A stretch of DNA of 64,000 bases, taken from Chromatiales bacterium. Lineage in GTDB: Bacteria; Pseudomonadota; Gammaproteobacteria; Thiohalomonadales; Thiohalomonadaceae. The notes beneath the pieces were generated by a model, which was not told the origin of the DNA, did not search any database, and worked only from the letters and a program-made list of their open reading frames with translations. The stretch spans positions 1 to 64,000 of the forward strand of contig QKFD01000073.1 of NCBI GenBank assembly GCA_003251535.1. Reading direction: 5' to 3'. Both the position numbers and the translations under genes were made by a program. This document shows positions 1 to 64,000 of this stretch, piece by piece. Position 1 is the stretch's first letter, and the number at the start of each line of letters is the position of its first letter.

Positions 1-3000
1 GCCCCGCTCTACCCGGCAGAGCCGGCCCACACCATTCGCACAGCTGTCGTAGCTGAAGTGGATGTCGTAGGCGCTACCGGGGGCGTCCACCAGGATGAGC
101 CGGTTCAGGGCGTCGTACTGGTAGCTGAACGACTGCCCCTTGGCGTCGTGCTGGGCGATGCGGTTGCCCGCCGCGTCGTAGTCGTAGCTGCGCATCCCGG
201 CGTCCGGGCTCCGCTCCTCCCGCAGATTGCCCAGGTCGTCGTAGCGATATTCGGTGGTCACCCCGATGGCATCGGTCACCCTCCCCACCCGGTCGCCGCT
301 GTCATAGCCCTGGCTGACCGTGGCGTTGGCGCTCTCTGCCGCACTGCCCCCTTGGTCGCCGATGGTCTCCGTCAACCGCAGCAGCGCGTCATACTCATAG
401 CCGGTGCGGTGGCCCTTGCCGTCGGTGCGCCGCTGGAGCTGGCCATCCTCCCGGTAGTCGTAGTCCACCGCGTCGTAGTCCACCGCGATCCCGCCCAGCG
501 ACTCTATATCCAGGTGGGCGTAGCTGTCGTAGCTGCGCAGGATCTCCTCCTTCACCGTACTGCTACCCGCCGGGTGGCCACGCTCTGCCGTGATGTTCCC
601 CTCGGCGTCGTAGCTGTAGCTGCGGGCGTTACCTAAACCATCGGTCACCCGCGTCAGCCGATCCGCAGCGTCATACTCAAAGCTCACCGTCTCCGCCTCC
701 GCTGTACCGTAGGCGGTGGTGACGCTCGCCACCTTGCCACTCGGCCGATAGCTCCAGCGGGTGGTGCGGCTCTCGCCCCCGGCGCTGCGCGTCACCTGCT
801 CCAGTCGGTCACTGGCGGCGTAGTAGCTGTAGTTCAGACTCAGGCCGTTGGGGCGCTGCTCCGAGACCACCCGCCCGGTGGCGCTGTACTGGATGGCGTC
901 CCGCAGCGGCGTCCCGTTGGCGTTGATCAGCCGCCGCAGTCGGCCGCGGTTATTCCCGGCACTGGCATCGTTGGGGTAGTACTCGAAGGTGGTGCGGTCC
1001 ACCACATCCTGGCGCGGGCCATCGATGGCGCTCAGCTGACCCAGCGGCGCGCTGTACTCGTAGCGAGTGGTGCGACTCACCGCCGCCCCAGCGGGGGTGT
1101 AGCCGCGCTGTTGGCTGAGGGTCCGCCGTCCGCCGCTGTCGTACTGGTACTCCGTCACCCGGCTGCTGCCCGCCGCCACCGAACCTTGGCTGATGCTCTG
1201 CGGCCGGCCGCGGAAGCGGGCGTCGTAGCTGTAGTGGAGGCTCCGCTCCTGCGCCGTTCCCTGTGCCTCCACCCGCAGCTGCGGGTAGCCTCGGTCGTAG
1301 CTCTCCAGGGCGGTGGTGATACCGTCGCGGGTCACAGCGGTGATCTGGTTGGCGGCATCGAACTGATAGCTCTTGCTACCGGCCCCGCAGGCGCGGCCAT
1401 CCACCGCGCTCAGCAGCCCACTGCCGAGCCGGGCAACGGCGGTGAAGTGGCTGCTCCCAGTGGCGGTGTAGACACTACGCTCCCCCTGTGGCGAGTAGCG
1501 GATATCGATGCGATCGGTCTGGCTGGCGACGCCCCCTACGGTGACGTTGTGCCAAGAGGCCGTGGCCCGACCCGCCGGGTCATACTGGAAGGTGGCGTAG
1601 CGGTTGCCGTTTTGATCGGTTATGCCCGTCAGCAGTTGCGGCGACCCACTCTGTTCGTAGTGGTAGCTGCGACTGTTGGTATCGGGGAAGGTCACCCCCG
1701 CCAACATCCCATTGGCGTCGCGCGGGTAGCTCCAGACCCGCTGGGCGTTGTCGGTGATGGAGATGAGCTGGCCACTTTCATACGTCAAGTGCAGCGACTC
1801 GCCGCTGTCGGCGATCACCTCGGTGAGCAGGCCACCGGTGCGCCGTAACTCCACACTGTTGCCGTCGGCATAGACCACCTGGGTGAGCAGGCCATCGACA
1901 TCGAACCACTCATGGTTGTCGCGCTCATCCACCAACTCCCAGCCATTCGCCCCCTGGGTCAGGGTCAGCGGTACATCGGCGTCGGCCAGCCACCCTCCAC
2001 CGCTGAGGTTAAAGCGGTAACCCTTGCCATCCTCCCGCCGCACGAGCACCTGCCCGGCGGTGAGGTAACTCACCGAACGCTCCCAGTTGTGTTGCCACCC
2101 GGCCCCCAGTGGCTCGGCACCGGTGGCCAGTGGGGTCGCTAAGCTGTTGTAGGAGCGAATGAAGCGGAGCGGCACCGGGCCGTTGCCGACATAATCCACC
2201 TCGCGCTGGAATTTGTTGCCAGTGATGACGTTGATGGGATTGCCCTGCATCCCTTCGCACTGCTCTGAGGTGCCAAGGTTCTTCTCGACCTCCACCTCCT
2301 CCACCGGATCGGGCGGCTCTGGTTCGGTGTTGCGAGAGACATCAATGGTGAAGGTGACGGGGTAGTCCGGTGCCCCCTCGTGGGTGGCGGTGACCACATA
2401 GGAGCCGTTTCTGGTGCCCGACTGGAGATAGACCTCAGCGGTGCCGTCGTTGGCGGTGAGCACGGTCACGGTGCCATAACCGAAACCATCGTAACCACTC
2501 GGCATCCAGCTACTGAGACCACCTTCGACAGCCTTCCCTGGATAGTCCGTCACACTGAATACCACCGGCTCACCGGCGGCGGGGTCACTCCCATTGAAGT
2601 CGATCAACTTGATGCGCAGCGCCGTTTGCAGCACCTGCTCCGTTCCCATACTGATGCTTTGCGGCCCGTTCGCTAAGAGCGTTCGTTCAACAACCTCGGT
2701 ATGCACCTCGTATGCAGTATTTCCACGAAATGTCGCTTTGAAGGTCCAAACCCCTACCTTGTCTACCGGGAGTGTGCGCACCTCCCAGGAAACACCACCA
2801 CCCTCGGCGCAGAGGAGGGCCATGCCATCCCAATACCACCAACAATGCTGAGCAGAGTTCCAGGTCCTGGTAAAAGAATCCCGCTCTATATTGTCTGGGT
2901 CGTAGGCCCACCACTCAATTTTTTCGCCATTGATCAAATTATCTTCGTCATCGAGCACCACTTGGTCGAGGACCCCGATGCTCTGATCGATGATATGCGC

Positions 3001-3261
3001 CTTTCCATCCTCCAGCGGGAGATAGCGCCAATTCTCAAAAGCTAGATCGCTCATCCAACGTACCCGCTCCTTCATCACCAGTGTTGGAACGGTATTTGGT
3101 GAAATGGGTGCATCCCCCATTTCTTCGATACTACCTGGCAACGCGAGCCGTTCCTCTGCCCTCGCCGATGAGGCCAGCACCAGCGAGATGAGTAGCAGAG
3201 GGATAGCTAGGCAATGGCTTAAGGAACGAGAGGGGCGAATTGGCATACGCAGGAGATCCAT
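1..3261 (-). CDS. Secreted RHS/YD-repeat protein, C-terminus beyond the window
   Basis: An open frame of 1087 codons runs without a stop from an ATG at 3261 to the window edge. Residues 1-35 look like a Sec signal peptide (hydrophobic LAIPLLLISLVLA, then ASSARA before EE). Roughly residues 220-310 resemble an Ig-like/filling domain (GTAEVYLQSG, SYVVTATHEG). Around residue 340 the motif NPINVITGNKFQ followed by LRFIRSYNS is typical of DUF6531, the N-terminal module of RHS proteins. From about residue 420 onward many YD repeats follow (YDAAGNRI, YDALNRL, YDSGDRVG types). RHS proteins build a hollow beta shell around a variable C-terminal effector or adhesin part, which lies outside the window, so its activity is unknown. 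An ATG at 3246 (residue 6) is an alternative start. No secretion-system gene is adjacent. Family certain, role open. Confidence 0.9.
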   Translation of the reverse strand, partial: MDLLRMPIRPSRSLSHCLAIPLLLISLVLASSARAEERLALPGSIEEMGDAPISPNTVPTLVMKERVRWMSDLAFENWRYLPLEDGKAHIIDQSIGVLDQVVLDDEDNLINGEKIEWWAYDPDNIERDSFTRTWNSAQHCWWYWDGMALLCAEGGGVSWEVRTLPVDKVGVWTFKATFRGNTAYEVHTEVVERTLLANGPQSISMGTEQVLQTALRIKLIDFNGSDPAAGEPVVFSVTDYPGKAVEGGLSSWMPSGYDGFGYGTVTVLTANDGTAEVYLQSGTRNGSYVVTATHEGAPDYPVTFTIDVSRNTEPEPPDPVEEVEVEKNLGTSEQCEGMQGNPINVITGNKFQREVDYVGNGPVPLRFIRSYNSLATPLATGAEPLGAGWQHNWERSVSYLTAGQVLVRREDGKGYRFNLSGGGWLADADVPLTLTQGANGWELVDERDNHEWFDVDGLLTQVVYADGNSVELRRTGGLLTEVIADSGESLHLTYESGQLISITDNAQRVWSYPRDANGMLAGVTFPDTNSRSYHYEQSGSPQLLTGITDQNGNRYATFQYDPAGRATASWHNVTVGGVASQTDRIDIRYSPQGERSVYTATGSSHFTAVARLGSGLLSAVDGRACGAGSKSYQFDAANQITAVTRDGITTALESYDRGYPQLRVEAQGTAQERSLHYSYDARFRGRPQSISQGSVAAGSSRVTEYQYDSGGRRTLSQQRGYTPAGAAVSRTTRYEYSAPLGQLSAIDGPRQDVVDRTTFEYYPNDASAGNNRGRLRRLINANGTPLRDAIQYSATGRVVSEQRPNGLSLNYSYYAASDRLEQVTRSAGGESRTTRWSYRPSGKVASVTTAYGTAEAETVSFEYDAADRLTRVTDGLGNARSYSYDAEGNITAERGHPAGSSTVKEEILRSYDSYAHLDIESLGGIAVDYDAVDYDYREDGQLQRRTDGKGHRTGYEYDALLRLTETIGDQGGSAAESANATVSQGYDSGDRVGRVTDAIGVTTEYRYDDLGNLREERSPDAGMRSYDYDAAGNRIAQHDAKGQSFSYQYDALNRLILVDAPGSAYDIHFSYDSCANGVGRLCRVERG

Positions 3262-3425
3262 TGTCGTCGGGAATCCAATCAACCTAGTGATTGCCAGGGC
3301 ATTATTGAGCCTTCCGGTATATCAACAGAGTCCCAAAGGTTATTCAAGAGTCTTAAACCTTCGTCCAATAGCCTCTTCATGGACACCTTACCCACCGTCA
3401 CGCCCACGATGCCCGCGACCACCGC

Positions 3426-3440
3426 GTTACGTTTAGTAAC
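3426..3440. promoter_or_regulatory. Short inverted repeat before the cbrX-like gene
   Basis: The 15-base element GTTACGTTTAGTAAC has 5-base arms and ends 21 bases before the ATG at 3462. The divergent 200-base gap 3262-3461 must hold the promoters of both the RHS gene and the kinase operon, so this could be an operator. No clear sigma70 or sigma54 promoter was recognised beside it. This is a sequence observation only. Confidence 0.3.
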
Positions 3441-3461
3441 AGTATCTGCTAAGCTCGGTCG

Positions 3462-3662
3462 ATGAACGGCCCCCCCGAATCCGACCGCCACCTCGACCGC
3501 GTTCTGCTGCTGTTTCTCCTCGCCCTCTTCCTGTTGGTCTCGCCGCTGACGGAGATCTGGGCGGCGGATAGCGCCCACTGGCTCTCGCCGTTCCTGCTCT
3601 GGGGGGGCATCATCGCCCTCGCCTACTGGTTACAACGGCGCCGGGAGCGGCCTGAACCATGA
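3462..3662 (+). CDS. cbrX: CbrX-like small membrane protein
   Basis: This 66-residue protein has two hydrophobic helices (about residues 14-28 and 42-57) and a basic tail (QRRRERPEP). Its stop overlaps the next start as ATGA at 3659-3662, so translation of the following sensor kinase is probably coupled to it. The same layout is known in Pseudomonas, where the small cbrX gene overlaps and controls translation of cbrA. The symbol is assigned on position, size and overlap, not on recognised residue identity. The frame is not a shadow: it lies upstream of the large gene and continues directly into it. Confidence 0.6.
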   Translation: MNGPPESDRHLDRVLLLFLLALFLLVSPLTEIWAADSAHWLSPFLLWGGIIALAYWLQRRRERPEP

Positions 3663-6607
3663 GCTTTGAGCTGTGGCAGCTCTTCATGGCGGGGGTGGGT
3701 TACCTGCTGCTGCTATTTTTGGTGGCCTACGCCACCGATCGCGGTTGGCTGCCGGCCCGGTTGGTGCGCCACCCGCTCGTCTACACCCTCTCCCTCGGTG
3801 TCTACGCCACCTCCTGGACCTACTACGGCAGCGTCGGCTTCGCCGCCAGCCAGGGCTACCAGTTCCTCACCATCTACCTCGGTGTCACCCTCGCCTTTCT
3901 GCTCTCGCCGCTGCTGCTGCGCCCCATCCTGCGCATCACCCGCGAATATCAACTCGCCTCGCTGGCCGATCTCTTCGCCTTTCGATATCAGAGTCAGTTG
4001 GCGGGGATGGGGGTGACGCTGTTCATGCTGGCGGGCTCGCTGCCCTATATCGCCTTGCAGATCCGGGCGGTCACCGAGTCGCTCCAGGTGTTGACCCAGG
4101 AGGTGCCGCCGGATCTCATCGCCCTCGGTTTCTGCCTCACCCTCACCCTGTTTGCGGTGCTGTTTGGCGCCCGCCACAGCTCGGCGCGGGAGCGCCACGA
4201 GGGGCTGGTGGTAGCCATCGCCTTTGAGTCTCTGGTGAAGCTGGTGGCGCTGCTGGCGGCGGGGCTGTTCGCCCTGTTTGGGGTGTTTGGTGGTCCGAGC
4301 GGCCTGGATAGTTGGCTGGCCGCCCACCCGCAGCGCCTGGCGGCCCTCAATGCGCCGGTGCGGGAGGGGCCGTGGGCCACCTTGCTACTGCTCGCCTTTG
4401 CCGCCGCCTTCCTGCTGCCGCGCCAGTTCCACATGGCCTTCACCGAGAATATGGAGGAGCGCAATCTGGGGGTGGCGAGCTGGGCCTTCCCACTCTTTTT
4501 ACTGCTGCTCAACCTCTCCATCCCCCCCATTCTGTGGGCCGGTCAGGTGCTCTCGCCGGACTCACAGGCCGACTACTATGCCCTCGGCATCACCCTCCAT
4601 AGCGGCTCCTGGTGGCTGCCGGTACTCACCTTCCTCGGTGGCGTGTCGGCCGCCAGCGCCATGATGATCGTCGCCACCCTGGCACTGGCCGCCATGTGTA
4701 TGAACCACTTTGTGCTGCCGGCCAGCTTCCCGCCCCGGCTCAATGCCGAGACCGATATCTACCGCTGGCTGCTATGGGGCCGACGGATGTTGATCACCGT
4801 CATCATCGGCGCCGGTTATGGCTTCTTCCTGCTCCTGGAGCGCAATCAGGGGCTGGTGCAGTTGGGGCTCATCTCCTTTGTCGCGGTGACCCAGTTCCTG
4901 CCCGGGGTGGTGGGGCTGCTCTACTGGCGGCGCGCCACCCGCACCGGTTTTCTGCTCGGCCTAGCCGGTGGTGCCGGCGCCTGGGGCTACACCCTGCTGC
5001 TGCCGCTGCTCCAGCGTACCGAACCGCTGGCGGGGGATCTGACCTCACCCCTGGGGACCGATCCCTGGGGCGAGGCGACCTTCTGGACCCTCACCATCAA
5101 CAGCCTGCTGTTTGTGGTCGGTTCGCTCTTCACCCGCCCCAGCAGCGCCGAGCAGGAGGCGGCGGCGGCCTGCTGCAAGGACTCCTTCACCCCACCGAGC
5201 GGGGCGCTGCTGGCCACCTCACCGGCCCAGATTGAGGCCCAGCTGGCGCGGATCACCGGCCCGGAGATGGCCAGCCACGAGGTGGCCAAGGCGCTGGCCG
5301 ATCTCGGTCTGCCGGCCGATGAACAGCGCCCCACCGAGCTGCGCCGACTGCGCGAGCGGGTGGAGCGCAATCTCTCCGGTCTGCTGGGGCCGCTGCTGGC
5401 GCGGGTCATCATCGACGAGCGGGTGCAGCTCGACCCCAAGGCCCGCACCGCCCTGGCCGCCTCGGTGCGGGTGATCGAGCAGCAGCTGGAGCTATCGCGC
5501 ACCCGTCTCAAGGGGTTGGCGGCGGAGCTGGATGGACTGCGCCGCTACCACCGCCAGGTGTTGCAGGACCTCCCCATCGGCGTCTGCTCCCTGGGGCCGG
5601 ATCTGGAGGTGATCAGCTGGAATCAAGCGATGCAGGAGATCACCGGGCTGGTGGATGAGCAGGCGGTGGGGCGGCCGCTCAAGGGGGTGCAGGAGCCGTG
5701 GTCAGGGCTGCTCACCGGCTTTCTCCTCACCGAGGAGCAGCATCTGCGCAAATTGAAGATGCGGGTGGGGGGGCGCGAGCGGCTGTTCAACCTGCACAAG
5801 GCGGCCATCGAAGACCCGGTGCGCGGGGTGACCGAGGAGCGGCCGCCCACCGCCGGGATGGTGGTGCTGGTGGAGGACCTGACCGATCTCCATCTGCTGG
5901 AGTCGGAGCTGGCCCATAGCGAGCGGCTCGCCTCGGTGGGGCGGCTGGCGGCCGGGGTGGCGCACGAGATCGGCAACCCGGTCACCGGCATCGCCTGCCT
6001 CGCCCAGAACCTGCTGGCGGATCGGGAGGACCCGGAGTTTGTCGGCGAGAGTCTGGAGCAGATCCTGGAGCAGACCCGCCGCATCTCCGCCATCGTCCGC
6101 TCGCTGGTCAGCTTCAGCCACTCAGGGGCGGTGGCCGACCACGCCCCGACGGCGGTGGAGCTAGGCCGCTGCGTCGATGAGGCAGTGCGCCTGGTACGCC
6201 TCTCCCACGCCGGCAAGCAGGTGGTGATCGGCAACGACTGCCCGGCCGATCTCGCCACCGAGGGGGAGCATCAGCAGTTGGTGCAGGTGTTTGTCAATCT
6301 GCTCACCAACGCCTGCGACGCCTCCCGCCCCGGCGGCCGGGTGCGCATCGAGGGGCGGCGCGACGGCGCCAGCGCTGTGGTCGAGGTGATCGACGAAGGG
6401 GTGGGGATCCCGGAGGATCTGCTGGACCAGGTGTTCGATCCCTTCTTCACCACCAAGCAGCCGGGCGAAGGGACCGGCCTCGGCCTGCCCATGGTCTACA
6501 ACCTGGTGAAGGAGCACTCCGGCACCGTCTCCCTCCGCTCCCGCCCAGGTGAGGGGACCCGGGTCACCCTCCGCTTCCCGGCACTACGCGAGGAGGAGCG
6601 CCATTGA
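3659..6607 (+). CDS. cbrA: CbrA-like sensor: SSS transporter fused to PAS-histidine kinase
   Basis: The 982-residue protein has a sodium:solute symporter-type domain of about 13 helices (residues 1 to about 490), a charged linker with a probable STAC-type helical region (about 530-620), a PAS domain (about 635-745, with [21 protein letters not shown]) and a kinase core. His769 in [10 protein letters not shown] is the expected phosphoacceptor. The N box (LLTNACDAS), G1 box (DEGVGIPED) and G2 box (GTGLGLPMV) are all present. This matches CbrA and CrbS, in which a transporter-like domain is fused to a kinase that controls carbon and nitrogen use. It is followed by a sigma54-type regulator, as in CbrAB. 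Whether histidine or another substrate is transported cannot be told from the sequence. Confidence 0.85.
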
Positions 6608-6665
6608 TCGCCCCCACCCAACCCCACTCACTCACTATCCCAGCGCCGGTACGGGGGCCCCGCCC

Positions 6666-8003
6666 ATGAGCCACATCCTCATCGTGGAAGATGAAGCGAT
6701 CATCCGCAGCGCCTTGAAGCGGCTGCTGAAGCGCAACGGTTACGAGGTCTCCGAGGCGGGCTCGGTGCAGGAGGCGGAGGGCAGACAGCCGCTGCGCAAT
6801 TTTGATCTGGTGATCACCGATCTGCGCCTGCCGGGCGAGCCAGGTACCGCCCTTATCGACAAGGCGGCACCGGTGCCGGTACTCATCATGACCTCCTATG
6901 CCAGCGTCAACTCGGCGGTGGAGTCGATGAAGCTGGGGGCGGTGGACTACATCGCCAAGCCGTTTGAGCATGAGGAGCTGCTGCTGGTGGTGGGGCGCAT
7001 CCTCAAGCAGCAGACCCGCGAGCGCCAGGTGGCGGCGCTCAAGTCGGAGCTATCCCAGAGCTATCCGGTGGGGGGGATGATCGGCCGTTGTCCGGCGATG
7101 CTGGAGGTGTTTGGCCGCATCCGTAAGGTGGCCCCCACCGACGCCACGGTGCTGATCCTGGGCGAGTCGGGTACCGGCAAGGAGCTGGTGGCGCGGGCGG
7201 TGCATGAGAATAGCCCACGCAAGGAGGCCCCCATCATCGCCGTCAACTGCGCCGCCATCCCCGAGGGGTTGATCGAGTCAGAGCTATTTGGCCATGAGAA
7301 GGGGGCCTTCACCGGCGCCGTCGGCACCCACCGCGGCCTGGTGGAGGCAGCCGATGGCGGCACCCTGTTCCTGGATGAGATTGGCGAGCTGCCGCTGGAG
7401 GCACAGGCACGGCTGCTGCGGGTGCTGGAGGAGGGGGAGATCCGCCGGGTCGGCTCCACCCAGTCGCGGCGGGTAGATGTGCGGCTGGTGGCCGCCACCC
7501 ACCGCGATCTGCAACAGCTGGTCAACGACCGGCAGTTTCGCGGCGATCTCTACTACCGCCTGCACGTGATGGAGATCCGCCTGCCACCGCTGCGGGAGCG
7601 GGGCGAGGATATCCTGGAGCTGGCCCGGGTGCTGCTGGAGAAGAGCTGCCGCCGCCTCAATCGCCCCCCCATGGCCTACAGCCCCGAGGCGCTCGGTCGC
7701 CTCACCCAATACCACTGGCCGGGCAATGTGCGGGAGCTGGAGAATGTGATCGAGCGGGCGGTGATCCTGGCCGACGGCGTGGAGCTGGGCGCCCACCTGC
7801 TACCGCTCGATGCCACCCCGCAGCGCCCGGCGGAGCTGACCGGTGAGCCGCCGGCCAGCGAGTCGTTGGAGGAGTACTTCCGCCGCTTTGTGCGCGAGAA
7901 CGAGGGCAACATGACCGAGACCGAACTGGCCAAACGGCTCGGTATCAGCCGCAAGACCCTCTGGGAGCGGCGCCAACGGCTGGGGGTACCGCGCGAGCGC
8001 TAA
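6666..8003 (+). CDS. cbrB: CbrB-like sigma54-dependent response regulator
   Basis: The 445-residue protein is a full NtrC-family activator. Residues 1-115 form a receiver with Asp52 as phosphorylation site ([12 protein letters not shown]). The central AAA+ domain carries Walker A GESGTGKE and the sigma54-contacting GAFTGA loop. The C-terminal Fis-type helix-turn-helix includes [20 protein letters not shown]. The start at 6666 is chosen because the receiver begins there with [10 protein letters not shown]; an upstream in-frame start at 6549 would lie inside the kinase gene. It follows the kinase by 58 bases and is its obvious partner. In Pseudomonas CbrB activates sigma54 promoters such as that of crcZ; the target here is unknown. 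rpoN is at 32264. Confidence 0.88.
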
Positions 8004-8093
8004 CGCGCCCTGACGCCCGCCAACGCCAATTGGGCGACACCGGGAACGGGCGATTGGCAGCGGCCGCCACGGCACGGCATGGGGCGGGGGCCG

Positions 8094-10370
8094 TTAGTTG
8101 GGGGCGATAGGCCGATGGTCACGCCGCGCCGCCCGCCACTGCTCCCACCCCAGCAGGAGCACCGGCAGCAGCACCAGCTCCAACAGCTGACCGGTCAGCA
8201 GCCCGATGGCGGCCAGTAGCCCATAGTGGGCGGTGGGCTGAAAGTCAGAGAGGGTGAGGAGCAGAAACTGGCTCACCAGCAGTAGCGAGATGGCCACCAC
8301 CGCCCGACCCGATAGCTCAAAGCTCCGCATCAGGGCAGACACCGGCGCCACCCCGCGCCGGCGCCGCCAGAGGTAGGCGTGGAGGAAGTGGATGGTGTCA
8401 TCGACAGTGATGCCGAGCACCACGCTGGCGATGAGGACGGTGGCGGTGTCGAGGTAGATGCCTGTCGCCCCCATCACCACAAAGACAAAGTAGAGCGGCG
8501 CCAGGTTGGGGATCATGCCGATCACCGCCACCGCTAGTGAGCGCCACAGCAGCAGCAGCATGAGGAAGATCTGGCCAAAGGCGCCGAAGAAGCTCCAGAC
8601 CTGCCCCTCCACCAGCTGGTCCTCCAGATCGGAGAAGAGCCGGCCACTGCCGGCCACCTGCCAGCGGATGGGTCCCGGTTCTAGCGCCAGCTGCGCCTCG
8701 ATGCGCTCGATCACCCGCTGGATGGCGTTGGCGCCGTGGACCCGCAGATAGATGAGGATGCGGGCGTGGCGGAATGGCCGGTCCACCAGCTCCGCCAACT
8801 CCCGCCCGTCGTAGAGCAGTAGCAGCTGGGCGAGCTGGGCGTCGTTGGCCGGCAGCTGCTGCGCCGCCGCCTCGCTGCCGCTGAATGCCCCGTGCAACAC
8901 CTCCACCAGATCTACCAGGGAGAGGGTGCGATCCACCTCCGGCATGGCCGCCACCGCCTGCTGCACCCGCGCCAGCTGACGCAGCGCTGTGAGCCGTTGT
9001 AGATCACCGGCGGCGGGCGCCGTGGCCACCAGCTCCAGGGTGGTGATCCCCTGCAACTGCCCCTCCACTAGGCGAGTGGAGCGGTTGAGGGGGTGGTGGG
9101 CACTGAAGAAGGCGAGCAGGTCCGACTCCACCTCGATGCGCAGCAGCAGCGGGGCGGCCAGCAGGGAGCCCAGCAGGGTGACCGCCACCACCCGCCGCCG
9201 GTGACGCAGGCCGAAGCTGGCCAGTGCCAGGGCGATGTGGCGCGCCCAGCGCAGGCCGCTGCGCCGCCCCGCCCGGGGGTGCCGATCCCAGGCGATGAGC
9301 AGTGGCGGCAGCAGGTGGAACACCACCCCGTAGATGGTGAGGGTGCCAACCGCAGCGGTGCAGGCGAAGGTCTGGATGGGGGGGATGGGGACCAGCAGCA
9401 GGCTCAACACCCCGGCGCTGGTACTCAGTACATTGAACAGCGCCGGCTTATGCACCTCGGCCACCGCCCGCAGCACCCGCTCCCGCCCCGCCAGCGTGCG
9501 CCGGCCGCTCCGCTCCAGGGCAGAGTAGAGGTGGAGCAGGTTGGCCACGGTGTAGGCCAACAGCAGGGTCGGCAGCATGGCGGTGACCAGGGTGTAGGGC
9601 TGGCCGAGGGCGCCGAGCAGACCGAGCGCCACCGCCTCCACGGTGCCGATCCCCAGGATGGCGATGGCCACCGGTACCCAACGGCCGACGATCCAGTAGA
9701 GCAGGATCAGACCCAGGCCGCCGATGATGGGGGTAAACAGGGCGGTGTCGCGCAGGATGGAGCGCAGCTCGGCGGTATCGAGAGCCACCAGACCGCTGAC
9801 GGCGCTGAGCTGGTCACTCAACCCCGCCGCCGCCACCGCCTGGTAGAAGGCGCTCTCCAGCGCCTGCCGCTGGGCGGTCCCCTGGAGCGGCAGCGCCCGC
9901 ACCACCACCGCCAGGCTCCGGCCATCGCGGCCCACCAGCCAACCGGGGGCGAAGCGATCTGCCAACACCGTCGCCCGCCGCTCCGCCGCGCTGGGCGCTG
10001 GGTCGGCCGTCAGGTCCACCAGGGGCCGCACCACTATCCCCTCCGCATCCCCCACCACCTGCTCCTGGCGGGTGATGGCAAATACCCGATCCACCATCGG
10101 CAGCTGCTCCAGCTGCGCCACCAGCCGGTCGATGGCCTGGAGTGAGGCGGTGGCAAACGGCGCCGGCGGGGTGAAGAGGCCGATGAGGGTCTGGTCCCCC
10201 GGGAAGCGCTCCCGCAACGCCTGCTCCACCCGGGCGGCCGGGGCGTCGGCGGGAAACCACAGCTCGGGGGCGTTGTTAAAGGTGATGCGCGGCAGCAGGA
10301 GCAGCGCCACCAGCTGGATGGCGATCAGCGCCCCCAGGGCGACCGCTAACGGCAGGCCCCCGGCGCGCAC
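8094..10370 (-). CDS. RND-superfamily (MMPL-type) exporter
   Basis: This 758-residue inner-membrane protein has the duplicated RND plan: a first helix (about residues 5-25), a large periplasmic loop, a bundle of about five helices, then the same order again. The conserved GITVDDTIHF segment in the second bundle marks the MMPL/hydrophobe-exporter branch rather than the AcrB drug-pump branch. The start is GTG at 10370, two bases after the stop of the upstream outer-membrane barrel gene, so the two are surely co-translated. No membrane-fusion protein or TolC is adjacent. Proteins of this branch often move lipids or long-chain hydrophobic compounds. With a barrel and an adenylate-forming enzyme upstream, export of an activated or lipid-like product is a reasonable guess. 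Confidence 0.8.
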   Translation of the reverse strand: MRAGGLPLAVALGALIAIQLVALLLLPRITFNNAPELWFPADAPAARVEQALRERFPGDQTLIGLFTPPAPFATASLQAIDRLVAQLEQLPMVDRVFAITRQEQVVGDAEGIVVRPLVDLTADPAPSAAERRATVLADRFAPGWLVGRDGRSLAVVVRALPLQGTAQRQALESAFYQAVAAAGLSDQLSAVSGLVALDTAELRSILRDTALFTPIIGGLGLILLYWIVGRWVPVAIAILGIGTVEAVALGLLGALGQPYTLVTAMLPTLLLAYTVANLLHLYSALERSGRRTLAGRERVLRAVAEVHKPALFNVLSTSAGVLSLLLVPIPPIQTFACTAAVGTLTIYGVVFHLLPPLLIAWDRHPRAGRRSGLRWARHIALALASFGLRHRRRVVAVTLLGSLLAAPLLLRIEVESDLLAFFSAHHPLNRSTRLVEGQLQGITTLELVATAPAAGDLQRLTALRQLARVQQAVAAMPEVDRTLSLVDLVEVLHGAFSGSEAAAQQLPANDAQLAQLLLLYDGRELAELVDRPFRHARILIYLRVHGANAIQRVIERIEAQLALEPGPIRWQVAGSGRLFSDLEDQLVEGQVWSFFGAFGQIFLMLLLLWRSLAVAVIGMIPNLAPLYFVFVVMGATGIYLDTATVLIASVVLGITVDDTIHFLHAYLWRRRRGVAPVSALMRSFELSGRAVVAISLLLVSQFLLLTLSDFQPTAHYGLLAAIGLLTGQLLELVLLPVLLLGWEQWRAARRDHRPIAPN

Positions 10371-10372
10371 CG

Positions 10373-11620
10373 TCAGAAACGGACCTCCCAGCCCAGGGTG
10401 ATGAGGTCGTTACGGGCGTAGTAGCCCCCCACGGTCTGCTCCGCCCCGCCAAACAGGTGGGCCGCCAGGGTGATGCGGTGGGGAGGGGTGCCGAGCCAGG
10501 CGATCTCCGGGTTGAGGTAGTGCTCCGGCTGGTCGATCCCCAGCAGAAAGCGGAGGTTGGCGCGCCAGCGGCCGTGGCCCAACGGCTGGGTCAGTTCGCC
10601 ATTGAGGTTGTAGCTCTCGGTGCGATCCAGCACCGCCACTCGGTTGTCGGCGCGATGGCCGGCCAGCTGGAGATTGACCCGGGTGTCGCCGTCGCCCGGG
10701 TGTAGCTCGATACCGGCCACCCAGTCGAGGGCCGGCACGGTGTGGTAGCGAAAACGCTTCCAGGCGGTGAGTGGCTGGTCGCTGCTCCAGGCCGCCTCTA
10801 GCCGCCAACAGCCGGCGGCCCACTCCCCCTCCAGCTCTGCCCCCAGCACGGTGCTGTAGGGGTAGATGGCGGTGAGCCGGCCGAGCGAGGCGCGGTAGTA
10901 GGGGAGCGACTGGCGGCTGCGTTGTAGGCTGAGGCCGTAGTCGAGGCCGGCGCCACTGGCGGTGAGACGCAGACCGCCACCGTGGCCGCCGGGGTCGTCG
11001 GGACGGATGTGGGCGCCGCGCACCAGCGGCATGGCACCGATGCCAAGCACCCGCCCCTGCTCGGTGTCGATGGGGAACCAGAGGCTATCGGCATTGGGGA
11101 GCCGCGCCGGCTCGAAGTGGGGCAGCCACACCGCATCGAGCTTATAGTCAGTGCCAAACTGCTCCAGCCGTAGCGCCGTCACCGGCAGCCGCCGCTGCGA
11201 TAGCGGATCCAGCAGCAGCCGGCGGAAATCGACCCTGGAGAGCCGATCACTGGGGGGCAGTTCGTAGACCCGTCCCCACAGCAGCTGTTGTGCCCCTATG
11301 GTGACCCGGCTATCGCTATTGCGCCAGCGCAGCAGCAGCTCCTCGCTATCGAGCCGCTGGGCCGTGAGGTCGTTCTCGCCCCCCTGCCAGCGCGCCTCCA
11401 GGCGCGCCCCGGCCACCGCCTCCCACGCCCCCAGTGTCAGCGAGCTGCGCAGCTGCCCGCGCAGATCCAGGGTACCGGCGGCCACCTCGGCGCGGGGGGC
11501 GATATCTAGCTCGGCGGCGAGGCTGGCCTGCTCCAGCCGCAGTTCGGCGGCCGAGGTGGCCACCGGCAACAGCAGGGTGGAGAGCAGAGCGGGGAGCCGA
11601 CGGCGCTGGTTGGGACTCAT
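10373..11620 (-). CDS. Outer-membrane beta-barrel protein, DUF1302-like
   Basis: The 415-residue protein has a signal peptide (LPALLSTLLLPVATSAAE, cleavage after SAA). It then shows alternating amphipathic strands and ends in WEVRF, a terminal aromatic residue as expected for the barrel-assembly signal. The segment IGAQQLLWGR, the later RLPVTALRLEQF and VWLPHFEPARLP follow the pattern of DUF1302/alginate-export-like barrels, which are often encoded beside MMPL-type RND proteins. It precedes the RND gene by two bases. It probably provides the outer-membrane step for whatever the RND protein handles. Assignment to the exact family is by motif pattern only. Confidence 0.72.
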   Translation of the reverse strand: MSPNQRRRLPALLSTLLLPVATSAAELRLEQASLAAELDIAPRAEVAAGTLDLRGQLRSSLTLGAWEAVAGARLEARWQGGENDLTAQRLDSEELLLRWRNSDSRVTIGAQQLLWGRVYELPPSDRLSRVDFRRLLLDPLSQRRLPVTALRLEQFGTDYKLDAVWLPHFEPARLPNADSLWFPIDTEQGRVLGIGAMPLVRGAHIRPDDPGGHGGGLRLTASGAGLDYGLSLQRSRQSLPYYRASLGRLTAIYPYSTVLGAELEGEWAAGCWRLEAAWSSDQPLTAWKRFRYHTVPALDWVAGIELHPGDGDTRVNLQLAGHRADNRVAVLDRTESYNLNGELTQPLGHGRWRANLRFLLGIDQPEHYLNPEIAWLGTPPHRITLAAHLFGGAEQTVGGYYARNDLITLGWEVRF

Positions 11621-11704
11621 GACGGGACATAGGGCGAGCGGTGCGCCATTATGCCGCAGCCACTGCGACCGCCCCAGCCTCCTCTCCCCCGCCGCCCCCC
11701 CTCC

Positions 11705-13225
11705 CTAACCGGGTGGGGTGGCGGGGCGCCGGGTGTAGCGGTGTTTCACCCCCGGCGGAAAGTGGTCAGGGTCCCCCAGGGGGCGCAGTACCACCTCCGG
11801 TGGCCGGTAGGCGGCGGGCACGTAGTGGGCATATTCGCTGTTGAGGTGACAGAGCTGCCGCTCCACCAGCTCGGCCAGGTGGGTGGCGCGTTGCGCGCTT
11901 GCCGCCTCCCCCGCCGCCAACTCCACCGTGACCCGCAGGCGGCGGTTCTGGTCCGCATCCTCCACCACCTCCAGCACAAACTTGCCGGTCACCCAGCCGC
12001 TCGCCTCGGGCTGCTCCAGGGCGACGCTGATGTTCTCTGGGTAGACGTTAGCGCCGAAGTAGGAGACGACAAACTGGCTGCGGCCAAATAGATAGACAAA
12101 GGGCAGCGGGTGGTGACCGCGCCCCTCCGCCCCCAACGCCGTGGCCGGATCAAAGCCGTGCGGGGCCAGGCGCGCCAGCAGGGTCGGGTAGTCAAACAGC
12201 CCCCCCCGATCGCCGATGTGGTAGCGCACCAGCGGCATCCCGTTGTCCCCGGAGAAGAGCAGGGTCCCCTCCCGCTGTTCAAAGTAGCGGCTGCGCGGGT
12301 CGTACTGCACCAGGGTGGGCAGGCGCGACTCGCCAAATAGCTCCCGCGCCAGCTCCGGCCGCGCCGCCAGAAAGCGGCGGATGGCGATGGAGAGGGGGGT
12401 CTCGTTGCCCAGCACACCGGCGTCGGCGGTGCCGTAGAGGGAGGCGGTGTCGCGCAGCGGATCGCGCCCCCCCATCCGTTCACCTACGAGATCCCGCCAC
12501 GCCTCGCTGAACACCTCACCCGCCATCACCAGTTTGAGGCGGTAGCGGCCCCAGTCGATGCCGCGGGTGCGACCGGCGTCGATGGTGTCTTTGAGGAACG
12601 GTGGGTAGCCCAGCAGCACCACCTGCTCATAGGCCGGTCCCAAACTCTCCACCGCCCGGAAGATCTCCTCCCGCTGGTTACCGGGTGTCACCACGCTGAT
12701 GGGGTAGCCCTTGGCCGCCAGGAGGCGGCAACACTGGGCGGTGAACATCCCCCCCACCCAGCTGCCGAGGGCGAAGCAGACCACGGCCAAGGTGGAGTGG
12801 CGATCGGCCGCGAAGCTGTCGTGGAAGATCTGCTCAAAGCGGGTGGCGATGGCCAGCTCATCACTCAGGGAGCGGAGCCAGGGGGTGGGGGTGCCGGTGG
12901 AGCCGGAGGAGAGCGCCACCATGTCGCAGCTCGTCGCCCGACCGTGGCGACAGCGCTCCGCCAGCGGGTAGCGCTGGACGTAGTTGCCCTTGTCCACCAG
13001 TGGCAGCTGCTGAAACTGCTCCCAACTCTCCAGCGCGGCGGGGTCGATCCCATGCTCGGCAAGAAAGGCGCGGTAGGCCGGCACCTCGGCCGCGGTGCGC
13101 CGGAAGTGATCCAGCAGCTCCAGCTCCGGGCTGCGGTTGGGGTCGCCGGCCAGGCGTAGCGCCAGCGGGGTGGTGAGGAACTGTTCAAAGGCGATCAGCA
13201 GCGCCCGCTGAGGCGTCTCGGTCAT
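11705..13225 (-). CDS. PaaK-like adenylate-forming enzyme
   Basis: The 506-residue protein belongs to the phenylacetate-CoA ligase-like branch of the ANL superfamily. The phosphate-binding loop reads LSSGSTGTPTP, the later YGTADAG and YHIGDRGG match adenylation motifs, and a small C-terminal domain follows (FVLEVVEDADQ onward). The start at 13225 (MTETPQRALL) has AGGAG seven bases upstream; an in-frame start at 13333 would overlap the preceding gene. It would activate a carboxylic acid as an acyl-adenylate and perhaps transfer it to CoA or another acceptor. No acyl-carrier protein, ring-epoxidase or other phenylacetate gene is near, so phenylacetate degradation is unlikely. The context with barrel and RND suggests a biosynthesis or export role. 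Confidence 0.75.
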   Translation of the reverse strand: MTETPQRALLIAFEQFLTTPLALRLAGDPNRSPELELLDHFRRTAAEVPAYRAFLAEHGIDPAALESWEQFQQLPLVDKGNYVQRYPLAERCRHGRATSCDMVALSSGSTGTPTPWLRSLSDELAIATRFEQIFHDSFAADRHSTLAVVCFALGSWVGGMFTAQCCRLLAAKGYPISVVTPGNQREEIFRAVESLGPAYEQVVLLGYPPFLKDTIDAGRTRGIDWGRYRLKLVMAGEVFSEAWRDLVGERMGGRDPLRDTASLYGTADAGVLGNETPLSIAIRRFLAARPELARELFGESRLPTLVQYDPRSRYFEQREGTLLFSGDNGMPLVRYHIGDRGGLFDYPTLLARLAPHGFDPATALGAEGRGHHPLPFVYLFGRSQFVVSYFGANVYPENISVALEQPEASGWVTGKFVLEVVEDADQNRRLRVTVELAAGEAASAQRATHLAELVERQLCHLNSEYAHYVPAAYRPPEVVLRPLGDPDHFPPGVKHRYTRRPATPPG

Positions 13226-13293
13226 AGCTGCACTCCTGGGAATGGGCAGGGAGGGGCGATCCTGGACCGCCCGCCCCGCCCCTGCCAACCACC

Positions 13294-13974
13294 TTAACGC
13301 AGGATCTGCGCCGCCCGCGCCCGCTCCACCCACTCCGGCAGCTCGTTGAGCAGCCGCTGGTAGAGGGCGTCATCCGGCAGGGTATCGATGTCGTCGGCGT
13401 GCATGAAACCGGCGTTGTCCACCAGTCGGCCGCTTAGGTCATCCAGCTTGCGGAGGAAGGGGAAATCCTCCCGGCCGATGCCGACAAACTGGATGAAGAT
13501 GGGGTGCTCGGCCAGGCTGCGGATGATCGCCTCGCTCTCCCGCTTATCGGAGTTGTTGCCATCGGTGATGAAGATGACAAACACCGGATCACCGCCCGCA
13601 CCGACGTACCGCCCTTGGATCAGCTCCAGTGGCGGGGCGTAGCGGGTCGCCTCGTTGATACGGTAGTTGGCCAGGATATCCCGCTCCACATAGCCCTCAA
13701 ACTCCTCCAGCGTCACCGCCGGCAGGCCATAGGCGCGGGTGCCGAACAGCACGACATCGATACGGCCATCGTCATCGAGGTTGAGGGCGAGGGCGAGCAG
13801 CCGCTCGATCACCCGTTGCACCACCCCGGAACGGTAGAGGCCATTCATCGATTTGGAGATGTCGAGCACCAGCACCACCTGCGCCTTGAAACCGGCCAGC
13901 GGCGCCATGGCGGCGGAGCTTTCAAGCCGTTTACTCAGGTCGATGATGTGCTGTTTAGTGAGATGGACTGCCAT
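13294..13974 (-). CDS. von Willebrand A domain protein, TerF-like
   Basis: The 226-residue protein is almost entirely a vWA domain. The metal-ion-dependent adhesion site is intact (LVLDISKSMN, with DxSxS; FITDGNNSD later supplies the conserved Asp). There is no signal peptide or membrane helix, so it is probably cytoplasmic. It resembles the vWA type of TerF and tellurite/stress proteins. The start at 13974 (MAVHLTKQHI) follows GGGGAAG; a longer in-frame start at 14052 adds an unlikely basic peptide. It heads the minus-strand set with the ligase-like gene 68 bases downstream. Its partner is unknown; vWA proteins usually assemble or regulate a larger complex. Confidence 0.72.
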   Translation of the reverse strand: MAVHLTKQHIIDLSKRLESSAAMAPLAGFKAQVVLVLDISKSMNGLYRSGVVQRVIERLLALALNLDDDGRIDVVLFGTRAYGLPAVTLEEFEGYVERDILANYRINEATRYAPPLELIQGRYVGAGGDPVFVIFITDGNNSDKRESEAIIRSLAEHPIFIQFVGIGREDFPFLRKLDDLSGRLVDNAGFMHADDIDTLPDDALYQRLLNELPEWVERARAAQILR

Positions 13975-14133
13975 ATCTTCCCCCTGTTGGTTGGCTCGCT
14001 TGAGAGACCCGCGGCGGGCCGCACAGACCCAGAACGGATAGTGCAATGACATAAAATGGGTCCGCCGCCTATGGTACCGATGCCCCTAGGGCGCTATGTT
14101 GACGCCCCGCGTTGCCCCGGAGATAGCTCAAAG

Positions 14134-14514
14134 ATGGACTGGTTACCCTATCTGCTGTTTGGTCTGCTACTGCTCATCCTCCTCGCCCAGCTCCGGGTGG
14201 TGGTCAAGAGCCGCCGCCTCACCGGCCAGAGCGCCCCCCCCATCGATGACCTGTTGCCGGAGGCGACCGCGCCGCGCCTGCTCTACTTCTACAGCCCCCA
14301 CTGCGGCCCCTGTCGCACCATGACGCCGGTGGTGGAGAAGCTGGCGGCCCGCCACACTGGGGTGTTCAAGGTCGATGTCGGCCGCTATCCGGAGGCGGCG
14401 CGCCGCTTCGGGATCCTGGCCACCCCTACCGTAGTGCAGGTGAGCGACGGCCGCATCACCCGGGTGGCCTTGGGTCCCCAGTCGCCCAAGCGGCTGGAGG
14501 CGCTGGTGCAATGA
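14134..14514 (+). CDS. Membrane-anchored thioredoxin-like protein
   Basis: The 126-residue protein has one N-terminal helix (YLLFGLLLLILLAQL, about residues 5-19) and a thioredoxin fold with the active site HCGPCRTM and the cis-proline loop ATPTVV. If the helix is an uncleaved anchor, the arrangement of the basic residues after it leaves the topology unclear, and the domain could face either side. The start at 14134 is preferred because it places the helix at the N-terminus, with GGAG 11 bases upstream; an in-frame ATG at 14056 is possible. Its stop overlaps the start of the histidine kinase (ATGA at 14511-14514), which suggests the two work together. Confidence 0.8.
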   Translation: MDWLPYLLFGLLLLILLAQLRVVVKSRRLTGQSAPPIDDLLPEATAPRLLYFYSPHCGPCRTMTPVVEKLAARHTGVFKVDVGRYPEAARRFGILATPTVVQVSDGRITRVALGPQSPKRLEALVQ

Positions 14515-16793
14515 GTTTTCCGCTGGAGCTGGCGCCCCTGGCGCCGCTGGTCCAACTGCTGCCGGACGCCGCCTTCATCCAGGATAGCGAGGGGCGCTGG
14601 CGCGCCCTCAATCGACCGGCCCGCCTGCTGCTAGGACTGGAGCTGGGGCAGGTCCAGGGGCGCAGCAGCCTGGAGCTGGCCCAGCGGTTACCGAGCCGTA
14701 CCGATCTCTTCCAGCTCTGCGCCAAACAGGAGCAGGAGGCGTGGCTGCACCGTCAGGCGATCCGGGTGGAGGCACGGCTGGCGGTGGGCACCGGCGAGCG
14801 CGACCTGGAGCTGACCTTCATCCCCCTGTTTGGCGCCCACGGCCGCCGTGACGGCATCATCGGCATCGCCCGTGACCAGACCCAGCAGGTGCGCACCGCC
14901 GCCGCCCTGCGCGCCAGCGAACGCCGCTACCGCGACATATTCGCCACCAACGCGGTCTCCATCTGGGAGGAGGACTTCTCTGCCGCCCGCCAGGAGGTGG
15001 AGCGGCTGCGCGCCCAAGGGGTGAGCGATCTACGCGCCTACTTCCACGACCACCCGGAGTTCCTGCGCCACTGTACCGCCCTGGTGCGGGTGATCGATGT
15101 CAACGACACCACCTTGCAGCTGTTTGGCGCCCGCCACAAAGAGGAGCTGCTGGGACCCCTGAGCCGCCTCATCGCCCCCAACAGCCTCCCCTGCTTTGGT
15201 GAGCAACTTATCGCCTTGATGGAGGGCAACGACCACTACGCCTGCGAGACCACCAACCGCAATCTGCGGGGTGAGGAGCTGCATCTCCTGCTGCGCCTGA
15301 CCGTACCGGACTACGGCAACTCCGATCTGGTGCTGGTCAATCTCATCGATATCACCGATCGCAAGCGGGCCGAGGAGGCACTGCGGGAGAGTCGGGAGAA
15401 GCTGGCGGAGGCGCAGTACATCGCCCGGATGGGCAACTGGGAGCGGAACCTAGAGAGTGGCAAGACGATCTGGTCGGACCAGGTGTTCCGGCTGTTCGGT
15501 TTCGAGCCGCAGTCGTTCGAGCCGAGCCTCGACCGGCTGGTGGAGCTGATCCATCCGCTCGATCGGGAGCGCTTGGACCGGGAGCTGGAGGCGGCCTACG
15601 GTGGCGACCCCTACAGCGTGGAGTACCGCATCCTGCGCCAAGGCGAGGTGGCCCACCTGCGCGAGTATGCCCGCATCGACCGCGACCGCCACGGCCAGCC
15701 GCTACGCATCATCGGCACCGTGCAGGATGTGACCGACATCCGCCGCAGTGAGGCCCTCACCGAGCGGTTAGGACGGATTTTGGACCGCTCCCCCAATGAG
15801 ATCTTCGTGACCGATGCACAGACCCTGCGCTTCATCCAGGTCAACCGCGGCGGCCGGCGCAAACTGGGCTACAGCCTGGAACAGCTGCTCAACATGACGC
15901 CGCTCGACATCTGCCCCACCCTCAACAACGAGCAGATGGAGCAGCAGATCCGGCTCTGCCTGGAGGGGGCGGAGAGCATCACCTTTGAAGGGGAGTTTGA
16001 GCGCAGCGACGGCAGCCGCTACCCGATGGAGGCGCGGCTCCACTACTCGCCGGAGGAGCAGCCGCCGGTGTTTGTGGCCATCACCCAGGACATCAGCGAG
16101 CGCAAGGCGGTGGAGCGGATGAAGGCGGAGTTTATCGCCTCCATCAGCCATGAGCTGCGCACCCCGCTCACCGCCCTGGTGGGGGCGCTGTCGCTCATCA
16201 CCGGCGGCCTCGCCGGTCCCCATCGGGATGAGCTGATCGACATCGCCATGAAGAACAGCGAACGGCTGCTGACCCTCATCAACGACCTGTTGGATCTGAA
16301 GACCTTGGAGTCGGGCAAGGTGGAGTTCCGCCTCCACCGCCACGACCTGATGACACTGGTGGAGCAGGCGGTGGAGATGGGGCGCGGCCTGGCCGCCGCC
16401 TTCGATGTGCGCATCCGGGTGGTCCACGCCCTACCGGCAGCGGCGGTGGAGGTGGATGGCAGTCGTTTGGTGCAGGTGCTTGGCAATCTGCTGGCCAACG
16501 CCGCCAAGTTCTCGCCGGAGGGGAGTGAGGTGGAGGTGTCGGTGGAGCGCCATGGTGATCGCGCCCGGGTCTCGGTCTGCGATCAGGGCGAGGGGGTGCC
16601 GGAGGAGTTTCGGCCTCGGCTGTTCCAACGCTTCGCCCAGGCCGACGGCTCCTCCACCCGCCGCCGCGGTGGCACCGGCCTCGGCCTGGCCATCTCCCGG
16701 GCCATCGTCGAGGCGATGGGCGGCGCCATCGGCGTGGAGCACCCGGCGCGCGGTGCCTGCTTCTACTTCGAGCTACCGCTGCTACCGGAGTAG
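14511..16793 (+). CDS. Multi-PAS sensor histidine kinase
   Basis: The 760-residue protein has no clear membrane helix. It carries about four PAS-type domains (roughly residues 10-125, 130-285, 295-410 with the PAS_3-like GNWERNLESGKTIWSDQVF, and 415-530). A kinase core follows with His547 in SISHELRTPL, an N box (LLANAAKFSPEG), DQGEGVPEE and GGTGLGLAIS. There is no receiver domain and no response-regulator gene next to it, so it is an orphan kinase. It is translationally coupled to the thioredoxin-like gene. This makes redox a plausible input, but no haem or flavin-binding residue could be assigned with confidence. Confidence 0.88.
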   Translation: MSFPLELAPLAPLVQLLPDAAFIQDSEGRWRALNRPARLLLGLELGQVQGRSSLELAQRLPSRTDLFQLCAKQEQEAWLHRQAIRVEARLAVGTGERDLELTFIPLFGAHGRRDGIIGIARDQTQQVRTAAALRASERRYRDIFATNAVSIWEEDFSAARQEVERLRAQGVSDLRAYFHDHPEFLRHCTALVRVIDVNDTTLQLFGARHKEELLGPLSRLIAPNSLPCFGEQLIALMEGNDHYACETTNRNLRGEELHLLLRLTVPDYGNSDLVLVNLIDITDRKRAEEALRESREKLAEAQYIARMGNWERNLESGKTIWSDQVFRLFGFEPQSFEPSLDRLVELIHPLDRERLDRELEAAYGGDPYSVEYRILRQGEVAHLREYARIDRDRHGQPLRIIGTVQDVTDIRRSEALTERLGRILDRSPNEIFVTDAQTLRFIQVNRGGRRKLGYSLEQLLNMTPLDICPTLNNEQMEQQIRLCLEGAESITFEGEFERSDGSRYPMEARLHYSPEEQPPVFVAITQDISERKAVERMKAEFIASISHELRTPLTALVGALSLITGGLAGPHRDELIDIAMKNSERLLTLINDLLDLKTLESGKVEFRLHRHDLMTLVEQAVEMGRGLAAAFDVRIRVVHALPAAAVEVDGSRLVQVLGNLLANAAKFSPEGSEVEVSVERHGDRARVSVCDQGEGVPEEFRPRLFQRFAQADGSSTRRRGGTGLGLAISRAIVEAMGGAIGVEHPARGACFYFELPLLPE

Positions 16794-16803
16794 ATGGCGG
16801 ACC

Positions 16804-18903
16804 CTACGGCGTCTCCCCCACCGACTGATCCCCCGCCGCCTGGATAGCGGTGATGGCCACGGTGTTGACGATATCGGCCACGGTGCAGCCGCGGCTCAGG
16901 TCGTTCACCGGTTTATTGAGCCCCTGTAGGATGGGGCCGATGGCCACCGCGCCGGAGGTGCGCTGCACCGCCTTGTAGGTGTTGTTGCCGGTGTTGAGGT
17001 CGGGAAAGATGAAGACCGTGGCCCGCCCCGCCACCTCGCTCTCCGGCAACTTGGTGCGGGCCACCGCCACATCCACCGCGGCGTCGTACTGGATCGGCCC
17101 ATCTAGCTTCAGGTCGGGTGCCCGGGCGCGGGCGATGCGCACGGCCGAGCGCACCTTCTCCACCGCCGCCCCCTCACCGGAGCTGCCGGTGGAGTAGGAG
17201 AGCATGGCCACCCGCGGCTCGATGCCGAAGCGTGCCGCGGTACGGGCGGAGCTGATGGCGATCTCCGCCAGCTCCTCGGCGCTGGGGTCGGGATTCACGG
17301 CGCAGTCGCCGTAGACCAGGACCCGATCCGGCAGGCTCATCAAGAAGACGCTGGAGATGAGGTTGTGGCCCGGCGCGGTGCGGATCACCTGGAATGCCGG
17401 GCGGATGGTGTGCTGGGTGGTGTGGACGGCGCCGGAGACCATGCCGTCGGCGTCGCCGGTGTGGACCATCATGGTGCCGAAGTAGGAGAGGTCCTCCACC
17501 ATGTCCCACGCCATCTGGTGGGTGATCCCCTTGTGGCGCCGCGCCATATAGAGCGCCTCGGCGTAGCGCTCGCGCAGCGGCGAGCGGGCCGGATCGATGA
17601 TGGGTAGGTCCGGCAGGCGCAGGCCGAGGGTGGCGATGCGCCGTCGGATGCGGGCCGGCTCCCCCAAGAGGGTGAGGTCGGCCACCTCGCGCAGCCGCAG
17701 GATCTCCGCCGCCCGCAGCACCCGCTCTTCGTTCCCCTCCGGCAACACGATGTGCATCCGCCGCCGTTTGGCGCGCTGGATAAGCTCATACTCAAACTGG
17801 AGGGGGGTGACCCGCGCCGGCCGTTTGAGATTGATGCGGTCACACAGCTCCGGCCCATCGATATGCCCCTCCAGCACACCGAGGGCGGCGGCCACCTTGC
17901 GCGGGTTATCCGGCCCTAGATGGGACTCCACCGCCCCCACCGCCATCGCCGTGGAGAAGGTATCCCCCGCCACCCCTAGCATGGTGATGGAGATGTTGCC
18001 CAGGCCATCGATGAGGCGGCGGATCTGCGGCTCCGGCAGCAGGCCGCCGGTGAGGACCATACCGGCCACCTGGGGGTAGGCGAGGGAGCGATCGGCCACC
18101 AGGCAGCCGAGGATGATATCGGCCCGATCCCCCGGGGCGATCACCAGGCTCCCCTCCTCCAGGTGATCGAGGAAGTGGGGCAGCTCCATCGCCGCCACCT
18201 TGAAGTGGGCGATCTCCCGATTGAGGGCATCCGCCGGCCCGCCGAGCCGCTCTGCCCCCAGGGCGGTGGCCACCTCCCCCACCGTCGGCATATCGAGGAT
18301 GGGGTGCTCCGGCAACACGTAGACCGGGGTGGAGGCCACCGCCGCCTTGAGATCGAGGGCGATGGCATCGCGCTGGCGGCGCGCCACCCGGTTGACCACC
18401 GCCGCCAATACATCGCAGCCGCGGTCCGCCAGGGAGCTAACCACCACCCGCACCTGATCCGCCAGCTCGGCCGAACTGCGCTGCGCCCCGGAGAGCACCG
18501 GCACCACCGGGCAGCCGAGGTGGCGCGCCAGCTCGGCATTGAAATCAAACTCCAGCCCCGGGATGGAGATGGAGAAGTCGGTCCCCTCCACGACCACCTG
18601 ATCGAAGCGCTCCTCCAGGGCGCGGAAGCGCCCCAGCACCCGGGTGATCAGCTCCTCCTCCTCCCCATCCGCCACCAGGTCCCGCGCCTCCGCCTCGGTG
18701 CAGCCAAACAGCGCCTCGGGCGGCTCCCGCAGGTCGTAACGGGCCGACATCAGGGCGATGGCGGGATCGTTCTGGTCCACCACCACCGGCCGAAAGAAGC
18801 CGACCCGTCCAGCGCTGGCAGAGAGCAGCTCCATGAAACCGAGGGAGACGATCGATTTACCGCTGCGTGGGGCAGCGCCGGCAACATAGAGGCTTTTCGA
18901 CAT
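16804..18903 (-). CDS. pta: Phosphate acetyltransferase
   Basis: The 699-residue protein matches the long bacterial Pta. It has an N-terminal P-loop domain (GAAPRSGKS, residues 9-17), a central DRTGG domain (about 215-335) and a C-terminal phosphotransacetylase domain (from about 375, with LPEGNEERVLRAAEIL and later LQGLNKPVNDLSRG). It interconverts acetyl-CoA and acetyl phosphate. E. coli Pta is about 714 residues, so the length fits. The usual partner ackA is not in the window. It converges with the PAS kinase gene, with only 10 bases between the two stops. Confidence 0.95.
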   Translation of the reverse strand: MSKSLYVAGAAPRSGKSIVSLGFMELLSASAGRVGFFRPVVVDQNDPAIALMSARYDLREPPEALFGCTEAEARDLVADGEEEELITRVLGRFRALEERFDQVVVEGTDFSISIPGLEFDFNAELARHLGCPVVPVLSGAQRSSAELADQVRVVVSSLADRGCDVLAAVVNRVARRQRDAIALDLKAAVASTPVYVLPEHPILDMPTVGEVATALGAERLGGPADALNREIAHFKVAAMELPHFLDHLEEGSLVIAPGDRADIILGCLVADRSLAYPQVAGMVLTGGLLPEPQIRRLIDGLGNISITMLGVAGDTFSTAMAVGAVESHLGPDNPRKVAAALGVLEGHIDGPELCDRINLKRPARVTPLQFEYELIQRAKRRRMHIVLPEGNEERVLRAAEILRLREVADLTLLGEPARIRRRIATLGLRLPDLPIIDPARSPLRERYAEALYMARRHKGITHQMAWDMVEDLSYFGTMMVHTGDADGMVSGAVHTTQHTIRPAFQVIRTAPGHNLISSVFLMSLPDRVLVYGDCAVNPDPSAEELAEIAISSARTAARFGIEPRVAMLSYSTGSSGEGAAVEKVRSAVRIARARAPDLKLDGPIQYDAAVDVAVARTKLPESEVAGRATVFIFPDLNTGNNTYKAVQRTSGAVAIGPILQGLNKPVNDLSRGCTVADIVNTVAITAIQAAGDQSVGETP

Positions 18904-19027
18904 ATCGGGCCTTGTCGTTCCTGACCTGGGGGTGAGTGGAGGGGGATAGTAGCGCGGGATTGTGGCCGCAGGTGAGGGGAAAGGCCAGGGGGTGGTGCGC
19001 AGAGGACGGGGAGAGCCGGTGCTGAAC

Positions 19028-19046
19028 CCGCCCCCTAGCGGGGCGG
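19028..19046 (-). terminator. GC-rich hairpin after the sigma/anti-sigma/sensor unit
   Basis: The arms CCGCCCC and GGGGCGG pair perfectly over 7 bp around a 5-base loop, 12 bases beyond the sensor gene stop (minus strand). No T run follows, so it is a weak or Rho-assisted terminator candidate. Confidence 0.4.
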
Positions 19047-19058
19047 CGGGGTGCGGCC

Positions 19059-19466
19059 TCAGCGTTGAAACAGCTCGTGTCGGCTCTCGGCCGGCAGGCG
19101 ATCGGCCAGATCCAGCACCATCTGCTGCACGGTGCTCTGGAGGGTGGTGGTGGCGGCGCGTACCCGCGCCTGTTGGGCCTCGGCCTCGGCGCGGGAGTAG
19201 TGCTCACTGGCCACCAGATCGCGCAGTTGGAAGTGGGCATCGCGTAGCGCCTGGATCTGCTCGGTCAAGGTGGACCAGCGCTCACGTACCAGGGCGAGGG
19301 CCTGCCGTCGGTCGGCATCGGGCAGCCCCCCTAGGCGCCCGATCAGCTCGCGGATCTGCGCCCCCTGACCCGGGAGGGCGCGCAGACTGATGAGCCAGCC
19401 GGCGAGGAAGGCGTTGGCCGCCAGCGAGAGCGCCAAGACCAACCCGATCAGGAGACGCAGCTTCAT
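19059..19466 (-). CDS. Periplasmic sensor/chaperone, heavy-metal-resistance (CpxP/CnrX-like) type
   Basis: The 135-residue protein has an N-terminal signal anchor (LLIGLVLALSLAANAFLAGW) and then a helical, charged periplasmic part with the ERWSTLTEQIQALRDAHFQL pattern of the heavy-metal-resist/Spy-like family. The start at 19466 has GGAG eight bases upstream and overlaps the stop of the anti-sigma-like gene as ATGA; 19481 is an alternative. In CnrYXH-type systems such a protein senses metal or misfolded protein in the periplasm and releases the sigma factor through the anti-sigma protein. No His/Met-rich metal site is evident, so envelope stress is an equal possibility. Confidence 0.72.
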   Translation of the reverse strand: MKLRLLIGLVLALSLAANAFLAGWLISLRALPGQGAQIRELIGRLGGLPDADRRQALALVRERWSTLTEQIQALRDAHFQLRDLVASEHYSRAEAEAQQARVRAATTTLQSTVQQMVLDLADRLPAESRHELFQR

Positions 19467-19798
19467 GGTTGCAGCTCCCACGCCGCGGTCGTCCCCAGCG
19501 CCAACGCCACTGGATCCAGTTCACCCGCGGCCGGCCCCCGCCCCAGATGGCCAACCACCAACCCCACCAGTACAAAACCGGCCAGCAGTCCGGCCTTGAA
19601 GGTGAGGGCGTAGTGCCACTCGCCGAAGAAGCGGTAGAGGGCGGCGTGTAGCCGTTGCGATAGCGGCTGGCGCTGGGGCTGACGCAGGGCGTGGGCCACG
19701 ATCCGCTGGGCCAGATCGGCCGCTGGCGGCGCTGGATGTTGGGCGCGCAGGCGACGGATCAGGGGGTCGTCCGTATGGCTGTCATCTGCATGGTTCAT
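19463..19798 (-). CDS. Probable membrane-bound anti-sigma factor
   Basis: The 111-residue protein has a hydrophilic N-terminal half (about residues 1-60, rich in Arg and Gln), one membrane helix (AGLLAGFVLVGLVVGHLG, about 72-90) and a short tail. It is placed directly after an ECF sigma gene, and its stop overlaps the following sensor gene as ATGA. That position and topology are those of an anti-sigma factor. No zinc-binding HxxxCxxC motif is present, so it would be a non-ZAS type as in CnrY-like systems. The start at 19798 has GGAG nine bases upstream; 19807 is also in frame. Confidence 0.65.
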   Translation of the reverse strand: MNHADDSHTDDPLIRRLRAQHPAPPAADLAQRIVAHALRQPQRQPLSQRLHAALYRFFGEWHYALTFKAGLLAGFVLVGLVVGHLGRGPAAGELDPVALALGTTAAWELQP

Positions 19799-19814
19799 TG
19801 TTGGCATCTCCGGC

Positions 19815-20366
19815 TTACTCCAGGGTGCGCCGCAGGAGCTTGCGCGCCCGCACCAGCAGCCCCTCCAGCGCCTTCACATGCACGCCCATGATCTGCGCTG
19901 CCTCGGGGTTGGTGAACTCTTCGAAATAGCAGAGGGTGACTGCCACCCGCTGGCGGGCCGGCAGGGCCGCCACTGCCGCCCGCACCCGCTCCGCCTCTTG
20001 CGCGGCCGCCACCTGCGCCTCGCTCCCAGGGCCCTCATCCGGCAGCTCTTCCAGGGCGGCGTCGGCATCGATCTCCCCTCGCCGACGGCGAATCGTATCG
20101 ATGCTGGTGGTCACTATGATGCGGTAGAGCCAGGTGGTGAAGGCGGCTCGCCCAGGCTGCCAGCTAGGGGCGCTCACCCACACCTTGGTGAAGGCACCCT
20201 GCACCGCATCTTCGGCGTCGGCCCGGTTCCCTACGACCCGTAGGGCGATGGCGTGGGCGCGCCCTAGGTGACGCTCCACTAGAAGACGGTAGGCCCCAGC
20301 ATCCCCCGTGGCCACCCGCGCCATCAATGCCTCGTCACTCGCCTGCTGCCCCATAGCCGGTTTCAC
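19815..20366 (-). CDS. ECF (sigma-70 group 4) RNA polymerase sigma factor
   Basis: The 183-residue protein has region 2 (LVERHLGRAHAIALRVVGNR, then AEDAVQGAFTKVW and FTTWLYRIIVTTSIDTIRRR) and region 4 (LPARQRVAVTLCYFEEFTNPEAAQIMGV and a C-terminal VRARKLLRRTL). This is the standard two-domain ECF plan. The start is GTG at 20366; an internal ATG at 20354 is possible. The anti-sigma-like gene follows 16 bases after its stop. ECF factors normally activate their own operon and a small regulon. The Gly/Ser-rich and EF-hand genes immediately upstream are likely targets. Confidence 0.88.
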   Translation of the reverse strand: MKPAMGQQASDEALMARVATGDAGAYRLLVERHLGRAHAIALRVVGNRADAEDAVQGAFTKVWVSAPSWQPGRAAFTTWLYRIIVTTSIDTIRRRRGEIDADAALEELPDEGPGSEAQVAAAQEAERVRAAVAALPARQRVAVTLCYFEEFTNPEAAQIMGVHVKALEGLLVRARKLLRRTLE

Positions 20367-20384
20367 ATCTCAGTCGCCGGGGTG

Positions 20385-20417
20385 CGCCCTATCCACCACA
20401 GCGGCGGGGATAGGGCG
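20385..20417. promoter_or_regulatory. Perfect 10-bp hairpin in front of the ECF sigma gene
   Basis: The arms CGCCCTATCC (20385-20394) and GGATAGGGCG (20408-20417) are exactly complementary around a 13-base loop. The element starts 18 bases upstream of the GTG of the sigma gene. It could end transcripts from the EF-hand gene or act in the leader of the sigma mRNA. The rest of the 172-base gap shows no recognisable promoter. Confidence 0.4.
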
Positions 20418-20538
20418 AAGCGCCCCCTCAGCAGGGAGGGGTGGTCGGCGTAGCGCGTTTGCGCCCACGACTCTGCGACTGGTCAGGTGCCCCCTTCTTA
20501 TGGGCTGCGCAACAGACGGATACTCTGCTCACCACGGT

Positions 20539-20808
20539 TTAGGGCAGCCGATTGGCGCGGACGGCCCGCAGCTCCTCGGCGGTGACAACATCGTCGTGAT
20601 TGGTATCGAGCTGCTGGAAACGCCGCTCGGCATTGGCGAGGAATTCTGCCTTGGAGATGGCGCCATCGCCATCGGTATCCATCGCCTTCAGCCGCTCCAA
20701 CAGCCGCGGCGGGACACTGCCACTACCCTCGGCGGCGACCACACTGCCAGCAATGGCGAGCAGGGCGGCGGCCAGCGCCGGGACCAACATCATGGAGAGG
20801 TTTCTCAT
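20539..20808 (-). CDS. Small secreted EF-hand protein
   Basis: The 89-residue protein has a signal peptide (ALAAALLAIAGSVVAAEG) followed by two calcium-binding loops, DTDGDGAISKAEF and DTNHDDVVTAEEL, with acidic residues at the ligand positions. It is thus a predicted periplasmic calcium-binding protein. GAGGAG lies nine bases before the ATG. It sits 30 bases downstream of the Gly/Ser-rich gene and upstream of the ECF sigma gene. EF-hand genes of this kind often accompany sigma/anti-sigma/heavy-metal-sensor sets, so it may be part of the sensing module. Confidence 0.82.
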   Translation of the reverse strand: MRNLSMMLVPALAAALLAIAGSVVAAEGSGSVPPRLLERLKAMDTDGDGAISKAEFLANAERRFQQLDTNHDDVVTAEELRAVRANRLP

Positions 20809-20838
20809 CTCGTCACGCTCCTCGACAAGGGATTGGAG

Positions 20839-21474
20839 TTAGTTGTTGGGGGTCACGGTCACACCCCCCCCGCGGACCCGCCCACCCGGTCCAGTGACGC
20901 TACGGGTGTAGGTACCGGTGCTGGGATCAACCGCCCCATCAACCTGACGTGAGTAGCTGTTGCCGCTACTGGTGGTCACCTCACCACCCCGGCTCCACCC
21001 CCCTTCACCATTGACGCTGCGATTAGAGGAGAAGGTACCGCTACGGCCACCACTGCCACTGTAGCTGCCACTCCGGTTGACACTGCCACTGCCGTCGCGG
21101 GTGGTGGTGCCGGTCACGCTCCCACTGTGACCACGGCTGTCCTCATAGGTTGCGTCAAAGCTCCCCCCTTGGGCGCTACCGGAGACGCTACGGCTGCCGC
21201 CGCCCACCCCGCTGACATTGCGATTGAAGGTGCCACTACTGCGGTCGTAACTGCTATCGACACTCCGCTCCAGGGTGCGCCCCCCAGAGGTGGTGACACT
21301 CTGCTGGCGTTGCAGCCCTGCGCCGCGGCCACCCTGCACCTGGCTCTGATATTGGCCACTGCCACCACGGCCGGTCTGGTAGCTCCCGCTGCGATTGAGA
21401 TCAACGGCCGCCGCCTGCTGGCTGCCAAACAGAATGACTGCGCCCAGGAGGGCGGTGAAGGTGGGTCGGATCAT
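20839..21474 (-). CDS. Secreted Gly/Ser/Arg-rich repetitive protein, unknown function
   Basis: The 211-residue protein has a signal peptide (ALLGAVILFGSQQAAAVD) and then an almost pure low-complexity mature part built from Gly, Ser, Arg, Thr and Asn with irregular repeats such as NRSGSY, RSVSG, TTSGG and SGTFNRN. Tyr and Arg occur at regular intervals. A good Shine-Dalgarno (AAGGAG, eight bases upstream) supports the start. I do not recognise a family. The composition suggests an unstructured or matrix-like periplasmic or surface protein. It leads the minus-strand run into the EF-hand and ECF sigma genes, so it may be regulated with them. Confidence 0.72.
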   Translation of the reverse strand: MIRPTFTALLGAVILFGSQQAAAVDLNRSGSYQTGRGGSGQYQSQVQGGRGAGLQRQQSVTTSGGRTLERSVDSSYDRSSGTFNRNVSGVGGGSRSVSGSAQGGSFDATYEDSRGHSGSVTGTTTRDGSGSVNRSGSYSGSGGRSGTFSSNRSVNGEGGWSRGGEVTTSSGNSYSRQVDGAVDPSTGTYTRSVTGPGGRVRGGGVTVTPNN

Positions 21475-21555
21475 GGGGGCGTCTCCTTTTTGGTGGACGT
21501 AACTAGCGGGCTTGTCCTTGATACGGCCGCGCCCCGTTCCCCCCTGCGTGCGAGT

Positions 21556-21588
21556 AAAAATTTATTTTTGTCGCCCCCGGCGCCGGGG
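21556..21588 (-). terminator. Palindrome plus AT tract after the dCache kinase
   Basis: CCCCGGCGCCGGGG (21575-21588) lies just past the kinase stop at 21591. On the minus strand it is followed within a few bases by an A/T tract ending in TTTTT. This is consistent with an intrinsic terminator. Confidence 0.45.
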
Positions 21589-21590
21589 TC

Positions 21591-23540
21591 TCAAGGGCCG
21601 GTGGGACCCACCATGCCCGGCGGCGGGGGGAGTGTGAAGTAGAAGGTGGCGCCGATGTTGGGGGCACCCTCTGCCTGGATGGTGCCACCGTGGCGCTCCA
21701 CGATGCGCCAGACGGTGGCCAGGCCGATGCCGGTCCCTTGAAAGGCGGTATCGGCGTGGAGCCGCTCAAACGGCTTAAACAGCTTATGGACATAGGCCAT
21801 ATCGAAGCCGATGCCATTGTCGCGGACCATGAACAGCGTCTGACCGGCACGCTCTATACGCTGAAACTGGATCTGCGGCGTCGCCTGCTGCTGGGTGAAC
21901 TTCCAGGCGTTACCCAGCAGGTTTTGCAGCAGCAGTCGCAGGGCGTTGGGGTCCCCCAGCGCCTGGAGCCCGGGTTCGATGTAGATCGCCACCTCCCGCC
22001 CCGGCTCCCCCTCGCGCAGTTGATAGATGACATCCCAGGCGAGGGCGCTCAGATCCACCGGACTGATTTGCAGATCACTACGGGCGAGGCGGGAGAGGCG
22101 CAGCAGACCGTCCACCAGGGCATTCATCCGCAGGGTGGCCCCCTGGATGCGGTTGAGGTGACCACGGCCGATCTCATCCAGCTGCTCGCCGTTATCCTCC
22201 CGCAGCGCCTGACTGAATCCGTTGATGGCCCGCAGCGGCCCTTGCAGGTCGTGGGAGACCGAGTAACTGAACGCCTCCAGCTCGCGGTTGGCCGCCTCCA
22301 GGGCGCGGGTGTGGTCGCGCACCTGTTGATCCATATCGGTGAGCGCCTGCGCCAAGACCTGTACCTCCCGAGCCGCCCAACTGGGGACGGAGAAGTCGGC
22401 CTCCCCATCGCCCCGTCGGGTGACCACCCGGGTCAGACGGCGCAAGGGACGGATCTGCCAGTGGACGATGAGGATGGTGACCAACGCCGCGCAGAGGATC
22501 AGGGCACAGGAGAGGATAAAGAGCCGCCGCTGTAGCGGGGCGATGTCCCGCACCACCTCGGCATAGGGGGCCTGTAACAGCACCCCAACGATGCGCTGGG
22601 GGTGGAGCGGATCCACCGGCACCTGAATGAAACTCATCAGGTCATCCTCCCCCTCGCGCCAGGTCTCGGTCTGGCCCTCGGCAGCACTACCGTCGAACAT
22701 CCGCTGCAACCGCGGCACCACCTCTTGGATGCGGTGGCGGGTCCCGAGATCGAACCCGAAGGCGAGGCTGGGATCGGGGTGGGCCAGGTAGTCCCCCAAC
22801 TCATTGGTGAGGTAGAGGCGAGTGCTCGGGGTGGGGAGGTGGCGACGCAGCTGCGCCACCACGCTGTTGAAATCGAGATTGACAACGACGACCCCAAACA
22901 CCTCACCGCCGTCGTAGATGGGGGTGGCGGCCCGCACCATCGGCTGGTGCGGTTCGGCGATATGGCCGTGCTCTTGATTGAGATCGATGGCCGAGAGGGA
23001 GACCTCCCCCGGCTTGAGCCGGATCGCCTGCTGCACATAGTCGCGGTGGGCCTTGCGCTGTAGCTCATCATCGGCGATGCGCACCACCTGATCGCCGATC
23101 CGATCCACCCGCACCAGCTCGCGGCCCCCATTGGCCAGACCGATATAGCGCGCCTGGGCGTAACCGGGGTGGCTGGCAATGGTGATGGTAAAGATGGTGG
23201 CTAGACGATCCCGCCAGGCCTTGTCACTGGAGCCGTCTTGCTGGTCCCAACCGCCGTTGTGATGGGCCCGAATGAGGCCGGTGATGGGGGGTGTCCCCGC
23301 CAGTACCCGCACGTCGGTGCTCAGGCTGTCGAGCGATCGCCGCAGCTGGAGACCGATGACCCGGGCATTCTCCTCCAGGGCGTTGGACTGCTCCGAGATC
23401 AGTAACCGATGGACCTCGCTGAAGACGATCCCACCTACGGCCAAGGCGCTGAGGGTCATGATGAAGACAGTGACCAGGGCGATGCGCGGCGCAAAGCCGG
23501 AGGCCTGCTGCCGTTGGTCCTGCGATGCGAGTGGAGCCAC
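21591..23540 (-). CDS. dCache-domain sensor histidine kinase
   Basis: The 649-residue protein has a first helix (about residues 20-42), a periplasmic double-Cache-like domain (about 45-320, with RYIGLANGGRELVRVDR and FGVVVVNLDFNSVV), a second helix (about 330-352), a juxtamembrane HAMP-like region and a kinase core. His430 in YSVSHDLQGPLRAI is the expected phosphoacceptor, of the type seen in phytochrome-like kinases. The N box is LLGNAWKFT, followed by DNGIGF and GTGIGLATV. The start is GTG. There is no adjacent response regulator. Cache domains bind small metabolites outside the cytoplasm; the ligand is unknown. It lies downstream of a surface-type repeat protein gene but is separated from it by a strong hairpin. 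Confidence 0.88.
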   Translation of the reverse strand: MAPLASQDQRQQASGFAPRIALVTVFIMTLSALAVGGIVFSEVHRLLISEQSNALEENARVIGLQLRRSLDSLSTDVRVLAGTPPITGLIRAHHNGGWDQQDGSSDKAWRDRLATIFTITIASHPGYAQARYIGLANGGRELVRVDRIGDQVVRIADDELQRKAHRDYVQQAIRLKPGEVSLSAIDLNQEHGHIAEPHQPMVRAATPIYDGGEVFGVVVVNLDFNSVVAQLRRHLPTPSTRLYLTNELGDYLAHPDPSLAFGFDLGTRHRIQEVVPRLQRMFDGSAAEGQTETWREGEDDLMSFIQVPVDPLHPQRIVGVLLQAPYAEVVRDIAPLQRRLFILSCALILCAALVTILIVHWQIRPLRRLTRVVTRRGDGEADFSVPSWAAREVQVLAQALTDMDQQVRDHTRALEAANRELEAFSYSVSHDLQGPLRAINGFSQALREDNGEQLDEIGRGHLNRIQGATLRMNALVDGLLRLSRLARSDLQISPVDLSALAWDVIYQLREGEPGREVAIYIEPGLQALGDPNALRLLLQNLLGNAWKFTQQQATPQIQFQRIERAGQTLFMVRDNGIGFDMAYVHKLFKPFERLHADTAFQGTGIGLATVWRIVERHGGTIQAEGAPNIGATFYFTLPPPPGMVGPTGP

Positions 23541-23659
23541 GATTGTTCTGCCCCTTGCCGGAGGAGAGAGGAGGAGGAGGGCCTATCTCCGAAGGCTACT
23601 ACGATTCCGGCAGCTGTGCGGCAGATTGCCGGCGCGATCTGACCGCAGGGGATGGCGGC

Positions 23660-23688
23660 GGCCCGGGGCGGAAAATCCGCCCCGGGCC
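23660..23688 (-). terminator. Strong 13-bp hairpin after the IPTL-CTERM gene
   Basis: The arms 23660-23672 and 23676-23688 are perfectly complementary (GGCCCGGGGCGGA / TCCGCCCCGGGCC) with a 3-base loop, 8 bases beyond the gene's stop. No T run follows on the minus strand, but the stem is very stable and probably limits read-through into the kinase gene. Confidence 0.55.
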
Positions 23689-23696
23689 GTGCCGGG

Positions 23697-26564
23697 TCAG
23701 GCGCGCAAGCGCCGCAGAGCGCCACCCAACAGCAGCAGACCAAGCAGCAGTGCGGCCCACTCCCCGAGGGTGGGGATGGGGACATAGAGCAGGGTCACCG
23801 TCGGATCGGCGGTGCCGGTGACCGTCGGGTCATCGGTGAGGGTCGCCGCCACATTGTCACCACTCACCTCGCCCTGGTTGCTCACCTCGGTGACATCTGT
23901 CGCCAACGGGTCGTTGATCAAGGCCCGGAAGGCGATGGTGGCACTGGCGCCCGCCGCCAACGAACCGATGTCTACTACCACGCTGGTGTCGCCGCCGCCG
24001 TTGCCGGTGGTGACACTACCCACGGTGGTGGTGACCGAACCACTCACCAGGGTGGTGTTGGCATCGGGGGTGTCGGTGAACTGGAGGGCCTGCGTGGCCA
24101 CGCTCCCGGTGTTGGTGATGGTGATGCTATAGCCGAGGGTGTCACCGGGATCCGGGTTGAGGTCGTGATCGAGATCCACCACCAGGGATGCCCGCTTGCT
24201 GGCGCTCACGGTGGTGGGCACCAGCACGGTGGCGAGGGTGGGATCACTGCTCCCCGCCTGGGTGGGATCATCGGTGAGGGTGGCCGGTAGGTTGGTGCCG
24301 CTGACACTCCCCTGATTGGAGACGGTGGAGTTGGCAACGGTGAAGCCACTACCCACCGTCACCTGGAAGGTGATGGTGACCTGGCCACCGTTGGCCAGGG
24401 TACCGAGGTCAACCCCTATCGTGGTCTCCCCCGCCCCATTGCCGCTGGTCACGCTACCGGCAGTGGTGGTGACCGAACCCACCACCAGGGTGGTGTTGGC
24501 GTCGGGGGTGTCGGTGAAGACGAGGGCATAACCGGGGTAGGCGCTGACGTTATCGATCACGATGGTGTAGGTCAGGGTGTCGCCCGGGTTGACCCAACCA
24601 TCGCTATTGACATCGGTGGTGAGGGCCACGCTCTTGCTGGCGGTGACCGCGATCTGCGGCACCACGCTCACCAGATGGTCCTCCACCTCGCCGTCAGAGG
24701 CGCTACCGGTATAAGAGACCGGCCCGTCGGTGGTGCAGCGGAAGCGGCTCAGGAGATCACCGCCCACCGTGGTGCTAGGCACCGCAAAGGTGAGGTTGTT
24801 ACTACCGGCACTGAGGGCGGTCCCGCTGGGGAAGAGCGCCTCGCCGCTATCGGCCCAATCGCCATCGCCGTTGAAGTCGATCCAGGCGGAGAGGGTGCAG
24901 CTGCCGCTGGCAACCACCGTCACCGTGGCGTTGGCCCCGGCCACGACGGGGCTCGGGAAGGTCACCCCATCTTCATCGTCACCGGCGCTGGCGCAGCTAC
25001 CCAGGAGGCCGACCCCAGTATTGAGGTCATCACCATCGGCGGTGGCGGCAGGCAGGCCATCTGCTTCGGCATCGACGCAGCTACCGAGGTAGAGCCCCCC
25101 TTGCAGCTGGTGGCGGGCCCCATCGGAGGCGATCAAGGTGCCGTAGGAGTCGGGGGCATCACCGAAGTCATAGGGGATGCCCATGTACCAGCTGCTATCG
25201 GAGGAGATGTAGTAGTCGAGACTGGCGTTTTGGGCGCTGGCGGTACCGACGTTGGTGTACTGTCCCACCACGGCACTGCCGCTAGCGGTACAGGTCATCG
25301 ACTCGCCGATGGTGAGCGTCGTCTGGGGACAGCTGACCGTGACCCCCTGATCGTCCGTCACGGAGACGGAGGAGAGATCTTCACTACCGTTGTTGGTCAC
25401 CTCGTACTGCCAGGTGACGGCACTGCCGTAACGCAGCGACGGACCAGGGGCAGCCACCACATCCTGGTTGTTGGTGAGTTTGACGATGGTCAGCGGATTG
25501 CCGTAGTAGTGGCTCGCATCGGTGGCGGTCAACACCTCCATAGAGGGGAGGTCGGCCGTGGCGGTACCGACATTGGCATACTGCCCCACCACCGCCACAC
25601 CAGTGGCGGTGCAGACGGTGCTCGCACCGGCGGCCAGGGTGGTCACCGGGCAGGTGACCACCACCCCCTGGTCATCGCTCACGACCAAGTTGGTCACTGT
25701 CGCCGGGCCAGGATTGACGACGGTGTAGGTCCAGTTGACCGTATCGCCGAGCTGTAGCACCGGACCGATGGGGAGATCGGCATCGACGCCGTTGGTGGCG
25801 GTCTCCAGGGAGATGATCTGGCCGTAGTAGTGGCTCGGATCGGTGGCCACGCTCACCGAGGTGTCGGGGAGTTCGCCGCTGGCGATACCGACGTTGGCAT
25901 ACTGCCCGATCTGCGCTACCCCGCTGGCAGTGCAGGTCATGGAGGCGCCGATAGCCAGATCGGTGGCAGGACAGACGACCGATACCCCCTGGTCGTCGCT
26001 CACTGAGACATTGGTGAGGGCACTGGCGCCGATGTTGGTCACCAAATATTCCCAGTTGACGGTGCTGCTCACCGGCACCACTGGCCCGGTGGGGGTATCG
26101 GCATCGACCCCGTTGGTGCTGGTCTCGATGGCGATGGAGGGGGCCGCCTGCCCATAATAGTGGCTGGGGTCGGTGTCGCTGACCTGGGAGCCGGCGTCAC
26201 CGGAGATGAGGTTGGCGGTCACCGTACCGATGTTGCTGTACTGGCCGACCACCACAGTCCCGCTACCGGTGCAGACCATGGAGAGGCCGCCGGCTACCGT
26301 GGTGCTGGGGCAGGTGACGACCACCCCTTGGTCGTCGGTCACCACAACGTCGTACAGGGTGCGGCCACCGCTGGCATAGATCTCATAGGTCCAGGCGACC
26401 GAGTTACCAATAGTGAGCACCGGCCCCGGGATGGTATCCGCATCCACCCCTTCGGTGTGCTTCTCAATGACCACGTCGGTCTCCTGGGCCATCGCCTGTG
26501 GCGCTAGACCCAAGCCCGCCAGAGCAGCCACTGTAGCCACTCGCCAGAACAACTGAGATTTCAT
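23697..26564 (-). CDS. Large secreted repeat protein with IPTL-CTERM sorting signal
   Basis: The 955-residue protein has a signal peptide (VATVAALAGLGLAPQAMAQE). Four related units of about 105 residues follow, each with TNGVDAD-like, DDQGVxVxCP and GQYANVGxA landmarks and most ending DPSHYYG. Then comes a GEVED-type domain (DFGDAPDSYGT, DEDGVTFPSP, AWIDFNGDGDWADSGE), then two DUF11-like repeats with DTPDANTTLV. The C-terminus is IPTLGEWAALLLGLLLLGG plus a basic end, the IPTLxxW sorting signal associated with exosortase H. No exosortase is in the window. DxNxDG loops suggest calcium binding. The start at 26564 has GGGAG four bases upstream; an in-frame start at 26813 would add a poor leader. 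A surface or matrix adhesin is likely. Confidence 0.85.
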   Translation of the reverse strand: MKSQLFWRVATVAALAGLGLAPQAMAQETDVVIEKHTEGVDADTIPGPVLTIGNSVAWTYEIYASGGRTLYDVVVTDDQGVVVTCPSTTVAGGLSMVCTGSGTVVVGQYSNIGTVTANLISGDAGSQVSDTDPSHYYGQAAPSIAIETSTNGVDADTPTGPVVPVSSTVNWEYLVTNIGASALTNVSVSDDQGVSVVCPATDLAIGASMTCTASGVAQIGQYANVGIASGELPDTSVSVATDPSHYYGQIISLETATNGVDADLPIGPVLQLGDTVNWTYTVVNPGPATVTNLVVSDDQGVVVTCPVTTLAAGASTVCTATGVAVVGQYANVGTATADLPSMEVLTATDASHYYGNPLTIVKLTNNQDVVAAPGPSLRYGSAVTWQYEVTNNGSEDLSSVSVTDDQGVTVSCPQTTLTIGESMTCTASGSAVVGQYTNVGTASAQNASLDYYISSDSSWYMGIPYDFGDAPDSYGTLIASDGARHQLQGGLYLGSCVDAEADGLPAATADGDDLNTGVGLLGSCASAGDDEDGVTFPSPVVAGANATVTVVASGSCTLSAWIDFNGDGDWADSGEALFPSGTALSAGSNNLTFAVPSTTVGGDLLSRFRCTTDGPVSYTGSASDGEVEDHLVSVVPQIAVTASKSVALTTDVNSDGWVNPGDTLTYTIVIDNVSAYPGYALVFTDTPDANTTLVVGSVTTTAGSVTSGNGAGETTIGVDLGTLANGGQVTITFQVTVGSGFTVANSTVSNQGSVSGTNLPATLTDDPTQAGSSDPTLATVLVPTTVSASKRASLVVDLDHDLNPDPGDTLGYSITITNTGSVATQALQFTDTPDANTTLVSGSVTTTVGSVTTGNGGGDTSVVVDIGSLAAGASATIAFRALINDPLATDVTEVSNQGEVSGDNVAATLTDDPTVTGTADPTVTLLYVPIPTLGEWAALLLGLLLLGGALRRLRA

Positions 26565-26628
26565 TGCACTCCCCCCCAGGGCCCCAATTGGTAGGTATAA
26601 ATCACTCTGTCGTTGGTCCAGCGTCGCT

Positions 26629-26651
26629 CCCCCACGGGGGGTAATCCCCCC
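26629..26651. promoter_or_regulatory. Mutually exclusive hairpins in the leader of the IPTL-CTERM gene
   Basis: CCCCC-AC-GGGGG and GGGGGG-TAAT-CCCCCC share the same central G run (26636-26641), so only one stem can form at a time. The element is about 65 bases before the start codon. The rest of the 346-base gene-free stretch 26565-26910 contains the tRNA promoter but nothing else I could identify. Confidence 0.3.
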
Positions 26652-26869
26652 AGAGAGGGCCCGGACCTGGCGCACGCTCGGCGAGAGAAAGATAGGCCAT
26701 CGGTGGATGCCCCACCCAACCACTCTCCCGCCCGGCGGACGACCCCAAATCCGTAGACCACGCCTGGACCACCCATTTTGATCGCCGCAGTCTAACAATC
26801 TTATTGCCCACACCCCACAGGGTTAGGGTGCTATTTTTTTCGTATCTGGAACTTTTTTGCTCTCCCCTG

Positions 26870-26898
26870 TTGACGCCCCCCCAATCCATCTGGATAAT
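26870..26898 (+). promoter_or_regulatory. Sigma70 promoter of the tRNA-Asp gene
   Basis: TTGACG (26870-26875) and GATAAT (26893-26898) are separated by 17 bases and lie 12 bases before the tRNA. Each hexamer matches the consensus in five of six positions. Confidence 0.85.
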
Positions 26899-26910
26899 GC
26901 GCGGCTTCCT

Positions 26911-26987
26911 GGAGCGGTAGTTCAGTTGGTTAGAATACCGGCCTGTCACGCCGGGGGTCGCGGGTTCGAGTCCCGTCCGCTCCGCCA
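26911..26987 (+). tRNA. tRNA-Asp (GTC)
   Basis: The 77-base gene has a 7-bp acceptor stem (GGAGCGG / CCGCTCC), a D arm, an anticodon arm CCGGC-CTGTCAC-GCCGG with anticodon GTC at 26945-26947, and the T arm GCGGG-TTCGAGT-CCCGT. A genomically encoded CCA is at 26985-26987. A strong promoter lies just upstream and a terminator just downstream, so it is a single-gene transcription unit. No integrase or attachment-site duplication is seen next to it. Confidence 0.97.
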
Positions 26988-26993
26988 GATGCC

Positions 26994-27023
26994 AAAAAGG
27001 CGCCCCACCGTGGGCGCCTTTTT
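26994..27023. terminator. Bidirectional intrinsic terminator between tRNA-Asp and gshA
   Basis: The arms AAAAAGGCGCCC and GGGCGCCTTTTT form a perfect 12-bp stem with a 6-base loop. The A run and T run let it act for the plus-strand tRNA and the minus-strand gshA. Confidence 0.85.
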
Positions 27024-27039
27024 CATTTCTAGCCCGCCA

Positions 27040-28623
27040 TCAGAGGCCCTGGCCCTGGGCAAAGTAGCGGGCAAGAAAGCTCCCAAACTCCTCCTGCTCC
27101 TCCGCCTCCAGCTGGTGCTGTTCTGCCAGTGAGCGCTCGGCCAATGCCGTCAGTGTGGCCTGCTCGGCGCTATCCACCGGCTGCGCGAGTAATGTCTGCC
27201 GGTGCTCCAGCGCCTTACGGCGGGCAAAGTCGTAGTAGCCCTCACCGTGCGCACGCATCTCTGCCAACACCTGTGCCGACGGCGTGCGCGAGGGATCGGC
27301 CAGGGCGGCCCGCTGCTCCGCCAAGGCGGTGGCGTAGGGGGCGCCCGCTTCATCCTGATCCAGTAACTCGCAGAGGGGCAGCATCGCCATACAGACCTCC
27401 TCGCCCCAATCGGTGAGCCGTTGCAGAGAGCCATCCCGCATCAATTGCAGCCCCGGCTCGCGCCCGTGGTGCGCCACGGCCAACTCGTTGTTGTCGATCT
27501 CGGCCCGCTCCCAGGGGCGGATGCGGGGGCTCTCCGCCAACAGGCAGAGACAGGAGAGCAGCTCTAAAAAGCGCAGCTGGGGTTCGCTCACCCCCAGCGG
27601 ATGCCAGACATTGACATCTAAGGAGCGTAGCTCGAAATAGCGCACACCGCGCCGGAGGAGCGCCACGGTGGGCTTCTCGTTACCCTCCAGCAGCTGCTTG
27701 GGGCGGACGGTGCTGTAGTACTCGTTCTCGATCTGCAAGATATTGGCGTTGAGTTGGCGCCACTCCCCTGCCACCTGGACCCCTATCTGCTCATAACCGG
27801 GGTAGGCGGTGTTGATGGCATAGGAGAGGGTATCGACATACTCCTCTAGGCCGTCGTAGCACGCCTTGACGCCGATCTCGAACTCCTTGTTGTTCTGGTA
27901 GCCGATATCGCCCATGCGCAGAGAGGTGGCGTAGGGGCCGTAATAGGTGTCCTGATCAAACTCCGCCAGCCGGGTCTCCTTGCCATCGAGGAACGACTTA
28001 CAGACCGCCGGCGAGCTGCCGAATAGATAGGGCACCAACCACCCCAACCGCTGGAGATTGCGCAGCACGCCGAAGTAGCGTTCCGCAATAAACTCCTGGA
28101 GCGGCAGGGGGCTCTCCTCCAGCGTGTGCAGCCCCTCCCAAAAGGCGTCATCAAACGAGAAGTTGAAGTGGACCCCGGCGATCACCTGCATCACCCGGCC
28201 ATAGCGATGGCCGAGACCGCGCCGGTAGATGGTCTTCATCATCCCGGAGTTGGAGCTGCCGTAGTGGGCGATGGGGACACTCGTCTCGCCCGCCAAGCGG
28301 CAGGGCATACTGGCCCCCCACAGCAGCTCATCACCGATGTGGCGATAGACAAATTGGTGTAGTTCACCGAGGAAGGCCAAGGGGGCCCGCTTATCGACAA
28401 AGGCGGGGGTAATCAGCTCCAGCAGCGCCTCGGAGTAGTCGGTGGTGATGTAGGGGTGCTTGAGGGCCGAGCCCAAGGCAGATGGGTGGGGGGTCTGGGC
28501 GATATAGCCATCGCCGCCAACCCGCAACCCCTCTTTTTCGAGTCCTACGCGGCTCCGTTTTAGTAGCCCGGCCAGGCCGGCATCCTTAAGGCGCGCCAAG
28601 CGCGCAGCGACAGGTTCGAACAA
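27040..28623 (-). CDS. gshA: Glutamate-cysteine ligase
   Basis: The 527-residue protein matches the proteobacterial type GshA: GLEKEGLRV near residue 27, the substrate-binding TTDYSEALLELITP, HYGSSNSGMMKTIYRRGL, and VRPKQLLEGNEKPTVALLRRGVRYFELR split over two conserved regions. It makes gamma-glutamylcysteine, the first step of glutathione synthesis. E. coli GshA is 518 residues. It stands alone on the minus strand and ends at the terminator shared with tRNA-Asp. gshB is not in the window. Confidence 0.95.
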   Translation of the reverse strand: MFEPVAARLARLKDAGLAGLLKRSRVGLEKEGLRVGGDGYIAQTPHPSALGSALKHPYITTDYSEALLELITPAFVDKRAPLAFLGELHQFVYRHIGDELLWGASMPCRLAGETSVPIAHYGSSNSGMMKTIYRRGLGHRYGRVMQVIAGVHFNFSFDDAFWEGLHTLEESPLPLQEFIAERYFGVLRNLQRLGWLVPYLFGSSPAVCKSFLDGKETRLAEFDQDTYYGPYATSLRMGDIGYQNNKEFEIGVKACYDGLEEYVDTLSYAINTAYPGYEQIGVQVAGEWRQLNANILQIENEYYSTVRPKQLLEGNEKPTVALLRRGVRYFELRSLDVNVWHPLGVSEPQLRFLELLSCLCLLAESPRIRPWERAEIDNNELAVAHHGREPGLQLMRDGSLQRLTDWGEEVCMAMLPLCELLDQDEAGAPYATALAEQRAALADPSRTPSAQVLAEMRAHGEGYYDFARRKALEHRQTLLAQPVDSAEQATLTALAERSLAEQHQLEAEEQEEFGSFLARYFAQGQGL

Positions 28624-28806
28624 GGGGATACGATCCTATATTCACAACTCAGGTGGGGGCAGTATATCAGCGGAGCGATTGACGGCCGCAGCGGGAGGGG
28701 CAACCGCAAGCAACCACCGCGAGCCCGTACCTTACACCCATATTTTAAAGGTGATCTCTGCCGCCCCGCCGCGCGCTGGCGGCCGCTGATGCTAACGCGG
28801 AGGCGC

Positions 28807-29754
28807 CTATTCACCGCCACGATTCACCCCACCTGGGCGCGCCCCAATCGGTGATGGCGGGACCTCCGCCAGCGCAGAGGGACGCCCATAGACCGGCAAG
28901 AGAAACTCGGCCACTAGGCCCCGCCCCGGCGGTTGAGGGCCCAGCCGCAACAGCCAATAGCGGATCCGCCGTGGGTCCCCGCCGAGCTGGTTGACCCAAC
29001 TAGGCTCAGCCGGCAGTTCACACAGGATCTCCACCTCCTCGCTGGCAGGCGCCGCCATACAGCGACAGCGCTGGCGATAGTGGAGTAGCCAGAGCCGCCG
29101 CTGGATCTGCCGGCCCCGGACCTGCCGGGTATCGAACCACTCCTCCACATAGCACAGCTCCGCCACTAACGGCCCGTAGCGGTTGGGACGGAAGAATAGC
29201 CGCATCGGCTCCCCCGGTGCCCAAGGGCAGCTAGTGAAGCGCAGCCGGTTACCCCGCTTCAGCCCATGTTGGCCGAGGCGGAAGAGAAGCGGCAGCAGGA
29301 ACCAAAGCAGAAACAGATCCCCCGGGATGAGCAGCAGCGCAGACACCTCCTCCGCTAACAAGCGTGACCACCAACACCCGTGCAGGGCCAGCAGTGGTGC
29401 CAGCAGGAGCGGCACCGGCAATAGTTGCTGCGCGATGAGATCGCCAGGTAGCTCGGCACAGCGCCCCTGCGGGTCCCAGGGGTAGTCCGCCTGCCACGTC
29501 CCCTCCGGCCTGCGCGATGACCGTAGTGCCCCCAGCCACCCCCAGGCGGCCAATAACAGGCCACAGAGCAGCCAAAAGGCCCCCATCAGTGCACTGCACC
29601 AGGGAGGGAGGTGGAGCTGGGCCAGTAACGGGCTGCCCCGCCACAAGATAAACAGGCCCCCCAAACACAGATAGAGGAGCGCATATCTCCCCCTCACCGG
29701 CTGCGCCAGATGCGAGCGATCGGCCTGGATGACCTCTGGGATGCCCTCGATCAT
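28807..29754 (-). CDS. Unknown membrane protein
   Basis: The 315-residue protein has five or so hydrophobic segments in its first half (for example YALLYLCLGGLFILW, CSALMGAFWLLCGLLLAAWGWLG, LLPVPLLLAPLLALHG, LLLIPGDLFLLWFLLPLLF). A soluble C-terminal half rich in Trp, Arg and Cys follows (WFDTRQVRGRQIQRRLWLLHYRQRCRC). The start at 29754 has GAGG nearby; 29802 is also in frame. I do not recognise the family. It is divergent from kdsC, in the place where kdsD and other LPS genes are often found in related genomes, but nothing ties it to LPS. Confidence 0.6.
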   Translation of the reverse strand: MIEGIPEVIQADRSHLAQPVRGRYALLYLCLGGLFILWRGSPLLAQLHLPPWCSALMGAFWLLCGLLLAAWGWLGALRSSRRPEGTWQADYPWDPQGRCAELPGDLIAQQLLPVPLLLAPLLALHGCWWSRLLAEEVSALLLIPGDLFLLWFLLPLLFRLGQHGLKRGNRLRFTSCPWAPGEPMRLFFRPNRYGPLVAELCYVEEWFDTRQVRGRQIQRRLWLLHYRQRCRCMAAPASEEVEILCELPAEPSWVNQLGGDPRRIRYWLLRLGPQPPGRGLVAEFLLPVYGRPSALAEVPPSPIGARPGGVNRGGE

Positions 29755-29821
29755 CGGTCCTCTTCCCCCCTCTCTCGCCACAACATTGCTACGGGGCGCC
29801 ACCCGCCTCGCTTACACCACC

Positions 29822-29852
29822 TTGATATCGCCTTCGGGGGCTCATGTACACT
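29822..29852 (+). promoter_or_regulatory. Candidate sigma70 promoter for the kdsC operon
   Basis: TTGATA (29822-29827) is followed by TACACT (29847-29852) at a spacing of 19 bases; a 17-base alternative uses TGTACA. It is upstream of kdsC in the divergent gap. The spacing is not ideal, so this is tentative. Confidence 0.35.
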
Positions 29853-29858
29853 TGCAGC

Positions 29859-29881
29859 GCCGCGCCGACAGGCGGCGCGGC
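29859..29881 (+). promoter_or_regulatory. Leader hairpin just before the kdsC ribosome-binding site
   Basis: GCCGCGCC and GGCGCGGC form a perfect 8-bp stem around a 7-base loop. It ends four bases before the AGGAGG at 29886-29891. It could affect ribosome access or mRNA stability. Confidence 0.4.
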
Positions 29882-29901
29882 CCGCAGGAGGAACGGACAT
29901 A

Positions 29902-30429
29902 ATGAAAGATATCCTCGACCGGGCTGCCCAGACCCGGCTCGTCGTGTTCGACGTCGATGGGGTGCTGACCGATGGCAGCCTCTATCTCGGCGATCACGGC
30001 GAGGAGTACAAAGCCTTCTACTCCCGCGATGGCCATGGCATGAAGATGCTGATGGAGAGTGGGGTGGAGATTGCGATCATCACCGGCCGCACCTCAAACG
30101 TGGTAGCCCATCGGATGCAGAGCCTTGGGATCCGCCACGTCTATCAGGGGCGCCTCAACAAAGTGCCGGCCTTTGAGGAGCTATACACTGGCCTTAAGCT
30201 GGCACCGGAGCAGATTGCCTATATGGGAGACGACGTGATGGACCTGCCCGTGATGCGGCGGGTGGGGCTGGCGGTGGCGGTGCAGGATGCCCACCCCCTG
30301 GTGCGCCAACACGCCCACTGGAGCACCACCGCCCCCGGCGGGCGCGGTGCGGCACGGGAGCTATGTGAATTGATCATGGATGCCCAAGGGACCTTGGCGC
30401 CGCGTCTGGCGGAGTACCTGCTGCCGTGA
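29902..30429 (+). CDS. kdsC: 3-deoxy-D-manno-octulosonate 8-phosphate phosphatase
   Basis: The 175-residue HAD-family protein has the catalytic FDVDGVLTDG near residue 16, TGRTSNVVAHR as motif II and GDDVMDLPVM as motif III, matching KdsC. It dephosphorylates KDO-8-phosphate in the pathway to lipid A-KDO. AGGAGG lies 10 bases before the ATG at 29902; a longer frame from 29710 is not supported. It opens the plus-strand operon and overlaps lptC as GTGA. kdsD, which usually precedes it, is not adjacent here. Confidence 0.94.
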   Translation: MKDILDRAAQTRLVVFDVDGVLTDGSLYLGDHGEEYKAFYSRDGHGMKMLMESGVEIAIITGRTSNVVAHRMQSLGIRHVYQGRLNKVPAFEELYTGLKLAPEQIAYMGDDVMDLPVMRRVGLAVAVQDAHPLVRQHAHWSTTAPGGRGAARELCELIMDAQGTLAPRLAEYLLP

Positions 30430-30983
30430 ACCGGTGGGCGGCACTGGCGCTGGTCACGCTGCTGGTGGTGCTGGCAGGGTCAAGTACCCTGCTGCGCCAG
30501 CACGGCAGCACGCCGGTGGCGGACGGGGCGGAGGGCCTCCCCGTCCCGGACTATTTCATCGATAATCTCACCGCCGTTACCATGGATCCAGAGGGCCGGC
30601 CCCGGGAGCAGCTCACGGCCACCCACTTGATCCGGTTACGGGATCAACCGGTCGTGGACGTGACCACCCCTCACCTTGTACTGTACCGGCCCGATGAGCC
30701 CCCCTGGGAGGTGACCGCCGCCCGTGCCCGGGTGTTTGAGCAGCTCCACCAGGTGGAACTCATCGAGAACGTCACCCTCGCCCAGGCGGGGGAACACCCC
30801 CTGCAACTGGTTACGGAGCAGATGTTGATCGACACCGCTCGGCGCACCGCCGCCACCGATGCCCCACTCACCGTCACCGAACCCAACTCACGGGTTGAGG
30901 CGGTGGGGATGCGTGCCTATCTGGACGCAGAGCGGGTGGAACTGCTGCACGCCGTACAGAGCCGCTATGTACCGACTCGCTAG
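30426..30983 (+). CDS. lptC: LPS export system protein LptC
   Basis: The 185-residue protein has one N-terminal membrane anchor (ALALVTLLVVLAGSS) and a periplasmic beta-jellyroll with the LptC pattern (PDYFIDNLTAVTMDPEGRP, LYRPDEPPWEVTAARARVF). It links the LptBFG transporter to the LptA bridge. The start is a GTG that overlaps the kdsC stop. Its length is close to E. coli LptC (191). It overlaps lptA by 17 bases. Confidence 0.9.
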   Translation: MNRWAALALVTLLVVLAGSSTLLRQHGSTPVADGAEGLPVPDYFIDNLTAVTMDPEGRPREQLTATHLIRLRDQPVVDVTTPHLVLYRPDEPPWEVTAARARVFEQLHQVELIENVTLAQAGEHPLQLVTEQMLIDTARRTAATDAPLTVTEPNSRVEAVGMRAYLDAERVELLHAVQSRYVPTR

Positions 30984-31467
30984 TCTGCTGCTACTACTCC
31001 CCACCCTGGCGCTGGCCCTGCCGGAGGATCAGCAACAGCCCATCACCATCACCGCCGATCGCTTTGAGCTGGATCGCAATAGCGGGGTGGGCACCTACCG
31101 CGGCAACGTCGAACTCATTCGAGGGAGCCTCCACTTGACGGCGGAGACCCTCACCCTCTATCGGGAGGGGGAGGAGCTATCGCGGGTGGTGGCGGAGGGT
31201 ACGCCAGTCCACTTCCGCCAGCAGCCGGCGGCCGATGCCCAGGAGATTGTTGGTTACGGCCAGCATTTGGAGTACCTGGTGATCAAAAACAAGGTGGAAC
31301 TCACCGGTGATGCCCACCTCCAGCAGGGGGGAGATGAGTTCAGCGGCGCCAAGATCGTCTACGACACCGCTACCGCCGTCATTCAGGCCACGGGCCAGGG
31401 GCGGGAGCGGATTAAAGTCATCCTCCAACCGCGGGATGAGCAGGGCGCTACGGGTAGCCCGCAGTGA
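30967..31467 (+). CDS. lptA: LPS transport periplasmic protein LptA
   Basis: The 166-residue protein has a signal peptide ([18 protein letters not shown]) and the OstA-type beta repeats ([51 protein letters not shown]). It forms the periplasmic bridge for LPS. The start at 30967 puts the signal peptide at the N-terminus; longer in-frame starts would lie deep inside lptC. Its stop overlaps the lptB start as GTGA. Confidence 0.92.
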
Positions 31468-32189
31468 GCCGCCTGATCGCCAGCGGCCTGACCAAGCGCT
31501 ACAAGGCGCGGCAGGTGGTCAAGGGGGTCTCCCTCGCCATTGAGAGCGGCGAGGTGGTGGGGCTGCTCGGCCCCAACGGGGCGGGCAAGACCACCTGCTT
31601 CTACATGATTGTCGGTCTGGCGCAGAGCGACGATGGCCAGATCAGGCTGGACGAGGGGGATATCACCCACGCCCCCATGCATGAACGGGCGCGGGCCGGG
31701 ATTGGCTACCTGCCGCAGGAGGCATCGGTCTTCCGCAAACTGAGCGTGGCCGACAACATCATGGCGATCCTGGAGACCCGTGGCGACCTCGACCGCGCCG
31801 GCAGACAGGAGCGGCTGGAGGGGCTACTGGCCGAGCTGCACATTGGCCACATCCGTAACAGCCTGGGGATGAGCCTCTCGGGTGGCGAGCGGCGGCGGGT
31901 GGAGATCGCCCGGGCGCTCGCCACTGAACCCCGCTTTATGCTGCTGGATGAGCCATTTGCCGGGGTCGATCCCATCTCGGTGGTGGATATCCAGGGCATC
32001 GTCCGCCACCTGCGGGATCGCGGGATTGGCGTCCTCATCACCGACCACAATGTGCGTGAGACGCTCGGGATCTGTGAGCGTGCCTATATCGTCAGTGAGG
32101 GGGTTGTAATTGCCGAGGGGAACCCGACTGAACTGCTGGAGAACCAGCAAGTACGGGAGGTCTATCTGGGTCAGGAATTCCGACTGTGA
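31464..32189 (+). CDS. lptB: LPS export ABC transporter ATPase LptB
   Basis: The 241-residue ATPase has Walker [10 protein letters not shown], the signature [15 protein letters not shown], Walker [14 protein letters not shown] and the H-loop DHNVRETL, all in the LptB form. It powers LPS extraction with LptF and LptG, which are not in the window. The GTG start overlaps the lptA stop by four bases. The next gene, rpoN, begins 74 bases later. Confidence 0.96.
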
Positions 32190-32206
32190 CCCCTGCCCCC
32201 CATCTG

Positions 32207-32221
32207 TGGCATATTACTTGC
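32207..32221 (+). promoter_or_regulatory. Candidate sigma54 (-24/-12) promoter in front of rpoN
   Basis: TGGCAT-N5-TTGC places GG and GC exactly 10 bases apart, as in the consensus TGGCAC-N5-TTGC, with one mismatch at the sixth position of the first block. The expected start of transcription would be near 32233, about 31 bases before the rpoN ATG. Confidence 0.55.
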
Positions 32222-32263
32222 CCATGACAGACCTGCGTCCTCGCACCCCCTAATAAGACCTCC

Positions 32264-33781
32264 ATGTCCGGAATGAAGCAGTCGCTGCAGCTCCGCCTCG
32301 GGCAGCACCTCACCATGACCCCGCAGTTGCAGCAGGCCATCCGCCTCCTGCAACTCTCCACCATTGAACTGGATCTGGAGATCCAGCAGGCCCTCGACTC
32401 CAACATGATGCTGGAGGTATCCGAGGAGAGCGACGAGCGCGATCCCCTCGCCGAAGGGGCCGAGTCGAACGAGCGGCTGCCGGAGGCCACCGAGCGCCAC
32501 GAGAGTACGGAGGGTAATACCGAGACCGAATATGAGGCCGATGGTTACGACCAGGCCGACAGCTTTGGCTCGGAGCAGATCCCCGACGACCTCCCAGTGG
32601 ACAGTGCCTGGGAGGATATCTACGACAACATCAACACCGGCAGCGGTGCCCCCGACGACGACGACCGCGAGTTTGAGATCGGCGACGCCAGCGGCGACAC
32701 CCTGCATGAGCACCTCTCCTTCCAGCTGCGTCTCACCCCGCTGTCCGAGCTGGACCAGCGCATCGGCGAGGCGATCATCGACGCCGTAGATGAGGATGGC
32801 TTTCTCTCCGTGCCGTTGGAGAGCATCCACGAGGGGCTGAGTAGCGATCTGACGGTTGACTTTGACGAGGTGGTGGCGGTGCTGCACACGGTGCAGAACT
32901 TCGATCCCCCCGGGGTGGCCGCCCGTGACCTGCGCGAGAGCCTCTTCATCCAGCTCAAGCAGATCCCAGCCACCACCCCCTGGCGGGCCGACGCCCTGGT
33001 GCTCATTGAGGAGCACTTTGATCTGCTCGCCTCCCGCGACTACAACGGCCTGAAGCGCAAGCTGAAGCTGGAGGAGGAGCAGCTGGCGCGGGTGATCCGG
33101 CTCATCCAGTCGCTCAACCCCCGCCCCGGTGGGCAGATCTCCAAGGGGCGGCCGGAGTATGTGGTACCGGATGTCATCGTGCGTAAACACAAAGGGGCGT
33201 GGCGGGTTGAACTCAACCCCGAGACTGCGCCGCGCCTGCGCATCAACGCCAGCTACGCCAACCTCATCAAGAAGGTGACCAATCAGAGCGAGAGCGCTAC
33301 CCTCAAGCACCACTTGCAGGAGGCGCGCTGGTTCATCAAGAGCCTACAGAGCCGCAACGAGACCCTGTTGAAGGTGGCTACCAGCATCGTCGAGCACCAG
33401 AAGGATTTCCTCGAACAGGGCGAGGTGGCCATGAAGGCGCTGGTGCTGCGGGACATCGCCGAGGAGGTGGGGATGCACGAGTCCACCATCTCCCGCGTCA
33501 CCACCCGTAAATACATGCATACCCCCCGTGGCATCTTTGAGCTGAAATACTTCTTTTCGAGCCATGTGGGGACTGCTAGTGGAGAAGAATGCTCCTCAAC
33601 GGCCATCCGCGCATTGATCAAGAAGCTCATCGCGGAGGAAAATCTTGCTAAGCCCTTAAGCGACAGCAAGATCGCCGAAATCCTCGCCAAAGAAGGCATC
33701 AACGTCGCCCGCCGAACGGTAGCCAAGTACCGTGAGGCGATGGCCATACCTCCATCCAATGAACGTAAGCGCTTGGCCTAA
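32264..33781 (+). CDS. rpoN: RNA polymerase sigma-54 factor
   Basis: The 505-residue protein has the Gln/Leu-rich activator-interacting region I (LRLGQHLTMTPQLQQAIRLL), an acidic region II (about residues 60-130), the core-binding domain and the C-terminal RpoN box ARRTVAKYRE near residue 485. It serves the NtrC-type regulator CbrB encoded at 6666 in this window. It is in the conserved lptB-rpoN-hpf-ptsN order. A sigma54-like site precedes it, so it may regulate itself. Confidence 0.97.
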   Translation: MSGMKQSLQLRLGQHLTMTPQLQQAIRLLQLSTIELDLEIQQALDSNMMLEVSEESDERDPLAEGAESNERLPEATERHESTEGNTETEYEADGYDQADSFGSEQIPDDLPVDSAWEDIYDNINTGSGAPDDDDREFEIGDASGDTLHEHLSFQLRLTPLSELDQRIGEAIIDAVDEDGFLSVPLESIHEGLSSDLTVDFDEVVAVLHTVQNFDPPGVAARDLRESLFIQLKQIPATTPWRADALVLIEEHFDLLASRDYNGLKRKLKLEEEQLARVIRLIQSLNPRPGGQISKGRPEYVVPDVIVRKHKGAWRVELNPETAPRLRINASYANLIKKVTNQSESATLKHHLQEARWFIKSLQSRNETLLKVATSIVEHQKDFLEQGEVAMKALVLRDIAEEVGMHESTISRVTTRKYMHTPRGIFELKYFFSSHVGTASGEECSSTAIRALIKKLIAEENLAKPLSDSKIAEILAKEGINVARRTVAKYREAMAIPPSNERKRLA

Positions 33782-33811
33782 CGCGCTTTTTCCCTAGTAA
33801 GGAGCATAACC

Positions 33812-34138
33812 ATGCAACTCAACCTCACCGGTCACCACGTGGAAATCACCCCCGCGCTGAACGACTATGTGACCAACAAGCTGGAGCGCCTTGAGCGCCA
33901 CTTCGATCACGTGACCAATGTGCACGTCATCCTGAGCGTTGAGAAGCTCCGCCATAAGGCGGAGGCGACCATCCACATCACCGGCAACGATCTGTATGCG
34001 GACTCGGTGGAGGAGGATATGTACGCGGCCATCGATGCCTTGGTGGACAAACTCGATCGCCAGATCAAGAAGCACAAAGAGAAGGTGACCAAACACCCCC
34101 GCGGCGATACCGCCAAGAACGGTACCTTCGAGGGCTGA
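33812..34138 (+). CDS. hpf: Ribosome hibernation promoting factor
   Basis: The 108-residue protein is a short HPF/RaiA type (MQLNLTGHHVEITPALNDYV, KLERLERHFDHVTNVHVILS, HKEKVTKHPRG). It binds the 30S subunit and promotes 100S dimers or inactivity in stationary phase. AAGGAG is seven bases upstream of the ATG. It sits 30 bases after rpoN in the standard order. Confidence 0.94.
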   Translation: MQLNLTGHHVEITPALNDYVTNKLERLERHFDHVTNVHVILSVEKLRHKAEATIHITGNDLYADSVEEDMYAAIDALVDKLDRQIKKHKEKVTKHPRGDTAKNGTFEG

Positions 34139-34159
34139 TCACCCAACTGATGCACAGCC

Positions 34160-34621
34160 ATGCTGCTCGCCAACCTGTTAACCGTTGACCGCATCCGCTG
34201 CAACGCCCAGGCAGCGAGCAAGAAGCGGGTGCTGGAACAGCTAGGCGCCCTCCTCGCTGAGGGTGCCACCCTACCCCAAGCGGAGGTATTCAATAGCCTC
34301 CTCTCCCGGGAGCGGTTAGGGAGTACCGGCCTCGGCCATGGGGTAGCCATTCCCCACGGCCGGGTGAAGGGCAACGAACTCACCACAGCCGCCTTCGTCA
34401 AGCTGGAGCAGGGGATCGACTTCGACGCCATCGATGGCCAACCGGTCGATCTGCTGTTCGGCCTCCTAGTTCCGGAGGCCTCCACCGAAGAGCACCTAAA
34501 GCTACTCGCCCATCTGGCCGAAATGTTCAGCGATAAGGAGTTTGTCGCCCGCCTACGGGCAGCGACCTCCAACGAGGAGATCCACCACCTACTCACTGAG
34601 TGGCGCCCTAGCGCTGACTAA
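34160..34621 (+). CDS. ptsN: PTS nitrogen-regulatory EIIA (PtsN)
   Basis: The 153-residue protein is an EIIA of the fructose/nitrogen type. The phosphorylated His is His66 in GVAIPHGRV. It receives phosphate from HPr or NPr and regulates partners rather than transporting sugar. It overlaps nothing; hprK starts one base after its stop. EI and HPr are encoded further along the same operon, so a complete phosphate chain is available. Confidence 0.94.
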   Translation: MLLANLLTVDRIRCNAQAASKKRVLEQLGALLAEGATLPQAEVFNSLLSRERLGSTGLGHGVAIPHGRVKGNELTTAAFVKLEQGIDFDAIDGQPVDLLFGLLVPEASTEEHLKLLAHLAEMFSDKEFVARLRAATSNEEIHHLLTEWRPSAD

Positions 34622-34622
34622 T

Positions 34623-35570
34623 ATGCCCTTGACCCCCGTCACCGTCCGGACGCTGTTCGAGACCTACCAGAAGCGGTTGGGGCTGCGTTGGCTGGCGGGG
34701 CGCAACGGGGCCGACCGAGACCTCTCCATCACCCCCCAGGACGCCGCCAACCTCTCCTGGGTAGGCCACCTCAACTTCATCCACCCCCACCGGATCCAGG
34801 TCTTGGGGGGGTCTGAACTGGAGTACCTGCACGGCCTGGGTAAAAACTCCTATGAGGATGCCCTGGCCCGGCTGTTTGCACCGGAGACGGCGGCCATCGT
34901 CGTCGCCGGCGGCAAGCAGGTGCCGCTGGAGATGGTCAACCGCGGCGATCTCTGCGCCACCCCGGTGATCGGCTCCGATCTCTCCAGCGATAAGCTGGTG
35001 GAACACCTCGACTACTACCTCTCCGGGCTATTGGCCGATCGGGTGGTGCTCCACGGGGTGTTCATGGATGTGATGGGGATCGGGGTGCTGCTCACCGGCA
35101 AAAGTTCGGTGGGTAAGAGCGAGCTGGCGCTGGAACTCATCACCCGCGGTCACCGTCTGGTGGCCGATGATGCCCCCGAATTCACCCGGGTCGCCCCTGA
35201 TACCCTCCGCGGCACCTGTCCAGAGCTGCTGCGGGACTTCTTGGAGGTGCGTGGCCTTGGCGTGCTCAACGTGCGGGCCATGTTCGGCGATAGCGCCATC
35301 AAGGAGAGCAAGAACCTGCGCCTGGTGGTGAGCCTGGTGTCGGTGGAGGAGCTTAACAAGATCGATCGCCTGGAAGGCAATCGCCAAGCCACCTCGGTAC
35401 TGGAGGTGGAGACCCCATTGATCCAGATCCCTGTCGCCCCGGGCCGCAACCTCGCGGTGCTAGTGGAGGCGGCGGTCCGTAACCATATCCTCTATTTCAA
35501 TGGCTACGATGCCGCCTGGGATTTCATCGAACGTCAGCGGCGGCTGATGGAAGAGCAGGAGCCGCGATGA
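34623..35570 (+). CDS. hprK: HPr kinase/phosphorylase
   Basis: The 315-residue protein has the P-loop GKSSVGKS near residues 158-165, the catalytic region RLVADDAPEF and the HPrK signature EVRGLGVLNVRAMFG. It phosphorylates HPr on Ser46 and reverses this. The start at 34623 is immediately after ptsN. HprK is absent from enterics but present in several other proteobacteria, where it modulates the PTS instead of CcpA-type repression. The HPr in this operon keeps Ser46. Confidence 0.95.
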   Translation: MPLTPVTVRTLFETYQKRLGLRWLAGRNGADRDLSITPQDAANLSWVGHLNFIHPHRIQVLGGSELEYLHGLGKNSYEDALARLFAPETAAIVVAGGKQVPLEMVNRGDLCATPVIGSDLSSDKLVEHLDYYLSGLLADRVVLHGVFMDVMGIGVLLTGKSSVGKSELALELITRGHRLVADDAPEFTRVAPDTLRGTCPELLRDFLEVRGLGVLNVRAMFGDSAIKESKNLRLVVSLVSVEELNKIDRLEGNRQATSVLEVETPLIQIPVAPGRNLAVLVEAAVRNHILYFNGYDAAWDFIERQRRLMEEQEPR

Positions 35571-36430
35571 GACTATTCGTGGTAAGCGGCACCTCTGGTG
35601 CCGGCAAGTCGGTCGTATTGGATGTCCTGGAGGACCTCGGCTTCTACTGTATCGACAACCTGCCGGCGAGCCTGCTACCCGCCTTCGCCGACGAGATGGT
35701 CAAGGCCGACCGCCATCACCCCTACGAGGATGCGGCGGTGGGTATCGATGTGCGCAACCTGGCCAACGACCTCGCCTCCTTCCCCACCATCCTGAAGGAG
35801 CTACGGGGACGCACCCTGGAGTGCAAGGTGCTCTTCCTCGATGCAGACGACGCTACCCTTTTGAAACGCTTCAGCGAGACCCGCCGCCGCCACCCGCTCA
35901 CCCGGGGGGGTATCACCCTGGCGGAGGCGATCCGCCATGAGCGGCTCTTACTGGAGCAGATCTCCCTCAACGCCGATCTGCGGGTCGATACCAGCCACAC
36001 CAATGTCCATCAGCTACGTGATCTGGTGCGGGCACGGGTGGGCCGCAGTGGTGACGGCACCATGTCGGTGCTGTTCAAGTCGTTCGGTTACAAGCATGGC
36101 GTGCCTGTGGACGCCGACTACGTGTTTGATGTCCGCTGCCTACCCAATCCCCATTGGGAGCCCCGGCTGCGGCCCCTGACCGGCAAGGATCCGGAGGTGA
36201 TTGAGTTTCTCGAACATCAGCCCCAGGTTGACCGTTTGTTTGGCTCGATCAAGACTTTTCTCGAAGCTTGGCTGCCCCAGTTTGAAGCCGAAGACCGCTC
36301 CTATATGACGGTTGCCATCGGCTGCACCGGCGGCCAGCACCGCTCGGTTTATATTGTCGAGCGGCTGGCGGCCCACTTCAGCAGCATCGGCAGAACCAAG
36401 GCACTGAGCAGACACCGGGAGCTCTCATGA
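35567..36430 (+). CDS. rapZ: RNase adapter protein RapZ
   Basis: The 287-residue protein has Walker A SGTSGAGKS near residues 5-13, the middle DVRNLAND region and the conserved C-terminal GCTGGQHRSVYIVERLA. In E. coli RapZ directs RNase E to GlmZ and controls glucosamine-6-phosphate synthase. It overlaps the hprK stop as ATGA and itself overlaps the next gene by four bases. Confidence 0.95.
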   Translation: MRLFVVSGTSGAGKSVVLDVLEDLGFYCIDNLPASLLPAFADEMVKADRHHPYEDAAVGIDVRNLANDLASFPTILKELRGRTLECKVLFLDADDATLLKRFSETRRRHPLTRGGITLAEAIRHERLLLEQISLNADLRVDTSHTNVHQLRDLVRARVGRSGDGTMSVLFKSFGYKHGVPVDADYVFDVRCLPNPHWEPRLRPLTGKDPEVIEFLEHQPQVDRLFGSIKTFLEAWLPQFEAEDRSYMTVAIGCTGGQHRSVYIVERLAAHFSSIGRTKALSRHRELS

Positions 36431-36849
36431 ACGTTGGACTCTTGGTCGTGGCCCACGGCGAACTGGGCAAGGCACTGGTGGAGGCCGCCACCGGAACCCT
36501 CGGCAACTGCCCCCTCCCGGTGGAGGTGATGGCCTGTTCACGGGAGTGCGATCCGGAACGGGTGCTCTCCCGCGCCCAGGGGCTGCTAGAGCGGCTGGAT
36601 CATGGCGATGGGGTGCTGGTACTCACCGATCTCTACGGTTCGACCCCCGCCAACATCGCCTGTGCCCTGGCCGACGCCGGGGCGAGCCGGGTGCGGGTGG
36701 TCTCTGGTGTTAACCTGCCGATGTTGATCCGCGTCTTCAATTATCCCCAGCTCGGTCTGGATGCCCTCTCCGAGAAGGCGGCCAGCGCGGGCCGTGATGG
36801 GGTGGTCTTGGTTTGCAAGGAACAGGAACAGGCAGCCCGTGCTCACTAA
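36427..36849 (+). CDS. PTS mannose-type EIIA domain protein
   Basis: The 140-residue protein is a free-standing EIIA of the mannose family. His10 in VVAHGELGKAL is the expected phosphorylation site, and VLTDLYGSTPANIA is the second conserved region. No EIIB, EIIC or EIID is in the window, so its role is probably regulatory. It overlaps rapZ by four bases and HPr by eleven. Confidence 0.92.
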   Translation: MNVGLLVVAHGELGKALVEAATGTLGNCPLPVEVMACSRECDPERVLSRAQGLLERLDHGDGVLVLTDLYGSTPANIACALADAGASRVRVVSGVNLPMLIRVFNYPQLGLDALSEKAASAGRDGVVLVCKEQEQAARAH

Positions 36850-37108
36850 AGAAGTTCAGATCATCAACCGGCTCGGCCTCCACGCGCGGGCCGCCGCCAA
36901 GTTTGTCAAACTCGCCTCAGAGTTCTCCTGCGAGGTGACCCTCACCCGCAACGGCCGCACGGTCAATGGCAAGAGCATCATGGGGGTGATGATGTTGGCC
37001 GCGGCCTGCGGTACCTCTGTTGAGATCGCCGTGGAGGGGCAGGATGAGCAGGAGGCGCTGGTTCGCCTTGAGGAGTTGATTGAACAGCGGTTCGGCGAAG
37101 CCGCTTAA
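36839..37108 (+). CDS. ptsH: HPr phosphocarrier protein
   Basis: The 89-residue protein has His15 in RLGLHARAAAKF for transfer of phosphate from EI, and Ser46 in NGKSIMGVMM, the target of HPr kinase. The GTG start at 36839 gives the family's standard length; it lies inside the end of the EIIA gene. A longer in-frame start at 36761 is not supported. Could be named NPr/ptsO by context, since it serves a regulatory PTS. Confidence 0.93.
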   Translation: MLTKEVQIINRLGLHARAAAKFVKLASEFSCEVTLTRNGRTVNGKSIMGVMMLAAACGTSVEIAVEGQDEQEALVRLEELIEQRFGEAA

Positions 37109-37165
37109 CGCTCGACCACTACACCACGGTGGCGCACCACCGTGGCGAACCCAGGAGGTGTCGCC

Positions 37166-38899
37166 ATGCCGCTGGCCCTGCTGGGCACCGGAGTATCACG
37201 TGGGATCGGCATCGGCCGGGCCCGTATCGTGCGCCACGGTGATCTGGATATCCCGCAATACCGCATCGCCCCCCACTGGGTGGAGGAGGAGATCAGTCGC
37301 CTCACCGCCGCCCTGGAGACGGCCCGCGCCCAACTGCGGGCCATCCGCGAACAGATCCCGGCCGCCATCGCCAGCGATATCGTTGGCTTCATCGATGCCC
37401 ACCTGTTGATGCTGGAGGATCAGGCCCTCACTGGCGCCCCGGCGGAGATCATCCGCCAGCAGCGATTCAATGCCGAGTGGGCCCTCAAACTCCAGCAGGA
37501 GACGCTGCTGCGGGTATTCGACGAGATCGATGACCCCTACCTACGCACCCGCCGCGACGACGTCGAGCATGTGGTGCGCCGGGTGCAATTTCTGCTGCTG
37601 AAGGGGCCCGGTAGCCACGACCGGCTGGGCCCCACCGAGGAGCCGGACCGGGTCATCCTGGCCGATGACCTCTCCCCCGGCGAGCTGGTGACCCTCCACC
37701 GCCATGGCGTCGCCGCTATTGTCAGTGAACGGGGCGGCACCGCCTCCCATGTGGCCATCCTCGCCCGTAGCCTCGGTATCCCGGCGCTGGTGGCGGTCCA
37801 CCGCGCCGACCAGTTCATCCGCGACGGTGAGATGGTGGTGGTGGATGGCCATGTCGGGGTCCTGCTCACCGGGCTGACGGAGGCGGATCTCGCCAGCTAT
37901 CGCCAGCGCCAGACCCAAGAGCGGCGGCGGCGGGCCGATCTGCGGCAGCTAAAGGATGTCCCCGGCCGGACCCGTGACGGGGTACCTGTGGAGCTGGCCA
38001 TCAACATCGAGCTGGACGCGGATATCGCCGCGGCCCGCCAGGTGGGGGCGGCTGGGGTGGGGCTCTACCGCACCGAATTCCTCTATATGAACCGGGAGCA
38101 GCCACCGGATGAGGAGGAGCAGTTCGAGCAGTACCTCGCGGTGGTGCGGGCGCTGTCCGGCGCACCGGTCACCATCCGTACCCTGGATGCCGGTGCCGAT
38201 AAACAGGTCGGTGGCGAGATCGCCCCCAGCTGCCCCAGCGCCCTTGGTCTACGGGCGGTGCGCTACTCCCTGAAGGAGCCGGAGCTGTTCAAGACCCAGC
38301 TACGGGCCATCCTGCGGGCCTCCGCCCACGGCCCCATCCGCCTGCTCATCCCGATGCTCACCACCCTGGAGGAGCTGGCCCAGGTGCGGCAGATGCTGGC
38401 GGCGGCGATGGGCGAGTTGGCGCAGCGCGGCCACCCGTTTGACCCCACCCTCCCCCTGGGCGGGATGATTGAGGTCCCCGCCGCCGCCCTCTGCGCCCGA
38501 CAGTTTGCCCAGCGCCTCGACTTCCTCTCCATCGGCACCAACGACCTCACCCAATACACCTTGGCCGCCGATCGGATGGACCAGGCCGTGGGCCACCTAT
38601 TCGATCCCTTCCACCCCGCTGTCATGCGCCTCATCCAGCTCACCGCCGCCGCTGGCGAGGCGACTGGCACCCCGGTGGCGGTGTGTGGTGAGGTGGCGGG
38701 TGATCCCTTCTTTACCCGCACCCTGCTTGGCTTTGGGGTCTCCCGCCTCTCGATGCCGCCAGCGGCGCTACTGGAGGTAAAACGGGTTGTCCTGGAGAGC
38801 GATACCAGCCGCTTGCGGCCGCGGGTTGCCCAGCTGGTCGAGTGCAGCGATAGCGCCGCGGTCATGGGGCTGATGGAGGAGATTAACGCCTTGAATTAA
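37166..38899 (+). CDS. ptsI: PTS enzyme I (phosphoenolpyruvate-protein phosphotransferase)
   Basis: The 577-residue protein has the N-terminal HPr-binding helical domain, the phosphorylated His195 in GGTASHVAILAR, and the PEP-binding barrel (GLYRTEFLYMNREQPPDEEEQ, SIGTNDLTQY, and a Cys in VAVCGEVAGDP). There is no N-terminal GAF domain, so it is EI rather than PtsP. AGGAGG is seven bases before the ATG at 37166. It closes the operon that began at kdsC. Confidence 0.95.
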   Translation: MPLALLGTGVSRGIGIGRARIVRHGDLDIPQYRIAPHWVEEEISRLTAALETARAQLRAIREQIPAAIASDIVGFIDAHLLMLEDQALTGAPAEIIRQQRFNAEWALKLQQETLLRVFDEIDDPYLRTRRDDVEHVVRRVQFLLLKGPGSHDRLGPTEEPDRVILADDLSPGELVTLHRHGVAAIVSERGGTASHVAILARSLGIPALVAVHRADQFIRDGEMVVVDGHVGVLLTGLTEADLASYRQRQTQERRRRADLRQLKDVPGRTRDGVPVELAINIELDADIAAARQVGAAGVGLYRTEFLYMNREQPPDEEEQFEQYLAVVRALSGAPVTIRTLDAGADKQVGGEIAPSCPSALGLRAVRYSLKEPELFKTQLRAILRASAHGPIRLLIPMLTTLEELAQVRQMLAAAMGELAQRGHPFDPTLPLGGMIEVPAAALCARQFAQRLDFLSIGTNDLTQYTLAADRMDQAVGHLFDPFHPAVMRLIQLTAAAGEATGTPVAVCGEVAGDPFFTRTLLGFGVSRLSMPPAALLEVKRVVLESDTSRLRPRVAQLVECSDSAAVMGLMEEINALN

Positions 38900-38924
38900 G
38901 GGGTATAGGGACAGCTCAGCACCT

Positions 38925-38952
38925 TTGTCACAGCCCCATCGCTTGCTACACT
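38925..38952 (+). promoter_or_regulatory. Candidate sigma70 promoter of mgtE
   Basis: TTGTCA (38925-38930) and TACACT (38947-38952) are 16 bases apart. Transcription would start near 38960 and give a leader of about 165 bases before mgtE. Confidence 0.5.
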
Positions 38953-38986
38953 GACGGCCTCCCCTATTGCACCCATCCCCGCCCGA

Positions 38987-39014
38987 CCCGCACCGGGCGG
39001 CGGGCCGGTGTGGG
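38987..39014 (+). promoter_or_regulatory. Hairpin in the long mgtE leader
   Basis: CCCGCACCGG and CCGGTGTGGG pair over 10 bp (one G-T pair) around an 8-base loop. It does not match a recognised Mg2+ riboswitch, but long structured leaders in front of mgtE genes are often regulatory. Confidence 0.35.
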
Positions 39015-39125
39015 GAAAGTGGCCCCGGCGCGCCCCTCAGCCGCTCGCCCCTACCGCTATAAGCCCCCCAGCCGGGGCCCCATACCACCACCGCTCCAGC
39101 CCACGTATTGGGAGATCCCAGATCG

Positions 39126-40484
39126 ATGGCCGACATCGGGGAACACGACGACACCGCAGAGCGGCTCAACAATCTGCGGGAGGCGCTCCTCAGCGGTGCG
39201 GTCAACGACGCTACCCGGCTACTGCGGGAGTGTCACCCCACTGAGATCGCCATCCTGCTGGAGTCGCTGCCCAGCGACGAGCGCCACATTATCTGGTCGT
39301 TAGTGGAGGCGGGTCGGCGTGGCGAGGTGCTCACCCACGTCAGTGATGACGTGCTCCTGCGCCTAGTCCACCAGCTCGGGATCGACGAGCTGCTGGAGGT
39401 CACCGAGCAGCTCGACACCGATGACCTGGCGGATATCCTGCAAGAGCTGCCGGAGGAGGTGATCCAGCAGATCCTCACCGCGATGGACGCCCAGCACCGC
39501 CTGCGCCTGGAGGCGGTGCTCTCCTACCCCGAGGATAGTGCCGGCGGTTTGATGAACGTCGATGCGGTGACGGTGCGGGCCGACATCACCCTCGATGTGG
39601 TACTGCGCTACCTGCGCTGGCGCGGTGAGATCCCGGAGAACACCAACGCCCTCATCGTGGTCAACCGCCACAACCGCTATCTGGGGCTACTGGAGGTGAC
39701 CTCGCTCCTCACCCAGGACCCCTCCCTCACCGTGGCAGAGGTACTGGTGCGGGATGTGGAGGGGATCCCGGCCGACACCCCGACACGGGAGGTGGCCAAG
39801 CTGTTCGAGCGGCGCGATCTCCTCTCCGCCCCTGTAGTGGACGAGGGGGGCAAGCTGCTGGGGCGTATCACCATCGATGACGTAGTGGATGTGATCCGGG
39901 AGGAGGCAGACCACGAGATCATGAGCATGGCCGGCCTCGACGAGGAGGAGGACCTGTTCGCCCCGGTGTTTGCCTCCTCCCGCCGGCGCGCCGTCTGGCT
40001 GGGACTCAACCTAGTGACGGCCTTCATCGCCTCCTGGGTGATCGGTCTGTTTGACGCCACCATCGAGAAGCTGGTGGCCTTGGCCATCCTGATGCCCATT
40101 GTCGCCAGCATGGGGGGCATCGCGGGTAGCCAGACCCTGACCATCGTCATCCGCGGTATGGCACTTGGTCGAGTGGGGAGCTATAACGCCCGTCGCCTGA
40201 TGGTCAAAGAGCTGTTGGTGGCGCTACTCAATGCGCTGATCTGGGCGCTGGTGATCGCCGCGGTGGCGGTCGCCTGGTTCGACAGCCCGCCGTTGGGGAT
40301 AGTGATCGGCAGCGCCATTGTGATCAACCTCCTGATCGCCGCCCTCTCCGGCGCCGTTCTCCCCTTTTTATTGCGTCGCCTCGGTATCGATCCGGCGCTG
40401 GCCGGCTCCGTGGTGCTCACCACGATTACCGATGTCGTGGGCTTCTTCGCCTTCCTCGGGCTGGCCACCCTATTTCTTGTATAG
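39126..40484 (+). CDS. mgtE: Magnesium transporter MgtE
   Basis: The 452-residue protein has the helical MgtE N domain (about residues 15-130, with ELPEEVIQQILTAMD), a pair of CBS domains (about 135-255, with YPEDSAGGLMN and DDVVDVIREEA), the plug helix and five membrane helices (from about 285), with PIVASMGGIAGSQTLTI in the pore region. It conducts Mg2+ across the inner membrane. The ATG at 39126 has GGGAG 11 bases upstream; a TTG at 39108 is in frame but less likely. It is transcribed separately from ptsI. Confidence 0.92.
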   Translation: MADIGEHDDTAERLNNLREALLSGAVNDATRLLRECHPTEIAILLESLPSDERHIIWSLVEAGRRGEVLTHVSDDVLLRLVHQLGIDELLEVTEQLDTDDLADILQELPEEVIQQILTAMDAQHRLRLEAVLSYPEDSAGGLMNVDAVTVRADITLDVVLRYLRWRGEIPENTNALIVVNRHNRYLGLLEVTSLLTQDPSLTVAEVLVRDVEGIPADTPTREVAKLFERRDLLSAPVVDEGGKLLGRITIDDVVDVIREEADHEIMSMAGLDEEEDLFAPVFASSRRRAVWLGLNLVTAFIASWVIGLFDATIEKLVALAILMPIVASMGGIAGSQTLTIVIRGMALGRVGSYNARRLMVKELLVALLNALIWALVIAAVAVAWFDSPPLGIVIGSAIVINLLIAALSGAVLPFLLRRLGIDPALAGSVVLTTITDVVGFFAFLGLATLFLV

Positions 40485-40499
40485 CGGGGTGTGGTCTGC

Positions 40500-41423
40500 C
40501 TAGCCGCGGGGGTGATGGAGTCGGTGCAGCTCCTTGAGGCGCGCCTGGGCCACGTGGGTATAGATCTGGGTCGTGGAGAGGGAGCTGTGGCCCAACAGCA
40601 TCTGCACCGCCCGCAGATCCGCACCATGGTTGAGCAGATGGGTGGCAAAGGCGTGGCGTAGGGTGTGGGGCGAGAGGTGACTCTGGATCCCGGCCTGCTC
40701 GGCGTAGCGGACGATGAGCTGCCAAAAGGCCTGCCGCGTCATGCCACCACCGCGCCGGGTCACAAATAGGTGGTCACTCGGTCGTCCTAGGCTGAGGGCC
40801 GGGCGCGCCTCGCTGAGATAGCGTTCGATCCAGTTCAGCGCCTCCTCACCCAACGGCACCAACCGCTCTTTGCTCCCCTTCCCCACGATCCGCACCACCC
40901 CCTGTAGCAGATTGACCTGCGGCAGGGTGAGCCCCACCAGCTCGGATACCCGCAGTCCACTGGCGTAGAGGGTCTCCAGCATCGCCCTATCCCGCAGCCC
41001 CCGCGCATCGGCTGGATCGGGCGTTATCAGCAGCCGCTCCACCTCCGCTTCGGTGATCGATCTCGGCAGACTACGGCCCAGGCGTGGACTATCAATGCGG
41101 GCAGTAGGATCCTCCTGCCGCCCCCCCTCCCGCACCAGGTGCCGGAAGAAACGGCGCAGGGTGGAGAGTAGGCGGGCATTGGAGCGCGGGTTGGCCCCCC
41201 CCTCCCCTCGCACTCGCAGGTAGTTCAGCAGGGTCGCCCTATCGGCCTCAACTAGCCGCACCGCCTGCCCGACAAGCCAGCGGCAGAGCCCCTCTAGGTC
41301 GCGCCGATAGGCCGCCAGGGTGTTCTCTGCCAGACCGCGCTCCAGCCACATAGCGTCGATAAAGCGCTCGATAGCGGCCACATCCTCCGCCTCCAATACT
41401 GGCCGTTCAGGGGTTGTGCTCAT
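40500..41423 (-). CDS. xerD: Tyrosine recombinase XerD
   Basis: The 307-residue protein has the SAM-like N-terminal domain and the catalytic domain of XerC/D. The first Arg is in LYASGLRVSEL, the HxxR is in SPHTLRHAFATH, the second His is in GHSSLSTTQ and the nucleophile Tyr is in IYTHV. It resolves chromosome dimers at dif with XerC. The similarity to XerD over XerC is by overall pattern. It overlaps the ogt stop by 17 bases. No phage or integron gene is near, so it is the housekeeping enzyme. Confidence 0.9.
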   Translation of the reverse strand: MSTTPERPVLEAEDVAAIERFIDAMWLERGLAENTLAAYRRDLEGLCRWLVGQAVRLVEADRATLLNYLRVRGEGGANPRSNARLLSTLRRFFRHLVREGGRQEDPTARIDSPRLGRSLPRSITEAEVERLLITPDPADARGLRDRAMLETLYASGLRVSELVGLTLPQVNLLQGVVRIVGKGSKERLVPLGEEALNWIERYLSEARPALSLGRPSDHLFVTRRGGGMTRQAFWQLIVRYAEQAGIQSHLSPHTLRHAFATHLLNHGADLRAVQMLLGHSSLSTTQIYTHVAQARLKELHRLHHPRG

Positions 41424-41874
41424 GCGCCAACAGCCAAGATTTGAGGTCTATGGCGGCGGTACGCCCCATGTAACCGCCGATCCCACTACTCGCCACCACT
41501 CGATGGCAGGGGATCAGTAAGACGATGGGATTGGCACGGCACGCCGCCGCCACGGCCCGCGCCCCGCTCGCCAACTCAGCCGCAATCTCGCCATATTGGC
41601 GGGTGCTCCCCCGCGGGATAGCAAGCAGCGCCTGCCACACCCGCTGCTGATAGGGGGTACCGCTGGGGGCGAGGGGGAGATCGATCGGCGTCCCGGCAAA
41701 GAAGTGGTCGATAGCGGCGGCGGCCGCCATACCGAACGGGGTAGCAGGGGGCTGCAACGCCGTGCTAGGGGGTACTAGCTCGGCGGCGTGGAGGGCCTGC
41801 TCATCGCCGTGCAGTGCAATACGCCAGCCAGCAGGCAGCGGGGTGGAGAGCACGGCCAGTAGGGCAGAGGGCAT
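41407..41874 (-). CDS. ogt: Methylated-DNA--protein-cysteine methyltransferase
   Basis: The 155-residue protein has the acceptor Cys123 in IPCHRVV, preceded by ANPIVLL and the helix-turn-helix region YGEIAAELASGARAVAAA. It removes alkyl groups from O6-alkylguanine. The N-terminal domain is short and lacks the Ada zinc site, so it is Ogt-like. It lies between the TPR protein gene and xerD and overlaps the latter. Confidence 0.9.
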   Translation of the reverse strand: MPSALLAVLSTPLPAGWRIALHGDEQALHAAELVPPSTALQPPATPFGMAAAAAIDHFFAGTPIDLPLAPSGTPYQQRVWQALLAIPRGSTRQYGEIAAELASGARAVAAACRANPIVLLIPCHRVVASSGIGGYMGRTAAIDLKSWLLAHEHNP

Positions 41875-41943
41875 CGGCGATGATCCTCATGGGGACAGAG
41901 GGGCAGACTCGACCGCTATTGGGACGACACCCTTAAAGAGGGA

Positions 41944-43698
41944 TCAGAGCTGGTCCAAGGCGCGCTGCAAGAGCCGCTTCATGTCTGGATCGTCAGTGGT
42001 CTCCAGCAGCCGCTGATATTGCGCCGCGGCCTCTGCCGGCCGATCGGCCCGGATAAAGGCGCGGGCCGCTTGAAAGCGTGCACTCTGGGAGAGGGGATCA
42101 CGGGCCTCAGCCCCAGGCAAGAGCGCTGCCCGCAGATAAAGCTCTGCCGCCTCACCATCCCGCCCCTGGGCCAGGCGGGACTCCGCCAACCAAAATAGCG
42201 CCTCCCGCTTCAAGCGCGGGTTTTGAATACCGGTGGCATAGCGGTCAAGCAACTCACCTGCCGTCGCCTCGTCCCGTGGTCTGAGGAGCAGGAGGGCACC
42301 CAGGAGCGCCTCTGCCTCCTCCTGTCCCACCGCTGGCACCGCCGAGACCCGCTCCTTGAGCAGGGTAGTGGCCGTGGTGAGATCCCCGGCAGCGATGGCA
42401 ATACGGGCGCGCTCGACCTTGGATCCCTGGAGTGCGCTCGGTGGGGTGGCCGCCGCTGGGGAGGTCGGCGGTGCCGCTGGGGCGGCGCCGACCGGGGCCA
42501 AGGCGCCGAGCGCCATTAGCTGGGAGCGCACGCTAACGGGTAGCTGTTCAGGCTTGGCAAAACGGGCGGAGTGGAGCCACAACTTGGTGAGTAGCCGCCG
42601 ACCATCCGGCAACGCCAAGATGGCCTCATCAAACGCCTTTGCCGCCTGCTCTCGCCGCTCAACAGTGCCCCCCTTGAGGGCCACTTGGGCCAATAGTGCA
42701 CGCCGCCGGACGGGTGTCTTAGCACTGGCATCGGCGGCCTTCAGCACCTGCTCGTCACCGCTGATATGGCCCTGTTGCAGCGCCACCTGGGCCAGGCCGA
42801 GGTAGGCATCCCACAGCGCATCAGGGGTTAAGCCAAACAGCTGGAAGATATCGCCATTGCTATCCGGCCCGGCAAACAGCTGCTCCAGCATGACGATGGC
42901 CGTCGCCCGGTCCCCAGCGGCGTGGGCCGCCTCTGCTGCCGTGGCGCGCAAGATGGGCGCCTCATCCGGATTCCAGGCGATGGCCGCACGCGCCTCATCG
43001 ATAGCGGCTTTAGGGGCTAGCCGCCCAGCCCGCAACCGTGCCAACAGACCCAGAGAGCGTGCCTCGGAGCGATCGAGATCGGCCACCAGGGTGAGCGCCT
43101 CCAGCGGCCGTGCATTCAGCAGACAGACCCGCGCCCCCAACAGCTGTAGCTCTTCACTACTTTGGGGATAGTCCTGCCGGAGCCGTTGCCATGCGGCGTA
43201 GGCATCGGCTACCCGGCCATCAGCGAGGTAGCTATCGATCACCGCCTGGCGCAGGCGGGCCTGATTATCCGGCGCGACCCCCTGCCAGAGCGCTGCCCGT
43301 AGCATCTCCCGCGCCTCCGCCCCCCGCCCTGAATGGAGCAGGGCTTGCAGGCGGTAGCCATTGGCACGGGCGACAAATTCATCGGGGATATCCGGTCCGT
43401 AGCTGGAGATGCGCGTCTCCAATGCCTGCCACGCCTCCTGCTCCGCCAAGGCGGCCAACCGCACTCGCTCCCACGCCTGCCAGCCATTGGCATCCAGGCT
43501 GGCAGCAGGCTGCTCCCGCGTCACCATCTCTAGCGCCGAGGCCGAGGCACCACCCCGTACCAGCTGGTTCGCCTCCTCGGGAGAGGCGGCGTTGGCGATG
43601 GCGCACTGGAGGGTAAGCAGGATCGCAAAAAGGCGGGCACCGACCGCTATCGGCCGGGACCCGCCTTTCAGGCTGTGACAAAGAGGGATGTGGCGCAC
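41944..43698 (-). CDS. Exported TPR-repeat protein, unknown function
   Basis: The 584-residue protein has a signal peptide (GARLFAILLTLQCAIANAAS) and is then wholly helical with TPR-like repeats (LLHSGRGAEAREMLRAAL, AYAAWQRLRQDYPQSSEELQ, LFWLAESRLAQGRDGEAAELYLRAAL, AARAFIRADRPAEAAAQYQRLL). A Pro/Ala-rich linker lies near residue 415. The start is GTG with AGAGG upstream. No enzymatic motif is seen. It probably acts as a periplasmic scaffold. It follows rplS by 44 bases, with a hairpin between them. Confidence 0.75.
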   Translation of the reverse strand: MRHIPLCHSLKGGSRPIAVGARLFAILLTLQCAIANAASPEEANQLVRGGASASALEMVTREQPAASLDANGWQAWERVRLAALAEQEAWQALETRISSYGPDIPDEFVARANGYRLQALLHSGRGAEAREMLRAALWQGVAPDNQARLRQAVIDSYLADGRVADAYAAWQRLRQDYPQSSEELQLLGARVCLLNARPLEALTLVADLDRSEARSLGLLARLRAGRLAPKAAIDEARAAIAWNPDEAPILRATAAEAAHAAGDRATAIVMLEQLFAGPDSNGDIFQLFGLTPDALWDAYLGLAQVALQQGHISGDEQVLKAADASAKTPVRRRALLAQVALKGGTVERREQAAKAFDEAILALPDGRRLLTKLWLHSARFAKPEQLPVSVRSQLMALGALAPVGAAPAAPPTSPAAATPPSALQGSKVERARIAIAAGDLTTATTLLKERVSAVPAVGQEEAEALLGALLLLRPRDEATAGELLDRYATGIQNPRLKREALFWLAESRLAQGRDGEAAELYLRAALLPGAEARDPLSQSARFQAARAFIRADRPAEAAAQYQRLLETTDDPDMKRLLQRALDQL

Positions 43699-43714
43699 CT
43701 GCGACCTCTCCCGG

Positions 43715-43734
43715 GCACCCCGTGGCCGGGGTGC
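43715..43734 (-). terminator. Hairpin between rplS and the TPR gene
   Basis: GCACCCCG and CGGGGTGC form a perfect 8-bp stem with a TGGC loop (GCCA on the minus strand), 8 bases past the rplS stop. There is no T run on the minus strand, so it may only reduce read-through. Confidence 0.45.
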
Positions 43735-43742
43735 GCGTCGGA

Positions 43743-44087
43743 TTACAGCTTCTCCTTGATCCGCGCCGACCGACCGGTACGACCACGGAGATAGTAGAGC
43801 TTGGCGCGACGGACATCGCCCCGACGCTTTACCACGATGCTCTCCACGGTGGGGCTGTAGGTCTGGAAGACCCGCTCCACCCCCTCACCATGGGACATCT
43901 TGCGCAGGGTGAAGGCGGAGTTGAGGCCACGGTTGCGGCGAGCGATGCAGACCCCCTCGAACGCCTGGAGACGCTCGCGGTTGCCCTCTTTCACCTTCAC
44001 CTGAACCACCAGGGTGTCGCCGGGCCCGAAGGAGGGCACTTCGCGGGTCATCTGCTCCGCTTCCAGCTGCTTAATGATGTTGCTCAT
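43743..44087 (-). CDS. rplS: 50S ribosomal protein L19
   Basis: The 114-residue protein has the canonical L19 features: [13 protein letters not shown] at the start, [29 protein letters not shown] and [17 protein letters not shown] at the end. It lies at the 30S-50S interface. The ATG at 44087 has GGGAG eight bases upstream; 44114 would add nine unlikely residues. It is last in rpsP-rimM-trmD-rplS. Confidence 0.97.
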
Positions 44088-44129
44088 GTCACTGCTCCCG
44101 GAAAAATCGTTCAATTGTACATCAAAGCT

Positions 44130-44870
44130 TCAAAGATCCTGCTCCTGGATGTACTCCTGGAGCAGCACACGCTGCGTCTCGTCGAGCGCCAACCGCTCGA
44201 TCAACTCCGGCCGCCGCTGCCATGTGCGGCCCAGTGCCTGCTTACGGCGCCACCGCTCGATGGCCGCGTGGTCACCAGAGAGCAGTACCGCAGGGACCGC
44301 CCGACCATCGACCAGCTCGGGTCGGGTGTAGTGCGGGCAGTCCAGCAGGCCATTGACGAATGAGTCCTGGGCGGCCGACGCCTCATGGCCGAGCACCCCC
44401 GGCAACTGGCGGGCCACGGCATCGATGATCACCATCGCCCCCAGTTCGCCGCCGGAGAGGACGTAGTCACCGATGGACCACTCCTCATCCACGGCCGCCG
44501 CGATGAAACGTTCATCCACCCCTTCGTAGCGACCGGCCACCAGCAGCAGCCGCTCTCGGGCGGCCAACTCCTCCACCCCCGCCTGGTCCAAGGGACGCCC
44601 CTGGGGCGAGAGGTAGGCCACCCGCACCGGACGGGGATCGGCGGCCTGCGCCGCGGCTACCGCCCGCATCAGCGGGAGATACTCCATCACCATCCCCGGC
44701 CCACCCCCGTAGGGGCGGTCATCGATGCGCCGGAAGCGGTCGTCGCTGTAGTCACGCGGACTCCAGCAGTGGAGCGCCAACAGCTCGCGCTCCACCGCCC
44801 GTCCGGTGACACCGTGGGCCGCCACCGCCTCCACCAACGGAGGGAATATAGTCACTACATCGATCCGCAC
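44130..44870 (-). CDS. trmD: tRNA (guanine-N1)-methyltransferase
   Basis: The 246-residue SPOUT enzyme has the trefoil-knot region ([20 protein letters not shown]) and the N-terminal [15 protein letters not shown], followed by YGGGPGMVM. It methylates G37 in tRNAs that read CNN codons, using SAM. The start is GTG, six bases after the rimM stop. Confidence 0.97.
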
Positions 44871-44876
44871 GGCGGA

Positions 44877-45395
44877 TCAGAACTCCGGATCCCAGTCAAC
44901 CGTCATCCGGTGCCCGCTGAGATCTACCTCCAACACCACGTCGGCGATGAAGGGGATGAGGCGTTCGCGCTCCCCTTTGACCACTATGACGTCGTTGGCA
45001 CCGGTCTCGAACAGGTGATCCACCCGACCGAGCAGCTGCCCGTCCCGGGTAAATACCGCGAGCCCCGTGAGATCGCCCCAGTAGTACTCCCCCTCTTCAG
45101 CGGGGGGGAGCTGCTCACGCCGGATGGCGATGTTGCAACCCACCAGTGCAGCGGCCTGCTCGCGGTCATCACAACCGGCCAGATGGGCCACCACACCCCG
45201 ACCCTGGGGACGGCCGTCACTCAATTCATAGGGGCGCCACTCCCCCGCCTGTTCCAGGAACCAGGGGGAGTAGTTGAGGATATTGTCGCGGGGTTCGGTA
45301 TGGGAGAAGAGCTTGAGCCAGCCGCGGACCCCAAATAGCCCTGAGATCCGGCCTATGACCACATAGTCATCAGCGGCCTGCTGTTCACTGGACAC
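44877..45395 (-). CDS. rimM: Ribosome maturation factor RimM
   Basis: The 172-residue protein has the N-terminal domain (YVVIGRISGLFGVRGWLKLF) and the PRC-barrel C-terminal domain (YYWGDLTGLAVFTRDGQLLGRVDHLFETGANDV in two conserved blocks). It assists 30S head assembly with S19. The GTG at 45395 is preferred, because longer frames run into rpsP; its Shine-Dalgarno is weak. Confidence 0.92.
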   Translation of the reverse strand: MSSEQQAADDYVVIGRISGLFGVRGWLKLFSHTEPRDNILNYSPWFLEQAGEWRPYELSDGRPQGRGVVAHLAGCDDREQAAALVGCNIAIRREQLPPAEEGEYYWGDLTGLAVFTRDGQLLGRVDHLFETGANDVIVVKGERERLIPFIADVVLEVDLSGHRMTVDWDPEF

Positions 45396-45423
45396 CTGAC
45401 CGGGCCCCCGCAGACAACTGCCA

Positions 45424-45684
45424 TCAAGCCGCGGCAGCAGCGGCCTTTTTGTGTGCCTTGACCAGGCTGGCAACCCGCTCGGAGGGCTGTGCACCCTGAG
45501 CCAGCCAGTGCTCAAGCCGGGTCTGGTCGATGCGGAACTTCTCCTCCTGACCGGAAGCGATAGGGTTGAAGAACCCCAGGCGCTCGATGAAACGGCCGTC
45601 ACGACGATTGCGGCTGTCGGTTACGACGATGCTGTAGAAGGGGCGCTTCTTGGCGCCGCCACGGGCCATCCGAATGGTTACCAT
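45424..45684 (-). CDS. rpsP: 30S ribosomal protein S16
   Basis: The 86-residue protein begins [18 protein letters not shown] and continues with the standard S16 pattern ([31 protein letters not shown]). It opens the rpsP-rimM-trmD-rplS operon on the minus strand. The 151-base gap upstream is where its promoter must lie, after a strong hairpin. Confidence 0.97.
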
Positions 45685-45798
45685 TGGCTCAACTCACCTT
45701 AAATATTGGGGCGATACAAGATACGCAGCGGAGGGGCCCGCCGTCGAGAAAGTCGGCAAGTTTAACTGAAGATGAGCGGTGCGGGAAGAGGCGATGAA

Positions 45799-45824
45799 GC
45801 GGTGAGGGGAGACCCCCTCACCGC
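45799..45824 (-). terminator. Perfect 11-bp hairpin separating the secreted gene from rpsP
   Basis: GCGGTGAGGGG (45799-45809) and CCCCTCACCGC (45814-45824) pair without mismatch around a 4-base loop, 11 bases past the stop of the small secreted protein. Only two Ts follow directly on the minus strand. Confidence 0.6.
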
Positions 45825-45835
45825 AAGCGGACAGA

Positions 45836-46381
45836 TCAACCGCCCCAGACGTAGCCCCAGTTGTCGGCGCCAGCGGCCCAGTACTGGCCATCAACCCACG
45901 CGCCACCGGAGAAGACGAGATCATCGATGTAAGAGGCATTCATAGCGCCAGAGACGCTATAGCTCTCGAACTCCACGGTGTGGTCAGTGCCATCAAGGGT
46001 GTAGACGATGGGACCGTTGACGCTATCCAGCGTGTAGCTGAATGAGGTATAGCCGATCAGCTCCACCTGTACCCGCACAGTGCCGTTGGAGGAGAGGCCC
46101 GGCGTAGTGGAGTAGTTGTTGAAGGTGATGTCGGCCATCATGGTCACGGCGCCCGTGTTCTGGTTATAGCCAGTCTCACAGTCGTAAACACTAATGGTAG
46201 CCGTACCGGAGACCGGCCCCGGCACCGCGCCGTAGGAGGTAGCGTCACAACTCTGCGTCTGGATCCGATTGGCCTCGCCGACGGCAATGGACCCCAGCAC
46301 ATCGCCCAAGGAAGCGGCGCCAGCATAGGGGGCGATGACCAGCGCGCCGGTCAGCGCGACAGCCTTAAGAAAACGTTTCAT
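45836..46381 (-). CDS. Small secreted protein of unknown function between ffh and rpsP
   Basis: The 181-residue protein has a clear signal peptide (LKAVALTGALVIAPYAGAAS, cleavage near residue 23). The mature part is acidic and rich in Gly, Ser, Thr, Tyr and beta-branched residues (ATISVYDCETGYNQNTGAVT, DITFNNYSTTPGLSSNG, and the end DNWGYVWGG). Two Cys residues could form a disulphide. The composition fits a beta-rich exported protein. I do not recognise a family. Its position breaks the usual ffh-rpsP neighbourhood and it is bounded by hairpins on both sides, which suggests an independently transcribed insertion. Confidence 0.7.
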   Translation of the reverse strand: MKRFLKAVALTGALVIAPYAGAASLGDVLGSIAVGEANRIQTQSCDATSYGAVPGPVSGTATISVYDCETGYNQNTGAVTMMADITFNNYSTTPGLSSNGTVRVQVELIGYTSFSYTLDSVNGPIVYTLDGTDHTVEFESYSVSGAMNASYIDDLVFSGGAWVDGQYWAAGADNWGYVWGG

Positions 46382-46424
46382 CCCGAATCTCTCCCGTTGG
46401 TTTCAAGTTTACGGCCTTGAGTAG

Positions 46425-46443
46425 ACGCCCCGCGAAAGGGCGT
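46425..46443 (-). terminator. Weak hairpin after ffh
   Basis: ACGCCC and GGGCGT pair over 6 bp around a 7-base loop, 19 bases past the ffh stop. No T run on the minus strand, so the terminator call is weak. Confidence 0.3.
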
Positions 46444-46462
46444 ACCAGCTTAGCAAAATTGA

Positions 46463-47818
46463 TCAAAAACCGATGCCTGGAGGCAGCCGCCCTTTTAGGG
46501 AGCGCATCAGTTTAGCGACCCCCCCCTTAGTGGAGAACTTCTTCATCATGGTCTGCATATCTTTGAACTGCTTCAACACACGGTTGACATCCTGCACCTG
46601 AGTGCCTGAACCGGCAGCGATGCGCCGACGCCGGGAGCCGTTGATGATCTCCGGTTTGCGCCGCTCGGTCGGGGTCATGGAGTCGATAATGGCCGAGATG
46701 CGTCGCATCTCCTTATCTCCCTGGACCATCTTGTCGTCGCCGATCTGGCCCATCCCCGGCAGCTTGTCGGCAAAGGCGGAGATCCCGCCCATCCCTTGAA
46801 ACTGGCTCAGTTGGTCGCGGAAGTCCTGGAGGTCGAACCCCTTGCCCTTGGTGACCTTTTTCGCCAGCTTCTCCGCCTGCTCGCGGTCAACCCGCCGCTG
46901 CACCTCCTCCACCAGGGTGAGGACATCCCCCATGCCGAGGATGCGCGAGGCGATGCGATCGGGGAAGAACGGCTCCAGCGCGCTGCTCTTCTCGCCCATC
47001 CCCAGGAATTTGATGGGGCGACCGGTAATATGGCGCACCGAGAGGGCGGCCCCCCCACGGGCGTCACCATCGGCCTTGGTGAGCACCACACCGGTGAGCG
47101 GCAGCGCCTCACCAAAGGCGCGGGCGGTGTTGGCGGCATCCTGACCGGTCATGCTATCGACCACAAACAGGGTCTCGGTGGGCTCAATGGCCTCATGGAC
47201 CCGCCGGATCTCATCCATCATCTCCTGATCGATGTGAAGCCGGCCGGCGGTATCGATAATGACTACATCGAGGTAGCGATTGCGGGCCTCATCCACGGCG
47301 CGACGGGCGATGCTCACCGGGTCCTGGGAGGGGTCGCTCGGCTGGAACTCCACCCCCACCTCTCGGGCCAAGGTGGCGAGCTGGTCAATGGCGGCCGGGC
47401 GGTAGACGTCGGCCGAGGTGACCAGCACTGACTTCTTATGCCGCTCCTTGAGGAAGCGGGCCAGCTTACCGACGGTGGTGGTCTTACCAGAGCCCTGGAG
47501 GCCGGCCATCAGGATCACGACCGGCGGGCGGGCGTTGAGTTGCAGCCCCTCGGCCTCCCCCATCAGCGCCACCAGCTCGTCATGTACGATCTTCACCAGC
47601 GCCTGGCCCGGGGTGAGGCTCTTCAGCACCTCCTGCCCAACGGCGCGCTCCCGTACATGGTCGATAAATTCACGCACCACCGGCAGCGCTACGTCCGCCT
47701 CCAGCAGCGCCATGCGCACCTCACGCAGGGTCTCCTTGACGTTCTCTTCGGTGAGGCGGCCGGAACCACGTAAGCGATTCAGGGATTGGGTAAGTCGTTC
47801 AGTGAGTCCGTCGAACAT
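46463..47818 (-). CDS. ffh: Signal recognition particle protein Ffh
   Basis: The 451-residue protein has the N domain (MFDGLTERLTQSLNRLRG), the G domain with GLQGSGKTTTVGKLA, DTAGRLHID and TKADGDARGG, and the Met-rich M domain (KQFKDMQTMMKKFS, RRRRIAAGSGTQV), which binds 4.5S RNA. It targets membrane proteins co-translationally. It is divergent from ypjD through the MBL gene's region, matching the ffh/ypjD neighbourhood of many gammaproteobacteria. Confidence 0.97.
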   Translation of the reverse strand: MFDGLTERLTQSLNRLRGSGRLTEENVKETLREVRMALLEADVALPVVREFIDHVRERAVGQEVLKSLTPGQALVKIVHDELVALMGEAEGLQLNARPPVVILMAGLQGSGKTTTVGKLARFLKERHKKSVLVTSADVYRPAAIDQLATLAREVGVEFQPSDPSQDPVSIARRAVDEARNRYLDVVIIDTAGRLHIDQEMMDEIRRVHEAIEPTETLFVVDSMTGQDAANTARAFGEALPLTGVVLTKADGDARGGAALSVRHITGRPIKFLGMGEKSSALEPFFPDRIASRILGMGDVLTLVEEVQRRVDREQAEKLAKKVTKGKGFDLQDFRDQLSQFQGMGGISAFADKLPGMGQIGDDKMVQGDKEMRRISAIIDSMTPTERRKPEIINGSRRRRIAAGSGTQVQDVNRVLKQFKDMQTMMKKFSTKGGVAKLMRSLKGRLPPGIGF

Positions 47819-47890
47819 CGTTTTTCCGCAGGGCTGACGTAGGGTGGCGAGGCCGGCGCTATAGAGAGCGGGCGCTCAAGAGTGGGGGGA

Positions 47891-48679
47891 TTATAACGGG
47901 AAGCGAAACACCTCGCCGCCAGTCAAGTGGCCGATACGCTCCCCCAGTAGCTCACGGCACTCGGTAAAGATCTTCTCCGCTTCGCCCGGCTTGGCGTGGG
48001 TCAAGTAGATGAGCGGGCGGTGCTCCAGCTTGGCCAGATCGGCGGCCAGCAGGGTTGGGCAGTAGTGACGTGCGAGGCGGCATAGCTCCAATTCAGAGTT
48101 GGAGAAGGCCGACTCCACGATCAACAGGTCCAGCCGGTCACCGCGGTTCAGCTCCTGCCAAAAGCTATCGTTGGTGGTGGTATCAGAGCTGAAGGCAAAG
48201 ACGCCGCCGGGGCCGGTGACCCGATAGCCAACGGTAGGAACGATATGGTTGACCCGCACCATTTCCAACCGCCGCCGCCCCAAAATCACCTGCTCCCCAG
48301 GGGCCATGGGCAGCAACCGCAGTACCGGCTGCTCCGGGTGGGGGAGCCGGGTAAAGTCAGGCCAGATCACATTGTTGAAGATGTGATCCTTGAGCGCTTG
48401 CAGGGTGCGCTCCTCGGCATGGACATGGATCGGCTCGGCCAGGGCGTCGAATACGGTGTCCACCAGCAGCGGGATGGTGTGGATGTGATCGAGGTGGGAG
48501 TGGGTCAGAAAAATGTGCCGGATCCGCTCCAGCTCCGCCAGCGTCAGATCCCCTACCCCACTCCCCGCGTCGATCAGGATCTCGCCATCAAGCAGAAACG
48601 AGGTGGTGCGATGACCGTTGCCAATGCCCCCACTACAACCCAACACTCGCAACTCCATCGTCTCGCCCACTGGAGCCAT
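47891..48679 (-). CDS. MBL-fold metallohydrolase, cAMP phosphodiesterase class-II-like
   Basis: The 262-residue protein is a metallo-beta-lactamase fold enzyme. It shows the zinc motif LTHSHLDHIHTIP, AFSSDTTTNDSFW and a late Tx HAKPGEAEKI. MELRVLGCSGGIGNG at the N-terminus is typical of the class II cyclic-nucleotide phosphodiesterase-like group. A second in-frame start at 48658 would begin exactly at MELRV; the one at 48679 has GGAG ten bases upstream. The substrate is not known, and other phosphodiesterase activities are possible. Confidence 0.78.
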   Translation of the reverse strand: MAPVGETMELRVLGCSGGIGNGHRTTSFLLDGEILIDAGSGVGDLTLAELERIRHIFLTHSHLDHIHTIPLLVDTVFDALAEPIHVHAEERTLQALKDHIFNNVIWPDFTRLPHPEQPVLRLLPMAPGEQVILGRRRLEMVRVNHIVPTVGYRVTGPGGVFAFSSDTTTNDSFWQELNRGDRLDLLIVESAFSNSELELCRLARHYCPTLLAADLAKLEHRPLIYLTHAKPGEAEKIFTECRELLGERIGHLTGGEVFRFPL

Positions 48680-48751
48680 GCCCCGGTATCTCCAAGCAAT
48701 AAGGTTCGGTATACACTGCGCCGACGGCCCCGGGGCCCCGGCCCAACCGTG

Positions 48752-48811
48752 ACCATTTTATTTCACACCAAAATGGACCAGCCGGCACCCCAGGAAATGG
48801 TAAAAAATGGT
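48752..48811. repeat. Four AAATGG-type elements in the gap before ypjD
   Basis: ACCATTTTA (inverted), CAAAATGGA, GAAATGGT and AAAATGGT occur within 60 bases, and the first two form an inverted repeat with 7-base arms (CCATTTT / AAAATGG). The gene-free stretch 48680-49085 holds no convincing ORF, and I see no other feature in it. These copies could be operator sites. Confidence 0.35.
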
Positions 48812-49085
48812 GCAATAGGGCAACAACCGCCCCATTCCGCCCCCTCCGGCACGGCAGGCCCTTCCGGCCCCTAGCCCAGCTATGCGAACATGTTCCGCGA
48901 ATGGGACCAATTCATCTTGGAACCCGCGGCAACTCAGTACAGGGATGGCGGCCAGCACGGACTATGGTTGCAGCTCCGCACCCCACCGGCCCCACTCAGC
49001 TGGTTGCCCGCCCCCAACAGCGTCGATGAATCCAGCAACATTGCTTCCACTGTGAGCAGCGATTCACCTGAGGATCCCAGTTTCA

Positions 49086-49892
49086 ATGCAATCCATCGCC
49101 GTCGTCATCCTCCTTTTGCTTTATGGCGCGAGCGCCCTGCTGTTGGCACGTCGCCTCACCCATGGCACCGCGGCGCTCAGCGAATCCAACCGCTTGCCGC
49201 TGTTACTCGGCACCCTGGGCGCTGCCCTGCACGCCCTCCTGCTCTATGAGGCAGTGGTACTGCCCGGTGGCCTCAGTCTGGGTTTCTTCAACGTCCTCTC
49301 CGTGGTGGCCTGGCTGATGACCACCATGGTGCTCGGCGCCAGCTGCTTCCGCCCGGTGGAGAACCTCGGTGTGGTGGTCCTGCCGGTGTCAGGTGTAATA
49401 GAGCTAGCCCGCTTGATACTGGGTACCCAGACGCTCCACCTTACCCTAACAAGTCCCGGGCTTGAGGCCCACGTCCTGCTCTCGCTGATCGCCTATAGCC
49501 TGCTGGGCATTGCCGCCGGCCAGGCGCTCCTCCTCTCGATACAGGACCGCCACCTGCGCAACCGCCAGCCTGGTGGCTTTATCCGCGCCCTGCCGCCGCT
49601 GGAGACCATGGAGTCGCTGCTCTTCGACATCATCGGCCTGGGGTGGCTGGTGTTGACCCTCTCCTTGGCCACCGGCACCCCCTTCCTGAAAGATATCTTC
49701 GGCCAGCACCTATTCCACAAAACGGTGCTCTCGGTGACGGGCTGGGTGGTGTTCGCGGTGCTATTGTGGGGACGTTGGCAGTTCGGCTGGCGTGGTCGCA
49801 CCGCCATCCGCTGGACCCTGGGAGGCTTCGGTGTGCTGATGATGGCCTATTTTGGCAGTAAAATGGTCTTAGAATTGATTTTGCGCCGCTGA
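49086..49892 (+). CDS. ypjD: Inner-membrane protein YpjD, cytochrome c assembly (CcsA/CcmC-like) family
   Basis: The 268-residue protein has about eight membrane helices (IAVVILLLLYGASALLLA at the start, LLALLLYEAVV-like, VLLSLIAYSLLGIAAGQALLL, LGWLVLTLSLATG) in the pattern of the CcsA/ResC-like family. The position next to ffh and in front of the CorC-type gene matches ypjD-yfjD. The biochemical role of YpjD is not established; it lacks a clear haem-handling WWD motif. Confidence 0.85.
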   Translation: MQSIAVVILLLLYGASALLLARRLTHGTAALSESNRLPLLLGTLGAALHALLLYEAVVLPGGLSLGFFNVLSVVAWLMTTMVLGASCFRPVENLGVVVLPVSGVIELARLILGTQTLHLTLTSPGLEAHVLLSLIAYSLLGIAAGQALLLSIQDRHLRNRQPGGFIRALPPLETMESLLFDIIGLGWLVLTLSLATGTPFLKDIFGQHLFHKTVLSVTGWVVFAVLLWGRWQFGWRGRTAIRWTLGGFGVLMMAYFGSKMVLELILRR

Positions 49893-50022
49893 GCCAACCC
49901 CAGACTATACCCCATGCCCCAGCCTACTCCTCCCCCCCCTGGCCCCGCCCACAGCAGGGATTTTTCTGCCTGCAACGGGTGCCTGGAGGGTGCCGGTCCC
50001 CCCAGTTGGATCCGACCCCGAC

Positions 50023-50052
50023 TTGACAGAAGTGGACCAAGGCCGGTAGTGA
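50023..50052 (+). promoter_or_regulatory. Candidate sigma70 promoter of the CorC-type gene
   Basis: A perfect TTGACA (50023-50028) is followed 18 bases later by TAGTGA (50047-50052), a poor -10. The start codon of the next gene is at 50084. Confidence 0.35.
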
Positions 50053-50083
50053 TAGGGCCAATTCAACTAGGTATCTACCCGCA

Positions 50084-51430
50084 TTGAGCATCACCCACGG
50101 CGAGCCGCCGCCTGTCGCCGGCCCTGAGCTGGAAGGGATCCCCAGCGATATCCCCCCCGAACTACTGCTGGGCGTTCTACTAGCCCTGATCCTGCTGTCT
50201 GCCTTTTTCTCCGGTTCGGAAACCAGCCTCATCAGTCTGAACCGCTACCGGCTGAAGCACCTGGCCCGCAACGGCCACCATGGGGCAGAGCGCGCCCTGG
50301 CGCTGCTAGAGCGACCCGATCGCCTCATCGGGCTCATCCTGCTGGGCAACAACTTCGTCAATATCCTCGCCTCCTCCCTCGCTACCGTACTGGCGGTTCA
50401 GCTCCTGGGAGATGCTGGGATCGCCATCGGCGCCGGCATCCTGACCGTGGTGGTTTTGGTCTTTGCTGAAGTGGCCCCAAAGACCTTGGCGGCACTCCAT
50501 CCAGAGCGGTTCGCCTTTCCCGCCAGTTTTGTCCTCAGCCTGTTGATGCGCGTCACCTGGCCACTGGTGTGGGCCCTCAACGCCATCAGCAATACCCTGC
50601 TGCGCCTCCTCGGGGTGCGCCCAGGTGAAGGGGGGATGCAGCCGCTCAGCCGAGAGGAGTTGCGCTCGGTGGTGAATGAAGGGGGGGCGCTCATCCCGCA
50701 GCGCCACCAGCAGATGCTGCTATCGATCCTCGACCTGGAGAAGGTGACGGTAGAGGACATCATGATCCCACGCAACGAGATCGTCGGTATCGATCTGGAG
50801 CAGGATTGGGATGACATTATCAAGCAGCTGGCCACCACCCAGCACACCCGCCTGCCCATCTTCCGCAGTGATATCGACAACGTGGTGGGGCTCCTCCACG
50901 TCCGTAACCTGCTTGGCCCCCTGCGCCGCGGCGAGCTATCCCGCGAGCATCTGATGGAGGTGATACGGGAGCCCTATTTCATCCCTGAGGCGACCCCCCT
51001 CAACCATCAGTTGATGCAGTTTCAGCAGCAGCGCCGCCGCATCGGTCTGGTCGTCAACGAGTATGGCGACATCCGCGGCCTGGTGACGCTCGATGACATC
51101 CTGGAGGAGATCGTCGGCGAATTCACCACCGATCCGGCGTCCCGTAGCCGGATCCTAGTCCCCCAAGGGGACGGCACCTATCTGGTGGATGGGGCCACCT
51201 CCATTCGGGAACTCAATCGGCTCCTGGAGTGGCAGCTCCCCACCGCCGGCGCCAAGACCCTCAATGGGTTGATCACCGAGTACCTGGAGAGCATCCCAGA
51301 ACCGGGAACCAGTATCCTACTGAGGGGCTATCCAGTGGAGATAGTGCAAGTGAGTGGTAACACCGTAAAGACCGCCCGCATCGATCCCACCTTCCAACCG
51401 CGGAGCCCTAACGAGGTCAGAGAAGCGTGA
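50084..51430 (+). CDS. CNNM/CorC-type transporter with CBS domains (YfjD-like)
   Basis: The 448-residue protein has a DUF21/CNNM membrane domain (about residues 25-200, with SAFFSGSETSLISLNRYRL and VVLVFAEVAPKTLAALHPERF), a CBS pair (about 215-340, with IMIPRNEIVGIDLEQDW and LVVNEYGDIRGLVTLDDILEEIVGE in two conserved blocks) and a CorC_HlyC C-terminal domain. It may move Mg2+ or other divalent ions. The first codon is a TTG at 50084 with no good Shine-Dalgarno, so the exact start is uncertain. Confidence 0.85.
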   Translation: MSITHGEPPPVAGPELEGIPSDIPPELLLGVLLALILLSAFFSGSETSLISLNRYRLKHLARNGHHGAERALALLERPDRLIGLILLGNNFVNILASSLATVLAVQLLGDAGIAIGAGILTVVVLVFAEVAPKTLAALHPERFAFPASFVLSLLMRVTWPLVWALNAISNTLLRLLGVRPGEGGMQPLSREELRSVVNEGGALIPQRHQQMLLSILDLEKVTVEDIMIPRNEIVGIDLEQDWDDIIKQLATTQHTRLPIFRSDIDNVVGLLHVRNLLGPLRRGELSREHLMEVIREPYFIPEATPLNHQLMQFQQQRRRIGLVVNEYGDIRGLVTLDDILEEIVGEFTTDPASRSRILVPQGDGTYLVDGATSIRELNRLLEWQLPTAGAKTLNGLITEYLESIPEPGTSILLRGYPVEIVQVSGNTVKTARIDPTFQPRSPNEVREA

Positions 51431-51504
51431 CCTGAAACCGTTTTCTGCGACAAGGTGCCGCCGTCGGCGGATAAAAGGTTGTACAATGCCGTCCTCAACG
51501 CCCT

Positions 51505-51510
51505 TATAAT
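51505..51510 (+). promoter_or_regulatory. Perfect -10 hexamer before the FHA gene
   Basis: TATAAT lies 34 bases before the GTG at 51545. No good -35 hexamer is at 16-18 bases; TTGTAC at 51479 is 20 bases away. Confidence 0.4.
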
Positions 51511-51544
51511 CTGCGCACACAAGGGGTTATTGGAGAAAGCTCAA

Positions 51545-52231
51545 GTGTTCAGGCTCGTGCTGTCGTTTAAGGGGATGGAGCTGAAAAGCATCCCGCTCGC
51601 GCCGGGCTCCCTGCTCGTGGGCAGCGATCCGGAATGTGACATCCATGTCGACAGCTTGGCCCTTCAGCCGCGCCACACTATTGTGCTGGTGACGGAAGAG
51701 GGGGTTGCAGTCCGCGATCTCGCCCCTCAAGAAGGGACCTTTGTTAATGAAGAGCGGGTGACGGGTGAAAAAGCCCTCAAGCCCGGCGACATTATCCGCA
51801 TCGGCAAACACCATCTACAGCTGGAAGAGGGGGAGCATTTCGAGGCAGACCCCGAACCGGAGCCAGTGGCAGCACCGCCCCCGGCGGCGGAGGCAACAGC
51901 CGCTGAGGCCTCGGATGAGCTGCCAGAGCCCCCGCCCGATGCCGATGTACCGGAGGCGCAGGCCCAACGTAAGTCGGCCTGGCTACAGATCATCACCGGG
52001 CAGAATGTTGGCAAAACCATCAGTCTCAACCGCAAGCTGACCAATCTCGGTAAGCCTGGGGTGCAGACGGCGGTGATCGCCCACCGTAATGAGGGTTTCT
52101 TCCTCTCCCATCTGGAGGGCGAGCACTCACCCAAGGTGGGCGGCGTCTCCATAGGCGACAAGAGTTGGGTCTTGACTGATGGCGACATCATTCAGATAGG
52201 TAACGTCAAGATGCAGTTCTACCTGCAATAG
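51545..52231 (+). CDS. Protein with one or two FHA domains
   Basis: The 228-residue protein has an N-terminal FHA domain (residues about 1-95, with LLVGSDPECDIHVDSLALQPRH and LAPQEGTFVNEERV in separate blocks), an Ala/Glu/Pro-rich linker (about 100-145) and a second FHA-like domain (about 150-228, with LGKPGVQTAVIAHRNEGFF and GDIIQIGNVKMQF). FHA domains bind phosphothreonine peptides. Some usual FHA Arg/Ser positions differ, so binding may be altered. The GTG at 51545 has GGAG nine bases upstream; an ATG at 51455 in frame would add 30 unlikely residues. It is followed 11 bases later by a PilZ gene. No Ser/Thr kinase is in the window. Confidence 0.78.
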   Translation: MFRLVLSFKGMELKSIPLAPGSLLVGSDPECDIHVDSLALQPRHTIVLVTEEGVAVRDLAPQEGTFVNEERVTGEKALKPGDIIRIGKHHLQLEEGEHFEADPEPEPVAAPPPAAEATAAEASDELPEPPPDADVPEAQAQRKSAWLQIITGQNVGKTISLNRKLTNLGKPGVQTAVIAHRNEGFFLSHLEGEHSPKVGGVSIGDKSWVLTDGDIIQIGNVKMQFYLQ

Positions 52232-52242
52232 GTGGCCTGCCG

Positions 52243-52629
52243 ATGAACCTCCCACCGGATCAGGAAAAGCGGCGCTTCATTCGCATCCCATTTGACGGTG
52301 TTGCGCGGCTGCACTGCGGTGGGAGTACCTTTGATTCAACGCTAGTAGATGTATCGCTCAAGGGCGCGCTCTTTGCCCGACCCGCTGGTTGGGACGATAC
52401 CGCCGCCGCCGCGGGCTGTAGCCTAGAGCTGCTGCTGGGTCAGGGTGACGTGGTGATCTCCATGACGGGTGGGGTCGCCCACACCAGCGGCAACTACATC
52501 GGCTTCCGGTGCGATCACATCGAGTTGGAGAGCATCGCCCACCTGCGGCGCCTGCTGGAGCTGAATCTTGGCGATCCACAGCTACTGGAGCGGGACCTGA
52601 TCGAACTGGCTGGTGGTGGCGAGCGCTGA
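52243..52629 (+). CDS. PilZ domain protein
   Basis: The 128-residue protein is a stand-alone PilZ domain. The c-di-GMP binding residues appear as RRFIRIPF near the N-terminus and DVSLKGA about 28 residues later, matching RxxxR and D/NxSxxG. It therefore probably binds c-di-GMP. It follows the FHA gene by 11 bases, so the two are likely co-transcribed. Confidence 0.88.
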   Translation: MNLPPDQEKRRFIRIPFDGVARLHCGGSTFDSTLVDVSLKGALFARPAGWDDTAAAAGCSLELLLGQGDVVISMTGGVAHTSGNYIGFRCDHIELESIAHLRRLLELNLGDPQLLERDLIELAGGGER

Positions 52630-52638
52630 CGCGCTCCT

Positions 52639-54003
52639 TCACAGCGCCGCCAGCGCCTCCGCCAACCGCTTAACCGGCGTCACCTCTAGCCCTGCCACGG
52701 CGCCCCGCTTAGGGGCATTGGCGGCAGGCACCACCGCCCGCGTGAAGCCGTGTTTGGCGGCGTCCTTGAGTCGCTCTATGCCGTTTGGCACGGGCCTGAT
52801 CTCACCGGCCAGCCCCACCTCGCCAAACACCACCAGACCCGAAGGCAGCGCACGACTACGCAGGCTGGAGAGCACCGCCAGCAACACCGCCAGGTCCACC
52901 CCAGTCTCGGCCACCCGCATTCCCCCCACGACATTGACGAATACATCTTGGTCATAGGTGGGAACCCCGCCGTGGCGATGCAGGACCGCCAACAACATCG
53001 CTAAGCGGTTCTGGTCCAGCCCTAAGGTCACCCGGCGTGGGTTGTTGAGGTGGCTCTCATCCACCAACGCCTGCACCTCCACCAGCAGTGGCCGGCTCCC
53101 CTCCAAGGTCACCATCACCACGCTGCCGGGTACCGGCTCTTCGTGGCCCGAGAGGAAGATGGCCGAGGGGTTGGAGATCTCCTTCAGCCCCTTGTCGGTC
53201 ATGGCAAAAACCGCCAGCTCATTGACCGCGCCGTAGCGATTTTTGAAGGCCCGCACCACCCGAAAGCGGCTCCCTGGATCCCCCTCAAAGTAGAGCACGG
53301 TGTCCACCATGTGCTCCAACACCCGCGGCCCGGCCAGTTGCCCCTCCTTGGTGACGTGGCCGACTAAAAATAGCGAGGTGCCGCTGGCCTTGGCAAAACG
53401 GGTGAGCTGGGCGGCGCTCTCCCGCACCTGGGCCACAGAGCCGGGGGCCGACTGCAACTCGGCGGTGAAGATGGTCTGAATGGAGTCCACCACCAACACC
53501 CGTGGCCGCTCGCTAGTGGCCGCTTCGATGATGCGCTCCACATTGGTCTCCGCCAGCAGACGCACCTCACCGGCCTGGAGGCCTAGGCGGTGGGCCCGCA
53601 GACTCACCTGTTGCGGCGACTCCTCCCCCGTGACATAGAGACAGCTCGACCCTCGGGCGAGACGTGTGCTGGTCTGTAGCAGCAGGGTCGATTTGCCGAT
53701 CCCTGGATCACCCCCCAGCAGCACCACCGAACCGGGTACCAAACCGCCCCCCAACACCCGATCAAACTCGTCGCTCCCGGAGGGAAAACGGACCACCTCA
53801 TCGGGCGCCACCTCCGCCAGGGGTTGCACCCCCAGCTGGCCTGCTACCCCGGCAAAGCCGCCGAACCGCCCACCGCTCTTCGCCGGCTCCGGCCGCGACT
53901 CGACGATGGTGTTCCAAGCAGCGCAATCGGGGCACTGCCCGGCCCACTTGGTGAGCTGGGTGCCACAGGCGTTACAGACGTAGGTTGCCTTAACCTTGGC
54001 CAC
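52639..54003 (-). CDS. radA: DNA repair protein RadA
   Basis: The 454-residue protein has the N-terminal zinc finger (CNACGTQLTKWAGQCPDC), the RecA-like core with GGDPGIGKSTLL, the KNRYGAVNELAVF variant of the KNRFG motif, and a Lon-like C-terminal domain (VFGEVGLAGEIRPV). It acts in branch migration and recombination repair. It is the last gene of the minus-strand run that starts at rpsF. Confidence 0.96.
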   Translation of the reverse strand: MAKVKATYVCNACGTQLTKWAGQCPDCAAWNTIVESRPEPAKSGGRFGGFAGVAGQLGVQPLAEVAPDEVVRFPSGSDEFDRVLGGGLVPGSVVLLGGDPGIGKSTLLLQTSTRLARGSSCLYVTGEESPQQVSLRAHRLGLQAGEVRLLAETNVERIIEAATSERPRVLVVDSIQTIFTAELQSAPGSVAQVRESAAQLTRFAKASGTSLFLVGHVTKEGQLAGPRVLEHMVDTVLYFEGDPGSRFRVVRAFKNRYGAVNELAVFAMTDKGLKEISNPSAIFLSGHEEPVPGSVVMVTLEGSRPLLVEVQALVDESHLNNPRRVTLGLDQNRLAMLLAVLHRHGGVPTYDQDVFVNVVGGMRVAETGVDLAVLLAVLSSLRSRALPSGLVVFGEVGLAGEIRPVPNGIERLKDAAKHGFTRAVVPAANAPKRGAVAGLEVTPVKRLAEALAAL

Positions 54004-54006
54004 GCC

Positions 54007-54225
54007 CTACTCCTGATCATCCTGTTCTGGGAGATCGGGGCGCCCTGGACGCCGCCCCTCTCCCCCCTGCACCAGGCGCCAGAGGAGCCAGGCCAACAGC
54101 GCCATCGGCAGCAGAACCAATACCAACACCCGCACGCCAGGGTTGCCGCCATCTAAGGTGCAGCCGGAGAGCAGCGGGAGTAGCAGCAGTGAGGCGAGAA
54201 AATAGGGAGGTATAGCAGGGCTCAT
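54007..54225 (-). CDS. Small lipoprotein or membrane protein, unknown
   Basis: The 72-residue protein has an N-terminal hydrophobic stretch ending in LLPLLSGC, a plausible lipobox, then a second helix (LVLVLLPMALLAWLLWRLV) and a charged tail (DLPEQDDQE). It lies three bases upstream of radA on the same strand, so it is likely co-transcribed. No family recognised. Confidence 0.55.
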   Translation of the reverse strand: MSPAIPPYFLASLLLLPLLSGCTLDGGNPGVRVLVLVLLPMALLAWLLWRLVQGGEGRRPGRPDLPEQDDQE

Positions 54226-54236
54226 GGCATCACGAC

Positions 54237-54638
54237 CTATGGCAAGAGTTGGGCTAGGGCTTGGCGGGTGGTGGCATTGATAGGCAGCGTCGAGAACTCA
54301 TCGAAGCGGACCCAACGCGCCTCTGCGGCATCATCCCCGGCCTGTGGCGTCCCCGCCAGATAGTCGGCGGCGAAATCCAGCACCACATAGTGGTAGCGCA
54401 GCTGCCCGCTGGGGTCGTGTTCGATGTGCTCAAAGTGGTAGAGCAGCGGCCCAATCCGTGCCTGCACCCCAGTCTCCTCCAACAGCTCCCGCGCCGCGGC
54501 GACGGCGAGCGGCTCTCCTGGTTGGACTCGGCCCCCTGGAATGGCCCACTCCCCGCGGTGGGGTGGACGGGCACGCCGCACCAGCAGGACGGCGCCGTCA
54601 CGCACTAAGATGGCCCCTACCCCCACCTGCGGAAACAC
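54237..54638 (-). CDS. NUDIX hydrolase
   Basis: The 133-residue protein has a complete Nudix box (GGRVQPGEPLAVAAARELLEETG in two parts: GGRVQPGEP and RELLEETG), preceded by AILVRDGAVLLVRRA. It is likely to hydrolyse a nucleoside diphosphate derivative; the RPPHRGEWAIPGG region is like ADP-ribose or NADH pyrophosphatase-type family members. The start is GTG at 54638. It lies 53 bases downstream of alr. Confidence 0.88.
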   Translation of the reverse strand: MFPQVGVGAILVRDGAVLLVRRARPPHRGEWAIPGGRVQPGEPLAVAAARELLEETGVQARIGPLLYHFEHIEHDPSGQLRYHYVVLDFAADYLAGTPQAGDDAAEARWVRFDEFSTLPINATTRQALAQLLP

Positions 54639-54691
54639 GGCTCAACCCCAGGCGTCACGGCGAGCCGTGTCGGAGGTGATTAGGGTCGTTC

Positions 54692-55768
54692 TCATCCGGT
54701 CTCCTCCACTGCCACCCGCGGTGCCACACCGCACAGCAGCTCATAGGCCATGGTCCCTGCCATCTCGGCCACCTCCTCTACCGGCAGCCCCCGCCCCCAC
54801 AAGATAACCGGATCCCCCACCATTGCCTCGGGTTGCGCACTGAGATCGACGGTGATCATATCCATCGAGACCCGGCCGATGAGGGGCACCCGCTGACCGT
54901 TGACCAGCACCGGGGTACCGCTGGGGGCGTGGCGCGGATAGCCATCACCATAGCCCACTGCCACCACCCCCACCAAGGTCGGTCCTGCACAGCGGTAGGT
55001 GGCGCCGTAGCCGATCGCCTCACCGCGGGCTACGGTGTGGCGGGCGATGAGCCGGGAGGTGAGGGTCATCACCGGGCGTAACCCCTCCGCCTCACCGCGT
55101 CCGCCCAGAAAGGGGGAGACGCCATATAGCATGATCCCCGGTCGCGCCCACTCAACCCGCGCCGCCGGCCAACCGAGCAGACCGGCAGAGTTGGCGATGG
55201 CCCGCTCCCCCGGCAAACCGGCCGTAGCGGCGGCAAAGCGCTCTAGTTGTAGCGGTGTAAGGGGGTCGTCGAGGTCATCGGCACAGGCGAGGTGGGTCAT
55301 GAAGCCCCGTAGCCGGACATCTCCGCGGCAACGCCGCAGCCGCTCCACCACCAGACCCACCTCCTCCGGTGCAAAGCCGAGCCGGTGCATCCCGGTATCC
55401 ACCTTGACCCAGACGGTGATGGGCTGCGCCACCTCGGTCTGCTCCAGGGCCAGCAGCTGCGGCTCGTGGTGCAGATTGGTCTCCAGACCGAGCTGGGCGA
55501 TGAGGGGCAGCTCATCGGCATCGAAGAACCCCTCCAGGAGGACGATGGGCGTGGTGACCCCCACCTCCCGTAACCGCTGCGCCTCCGCCAGGCAGGCAAC
55601 GCCCAGCGCATCGGCGTCACTCAAGGCGTGGCCAATGCGCTCCAGGCCATGGCCATAACCGTTGGCCTTGATGGCGGCCATGATACGGGTGGCGGGGGCA
55701 GCGGCCCGGGCCTGGGCCAGGTTATGGCGGAGGGCAGCGAGATCGATAATGGCACGGGTGGCACGCAT
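54692..55768 (-). CDS. alr: Alanine racemase
   Basis: The 358-residue PLP enzyme has the lysine motif AAIKANGYGHGL (Lys near residue 34) and the catalytic Tyr region GYGATYRCAG, plus VGYGDGYPRH and RVSMDMITVDL. It makes D-alanine for peptidoglycan. The ATG at 55768, five bases after the dnaB stop, is preferred; the frame that starts at 55990 would overlap dnaB. Confidence 0.95.
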   Translation of the reverse strand: MRATRAIIDLAALRHNLAQARAAAPATRIMAAIKANGYGHGLERIGHALSDADALGVACLAEAQRLREVGVTTPIVLLEGFFDADELPLIAQLGLETNLHHEPQLLALEQTEVAQPITVWVKVDTGMHRLGFAPEEVGLVVERLRRCRGDVRLRGFMTHLACADDLDDPLTPLQLERFAAATAGLPGERAIANSAGLLGWPAARVEWARPGIMLYGVSPFLGGRGEAEGLRPVMTLTSRLIARHTVARGEAIGYGATYRCAGPTLVGVVAVGYGDGYPRHAPSGTPVLVNGQRVPLIGRVSMDMITVDLSAQPEAMVGDPVILWGRGLPVEEVAEMAGTMAYELLCGVAPRVAVEETG

Positions 55769-55772
55769 CGGC

Positions 55773-58310
55773 TCACTCGTATTCGCCGCCACCGTAGGCG
55801 CCGGGGGCGAAGTTCTCGAAGCGGGTAAACTGCCCGAGGAAGGTGACGCGGACAGTGCCAATGGGGCCGTTACGCTGCTTGCCGATAATGATCTCCGCCG
55901 TCCCCTTATCGGGACTATCGGGGTTATACACCTCATCGCGGTAGATGAAGATGATGATGTCGGCATCCTGCTCAATGGCGCCCGACTCACGCAGATCGGA
56001 CATCACCGGGCGCTTATTGGGACGCTGCTCCAAGGAGCGATTCAGCTGCGAGAGGGCGACCACAGGACAGCGCAGCTCCTTGGCCAGCGCCTTTAGCGAG
56101 CGGGAGATCTCGGAGATCTCAGTGGCGCGATTCTCCCGCGCACCGCCGGCCACCTGCATCAACTGGAGATAGTCGATGACAATGAGACCGAGCCCCTCGG
56201 GGTGCTCACGGGCCAACCGCCGGGCCCGAGCCCGCAGGTCGGTCGGGGTGAGGGCGGGGGTGTCATCGATAAAGATCTTGGTCTCGGCCAGGATAGAGAC
56301 GGCCGAGGTGAGGCGCGGCCAGTCGTCATCATCCAGCTTGCCGGTGCGCACCCGATGCTGATCGATACGCCCCAGGGAGGACATCATACGCATCGCCAGC
56401 TGCTCACCCGGCATCTCCATGGAGAAGACCGCCACCGGCACCTTGCTGCGGATGGCCGCGTTCTCGGCAATATTCATGGCGAAGGTGGTGTTGTGGACGC
56501 AGATATCGTTGGCAATGAAGTTGTGGCTCTCCGGCACCGTCAGGTCGTAGACCTGTCGCAGCCCCAGCGGCTCGATGGCGCTGATCTCATCCCACAAAAT
56601 ATCACCCGCCTCTCGCCATGGGCTGGCTGCCCCCTCAGCGCTCGCCACTGCCTGGGCTACCGCCGCCTCTTGGCCGAGGATATTGATACTCTCAGCAAAG
56701 CGGCGCAGCGAGCGCGCCTCGCGGAGGGTGATCCGCCACTGGCCAGCCGCCGGCCAACGGGCCGCCACCACGCCAAAACGCAGCAGCAGATGCTGGATCT
56801 GGCCGGCTAACGGCTCGCTAGGAGTGGTCAGCGCGATCTCTGCCCTCTCAACCGCTACCTCTCCAGCGCAGGCCCACAGACGGTTGAGCAACAGCGCCAG
56901 CTGCGGCTCCGGCAGTTGGAAGAGGGGGGCCGGGAGGCGGGCCTCAGGCCCCCCCACCGCCCCTATCTCCAAGCGTTCCAACCACTCGCCCCACCCCTCC
57001 CGCGGCGCGGGTTCCACGGCCTCATCGAGGTAGTGCTCTATAGCGACGGCCACCGCCGCGGCGGGACCACGGGCGGCTGGCTGCCAGCGCTGAGGGGCGG
57101 CCGGCCGAGCGGCAACCGGCTCCAGCCATAGCTCCGGCACACCCTCACGTCCGTGCTGGTGGTGTATCACCTGCAAACCACCGAAGGCCTGCGCCGCCTC
57201 GCGGAAGGCGTGCTGCACCGGTGGCGCCGCGTGGCGCAACCCATACTGCCGATCCGTCACTACCCCTCCCCCGCATAGGCAGGCGAGCAGGGTGATCTCG
57301 CACTCCCGCATCGGCTGACGCCCAAATACCGGCAGGCGCTGGGGCAGGGCAATGGCCTCCCCCACGGAGAGTTCTGCCAACGGGCGCCACCCCGCGGTGG
57401 TGAGGAAGGGGTGGCTGGCGGTGGTCGCCACACTGCGTCCCAGGCGAGTGGTTACCCGAAATACCGGCTTCAGGCCATCATCGACATAGGCTGAGGGAGA
57501 GGTGAACTGGAGCTGCAACGCCCCGTCCAGGGTCAACAGTCGCGCCTGCCGGCGGCGGTAGATGGCCTCGATGGTCTCGACCCGGCCATCCTCCAACACC
57601 AGCTCGGTACCCGCCTCAACACACTTACCCATAGAGGGGCGACCCGCAACGATGATGAGATCGGAGCGCTGCAAGCCGGAGGTCTTCTCATCGAAGTCGG
57701 CAAAACCGGAGGGGATCCCGGTGATCGCCTCATCGCGCTGGAATAGCTGGTCGATCTTGTCCACCGCCGCCACCAGCAGGTCACGCATGGCGACAAACCC
57801 CTTGCGTGAACGGGCGCTCTGATCGGCGATCTCGAACACCCGCTTCTCGGCATCATCCAGCAGCTCCTGGACTGTGCGCCCATTGGGGTTAAAGGCGCTA
57901 TCCGCCACCTCGTTGGCGATGGAGATAAGCTGCCGCAACACCGAGCGCTCCCGCACGATAGCGGCGTATGACTTGATGTTAGCGGCGCTTGGGGTGTTGT
58001 TGGCGAGGGAGGCGAGATAGGCGGGGCCGCCGATGTTATCCAGTTCGCCGTTGGCGTCTAGCCACTCCGCCAGGGTGACCACATCAAACGGGCTATCCCG
58101 TTCCGAGAGCTTTTTGATGGCGGTGAAGATGAGCCGGTGATCGCGGCGGTAGAAGTCCACCTCCGTGACCAGATCGGCGACGCGATCCCAGGCCCCATTG
58201 TCGAGCATGAGACCGCCCAAGACCGCCTGCTCCGCCTCCAGCGAGTGGGGGGGGACCTTTAACGCGGCGGTGGCCGCATCAAACTCGGGCGCAACGATGG
58301 GCTCTTGCAT
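55773..58310 (-). CDS. dnaB: Replicative DNA helicase DnaB, interrupted by an intein
   Basis: The 845-codon frame is 378 codons longer than normal. The first 229 residues give the DnaB N-terminal domain and the core up to GRPSMGK, the P-loop. The reading then enters an intein at Cys230 and resumes at Thr608 (TTFAMNIAENAA), followed by FSMEMPGEQLAMRM, YLQLM, LSQLNRSLEQR and IIIGKQRNGPIG. Removal of the insert gives 467 residues, close to E. coli DnaB (471). The splice must occur for the helicase to work, because the insert splits the ATP-binding loop. It sits between rplI and alr in conserved order. Confidence 0.97.
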   Translation of the reverse strand: MQEPIVAPEFDAATAALKVPPHSLEAEQAVLGGLMLDNGAWDRVADLVTEVDFYRRDHRLIFTAIKKLSERDSPFDVVTLAEWLDANGELDNIGGPAYLASLANNTPSAANIKSYAAIVRERSVLRQLISIANEVADSAFNPNGRTVQELLDDAEKRVFEIADQSARSRKGFVAMRDLLVAAVDKIDQLFQRDEAITGIPSGFADFDEKTSGLQRSDLIIVAGRPSMGKCVEAGTELVLEDGRVETIEAIYRRRQARLLTLDGALQLQFTSPSAYVDDGLKPVFRVTTRLGRSVATTASHPFLTTAGWRPLAELSVGEAIALPQRLPVFGRQPMRECEITLLACLCGGGVVTDRQYGLRHAAPPVQHAFREAAQAFGGLQVIHHQHGREGVPELWLEPVAARPAAPQRWQPAARGPAAAVAVAIEHYLDEAVEPAPREGWGEWLERLEIGAVGGPEARLPAPLFQLPEPQLALLLNRLWACAGEVAVERAEIALTTPSEPLAGQIQHLLLRFGVVAARWPAAGQWRITLREARSLRRFAESINILGQEAAVAQAVASAEGAASPWREAGDILWDEISAIEPLGLRQVYDLTVPESHNFIANDICVHNTTFAMNIAENAAIRSKVPVAVFSMEMPGEQLAMRMMSSLGRIDQHRVRTGKLDDDDWPRLTSAVSILAETKIFIDDTPALTPTDLRARARRLAREHPEGLGLIVIDYLQLMQVAGGARENRATEISEISRSLKALAKELRCPVVALSQLNRSLEQRPNKRPVMSDLRESGAIEQDADIIIFIYRDEVYNPDSPDKGTAEIIIGKQRNGPIGTVRVTFLGQFTRFENFAPGAYGGGEYE
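56490..57623 (-). mobile_element. DnaB intein with degenerate LAGLIDADG endonuclease
   Basis: The insert is 378 codons, from Cys230 to Asn607 of the precursor. Splicing residues are intact: Cys1, block B T68-A-S-H71, and the C-terminal VHN with Thr as the +1 residue. The endonuclease region is recognisable (QIQHLLLRFGVVA is a typical late DOD block). However, the two LAGLIDADG helices read LLACLCGGGVV (intein 112-122) and LLNRLWACAGEV (245-256): Gly119 and Ala253 stand where the catalytic Asp residues belong. The element has probably lost homing but kept splicing. It is inserted in the P-loop between Lys and Thr, a known type of DnaB insertion site. Confidence 0.92.
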
Positions 58311-58379
58311 GAGGGCGCTGTGGCCTCCAGTGCGTCAATGAGCGGTGGCTATCGCAACCTGCGCGGCCATAGGCAGGGA

Positions 58380-58407
58380 GACGGCCGTACCCGGGGGCAC
58401 GGCCGTC
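58380..58407 (-). terminator. Hairpin between rplI and dnaB
   Basis: GACGGCCGT and ACGGCCGTC form a perfect 9-bp stem with a 10-base loop, nine bases past the rplI stop on the minus strand. No T run follows, so partial termination or attenuation is the likely role. Confidence 0.5.
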
Positions 58408-58416
58408 AGGAGGGGG

Positions 58417-58866
58417 TTACTGCGCAACGATATTGACGACGATGTTCTGGGCCACATCGCTGTGGAAGGAGATCTCCACCTCGTACTCACCCACAAACCG
58501 CAGCGGCCCTTCCGGCAGATGCACTTCGCGCTTCTCCACCTCAAGACCAGCGGCGCAGATCGCATCGGCGACATCGGAGGCGCCTACGGAGCCAAACAGC
58601 TTGCCGCCGTCACCCGCCATCTGGGTGATGGTGATGCTGCCAAGCTCGCTCAGCTTGTCGGCACGGGCCTGGGCATCGGCGACAGCTGCGGCTGCGGCCT
58701 TCTCCAGCTCGGCCCGGCGCGCCTCAAACTTGGCCAGGTTATCGGCCGTAGCCATCACCGCCTTACCACGCGGGATGAGGAAATTGCGGCCGTAACCGGC
58801 CTTCACTTTGATGGTCTCACCCAGGTTACCCAGGTTGCGCACCTTTTCGAGCAGGATAACTTCCAT
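58417..58866 (-). CDS. rplI: 50S ribosomal protein L9
   Basis: The 149-residue protein begins [20 protein letters not shown] and has [14 protein letters not shown] and a C-terminal RNA-binding domain ([14 protein letters not shown]). The length is that of E. coli L9. It is in the conserved rpsF-priB-rpsR-rplI series. Confidence 0.97.
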
Positions 58867-58902
58867 CTTGCACCTCAGTTAGTAGGGGTCATCGGCGCCC
58901 CT

Positions 58903-59826
58903 TCAGACATCGTCCCGCGCGCCGAAGAAAACCCGAAAATCGAACCAGTTGTCTAGCGCCCCCGCGAGTATCAGCAGCAGCACGGTCTGCGGCATCAGCA
59001 CGATGAGCGTGTACATCCCGATGAGCCAACCACGGCCGCCACCACTATGCGCCACCAGCCCATGGACTACGGCAATGCCCTGCAACAGCGGCAGCGTGGC
59101 GCCAGCAATGAGGATATTGCCTGCCAACAGTGCCATCCATCCCCCCTCTGCGGCGGAGATCGCCAGCAGCACTAGGACCAGGATGGCAAAGGGCCGCCCC
59201 AGCCGCAGCTGGCGGAACTCCTGCCCGAACCCACCGGGGTTGTAGAGGAGTGCCTGCCACCAACGGGCCAACAGCAGCATCATGGCGATGGCAAACAGCA
59301 GGGCCCAACCGACAAATCCCGCCATGAAGGGGGCCATGGCAACCAGCCCCTGCTCCATCTGCTGCACCTGCGGCGAGGTCTGCTCCATCGGCGCCAGGGC
59401 GCTGGTGACCAGCCGACCCCACCAGGCAACCGGGTCATCCCCCGCAGCGGCATGTAACCCCACTACGGTGGCCAAGCTCAGCAGCCCGGCCAACAACAAC
59501 GACCGGCTTGGTGCCTCGGTACGGCGCAGATTGCCGCCGATGATCAACAGCGGGCCCCAGGCCATCAGCACCATCGCCAAGGCCAGGCTGATCCCCTGCG
59601 TCAGGTCATGGGGGGGGAGGACTACGCCCACCACCATGACCGCGACCATCGCCCGCCAGACCACCTGCCAGCCGGCCTGACGCCCTCGGGCAAGAGTCAC
59701 CAGACCAACGGCAGCACCACTCACAATCCAGAGCGGTGCCACCATGACACCCAGCAGCCCGAACAGGACCGTAATGAAGGCAGCCTGGGCCGGCCCCCGC
59801 ATCACATAGTTAGCGAGCGCTCTCAT
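58903..59826 (-). CDS. DUF2232 family membrane protein
   Basis: The 307-residue protein has about eight membrane helices (AAFITVLFGLLGVMVAPLW, VVWRAMVAVMVVGVVLPP, FMAGFVGWALLFAIAMMLLLA, PFAILVLVLLAISAAE, and later segments). It resembles the YybS/DUF2232 family, which is found between rpsR and rplI in many bacteria outside the enterics. Its function is not established. The conserved WWQALLYNPGGFGQEF loop is typical. Confidence 0.82.
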   Translation of the reverse strand: MRALANYVMRGPAQAAFITVLFGLLGVMVAPLWIVSGAAVGLVTLARGRQAGWQVVWRAMVAVMVVGVVLPPHDLTQGISLALAMVLMAWGPLLIIGGNLRRTEAPSRSLLLAGLLSLATVVGLHAAAGDDPVAWWGRLVTSALAPMEQTSPQVQQMEQGLVAMAPFMAGFVGWALLFAIAMMLLLARWWQALLYNPGGFGQEFRQLRLGRPFAILVLVLLAISAAEGGWMALLAGNILIAGATLPLLQGIAVVHGLVAHSGGGRGWLIGMYTLIVLMPQTVLLLILAGALDNWFDFRVFFGARDDV

Positions 59827-59926
59827 GGGTCAACATCCTCTCCTCGGCAGCGCTGCGAATTCTAGCTGGAAAAGGTGATCCTTCCCCGCTAACAACCGCC
59901 TTGCCCTCCGAAGGAGGCGTACCCGC

Positions 59927-60154
59927 TTACTTATGGGAGTCGGAGTAGGGCAGCAGCGCCAGGTAGCGGGCCCGCTTAACGGCGGCAGCCAGCTGACGCT
60001 GATAGCGCGCCTTGGTGCCGGTAATACGGCTCGGCACAATCTTGCCCGTCTCGGTGATGTAGTTCTTCAGGGTGGCGAGATCCTTGTAATCGATCTCCTT
60101 CACCTTCTCAGCGGTGAAGCGGCAGAACTTCTTGCGACGAAAGAAACGAGACAT
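59927..60154 (-). CDS. rpsR: 30S ribosomal protein S18
   Basis: The 75-residue protein begins [20 protein letters not shown] and continues [26 protein letters not shown] in two conserved parts, ending [14 protein letters not shown]. This is the standard S18, which pairs with S6 on the 30S platform. Confidence 0.97.
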
Positions 60155-60165
60155 CGTAGCTATCC

Positions 60166-60480
60166 TCAGTCGTGTTGCCGTTCACCCCGCCCGATGGTCT
60201 CGGCATGGATGACAAGACGTCGCTCGTGGCGGTGGTCGGAACGGCTCAAAAACCCGGTGATTCGTACCCAATCGCCCACGTTGAGCGCTTGCGCTTGGGA
60301 GGCCAGGGGTTCACCACAGGCCACCACTTGCAGCTCGCAGCTCACCAGACGCTCCCGACCCGCCTCTAGGCGGCGTGAGCGGTGGTGCAGACGAAAGCGA
60401 ACGATGGGGATACCCGCTGGCGTGACGCGGCGCTCGGTCGTTTCGACCAGCTCACCCGCGATGGCCAGGCGGTTCTCCAC
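60166..60480 (-). CDS. priB: Primosomal replication protein PriB
   Basis: The 104-residue protein is a single OB fold of the PriB/SSB type ([50 protein letters not shown]). The position between rpsF and rpsR confirms the identity. It helps reload DnaB at stalled forks, and dnaB lies further along the same strand. Confidence 0.92.
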
Positions 60481-60483
60481 CCT

Positions 60484-60936
60484 TTACTCAGCGGCCTCGT
60501 CGGCCTCCTCTTCTGAAGCAGAGCGGCGCTCGCTGCGCTCCTCACGATCTTCGCGGTCACCACGATCTTCGCGGTCACCACGGTCGCCGCGATCTTCACG
60601 ATCACCCCGCTCTTCGTCGCGGGACTTCACCAGCGGCGAGGGCTCGGTGACGGCCTCATCACGGGCGATGGTGAGGTGGCGAATAACGGCGTCGTTGAAG
60701 CGGAAGGCAGACTCCAGCTCCTCCATGGTGCTGACGCTGCACTCGATGTTCATGAGCACGTAATGGGCCTTATGCACCTTATTAATGGTGTAGGCCAGCT
60801 GACGACGCCCCCAATCTTCGAGGCGGTGGATACGGCCTTCGGCCGCTTCGATGGTCGAGCGGTAACGCTCGATCATGGCGGGAACCTGCTCGCTCTGGTC
60901 CGGGTGGACCAGAAACACGATCTCATAGTGACGCAT
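60484..60936 (-). CDS. rpsF: 30S ribosomal protein S6 with a long charged tail
   Basis: The 150-residue protein begins [19 protein letters not shown] and has the S6 fold ([27 protein letters not shown] in two parts). After about residue 105 it carries an Arg/Asp/Glu tail of DRED and DRGD repeats, then an acidic end ([12 protein letters not shown]). E. coli S6 is glutamylated on an acidic C-terminus; this tail is longer and alternates basic and acidic residues. AAGGAG precedes the ATG. It is the first gene of the minus-strand run. Confidence 0.95.
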
Positions 60937-61169
60937 TGTGGCTCCTTACGGATTGGACAGCCCCGACGGTGTGGTCGGAGCAAGGAGTGGGCGGCCCAAG
61001 GAGGGCCGCGAAAACGGCGAATTCTATCGGCCTGCACTAGATGGCGCAAGCGATACCGTAGATGAAAATCGACATAGACCACATCTCCCCCGCTCTTCCC
61101 CCCTTGGAGGCGATAAAGGGCCCATTGCCCCCTCCCCGAACCCCCCTATCCGGGCTAATCTTTACCTCC

Positions 61170-61601
61170 ATGCGCCAGATACTCCTCTCCCTACCCCTGC
61201 TTGCCGCCACCACCGCCGCGGCCGAACCCCTGCCGGCAACGGTTGACTACATGCTCCTGGGGCGCCCACTGCGGCTCCTACTGGCCGACTCTCCTGAAGA
61301 GTGGACCCGCGGCCTCTCTGGTGAACTGCCACCAGGTCGCTATGACGGCATGTTGTTCCGCTTCCCCACCAGCCAGCCGCGCAAGTTCTGGAATCGCAAG
61401 ACCCGCGTCCCCCTCACGCTCTACTGGTTAGAGGGCGACCAGGTGATCGGCTATGCCCGCCTCCCCCCGGAGCGCCCGGGCAGCTCGCCCATCACCGTCA
61501 GTTCACCCGGTCCGGCGAATGGCGTAGTGGAGGTGATAGAGCAGCCCCAGGCGGCGGCCAAACTGACCACGCCCCTGCTGCGCGTGGGAGAAACCCCCTA
61601 A
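61170..61601 (+). CDS. DUF192 family exported protein
   Basis: The 143-residue protein has a signal peptide (ILLSLPLLAATTAAAEP) and the DUF192 pattern (TRGLSGELPPGRYDGMLFRF, RKTRVPLTLYWLEGDQVIGYA). The family is widespread and its function is not established. The ATG at 61170 places the signal peptide at the N-terminus, although its Shine-Dalgarno is weak; an ATG at 61062 is in frame. Its stop overlaps the stop of the convergent kinase gene by four bases. Confidence 0.72.
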   Translation: MRQILLSLPLLAATTAAAEPLPATVDYMLLGRPLRLLLADSPEEWTRGLSGELPPGRYDGMLFRFPTSQPRKFWNRKTRVPLTLYWLEGDQVIGYARLPPERPGSSPITVSSPGPANGVVEVIEQPQAAAKLTTPLLRVGETP

Positions 61602-63016
61602 GCCCCATCCACCGCCAAAGGGAGCCGGATCTCCACTTGGAGACCGCCGCCGGGACGCTGGCGGGCAGTGATCTCCCCCCCATGGGCCTCCACCGCCCGC
61701 CGGGCGATGGCCAGCCCTAGGCCATAGCCATCGCCGCCGCCAGCGCTACGGAAGAACGGATCGAAGATCAGCGATAGCTCCGCCTCGCCCACCCCAGGAC
61801 CGCGGTCACTGACCCGCAGACAGAACGCCCGCCCCTCCGCGGCCAGCTCCGCCTCCATCTGGATCGGCCCGCCCGCCACGGCGTACTTCACCGCGTTGCG
61901 CACCACATTTTCCATCGCCCGCGCTAACAGCTCCTGCCGTCCCCAGAGGGTGGCCCGTCCACTCCCGCTATAGCGCACCTCACCACCATAGGCCTGGGCT
62001 TCATACTGGGCATCGGCGGCCACCTCCTCCGCCAGGGCAAATAGATCCACCTCTTCCGGCGGCATCCCCTCGGTCTTCGACTCCAAGCGCGCCAAAGTCA
62101 GCAGCTCCCCCACCAGTTGATCGAGCCGCCCCGCCTCCTGCTCGATACGCTCAATCGCTGCCCCCTGCTGGCCTGGTGCCTGATGGGCCAGGCCGATGGC
62201 CGCCTGCATCCGCGCCAGCGGTGAGCGCAACTCGTGGGAGACGTCGTGGAACAACCGCCGCTGGGCGCCGATGAGCGCCTGTAGCCGAGTCGCCATGCGG
62301 TCATACTCCCGCCCGAGATCGGCAATCTCATCCCGCCGTCGCCCCAGCAGCGGCTCCACCCGTAGCGCAAGATCACCCGCCGCTGCGGCATCAAAGGCGT
62401 GGCGTAAGTGGCGTACCGGTCGGGTGAGATACCAGGCCAACAGGGCGCTAAATAGGAGACTGGCCACCAGCCCGATGACCAACGGTAACCAGGGGGAGAG
62501 CGGCCCCCCAGGTGGATGGTGGTGGCCTCCAACAGGCGGCAGAGGCGGCCCGGCACGCTCCAGGCCCCCACTCCCCGGCGGCGGCGGCGGCAGTACCGCC
62601 GCCGCCGCTGCGGCCTCACCGATGGGGACAAACAGCAGATAGCTATCACCGGAGGCGAGGACCACCCGCCGAGCGGCCCGGCGGGGATCGGCGGAGTCGG
62701 CCAGGTAACCGGCATCGGCCACTGTCGCCGGGGTGATCGGGCGCCCCAACAGCTCATTGCCGGCGGCATCGACCACGTAGAGGGGAAATGGCCCCTCCCA
62801 CTCTTGCAGCAGCTCACGCAGTGGCTCTACCCCTGCCGCCGCCAACACCGCCGCGCCACTGCGCACCACCAGGGTCGGCGGCCCGCCTACGGCCACCGCC
62901 AGCGTCTCCTGGGGGGCGTTATCACGATGGATCCAGACCGCCACCCCCACCCCAAAGGCGACGGCAATAAGGGAGAGCCAGAAGGCAAAAAAGAGTTTCC
63001 AGAAGAGCCGCCCCAC
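61598..63016 (-). CDS. CpxA-like envelope-stress sensor kinase
   Basis: The 472-residue protein has an N-terminal helix (FFAFWLSLIAVAFGVGVAVW), a periplasmic domain (about residues 35-155), a second helix (WLPLVIGLVASLLFSALLAWYL), HAMP and a kinase core. His261 is in VSHELRSPLARM, the N box is NVVRNAVKY, then DRGPGVGEAE and GYGLGLAIARRAVE. This is the CpxA/EnvZ-type plan. The GTG at 63016 has GGAG seven bases upstream and lies four bases after the response-regulator stop. CpxA is the best guess because of the divergent gene at 63938. Confidence 0.82.
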   Translation of the reverse strand: MGRLFWKLFFAFWLSLIAVAFGVGVAVWIHRDNAPQETLAVAVGGPPTLVVRSGAAVLAAAGVEPLRELLQEWEGPFPLYVVDAAGNELLGRPITPATVADAGYLADSADPRRAARRVVLASGDSYLLFVPIGEAAAAAAVLPPPPPGSGGLERAGPPLPPVGGHHHPPGGPLSPWLPLVIGLVASLLFSALLAWYLTRPVRHLRHAFDAAAAGDLALRVEPLLGRRRDEIADLGREYDRMATRLQALIGAQRRLFHDVSHELRSPLARMQAAIGLAHQAPGQQGAAIERIEQEAGRLDQLVGELLTLARLESKTEGMPPEEVDLFALAEEVAADAQYEAQAYGGEVRYSGSGRATLWGRQELLARAMENVVRNAVKYAVAGGPIQMEAELAAEGRAFCLRVSDRGPGVGEAELSLIFDPFFRSAGGGDGYGLGLAIARRAVEAHGGEITARQRPGGGLQVEIRLPLAVDGA

Positions 63017-63020
63017 GGCG

Positions 63021-63710
63021 TCACTCCTTCGCCAGCTGATAGCCGAGCCCACGCACCGTGAGGATCCAGGCGGCCCCGCCCTCTCGCTCCCCCAGCTTGT
63101 GACGGATGCTGCTCATGTGGACATCGATGCTCCGGTCAAATCGGGCCAGCGGCCGCCCCAGCGCCTGCTCCGACAGATCCCCCTTAGTCACCGGCCGCCC
63201 GGCGTGGCGGGCCAGCAGCTCCAGAAGGTTGAACTCCGTGCTGGTGAGGGCCAGCGGCTCGCCCCGCAGTGCCGCGGTACGGCGCTGGGGCCAGAGGGTG
63301 AGGCCATCGACGGTGATGGCATTGGCCTCCTCATCCTCATCCCCCCCCGCTTGGGTGCGGCGCAGGATGGCGCGGATCCGCGCCACCAGCTCGCGCGGGG
63401 TACAGGGTTTGGGCACATAGTCATCGGCCCCCAGCTCCAGCCCGACAATGCGATCAACATCGTCGCCCCGGGCGGTGAGCATCAACACCGGCACCCGGCT
63501 CTCGCGGCGGATCAGGCCGAGCGCCTCGATCCCCCCCATGCCGGGCATCATCACATCCAACACCACCAGGGCGTAGCGACCGGAGAGCGCCTCGCGGACC
63601 CCCTGTTCACCACTGTGTACCACGGTGGCCTCAAACCCCTCATGGGAGAGATAGGACTGGAGCATGGACGCTAATACAGCGTCGTCATCGACTAGCAGGA
63701 TCTGGGTCAT
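63021..63710 (-). CDS. CpxR-like OmpR-family response regulator
   Basis: The 229-residue protein has a receiver (VDDDAVLASMLQSYL, with Asp52 in VVLDVMMPGMGG, and TARGDDVDRIVGLELGADDYVPKP in two parts) and a winged-helix output domain (LTSTEFNLLELLARHAGRPV, DRSIDVHMSSIRHKLG). The start at 63710 begins the receiver as MTQILLVDDD; an upstream in-frame ATG at 63803 is not needed. It precedes the kinase gene and faces a gene starting at 63938. Confidence 0.87.
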   Translation of the reverse strand: MTQILLVDDDAVLASMLQSYLSHEGFEATVVHSGEQGVREALSGRYALVVLDVMMPGMGGIEALGLIRRESRVPVLMLTARGDDVDRIVGLELGADDYVPKPCTPRELVARIRAILRRTQAGGDEDEEANAITVDGLTLWPQRRTAALRGEPLALTSTEFNLLELLARHAGRPVTKGDLSEQALGRPLARFDRSIDVHMSSIRHKLGEREGGAAWILTVRGLGYQLAKE

Positions 63711-63937
63711 CACACCACCAACAGCGGGAGTAAGGAGGGGCGCTAACGGGCTGCGCGCCAAGGCAGATGTGGGGCCGATTTTACCGCTGTAAAACCGCTG
63801 CAACTTGCGCCATCCCCTGGACTTTACACACCTTTACCTCCCCCTGACGGCGCTTTACCTGGTCGCCGTCGATGATGGCATCGTCGCCAAAACGCGGCGC
63901 ACTCCAACTCTCTAGCCACCCTTTAGGAGTCCGACCC

Positions 63938-64000
63938 ATGTCCCACCTTTTGCCCTCCTCCAAGCGCCTGCTGTTGGCCGCTGCCATCGCCATCACCCTA
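63938..64000 (+). CDS. Start of an exported protein, probably Spy/CpxP-type
   Basis: An ATG at 63938 has AGGAG eight bases upstream and opens a frame that stays open for 21 codons to the window edge. The residues begin MSHLLPSSKRLLLAAAIAI, a signal-peptide start. It is divergent from a CpxRA-like pair, the place where cpxP or spy lies in gammaproteobacteria. The identity of the mature protein cannot be seen. Confidence 0.5.
   Translation, partial: MSHLLPSSKRLLLAAAIAITL

Follow-up and report, generated by a model that had tools for sequence, protein, structure and literature searches.

A conserved outer-membrane barrel and RND pump gene pair in a Chromatiales bacterium, a candidate transport half of a split lipo-amino-acid export module

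The window, the whole stretch of 64,000 nucleotides analysed here (GenBank assembly GCA_003251535.1, contig QKFD01000073.1), was found to carry four consecutive minus-strand genes, called as open reading frames, for a vWA protein (positions 13974-13294), a putative ligase (13225-11705), an outer-membrane barrel (11620-10373) and an RND pump (10370-8094). The coordinates and the intergenic gaps, which are exactly 68, 84 and 2 bases, reproduce those of the original prediction, which was made from the sequence alone. On one side of the block lies a convergent gene for a sigma-54 response regulator that ends at 8003, on the other a divergent thioredoxin-like gene that starts at 14056, and as both flanking genes lie on the opposite strand, the four genes form a true directon. 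Plausible Shine-Dalgarno sequences were found upstream of the vWA, ligase and RND starts, and none was found at the start of the barrel gene. A terminator scan returned 2 sites, against 1.9 expected by chance, both within the ligase gene, and revealed no convincing terminator in the intergenic gaps of the block. Given these terminator-free gaps, co-transcription of the four genes is possible. A sigma-70 promoter for the barrel gene in the 84-base gap was considered and rejected; CATAAT is present there with no good -35 element, and the promoter scan was negative. A plasmid origin of the block was likewise rejected, the sole DNA match being to the ligase of Nonomuraea.

The vWA protein (226 aa; 13294-13974, minus strand) is a lone domain of the TerF C-terminal type, matching the vWA-TerF-like family PF10138 at 6.8e-66 (222.7 bits, cut-off 29.4). 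It has this C-terminal vWA domain in common with TerF, but lacks the TerD-type N-terminal part and is located outside any ter cluster. Among 397 other genomes of the phylum, 4 have homologues (E<=1e-15), all of them domains inside frames of 418-454 aa; over all homologues other than the window protein the frames span 418-503 aa. The genome itself encodes one more homologue, a 485-aa TerF-like protein that is 38-41% identical to the window protein. This longer protein is housed in a Ter-like cluster (G000:C26:1-12100; L126) that includes several vWA genes and genes for TerD-like proteins.

The ligase (506 aa; 11705-13225, minus strand) is a putative acyl-adenylating enzyme of the PaaK fold, identified from motif alignments and a Foldseek search. 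Its predicted structure is confident (pLDDT 81), and the best Foldseek match was to PaaK1 (2y27; 8.7e-19, TM 0.62/0.72). In the family alignments (A3 and A4), SSGSTG and YGTADAG are invariant, and GVKHRY and a lysine are conserved near the C-terminus. The enzyme thus shares its fold and core adenylation motifs with the PaaK phenylacetate-CoA ligase family, but differs from it in sequence (~16% identity over the structural alignment), in length (~500 aa versus 430) and in the absence of accompanying phenylacetate genes. Matches to the PaaK sequence models were weak and none of the PaaK equivalog cut-offs was reached (TIGR02155, 29 bits versus 646); the earlier description of the ligase as PaaK-like is borne out at the level of fold.

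A scan of a genome collection recovered 203 relatives of the ligase, and the best 80 of these 203, nearly all cyanobacterial, were taken with up to 10 kb on either side. Nothing resembling the barrel, the RND pump or the vWA protein was found at E<=1e-5 in these best 80 of 203 loci. The only frequent neighbour among them is a Ser/Thr-kinase-like gene. This gene, annotated by eye, is on the opposite strand near the ligase gene in 53 of the 80 loci, mostly in Nostocales. The ligase is rare in the class to which the window belongs, with two clear matches in 56 genomes including its own, and in the other ligase-bearing genome (G040) it is located beside different genes. Because none of the 80 loci shares a barrel, pump or vWA gene, the ligase appears from gene neighbourhoods to be a stand-alone, mostly cyanobacterial family and to behave as a stand-alone gene. 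No relatives were found in viral contigs, and a viral origin of the ligase was rejected. A clear horizontal transfer from cyanobacteria was not established; the window sequence is weakly placed in the tree, on a long branch.

The RND pump (758 aa; 8094-10370, minus strand) is of the MMPL type, as originally assigned, with a match to PF03176 at 2.3e-14, and is probably an HAE3-type pump. Its best match in NCBIfam was TIGR00921 (HAE3) at 1e-30, under the curated cut-off for that model. A motif alignment of its ortholog group, the window protein included, revealed that the Asp in TM4 is absent while the 'VDD' in TM10 is kept, which leaves the group with a single acidic site where two are usual. 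Three RND paralogues encoded in the same genome have an acidic residue in both TM4 and TM10.

The barrel (415 aa; 10373-11620, minus strand) was assigned as an outer-membrane beta-barrel and a remote relative of DUF1302 from its family alignment (A2) and its predicted structure, which is a beta-barrel of moderate confidence (pLDDT 67) with matches to porin/AlgE-type folds. The earlier DUF1302-like label holds only indirectly, through the family, in which 4 of 8 members match PF06980 and which aligns to a DUF1302 paralogue at 94% in hhalign, although the window barrel itself misses PF06980. A YdbH-like match, under the cut-off and in one family member only, was discarded. Many relatives of the barrel carry an N-terminal SPOR (L120, L121, L123, L124 and L205) or LysM (L204) domain, and neither domain was found at the N-terminus of the window barrel or of those in G126 and G339. 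SPOR and LysM domains bind peptidoglycan in known proteins, and the outer-membrane part may be peptidoglycan-anchored in the relatives predicted to bear them.

A search with the barrel profile (A2) covered 369 class genomes and gave 12 matches that rank as strong homologues (E<1e-140), the window barrel among them. An RND orthologue was located within a few kb of the barrel gene in all 11 outside genomes, usually directly adjacent to it, and the window barrel, a member of the A2 family, adjoins an RND gene of the same ortholog group. Since the RND gene accompanies the barrel gene in 11 of 11 outside genomes, comparison of gene order indicates that the two are a conserved pair and belong together. 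The pair is part of a larger module in these relatives. A LolA_like gene (PF17131) was present in 10 of the 11, the exception (G376) being cut at a contig end, and a ThiF gene was also present in 10, the exception by blast being G080. In the nearest relative (G126), whose barrel and RND proteins are 49% and 53% identical to those of the window, ThiF, LolA, barrel and RND genes follow in a row.

Genes matching the N-acyl amino acid synthase model TIGR03694 were found in 48 of the 369 class genomes but in 8 of the 11 module relatives, and in those 8 the distance to the barrel gene was always 49-4,437 bases (Fisher p 6e-6 for the association, uncorrected for kinship among these mutually related genomes). 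A FeeM-type synthase takes the place of TIGR03694 in G165 and G276, and no synthase was found within the stretch fetched from G085. The FeeM-type N-acyl amino acid synthase in G165 (L123:342-1583) is fused to a cNMP-binding domain, for which a NAS-PilZ fusion (PMC4897644) offers a comparison. XrtA/PEP-CTERM genes, among them those for an exopolysaccharide export protein and a chain-length determinant, were also found at several module loci. A link between N-acyl amino acid synthases and the PEP-CTERM/exosortase system has been described (Craig et al. 2011, as cited in PMC4897644), and the relatives of the window pair resemble that system in their closeness to TIGR03694 genes and in often lying beside XrtA genes. 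The window differs from it, with no TIGR03694 match in the genome and no synthase at the locus.

The module is split in the window genome, where the locus lacks LolA and ThiF genes as well as a synthase. One PF13444 protein is encoded on another contig, and as the assembly consists of 130 contigs at 95.6% completeness, a synthase gene could sit in a gap. Two short frames in this genome (G000:C85:75121-75567 and C112:39660-40091) gave exosortase matches, one modest and over the family cut-off, the other under it. Among six LolA_like genes in the genome, one on the same contig, ~58 kb from the barrel gene (C1:69872-70684), encodes a protein 50% identical to the LolA of G126 versus at most 32% to its paralogues in the same genome, and was therefore identified as the LolA orthologue of the module. 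As synthase and ThiF genes are missing from the locus and LolA is ~58 kb away, the window pair is best read, on comparative grounds, as the transport half of a split lipo-amino-acid export module.

The reading that we moderately favour makes the barrel and the RND pump the two membrane components, outer and inner respectively, of an envelope lipid exporter, with the ligase and the vWA protein as unrelated neighbours in the directon. Driven by the proton motive force, the RND pump would extract an amphiphile from the inner membrane and pass it to a LolA-like carrier in the periplasm, from which the barrel would either deliver it to the outer membrane or let it through to the outside, with the distant LolA presumably still serving the window pair. 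MMPL/HpnN proteins are lipid transporters, and it is from these and from the like-built AmeABCD system that we infer this mechanism, with its energy source and direction of transport. The cargo is suggested to be an N-acyl amino acid by the position of the orthologues beside N-acyl amino acid synthase genes, an argument from gene neighbourhood, and the window pair could have gained a new one.

The combination of an RND pump, a LolA-superfamily protein and a DUF1302-type barrel is of an already known kind. AmeABCD of Castellaniella defragrans, the parts of which are co-expressed, joins an HAE3 RND pump to an outer-membrane barrel of the DUF1302 type and a periplasmic protein from the LolA superfamily (PMC6394551), an architecture that the module would share. 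It differs in that AmeB is a DUF1329 protein, a relative of the LolA superfamily, and in having a second periplasmic protein, AmeC; no such pair of periplasmic proteins is encoded in the window directon. AmeABCD also belongs to a monoterpene-metabolism locus, and its description mentions neither an N-acyl amino acid synthase nor ThiF (PMC6394551). In Thalassolituus oleivorans, TOL_3187/TOL_3188 similarly place an MMPL pump and a LolA-like domain beside a predicted porin, but there the LolA domain is fused to the pump and the set is tied to growth on long-chain alkanes (PMC6304351).

These likenesses raise the alternative that the pair serves tolerance to solvents or hydrocarbons rather than the export of lipo-amino acids, as deletion of the AmeABCD set lowered monoterpene tolerance (PMC6394551) and TOL_3187/TOL_3188 were raised on the n-C28 alkane (PMC6304351). 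This is considered unlikely, although it is the stronger of the competing explanations, as the orthologues lie beside N-acyl amino acid synthase genes and not hydrocarbon catabolism genes, and their RND proteins have a distinct motif pattern. If the module had been lost and the pair were its non-functional remnant, the missing synthase and ThiF genes and the displaced LolA would be accounted for, but this is very improbable given that both frames are intact, that the family-invariant barrel residues and the TM10 'VDD' are kept, and that the two genes are still translationally close.

According to the original prediction, all four genes form one operon and one pathway, in which a carboxylic acid activated by the ligase yields a product for export by the RND pump and barrel, with the vWA protein as a possible organiser or regulator. 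The perfect directon with its short, terminator-free gaps, an RND start only 2 bases past the barrel stop, and the nearly equal GC content of the ligase, barrel and RND genes (0.69-0.70) all speak for this, and 19 genomes of the same family, in which no ligase, vWA gene or strong barrel homologue was found, fit a joint acquisition. However, the GC content of the vWA gene is lower (0.627), and the affinities of the exporter are within the class whereas those of the ligase are mostly cyanobacterial. The conserved co-occurrence that the prediction called for was not seen either, as none of the best 80 of 203 ligase loci includes any of the other three proteins, and neither a ligase nor a vWA homologue was found within the stretches fetched around the 11 module loci outside this genome. 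A single pathway is accordingly improbable, and the ligase was rejected on synteny as a part of the exporter. The vWA protein was rejected as organiser because its relatives are TerF-type domains. On this comparative evidence, both proteins were judged to be neighbours that do not belong to the exporter, and the appearance of a four-gene pathway probably arose from the chance placement of these genes. What survives of the prediction is the proposed movement through the envelope by way of the barrel and RND pump, as a conserved pair but not as part of a four-gene pathway.

As a split copy beside unrelated genes, the window instance is mostly ordinary, and it illustrates that genes packed closely on one strand may look like a pathway without comparison bearing this out. 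The module in the relatives is the more interesting lead, where the recurring ThiF-LolA-barrel-RND set beside synthase genes is a candidate, open to deletion, for the route by which the synthase products would arrive at the outer membrane or leave the cell. Three further complete RND-LolA-barrel sets were identified elsewhere in the window genome (G000:C63, C31 and C121; L142, L143 and L144). The set on C63 includes a clear DUF1302 barrel and is located near a ThiF-family gene and a gene for a LuxR-type regulator with an autoinducer-binding domain.
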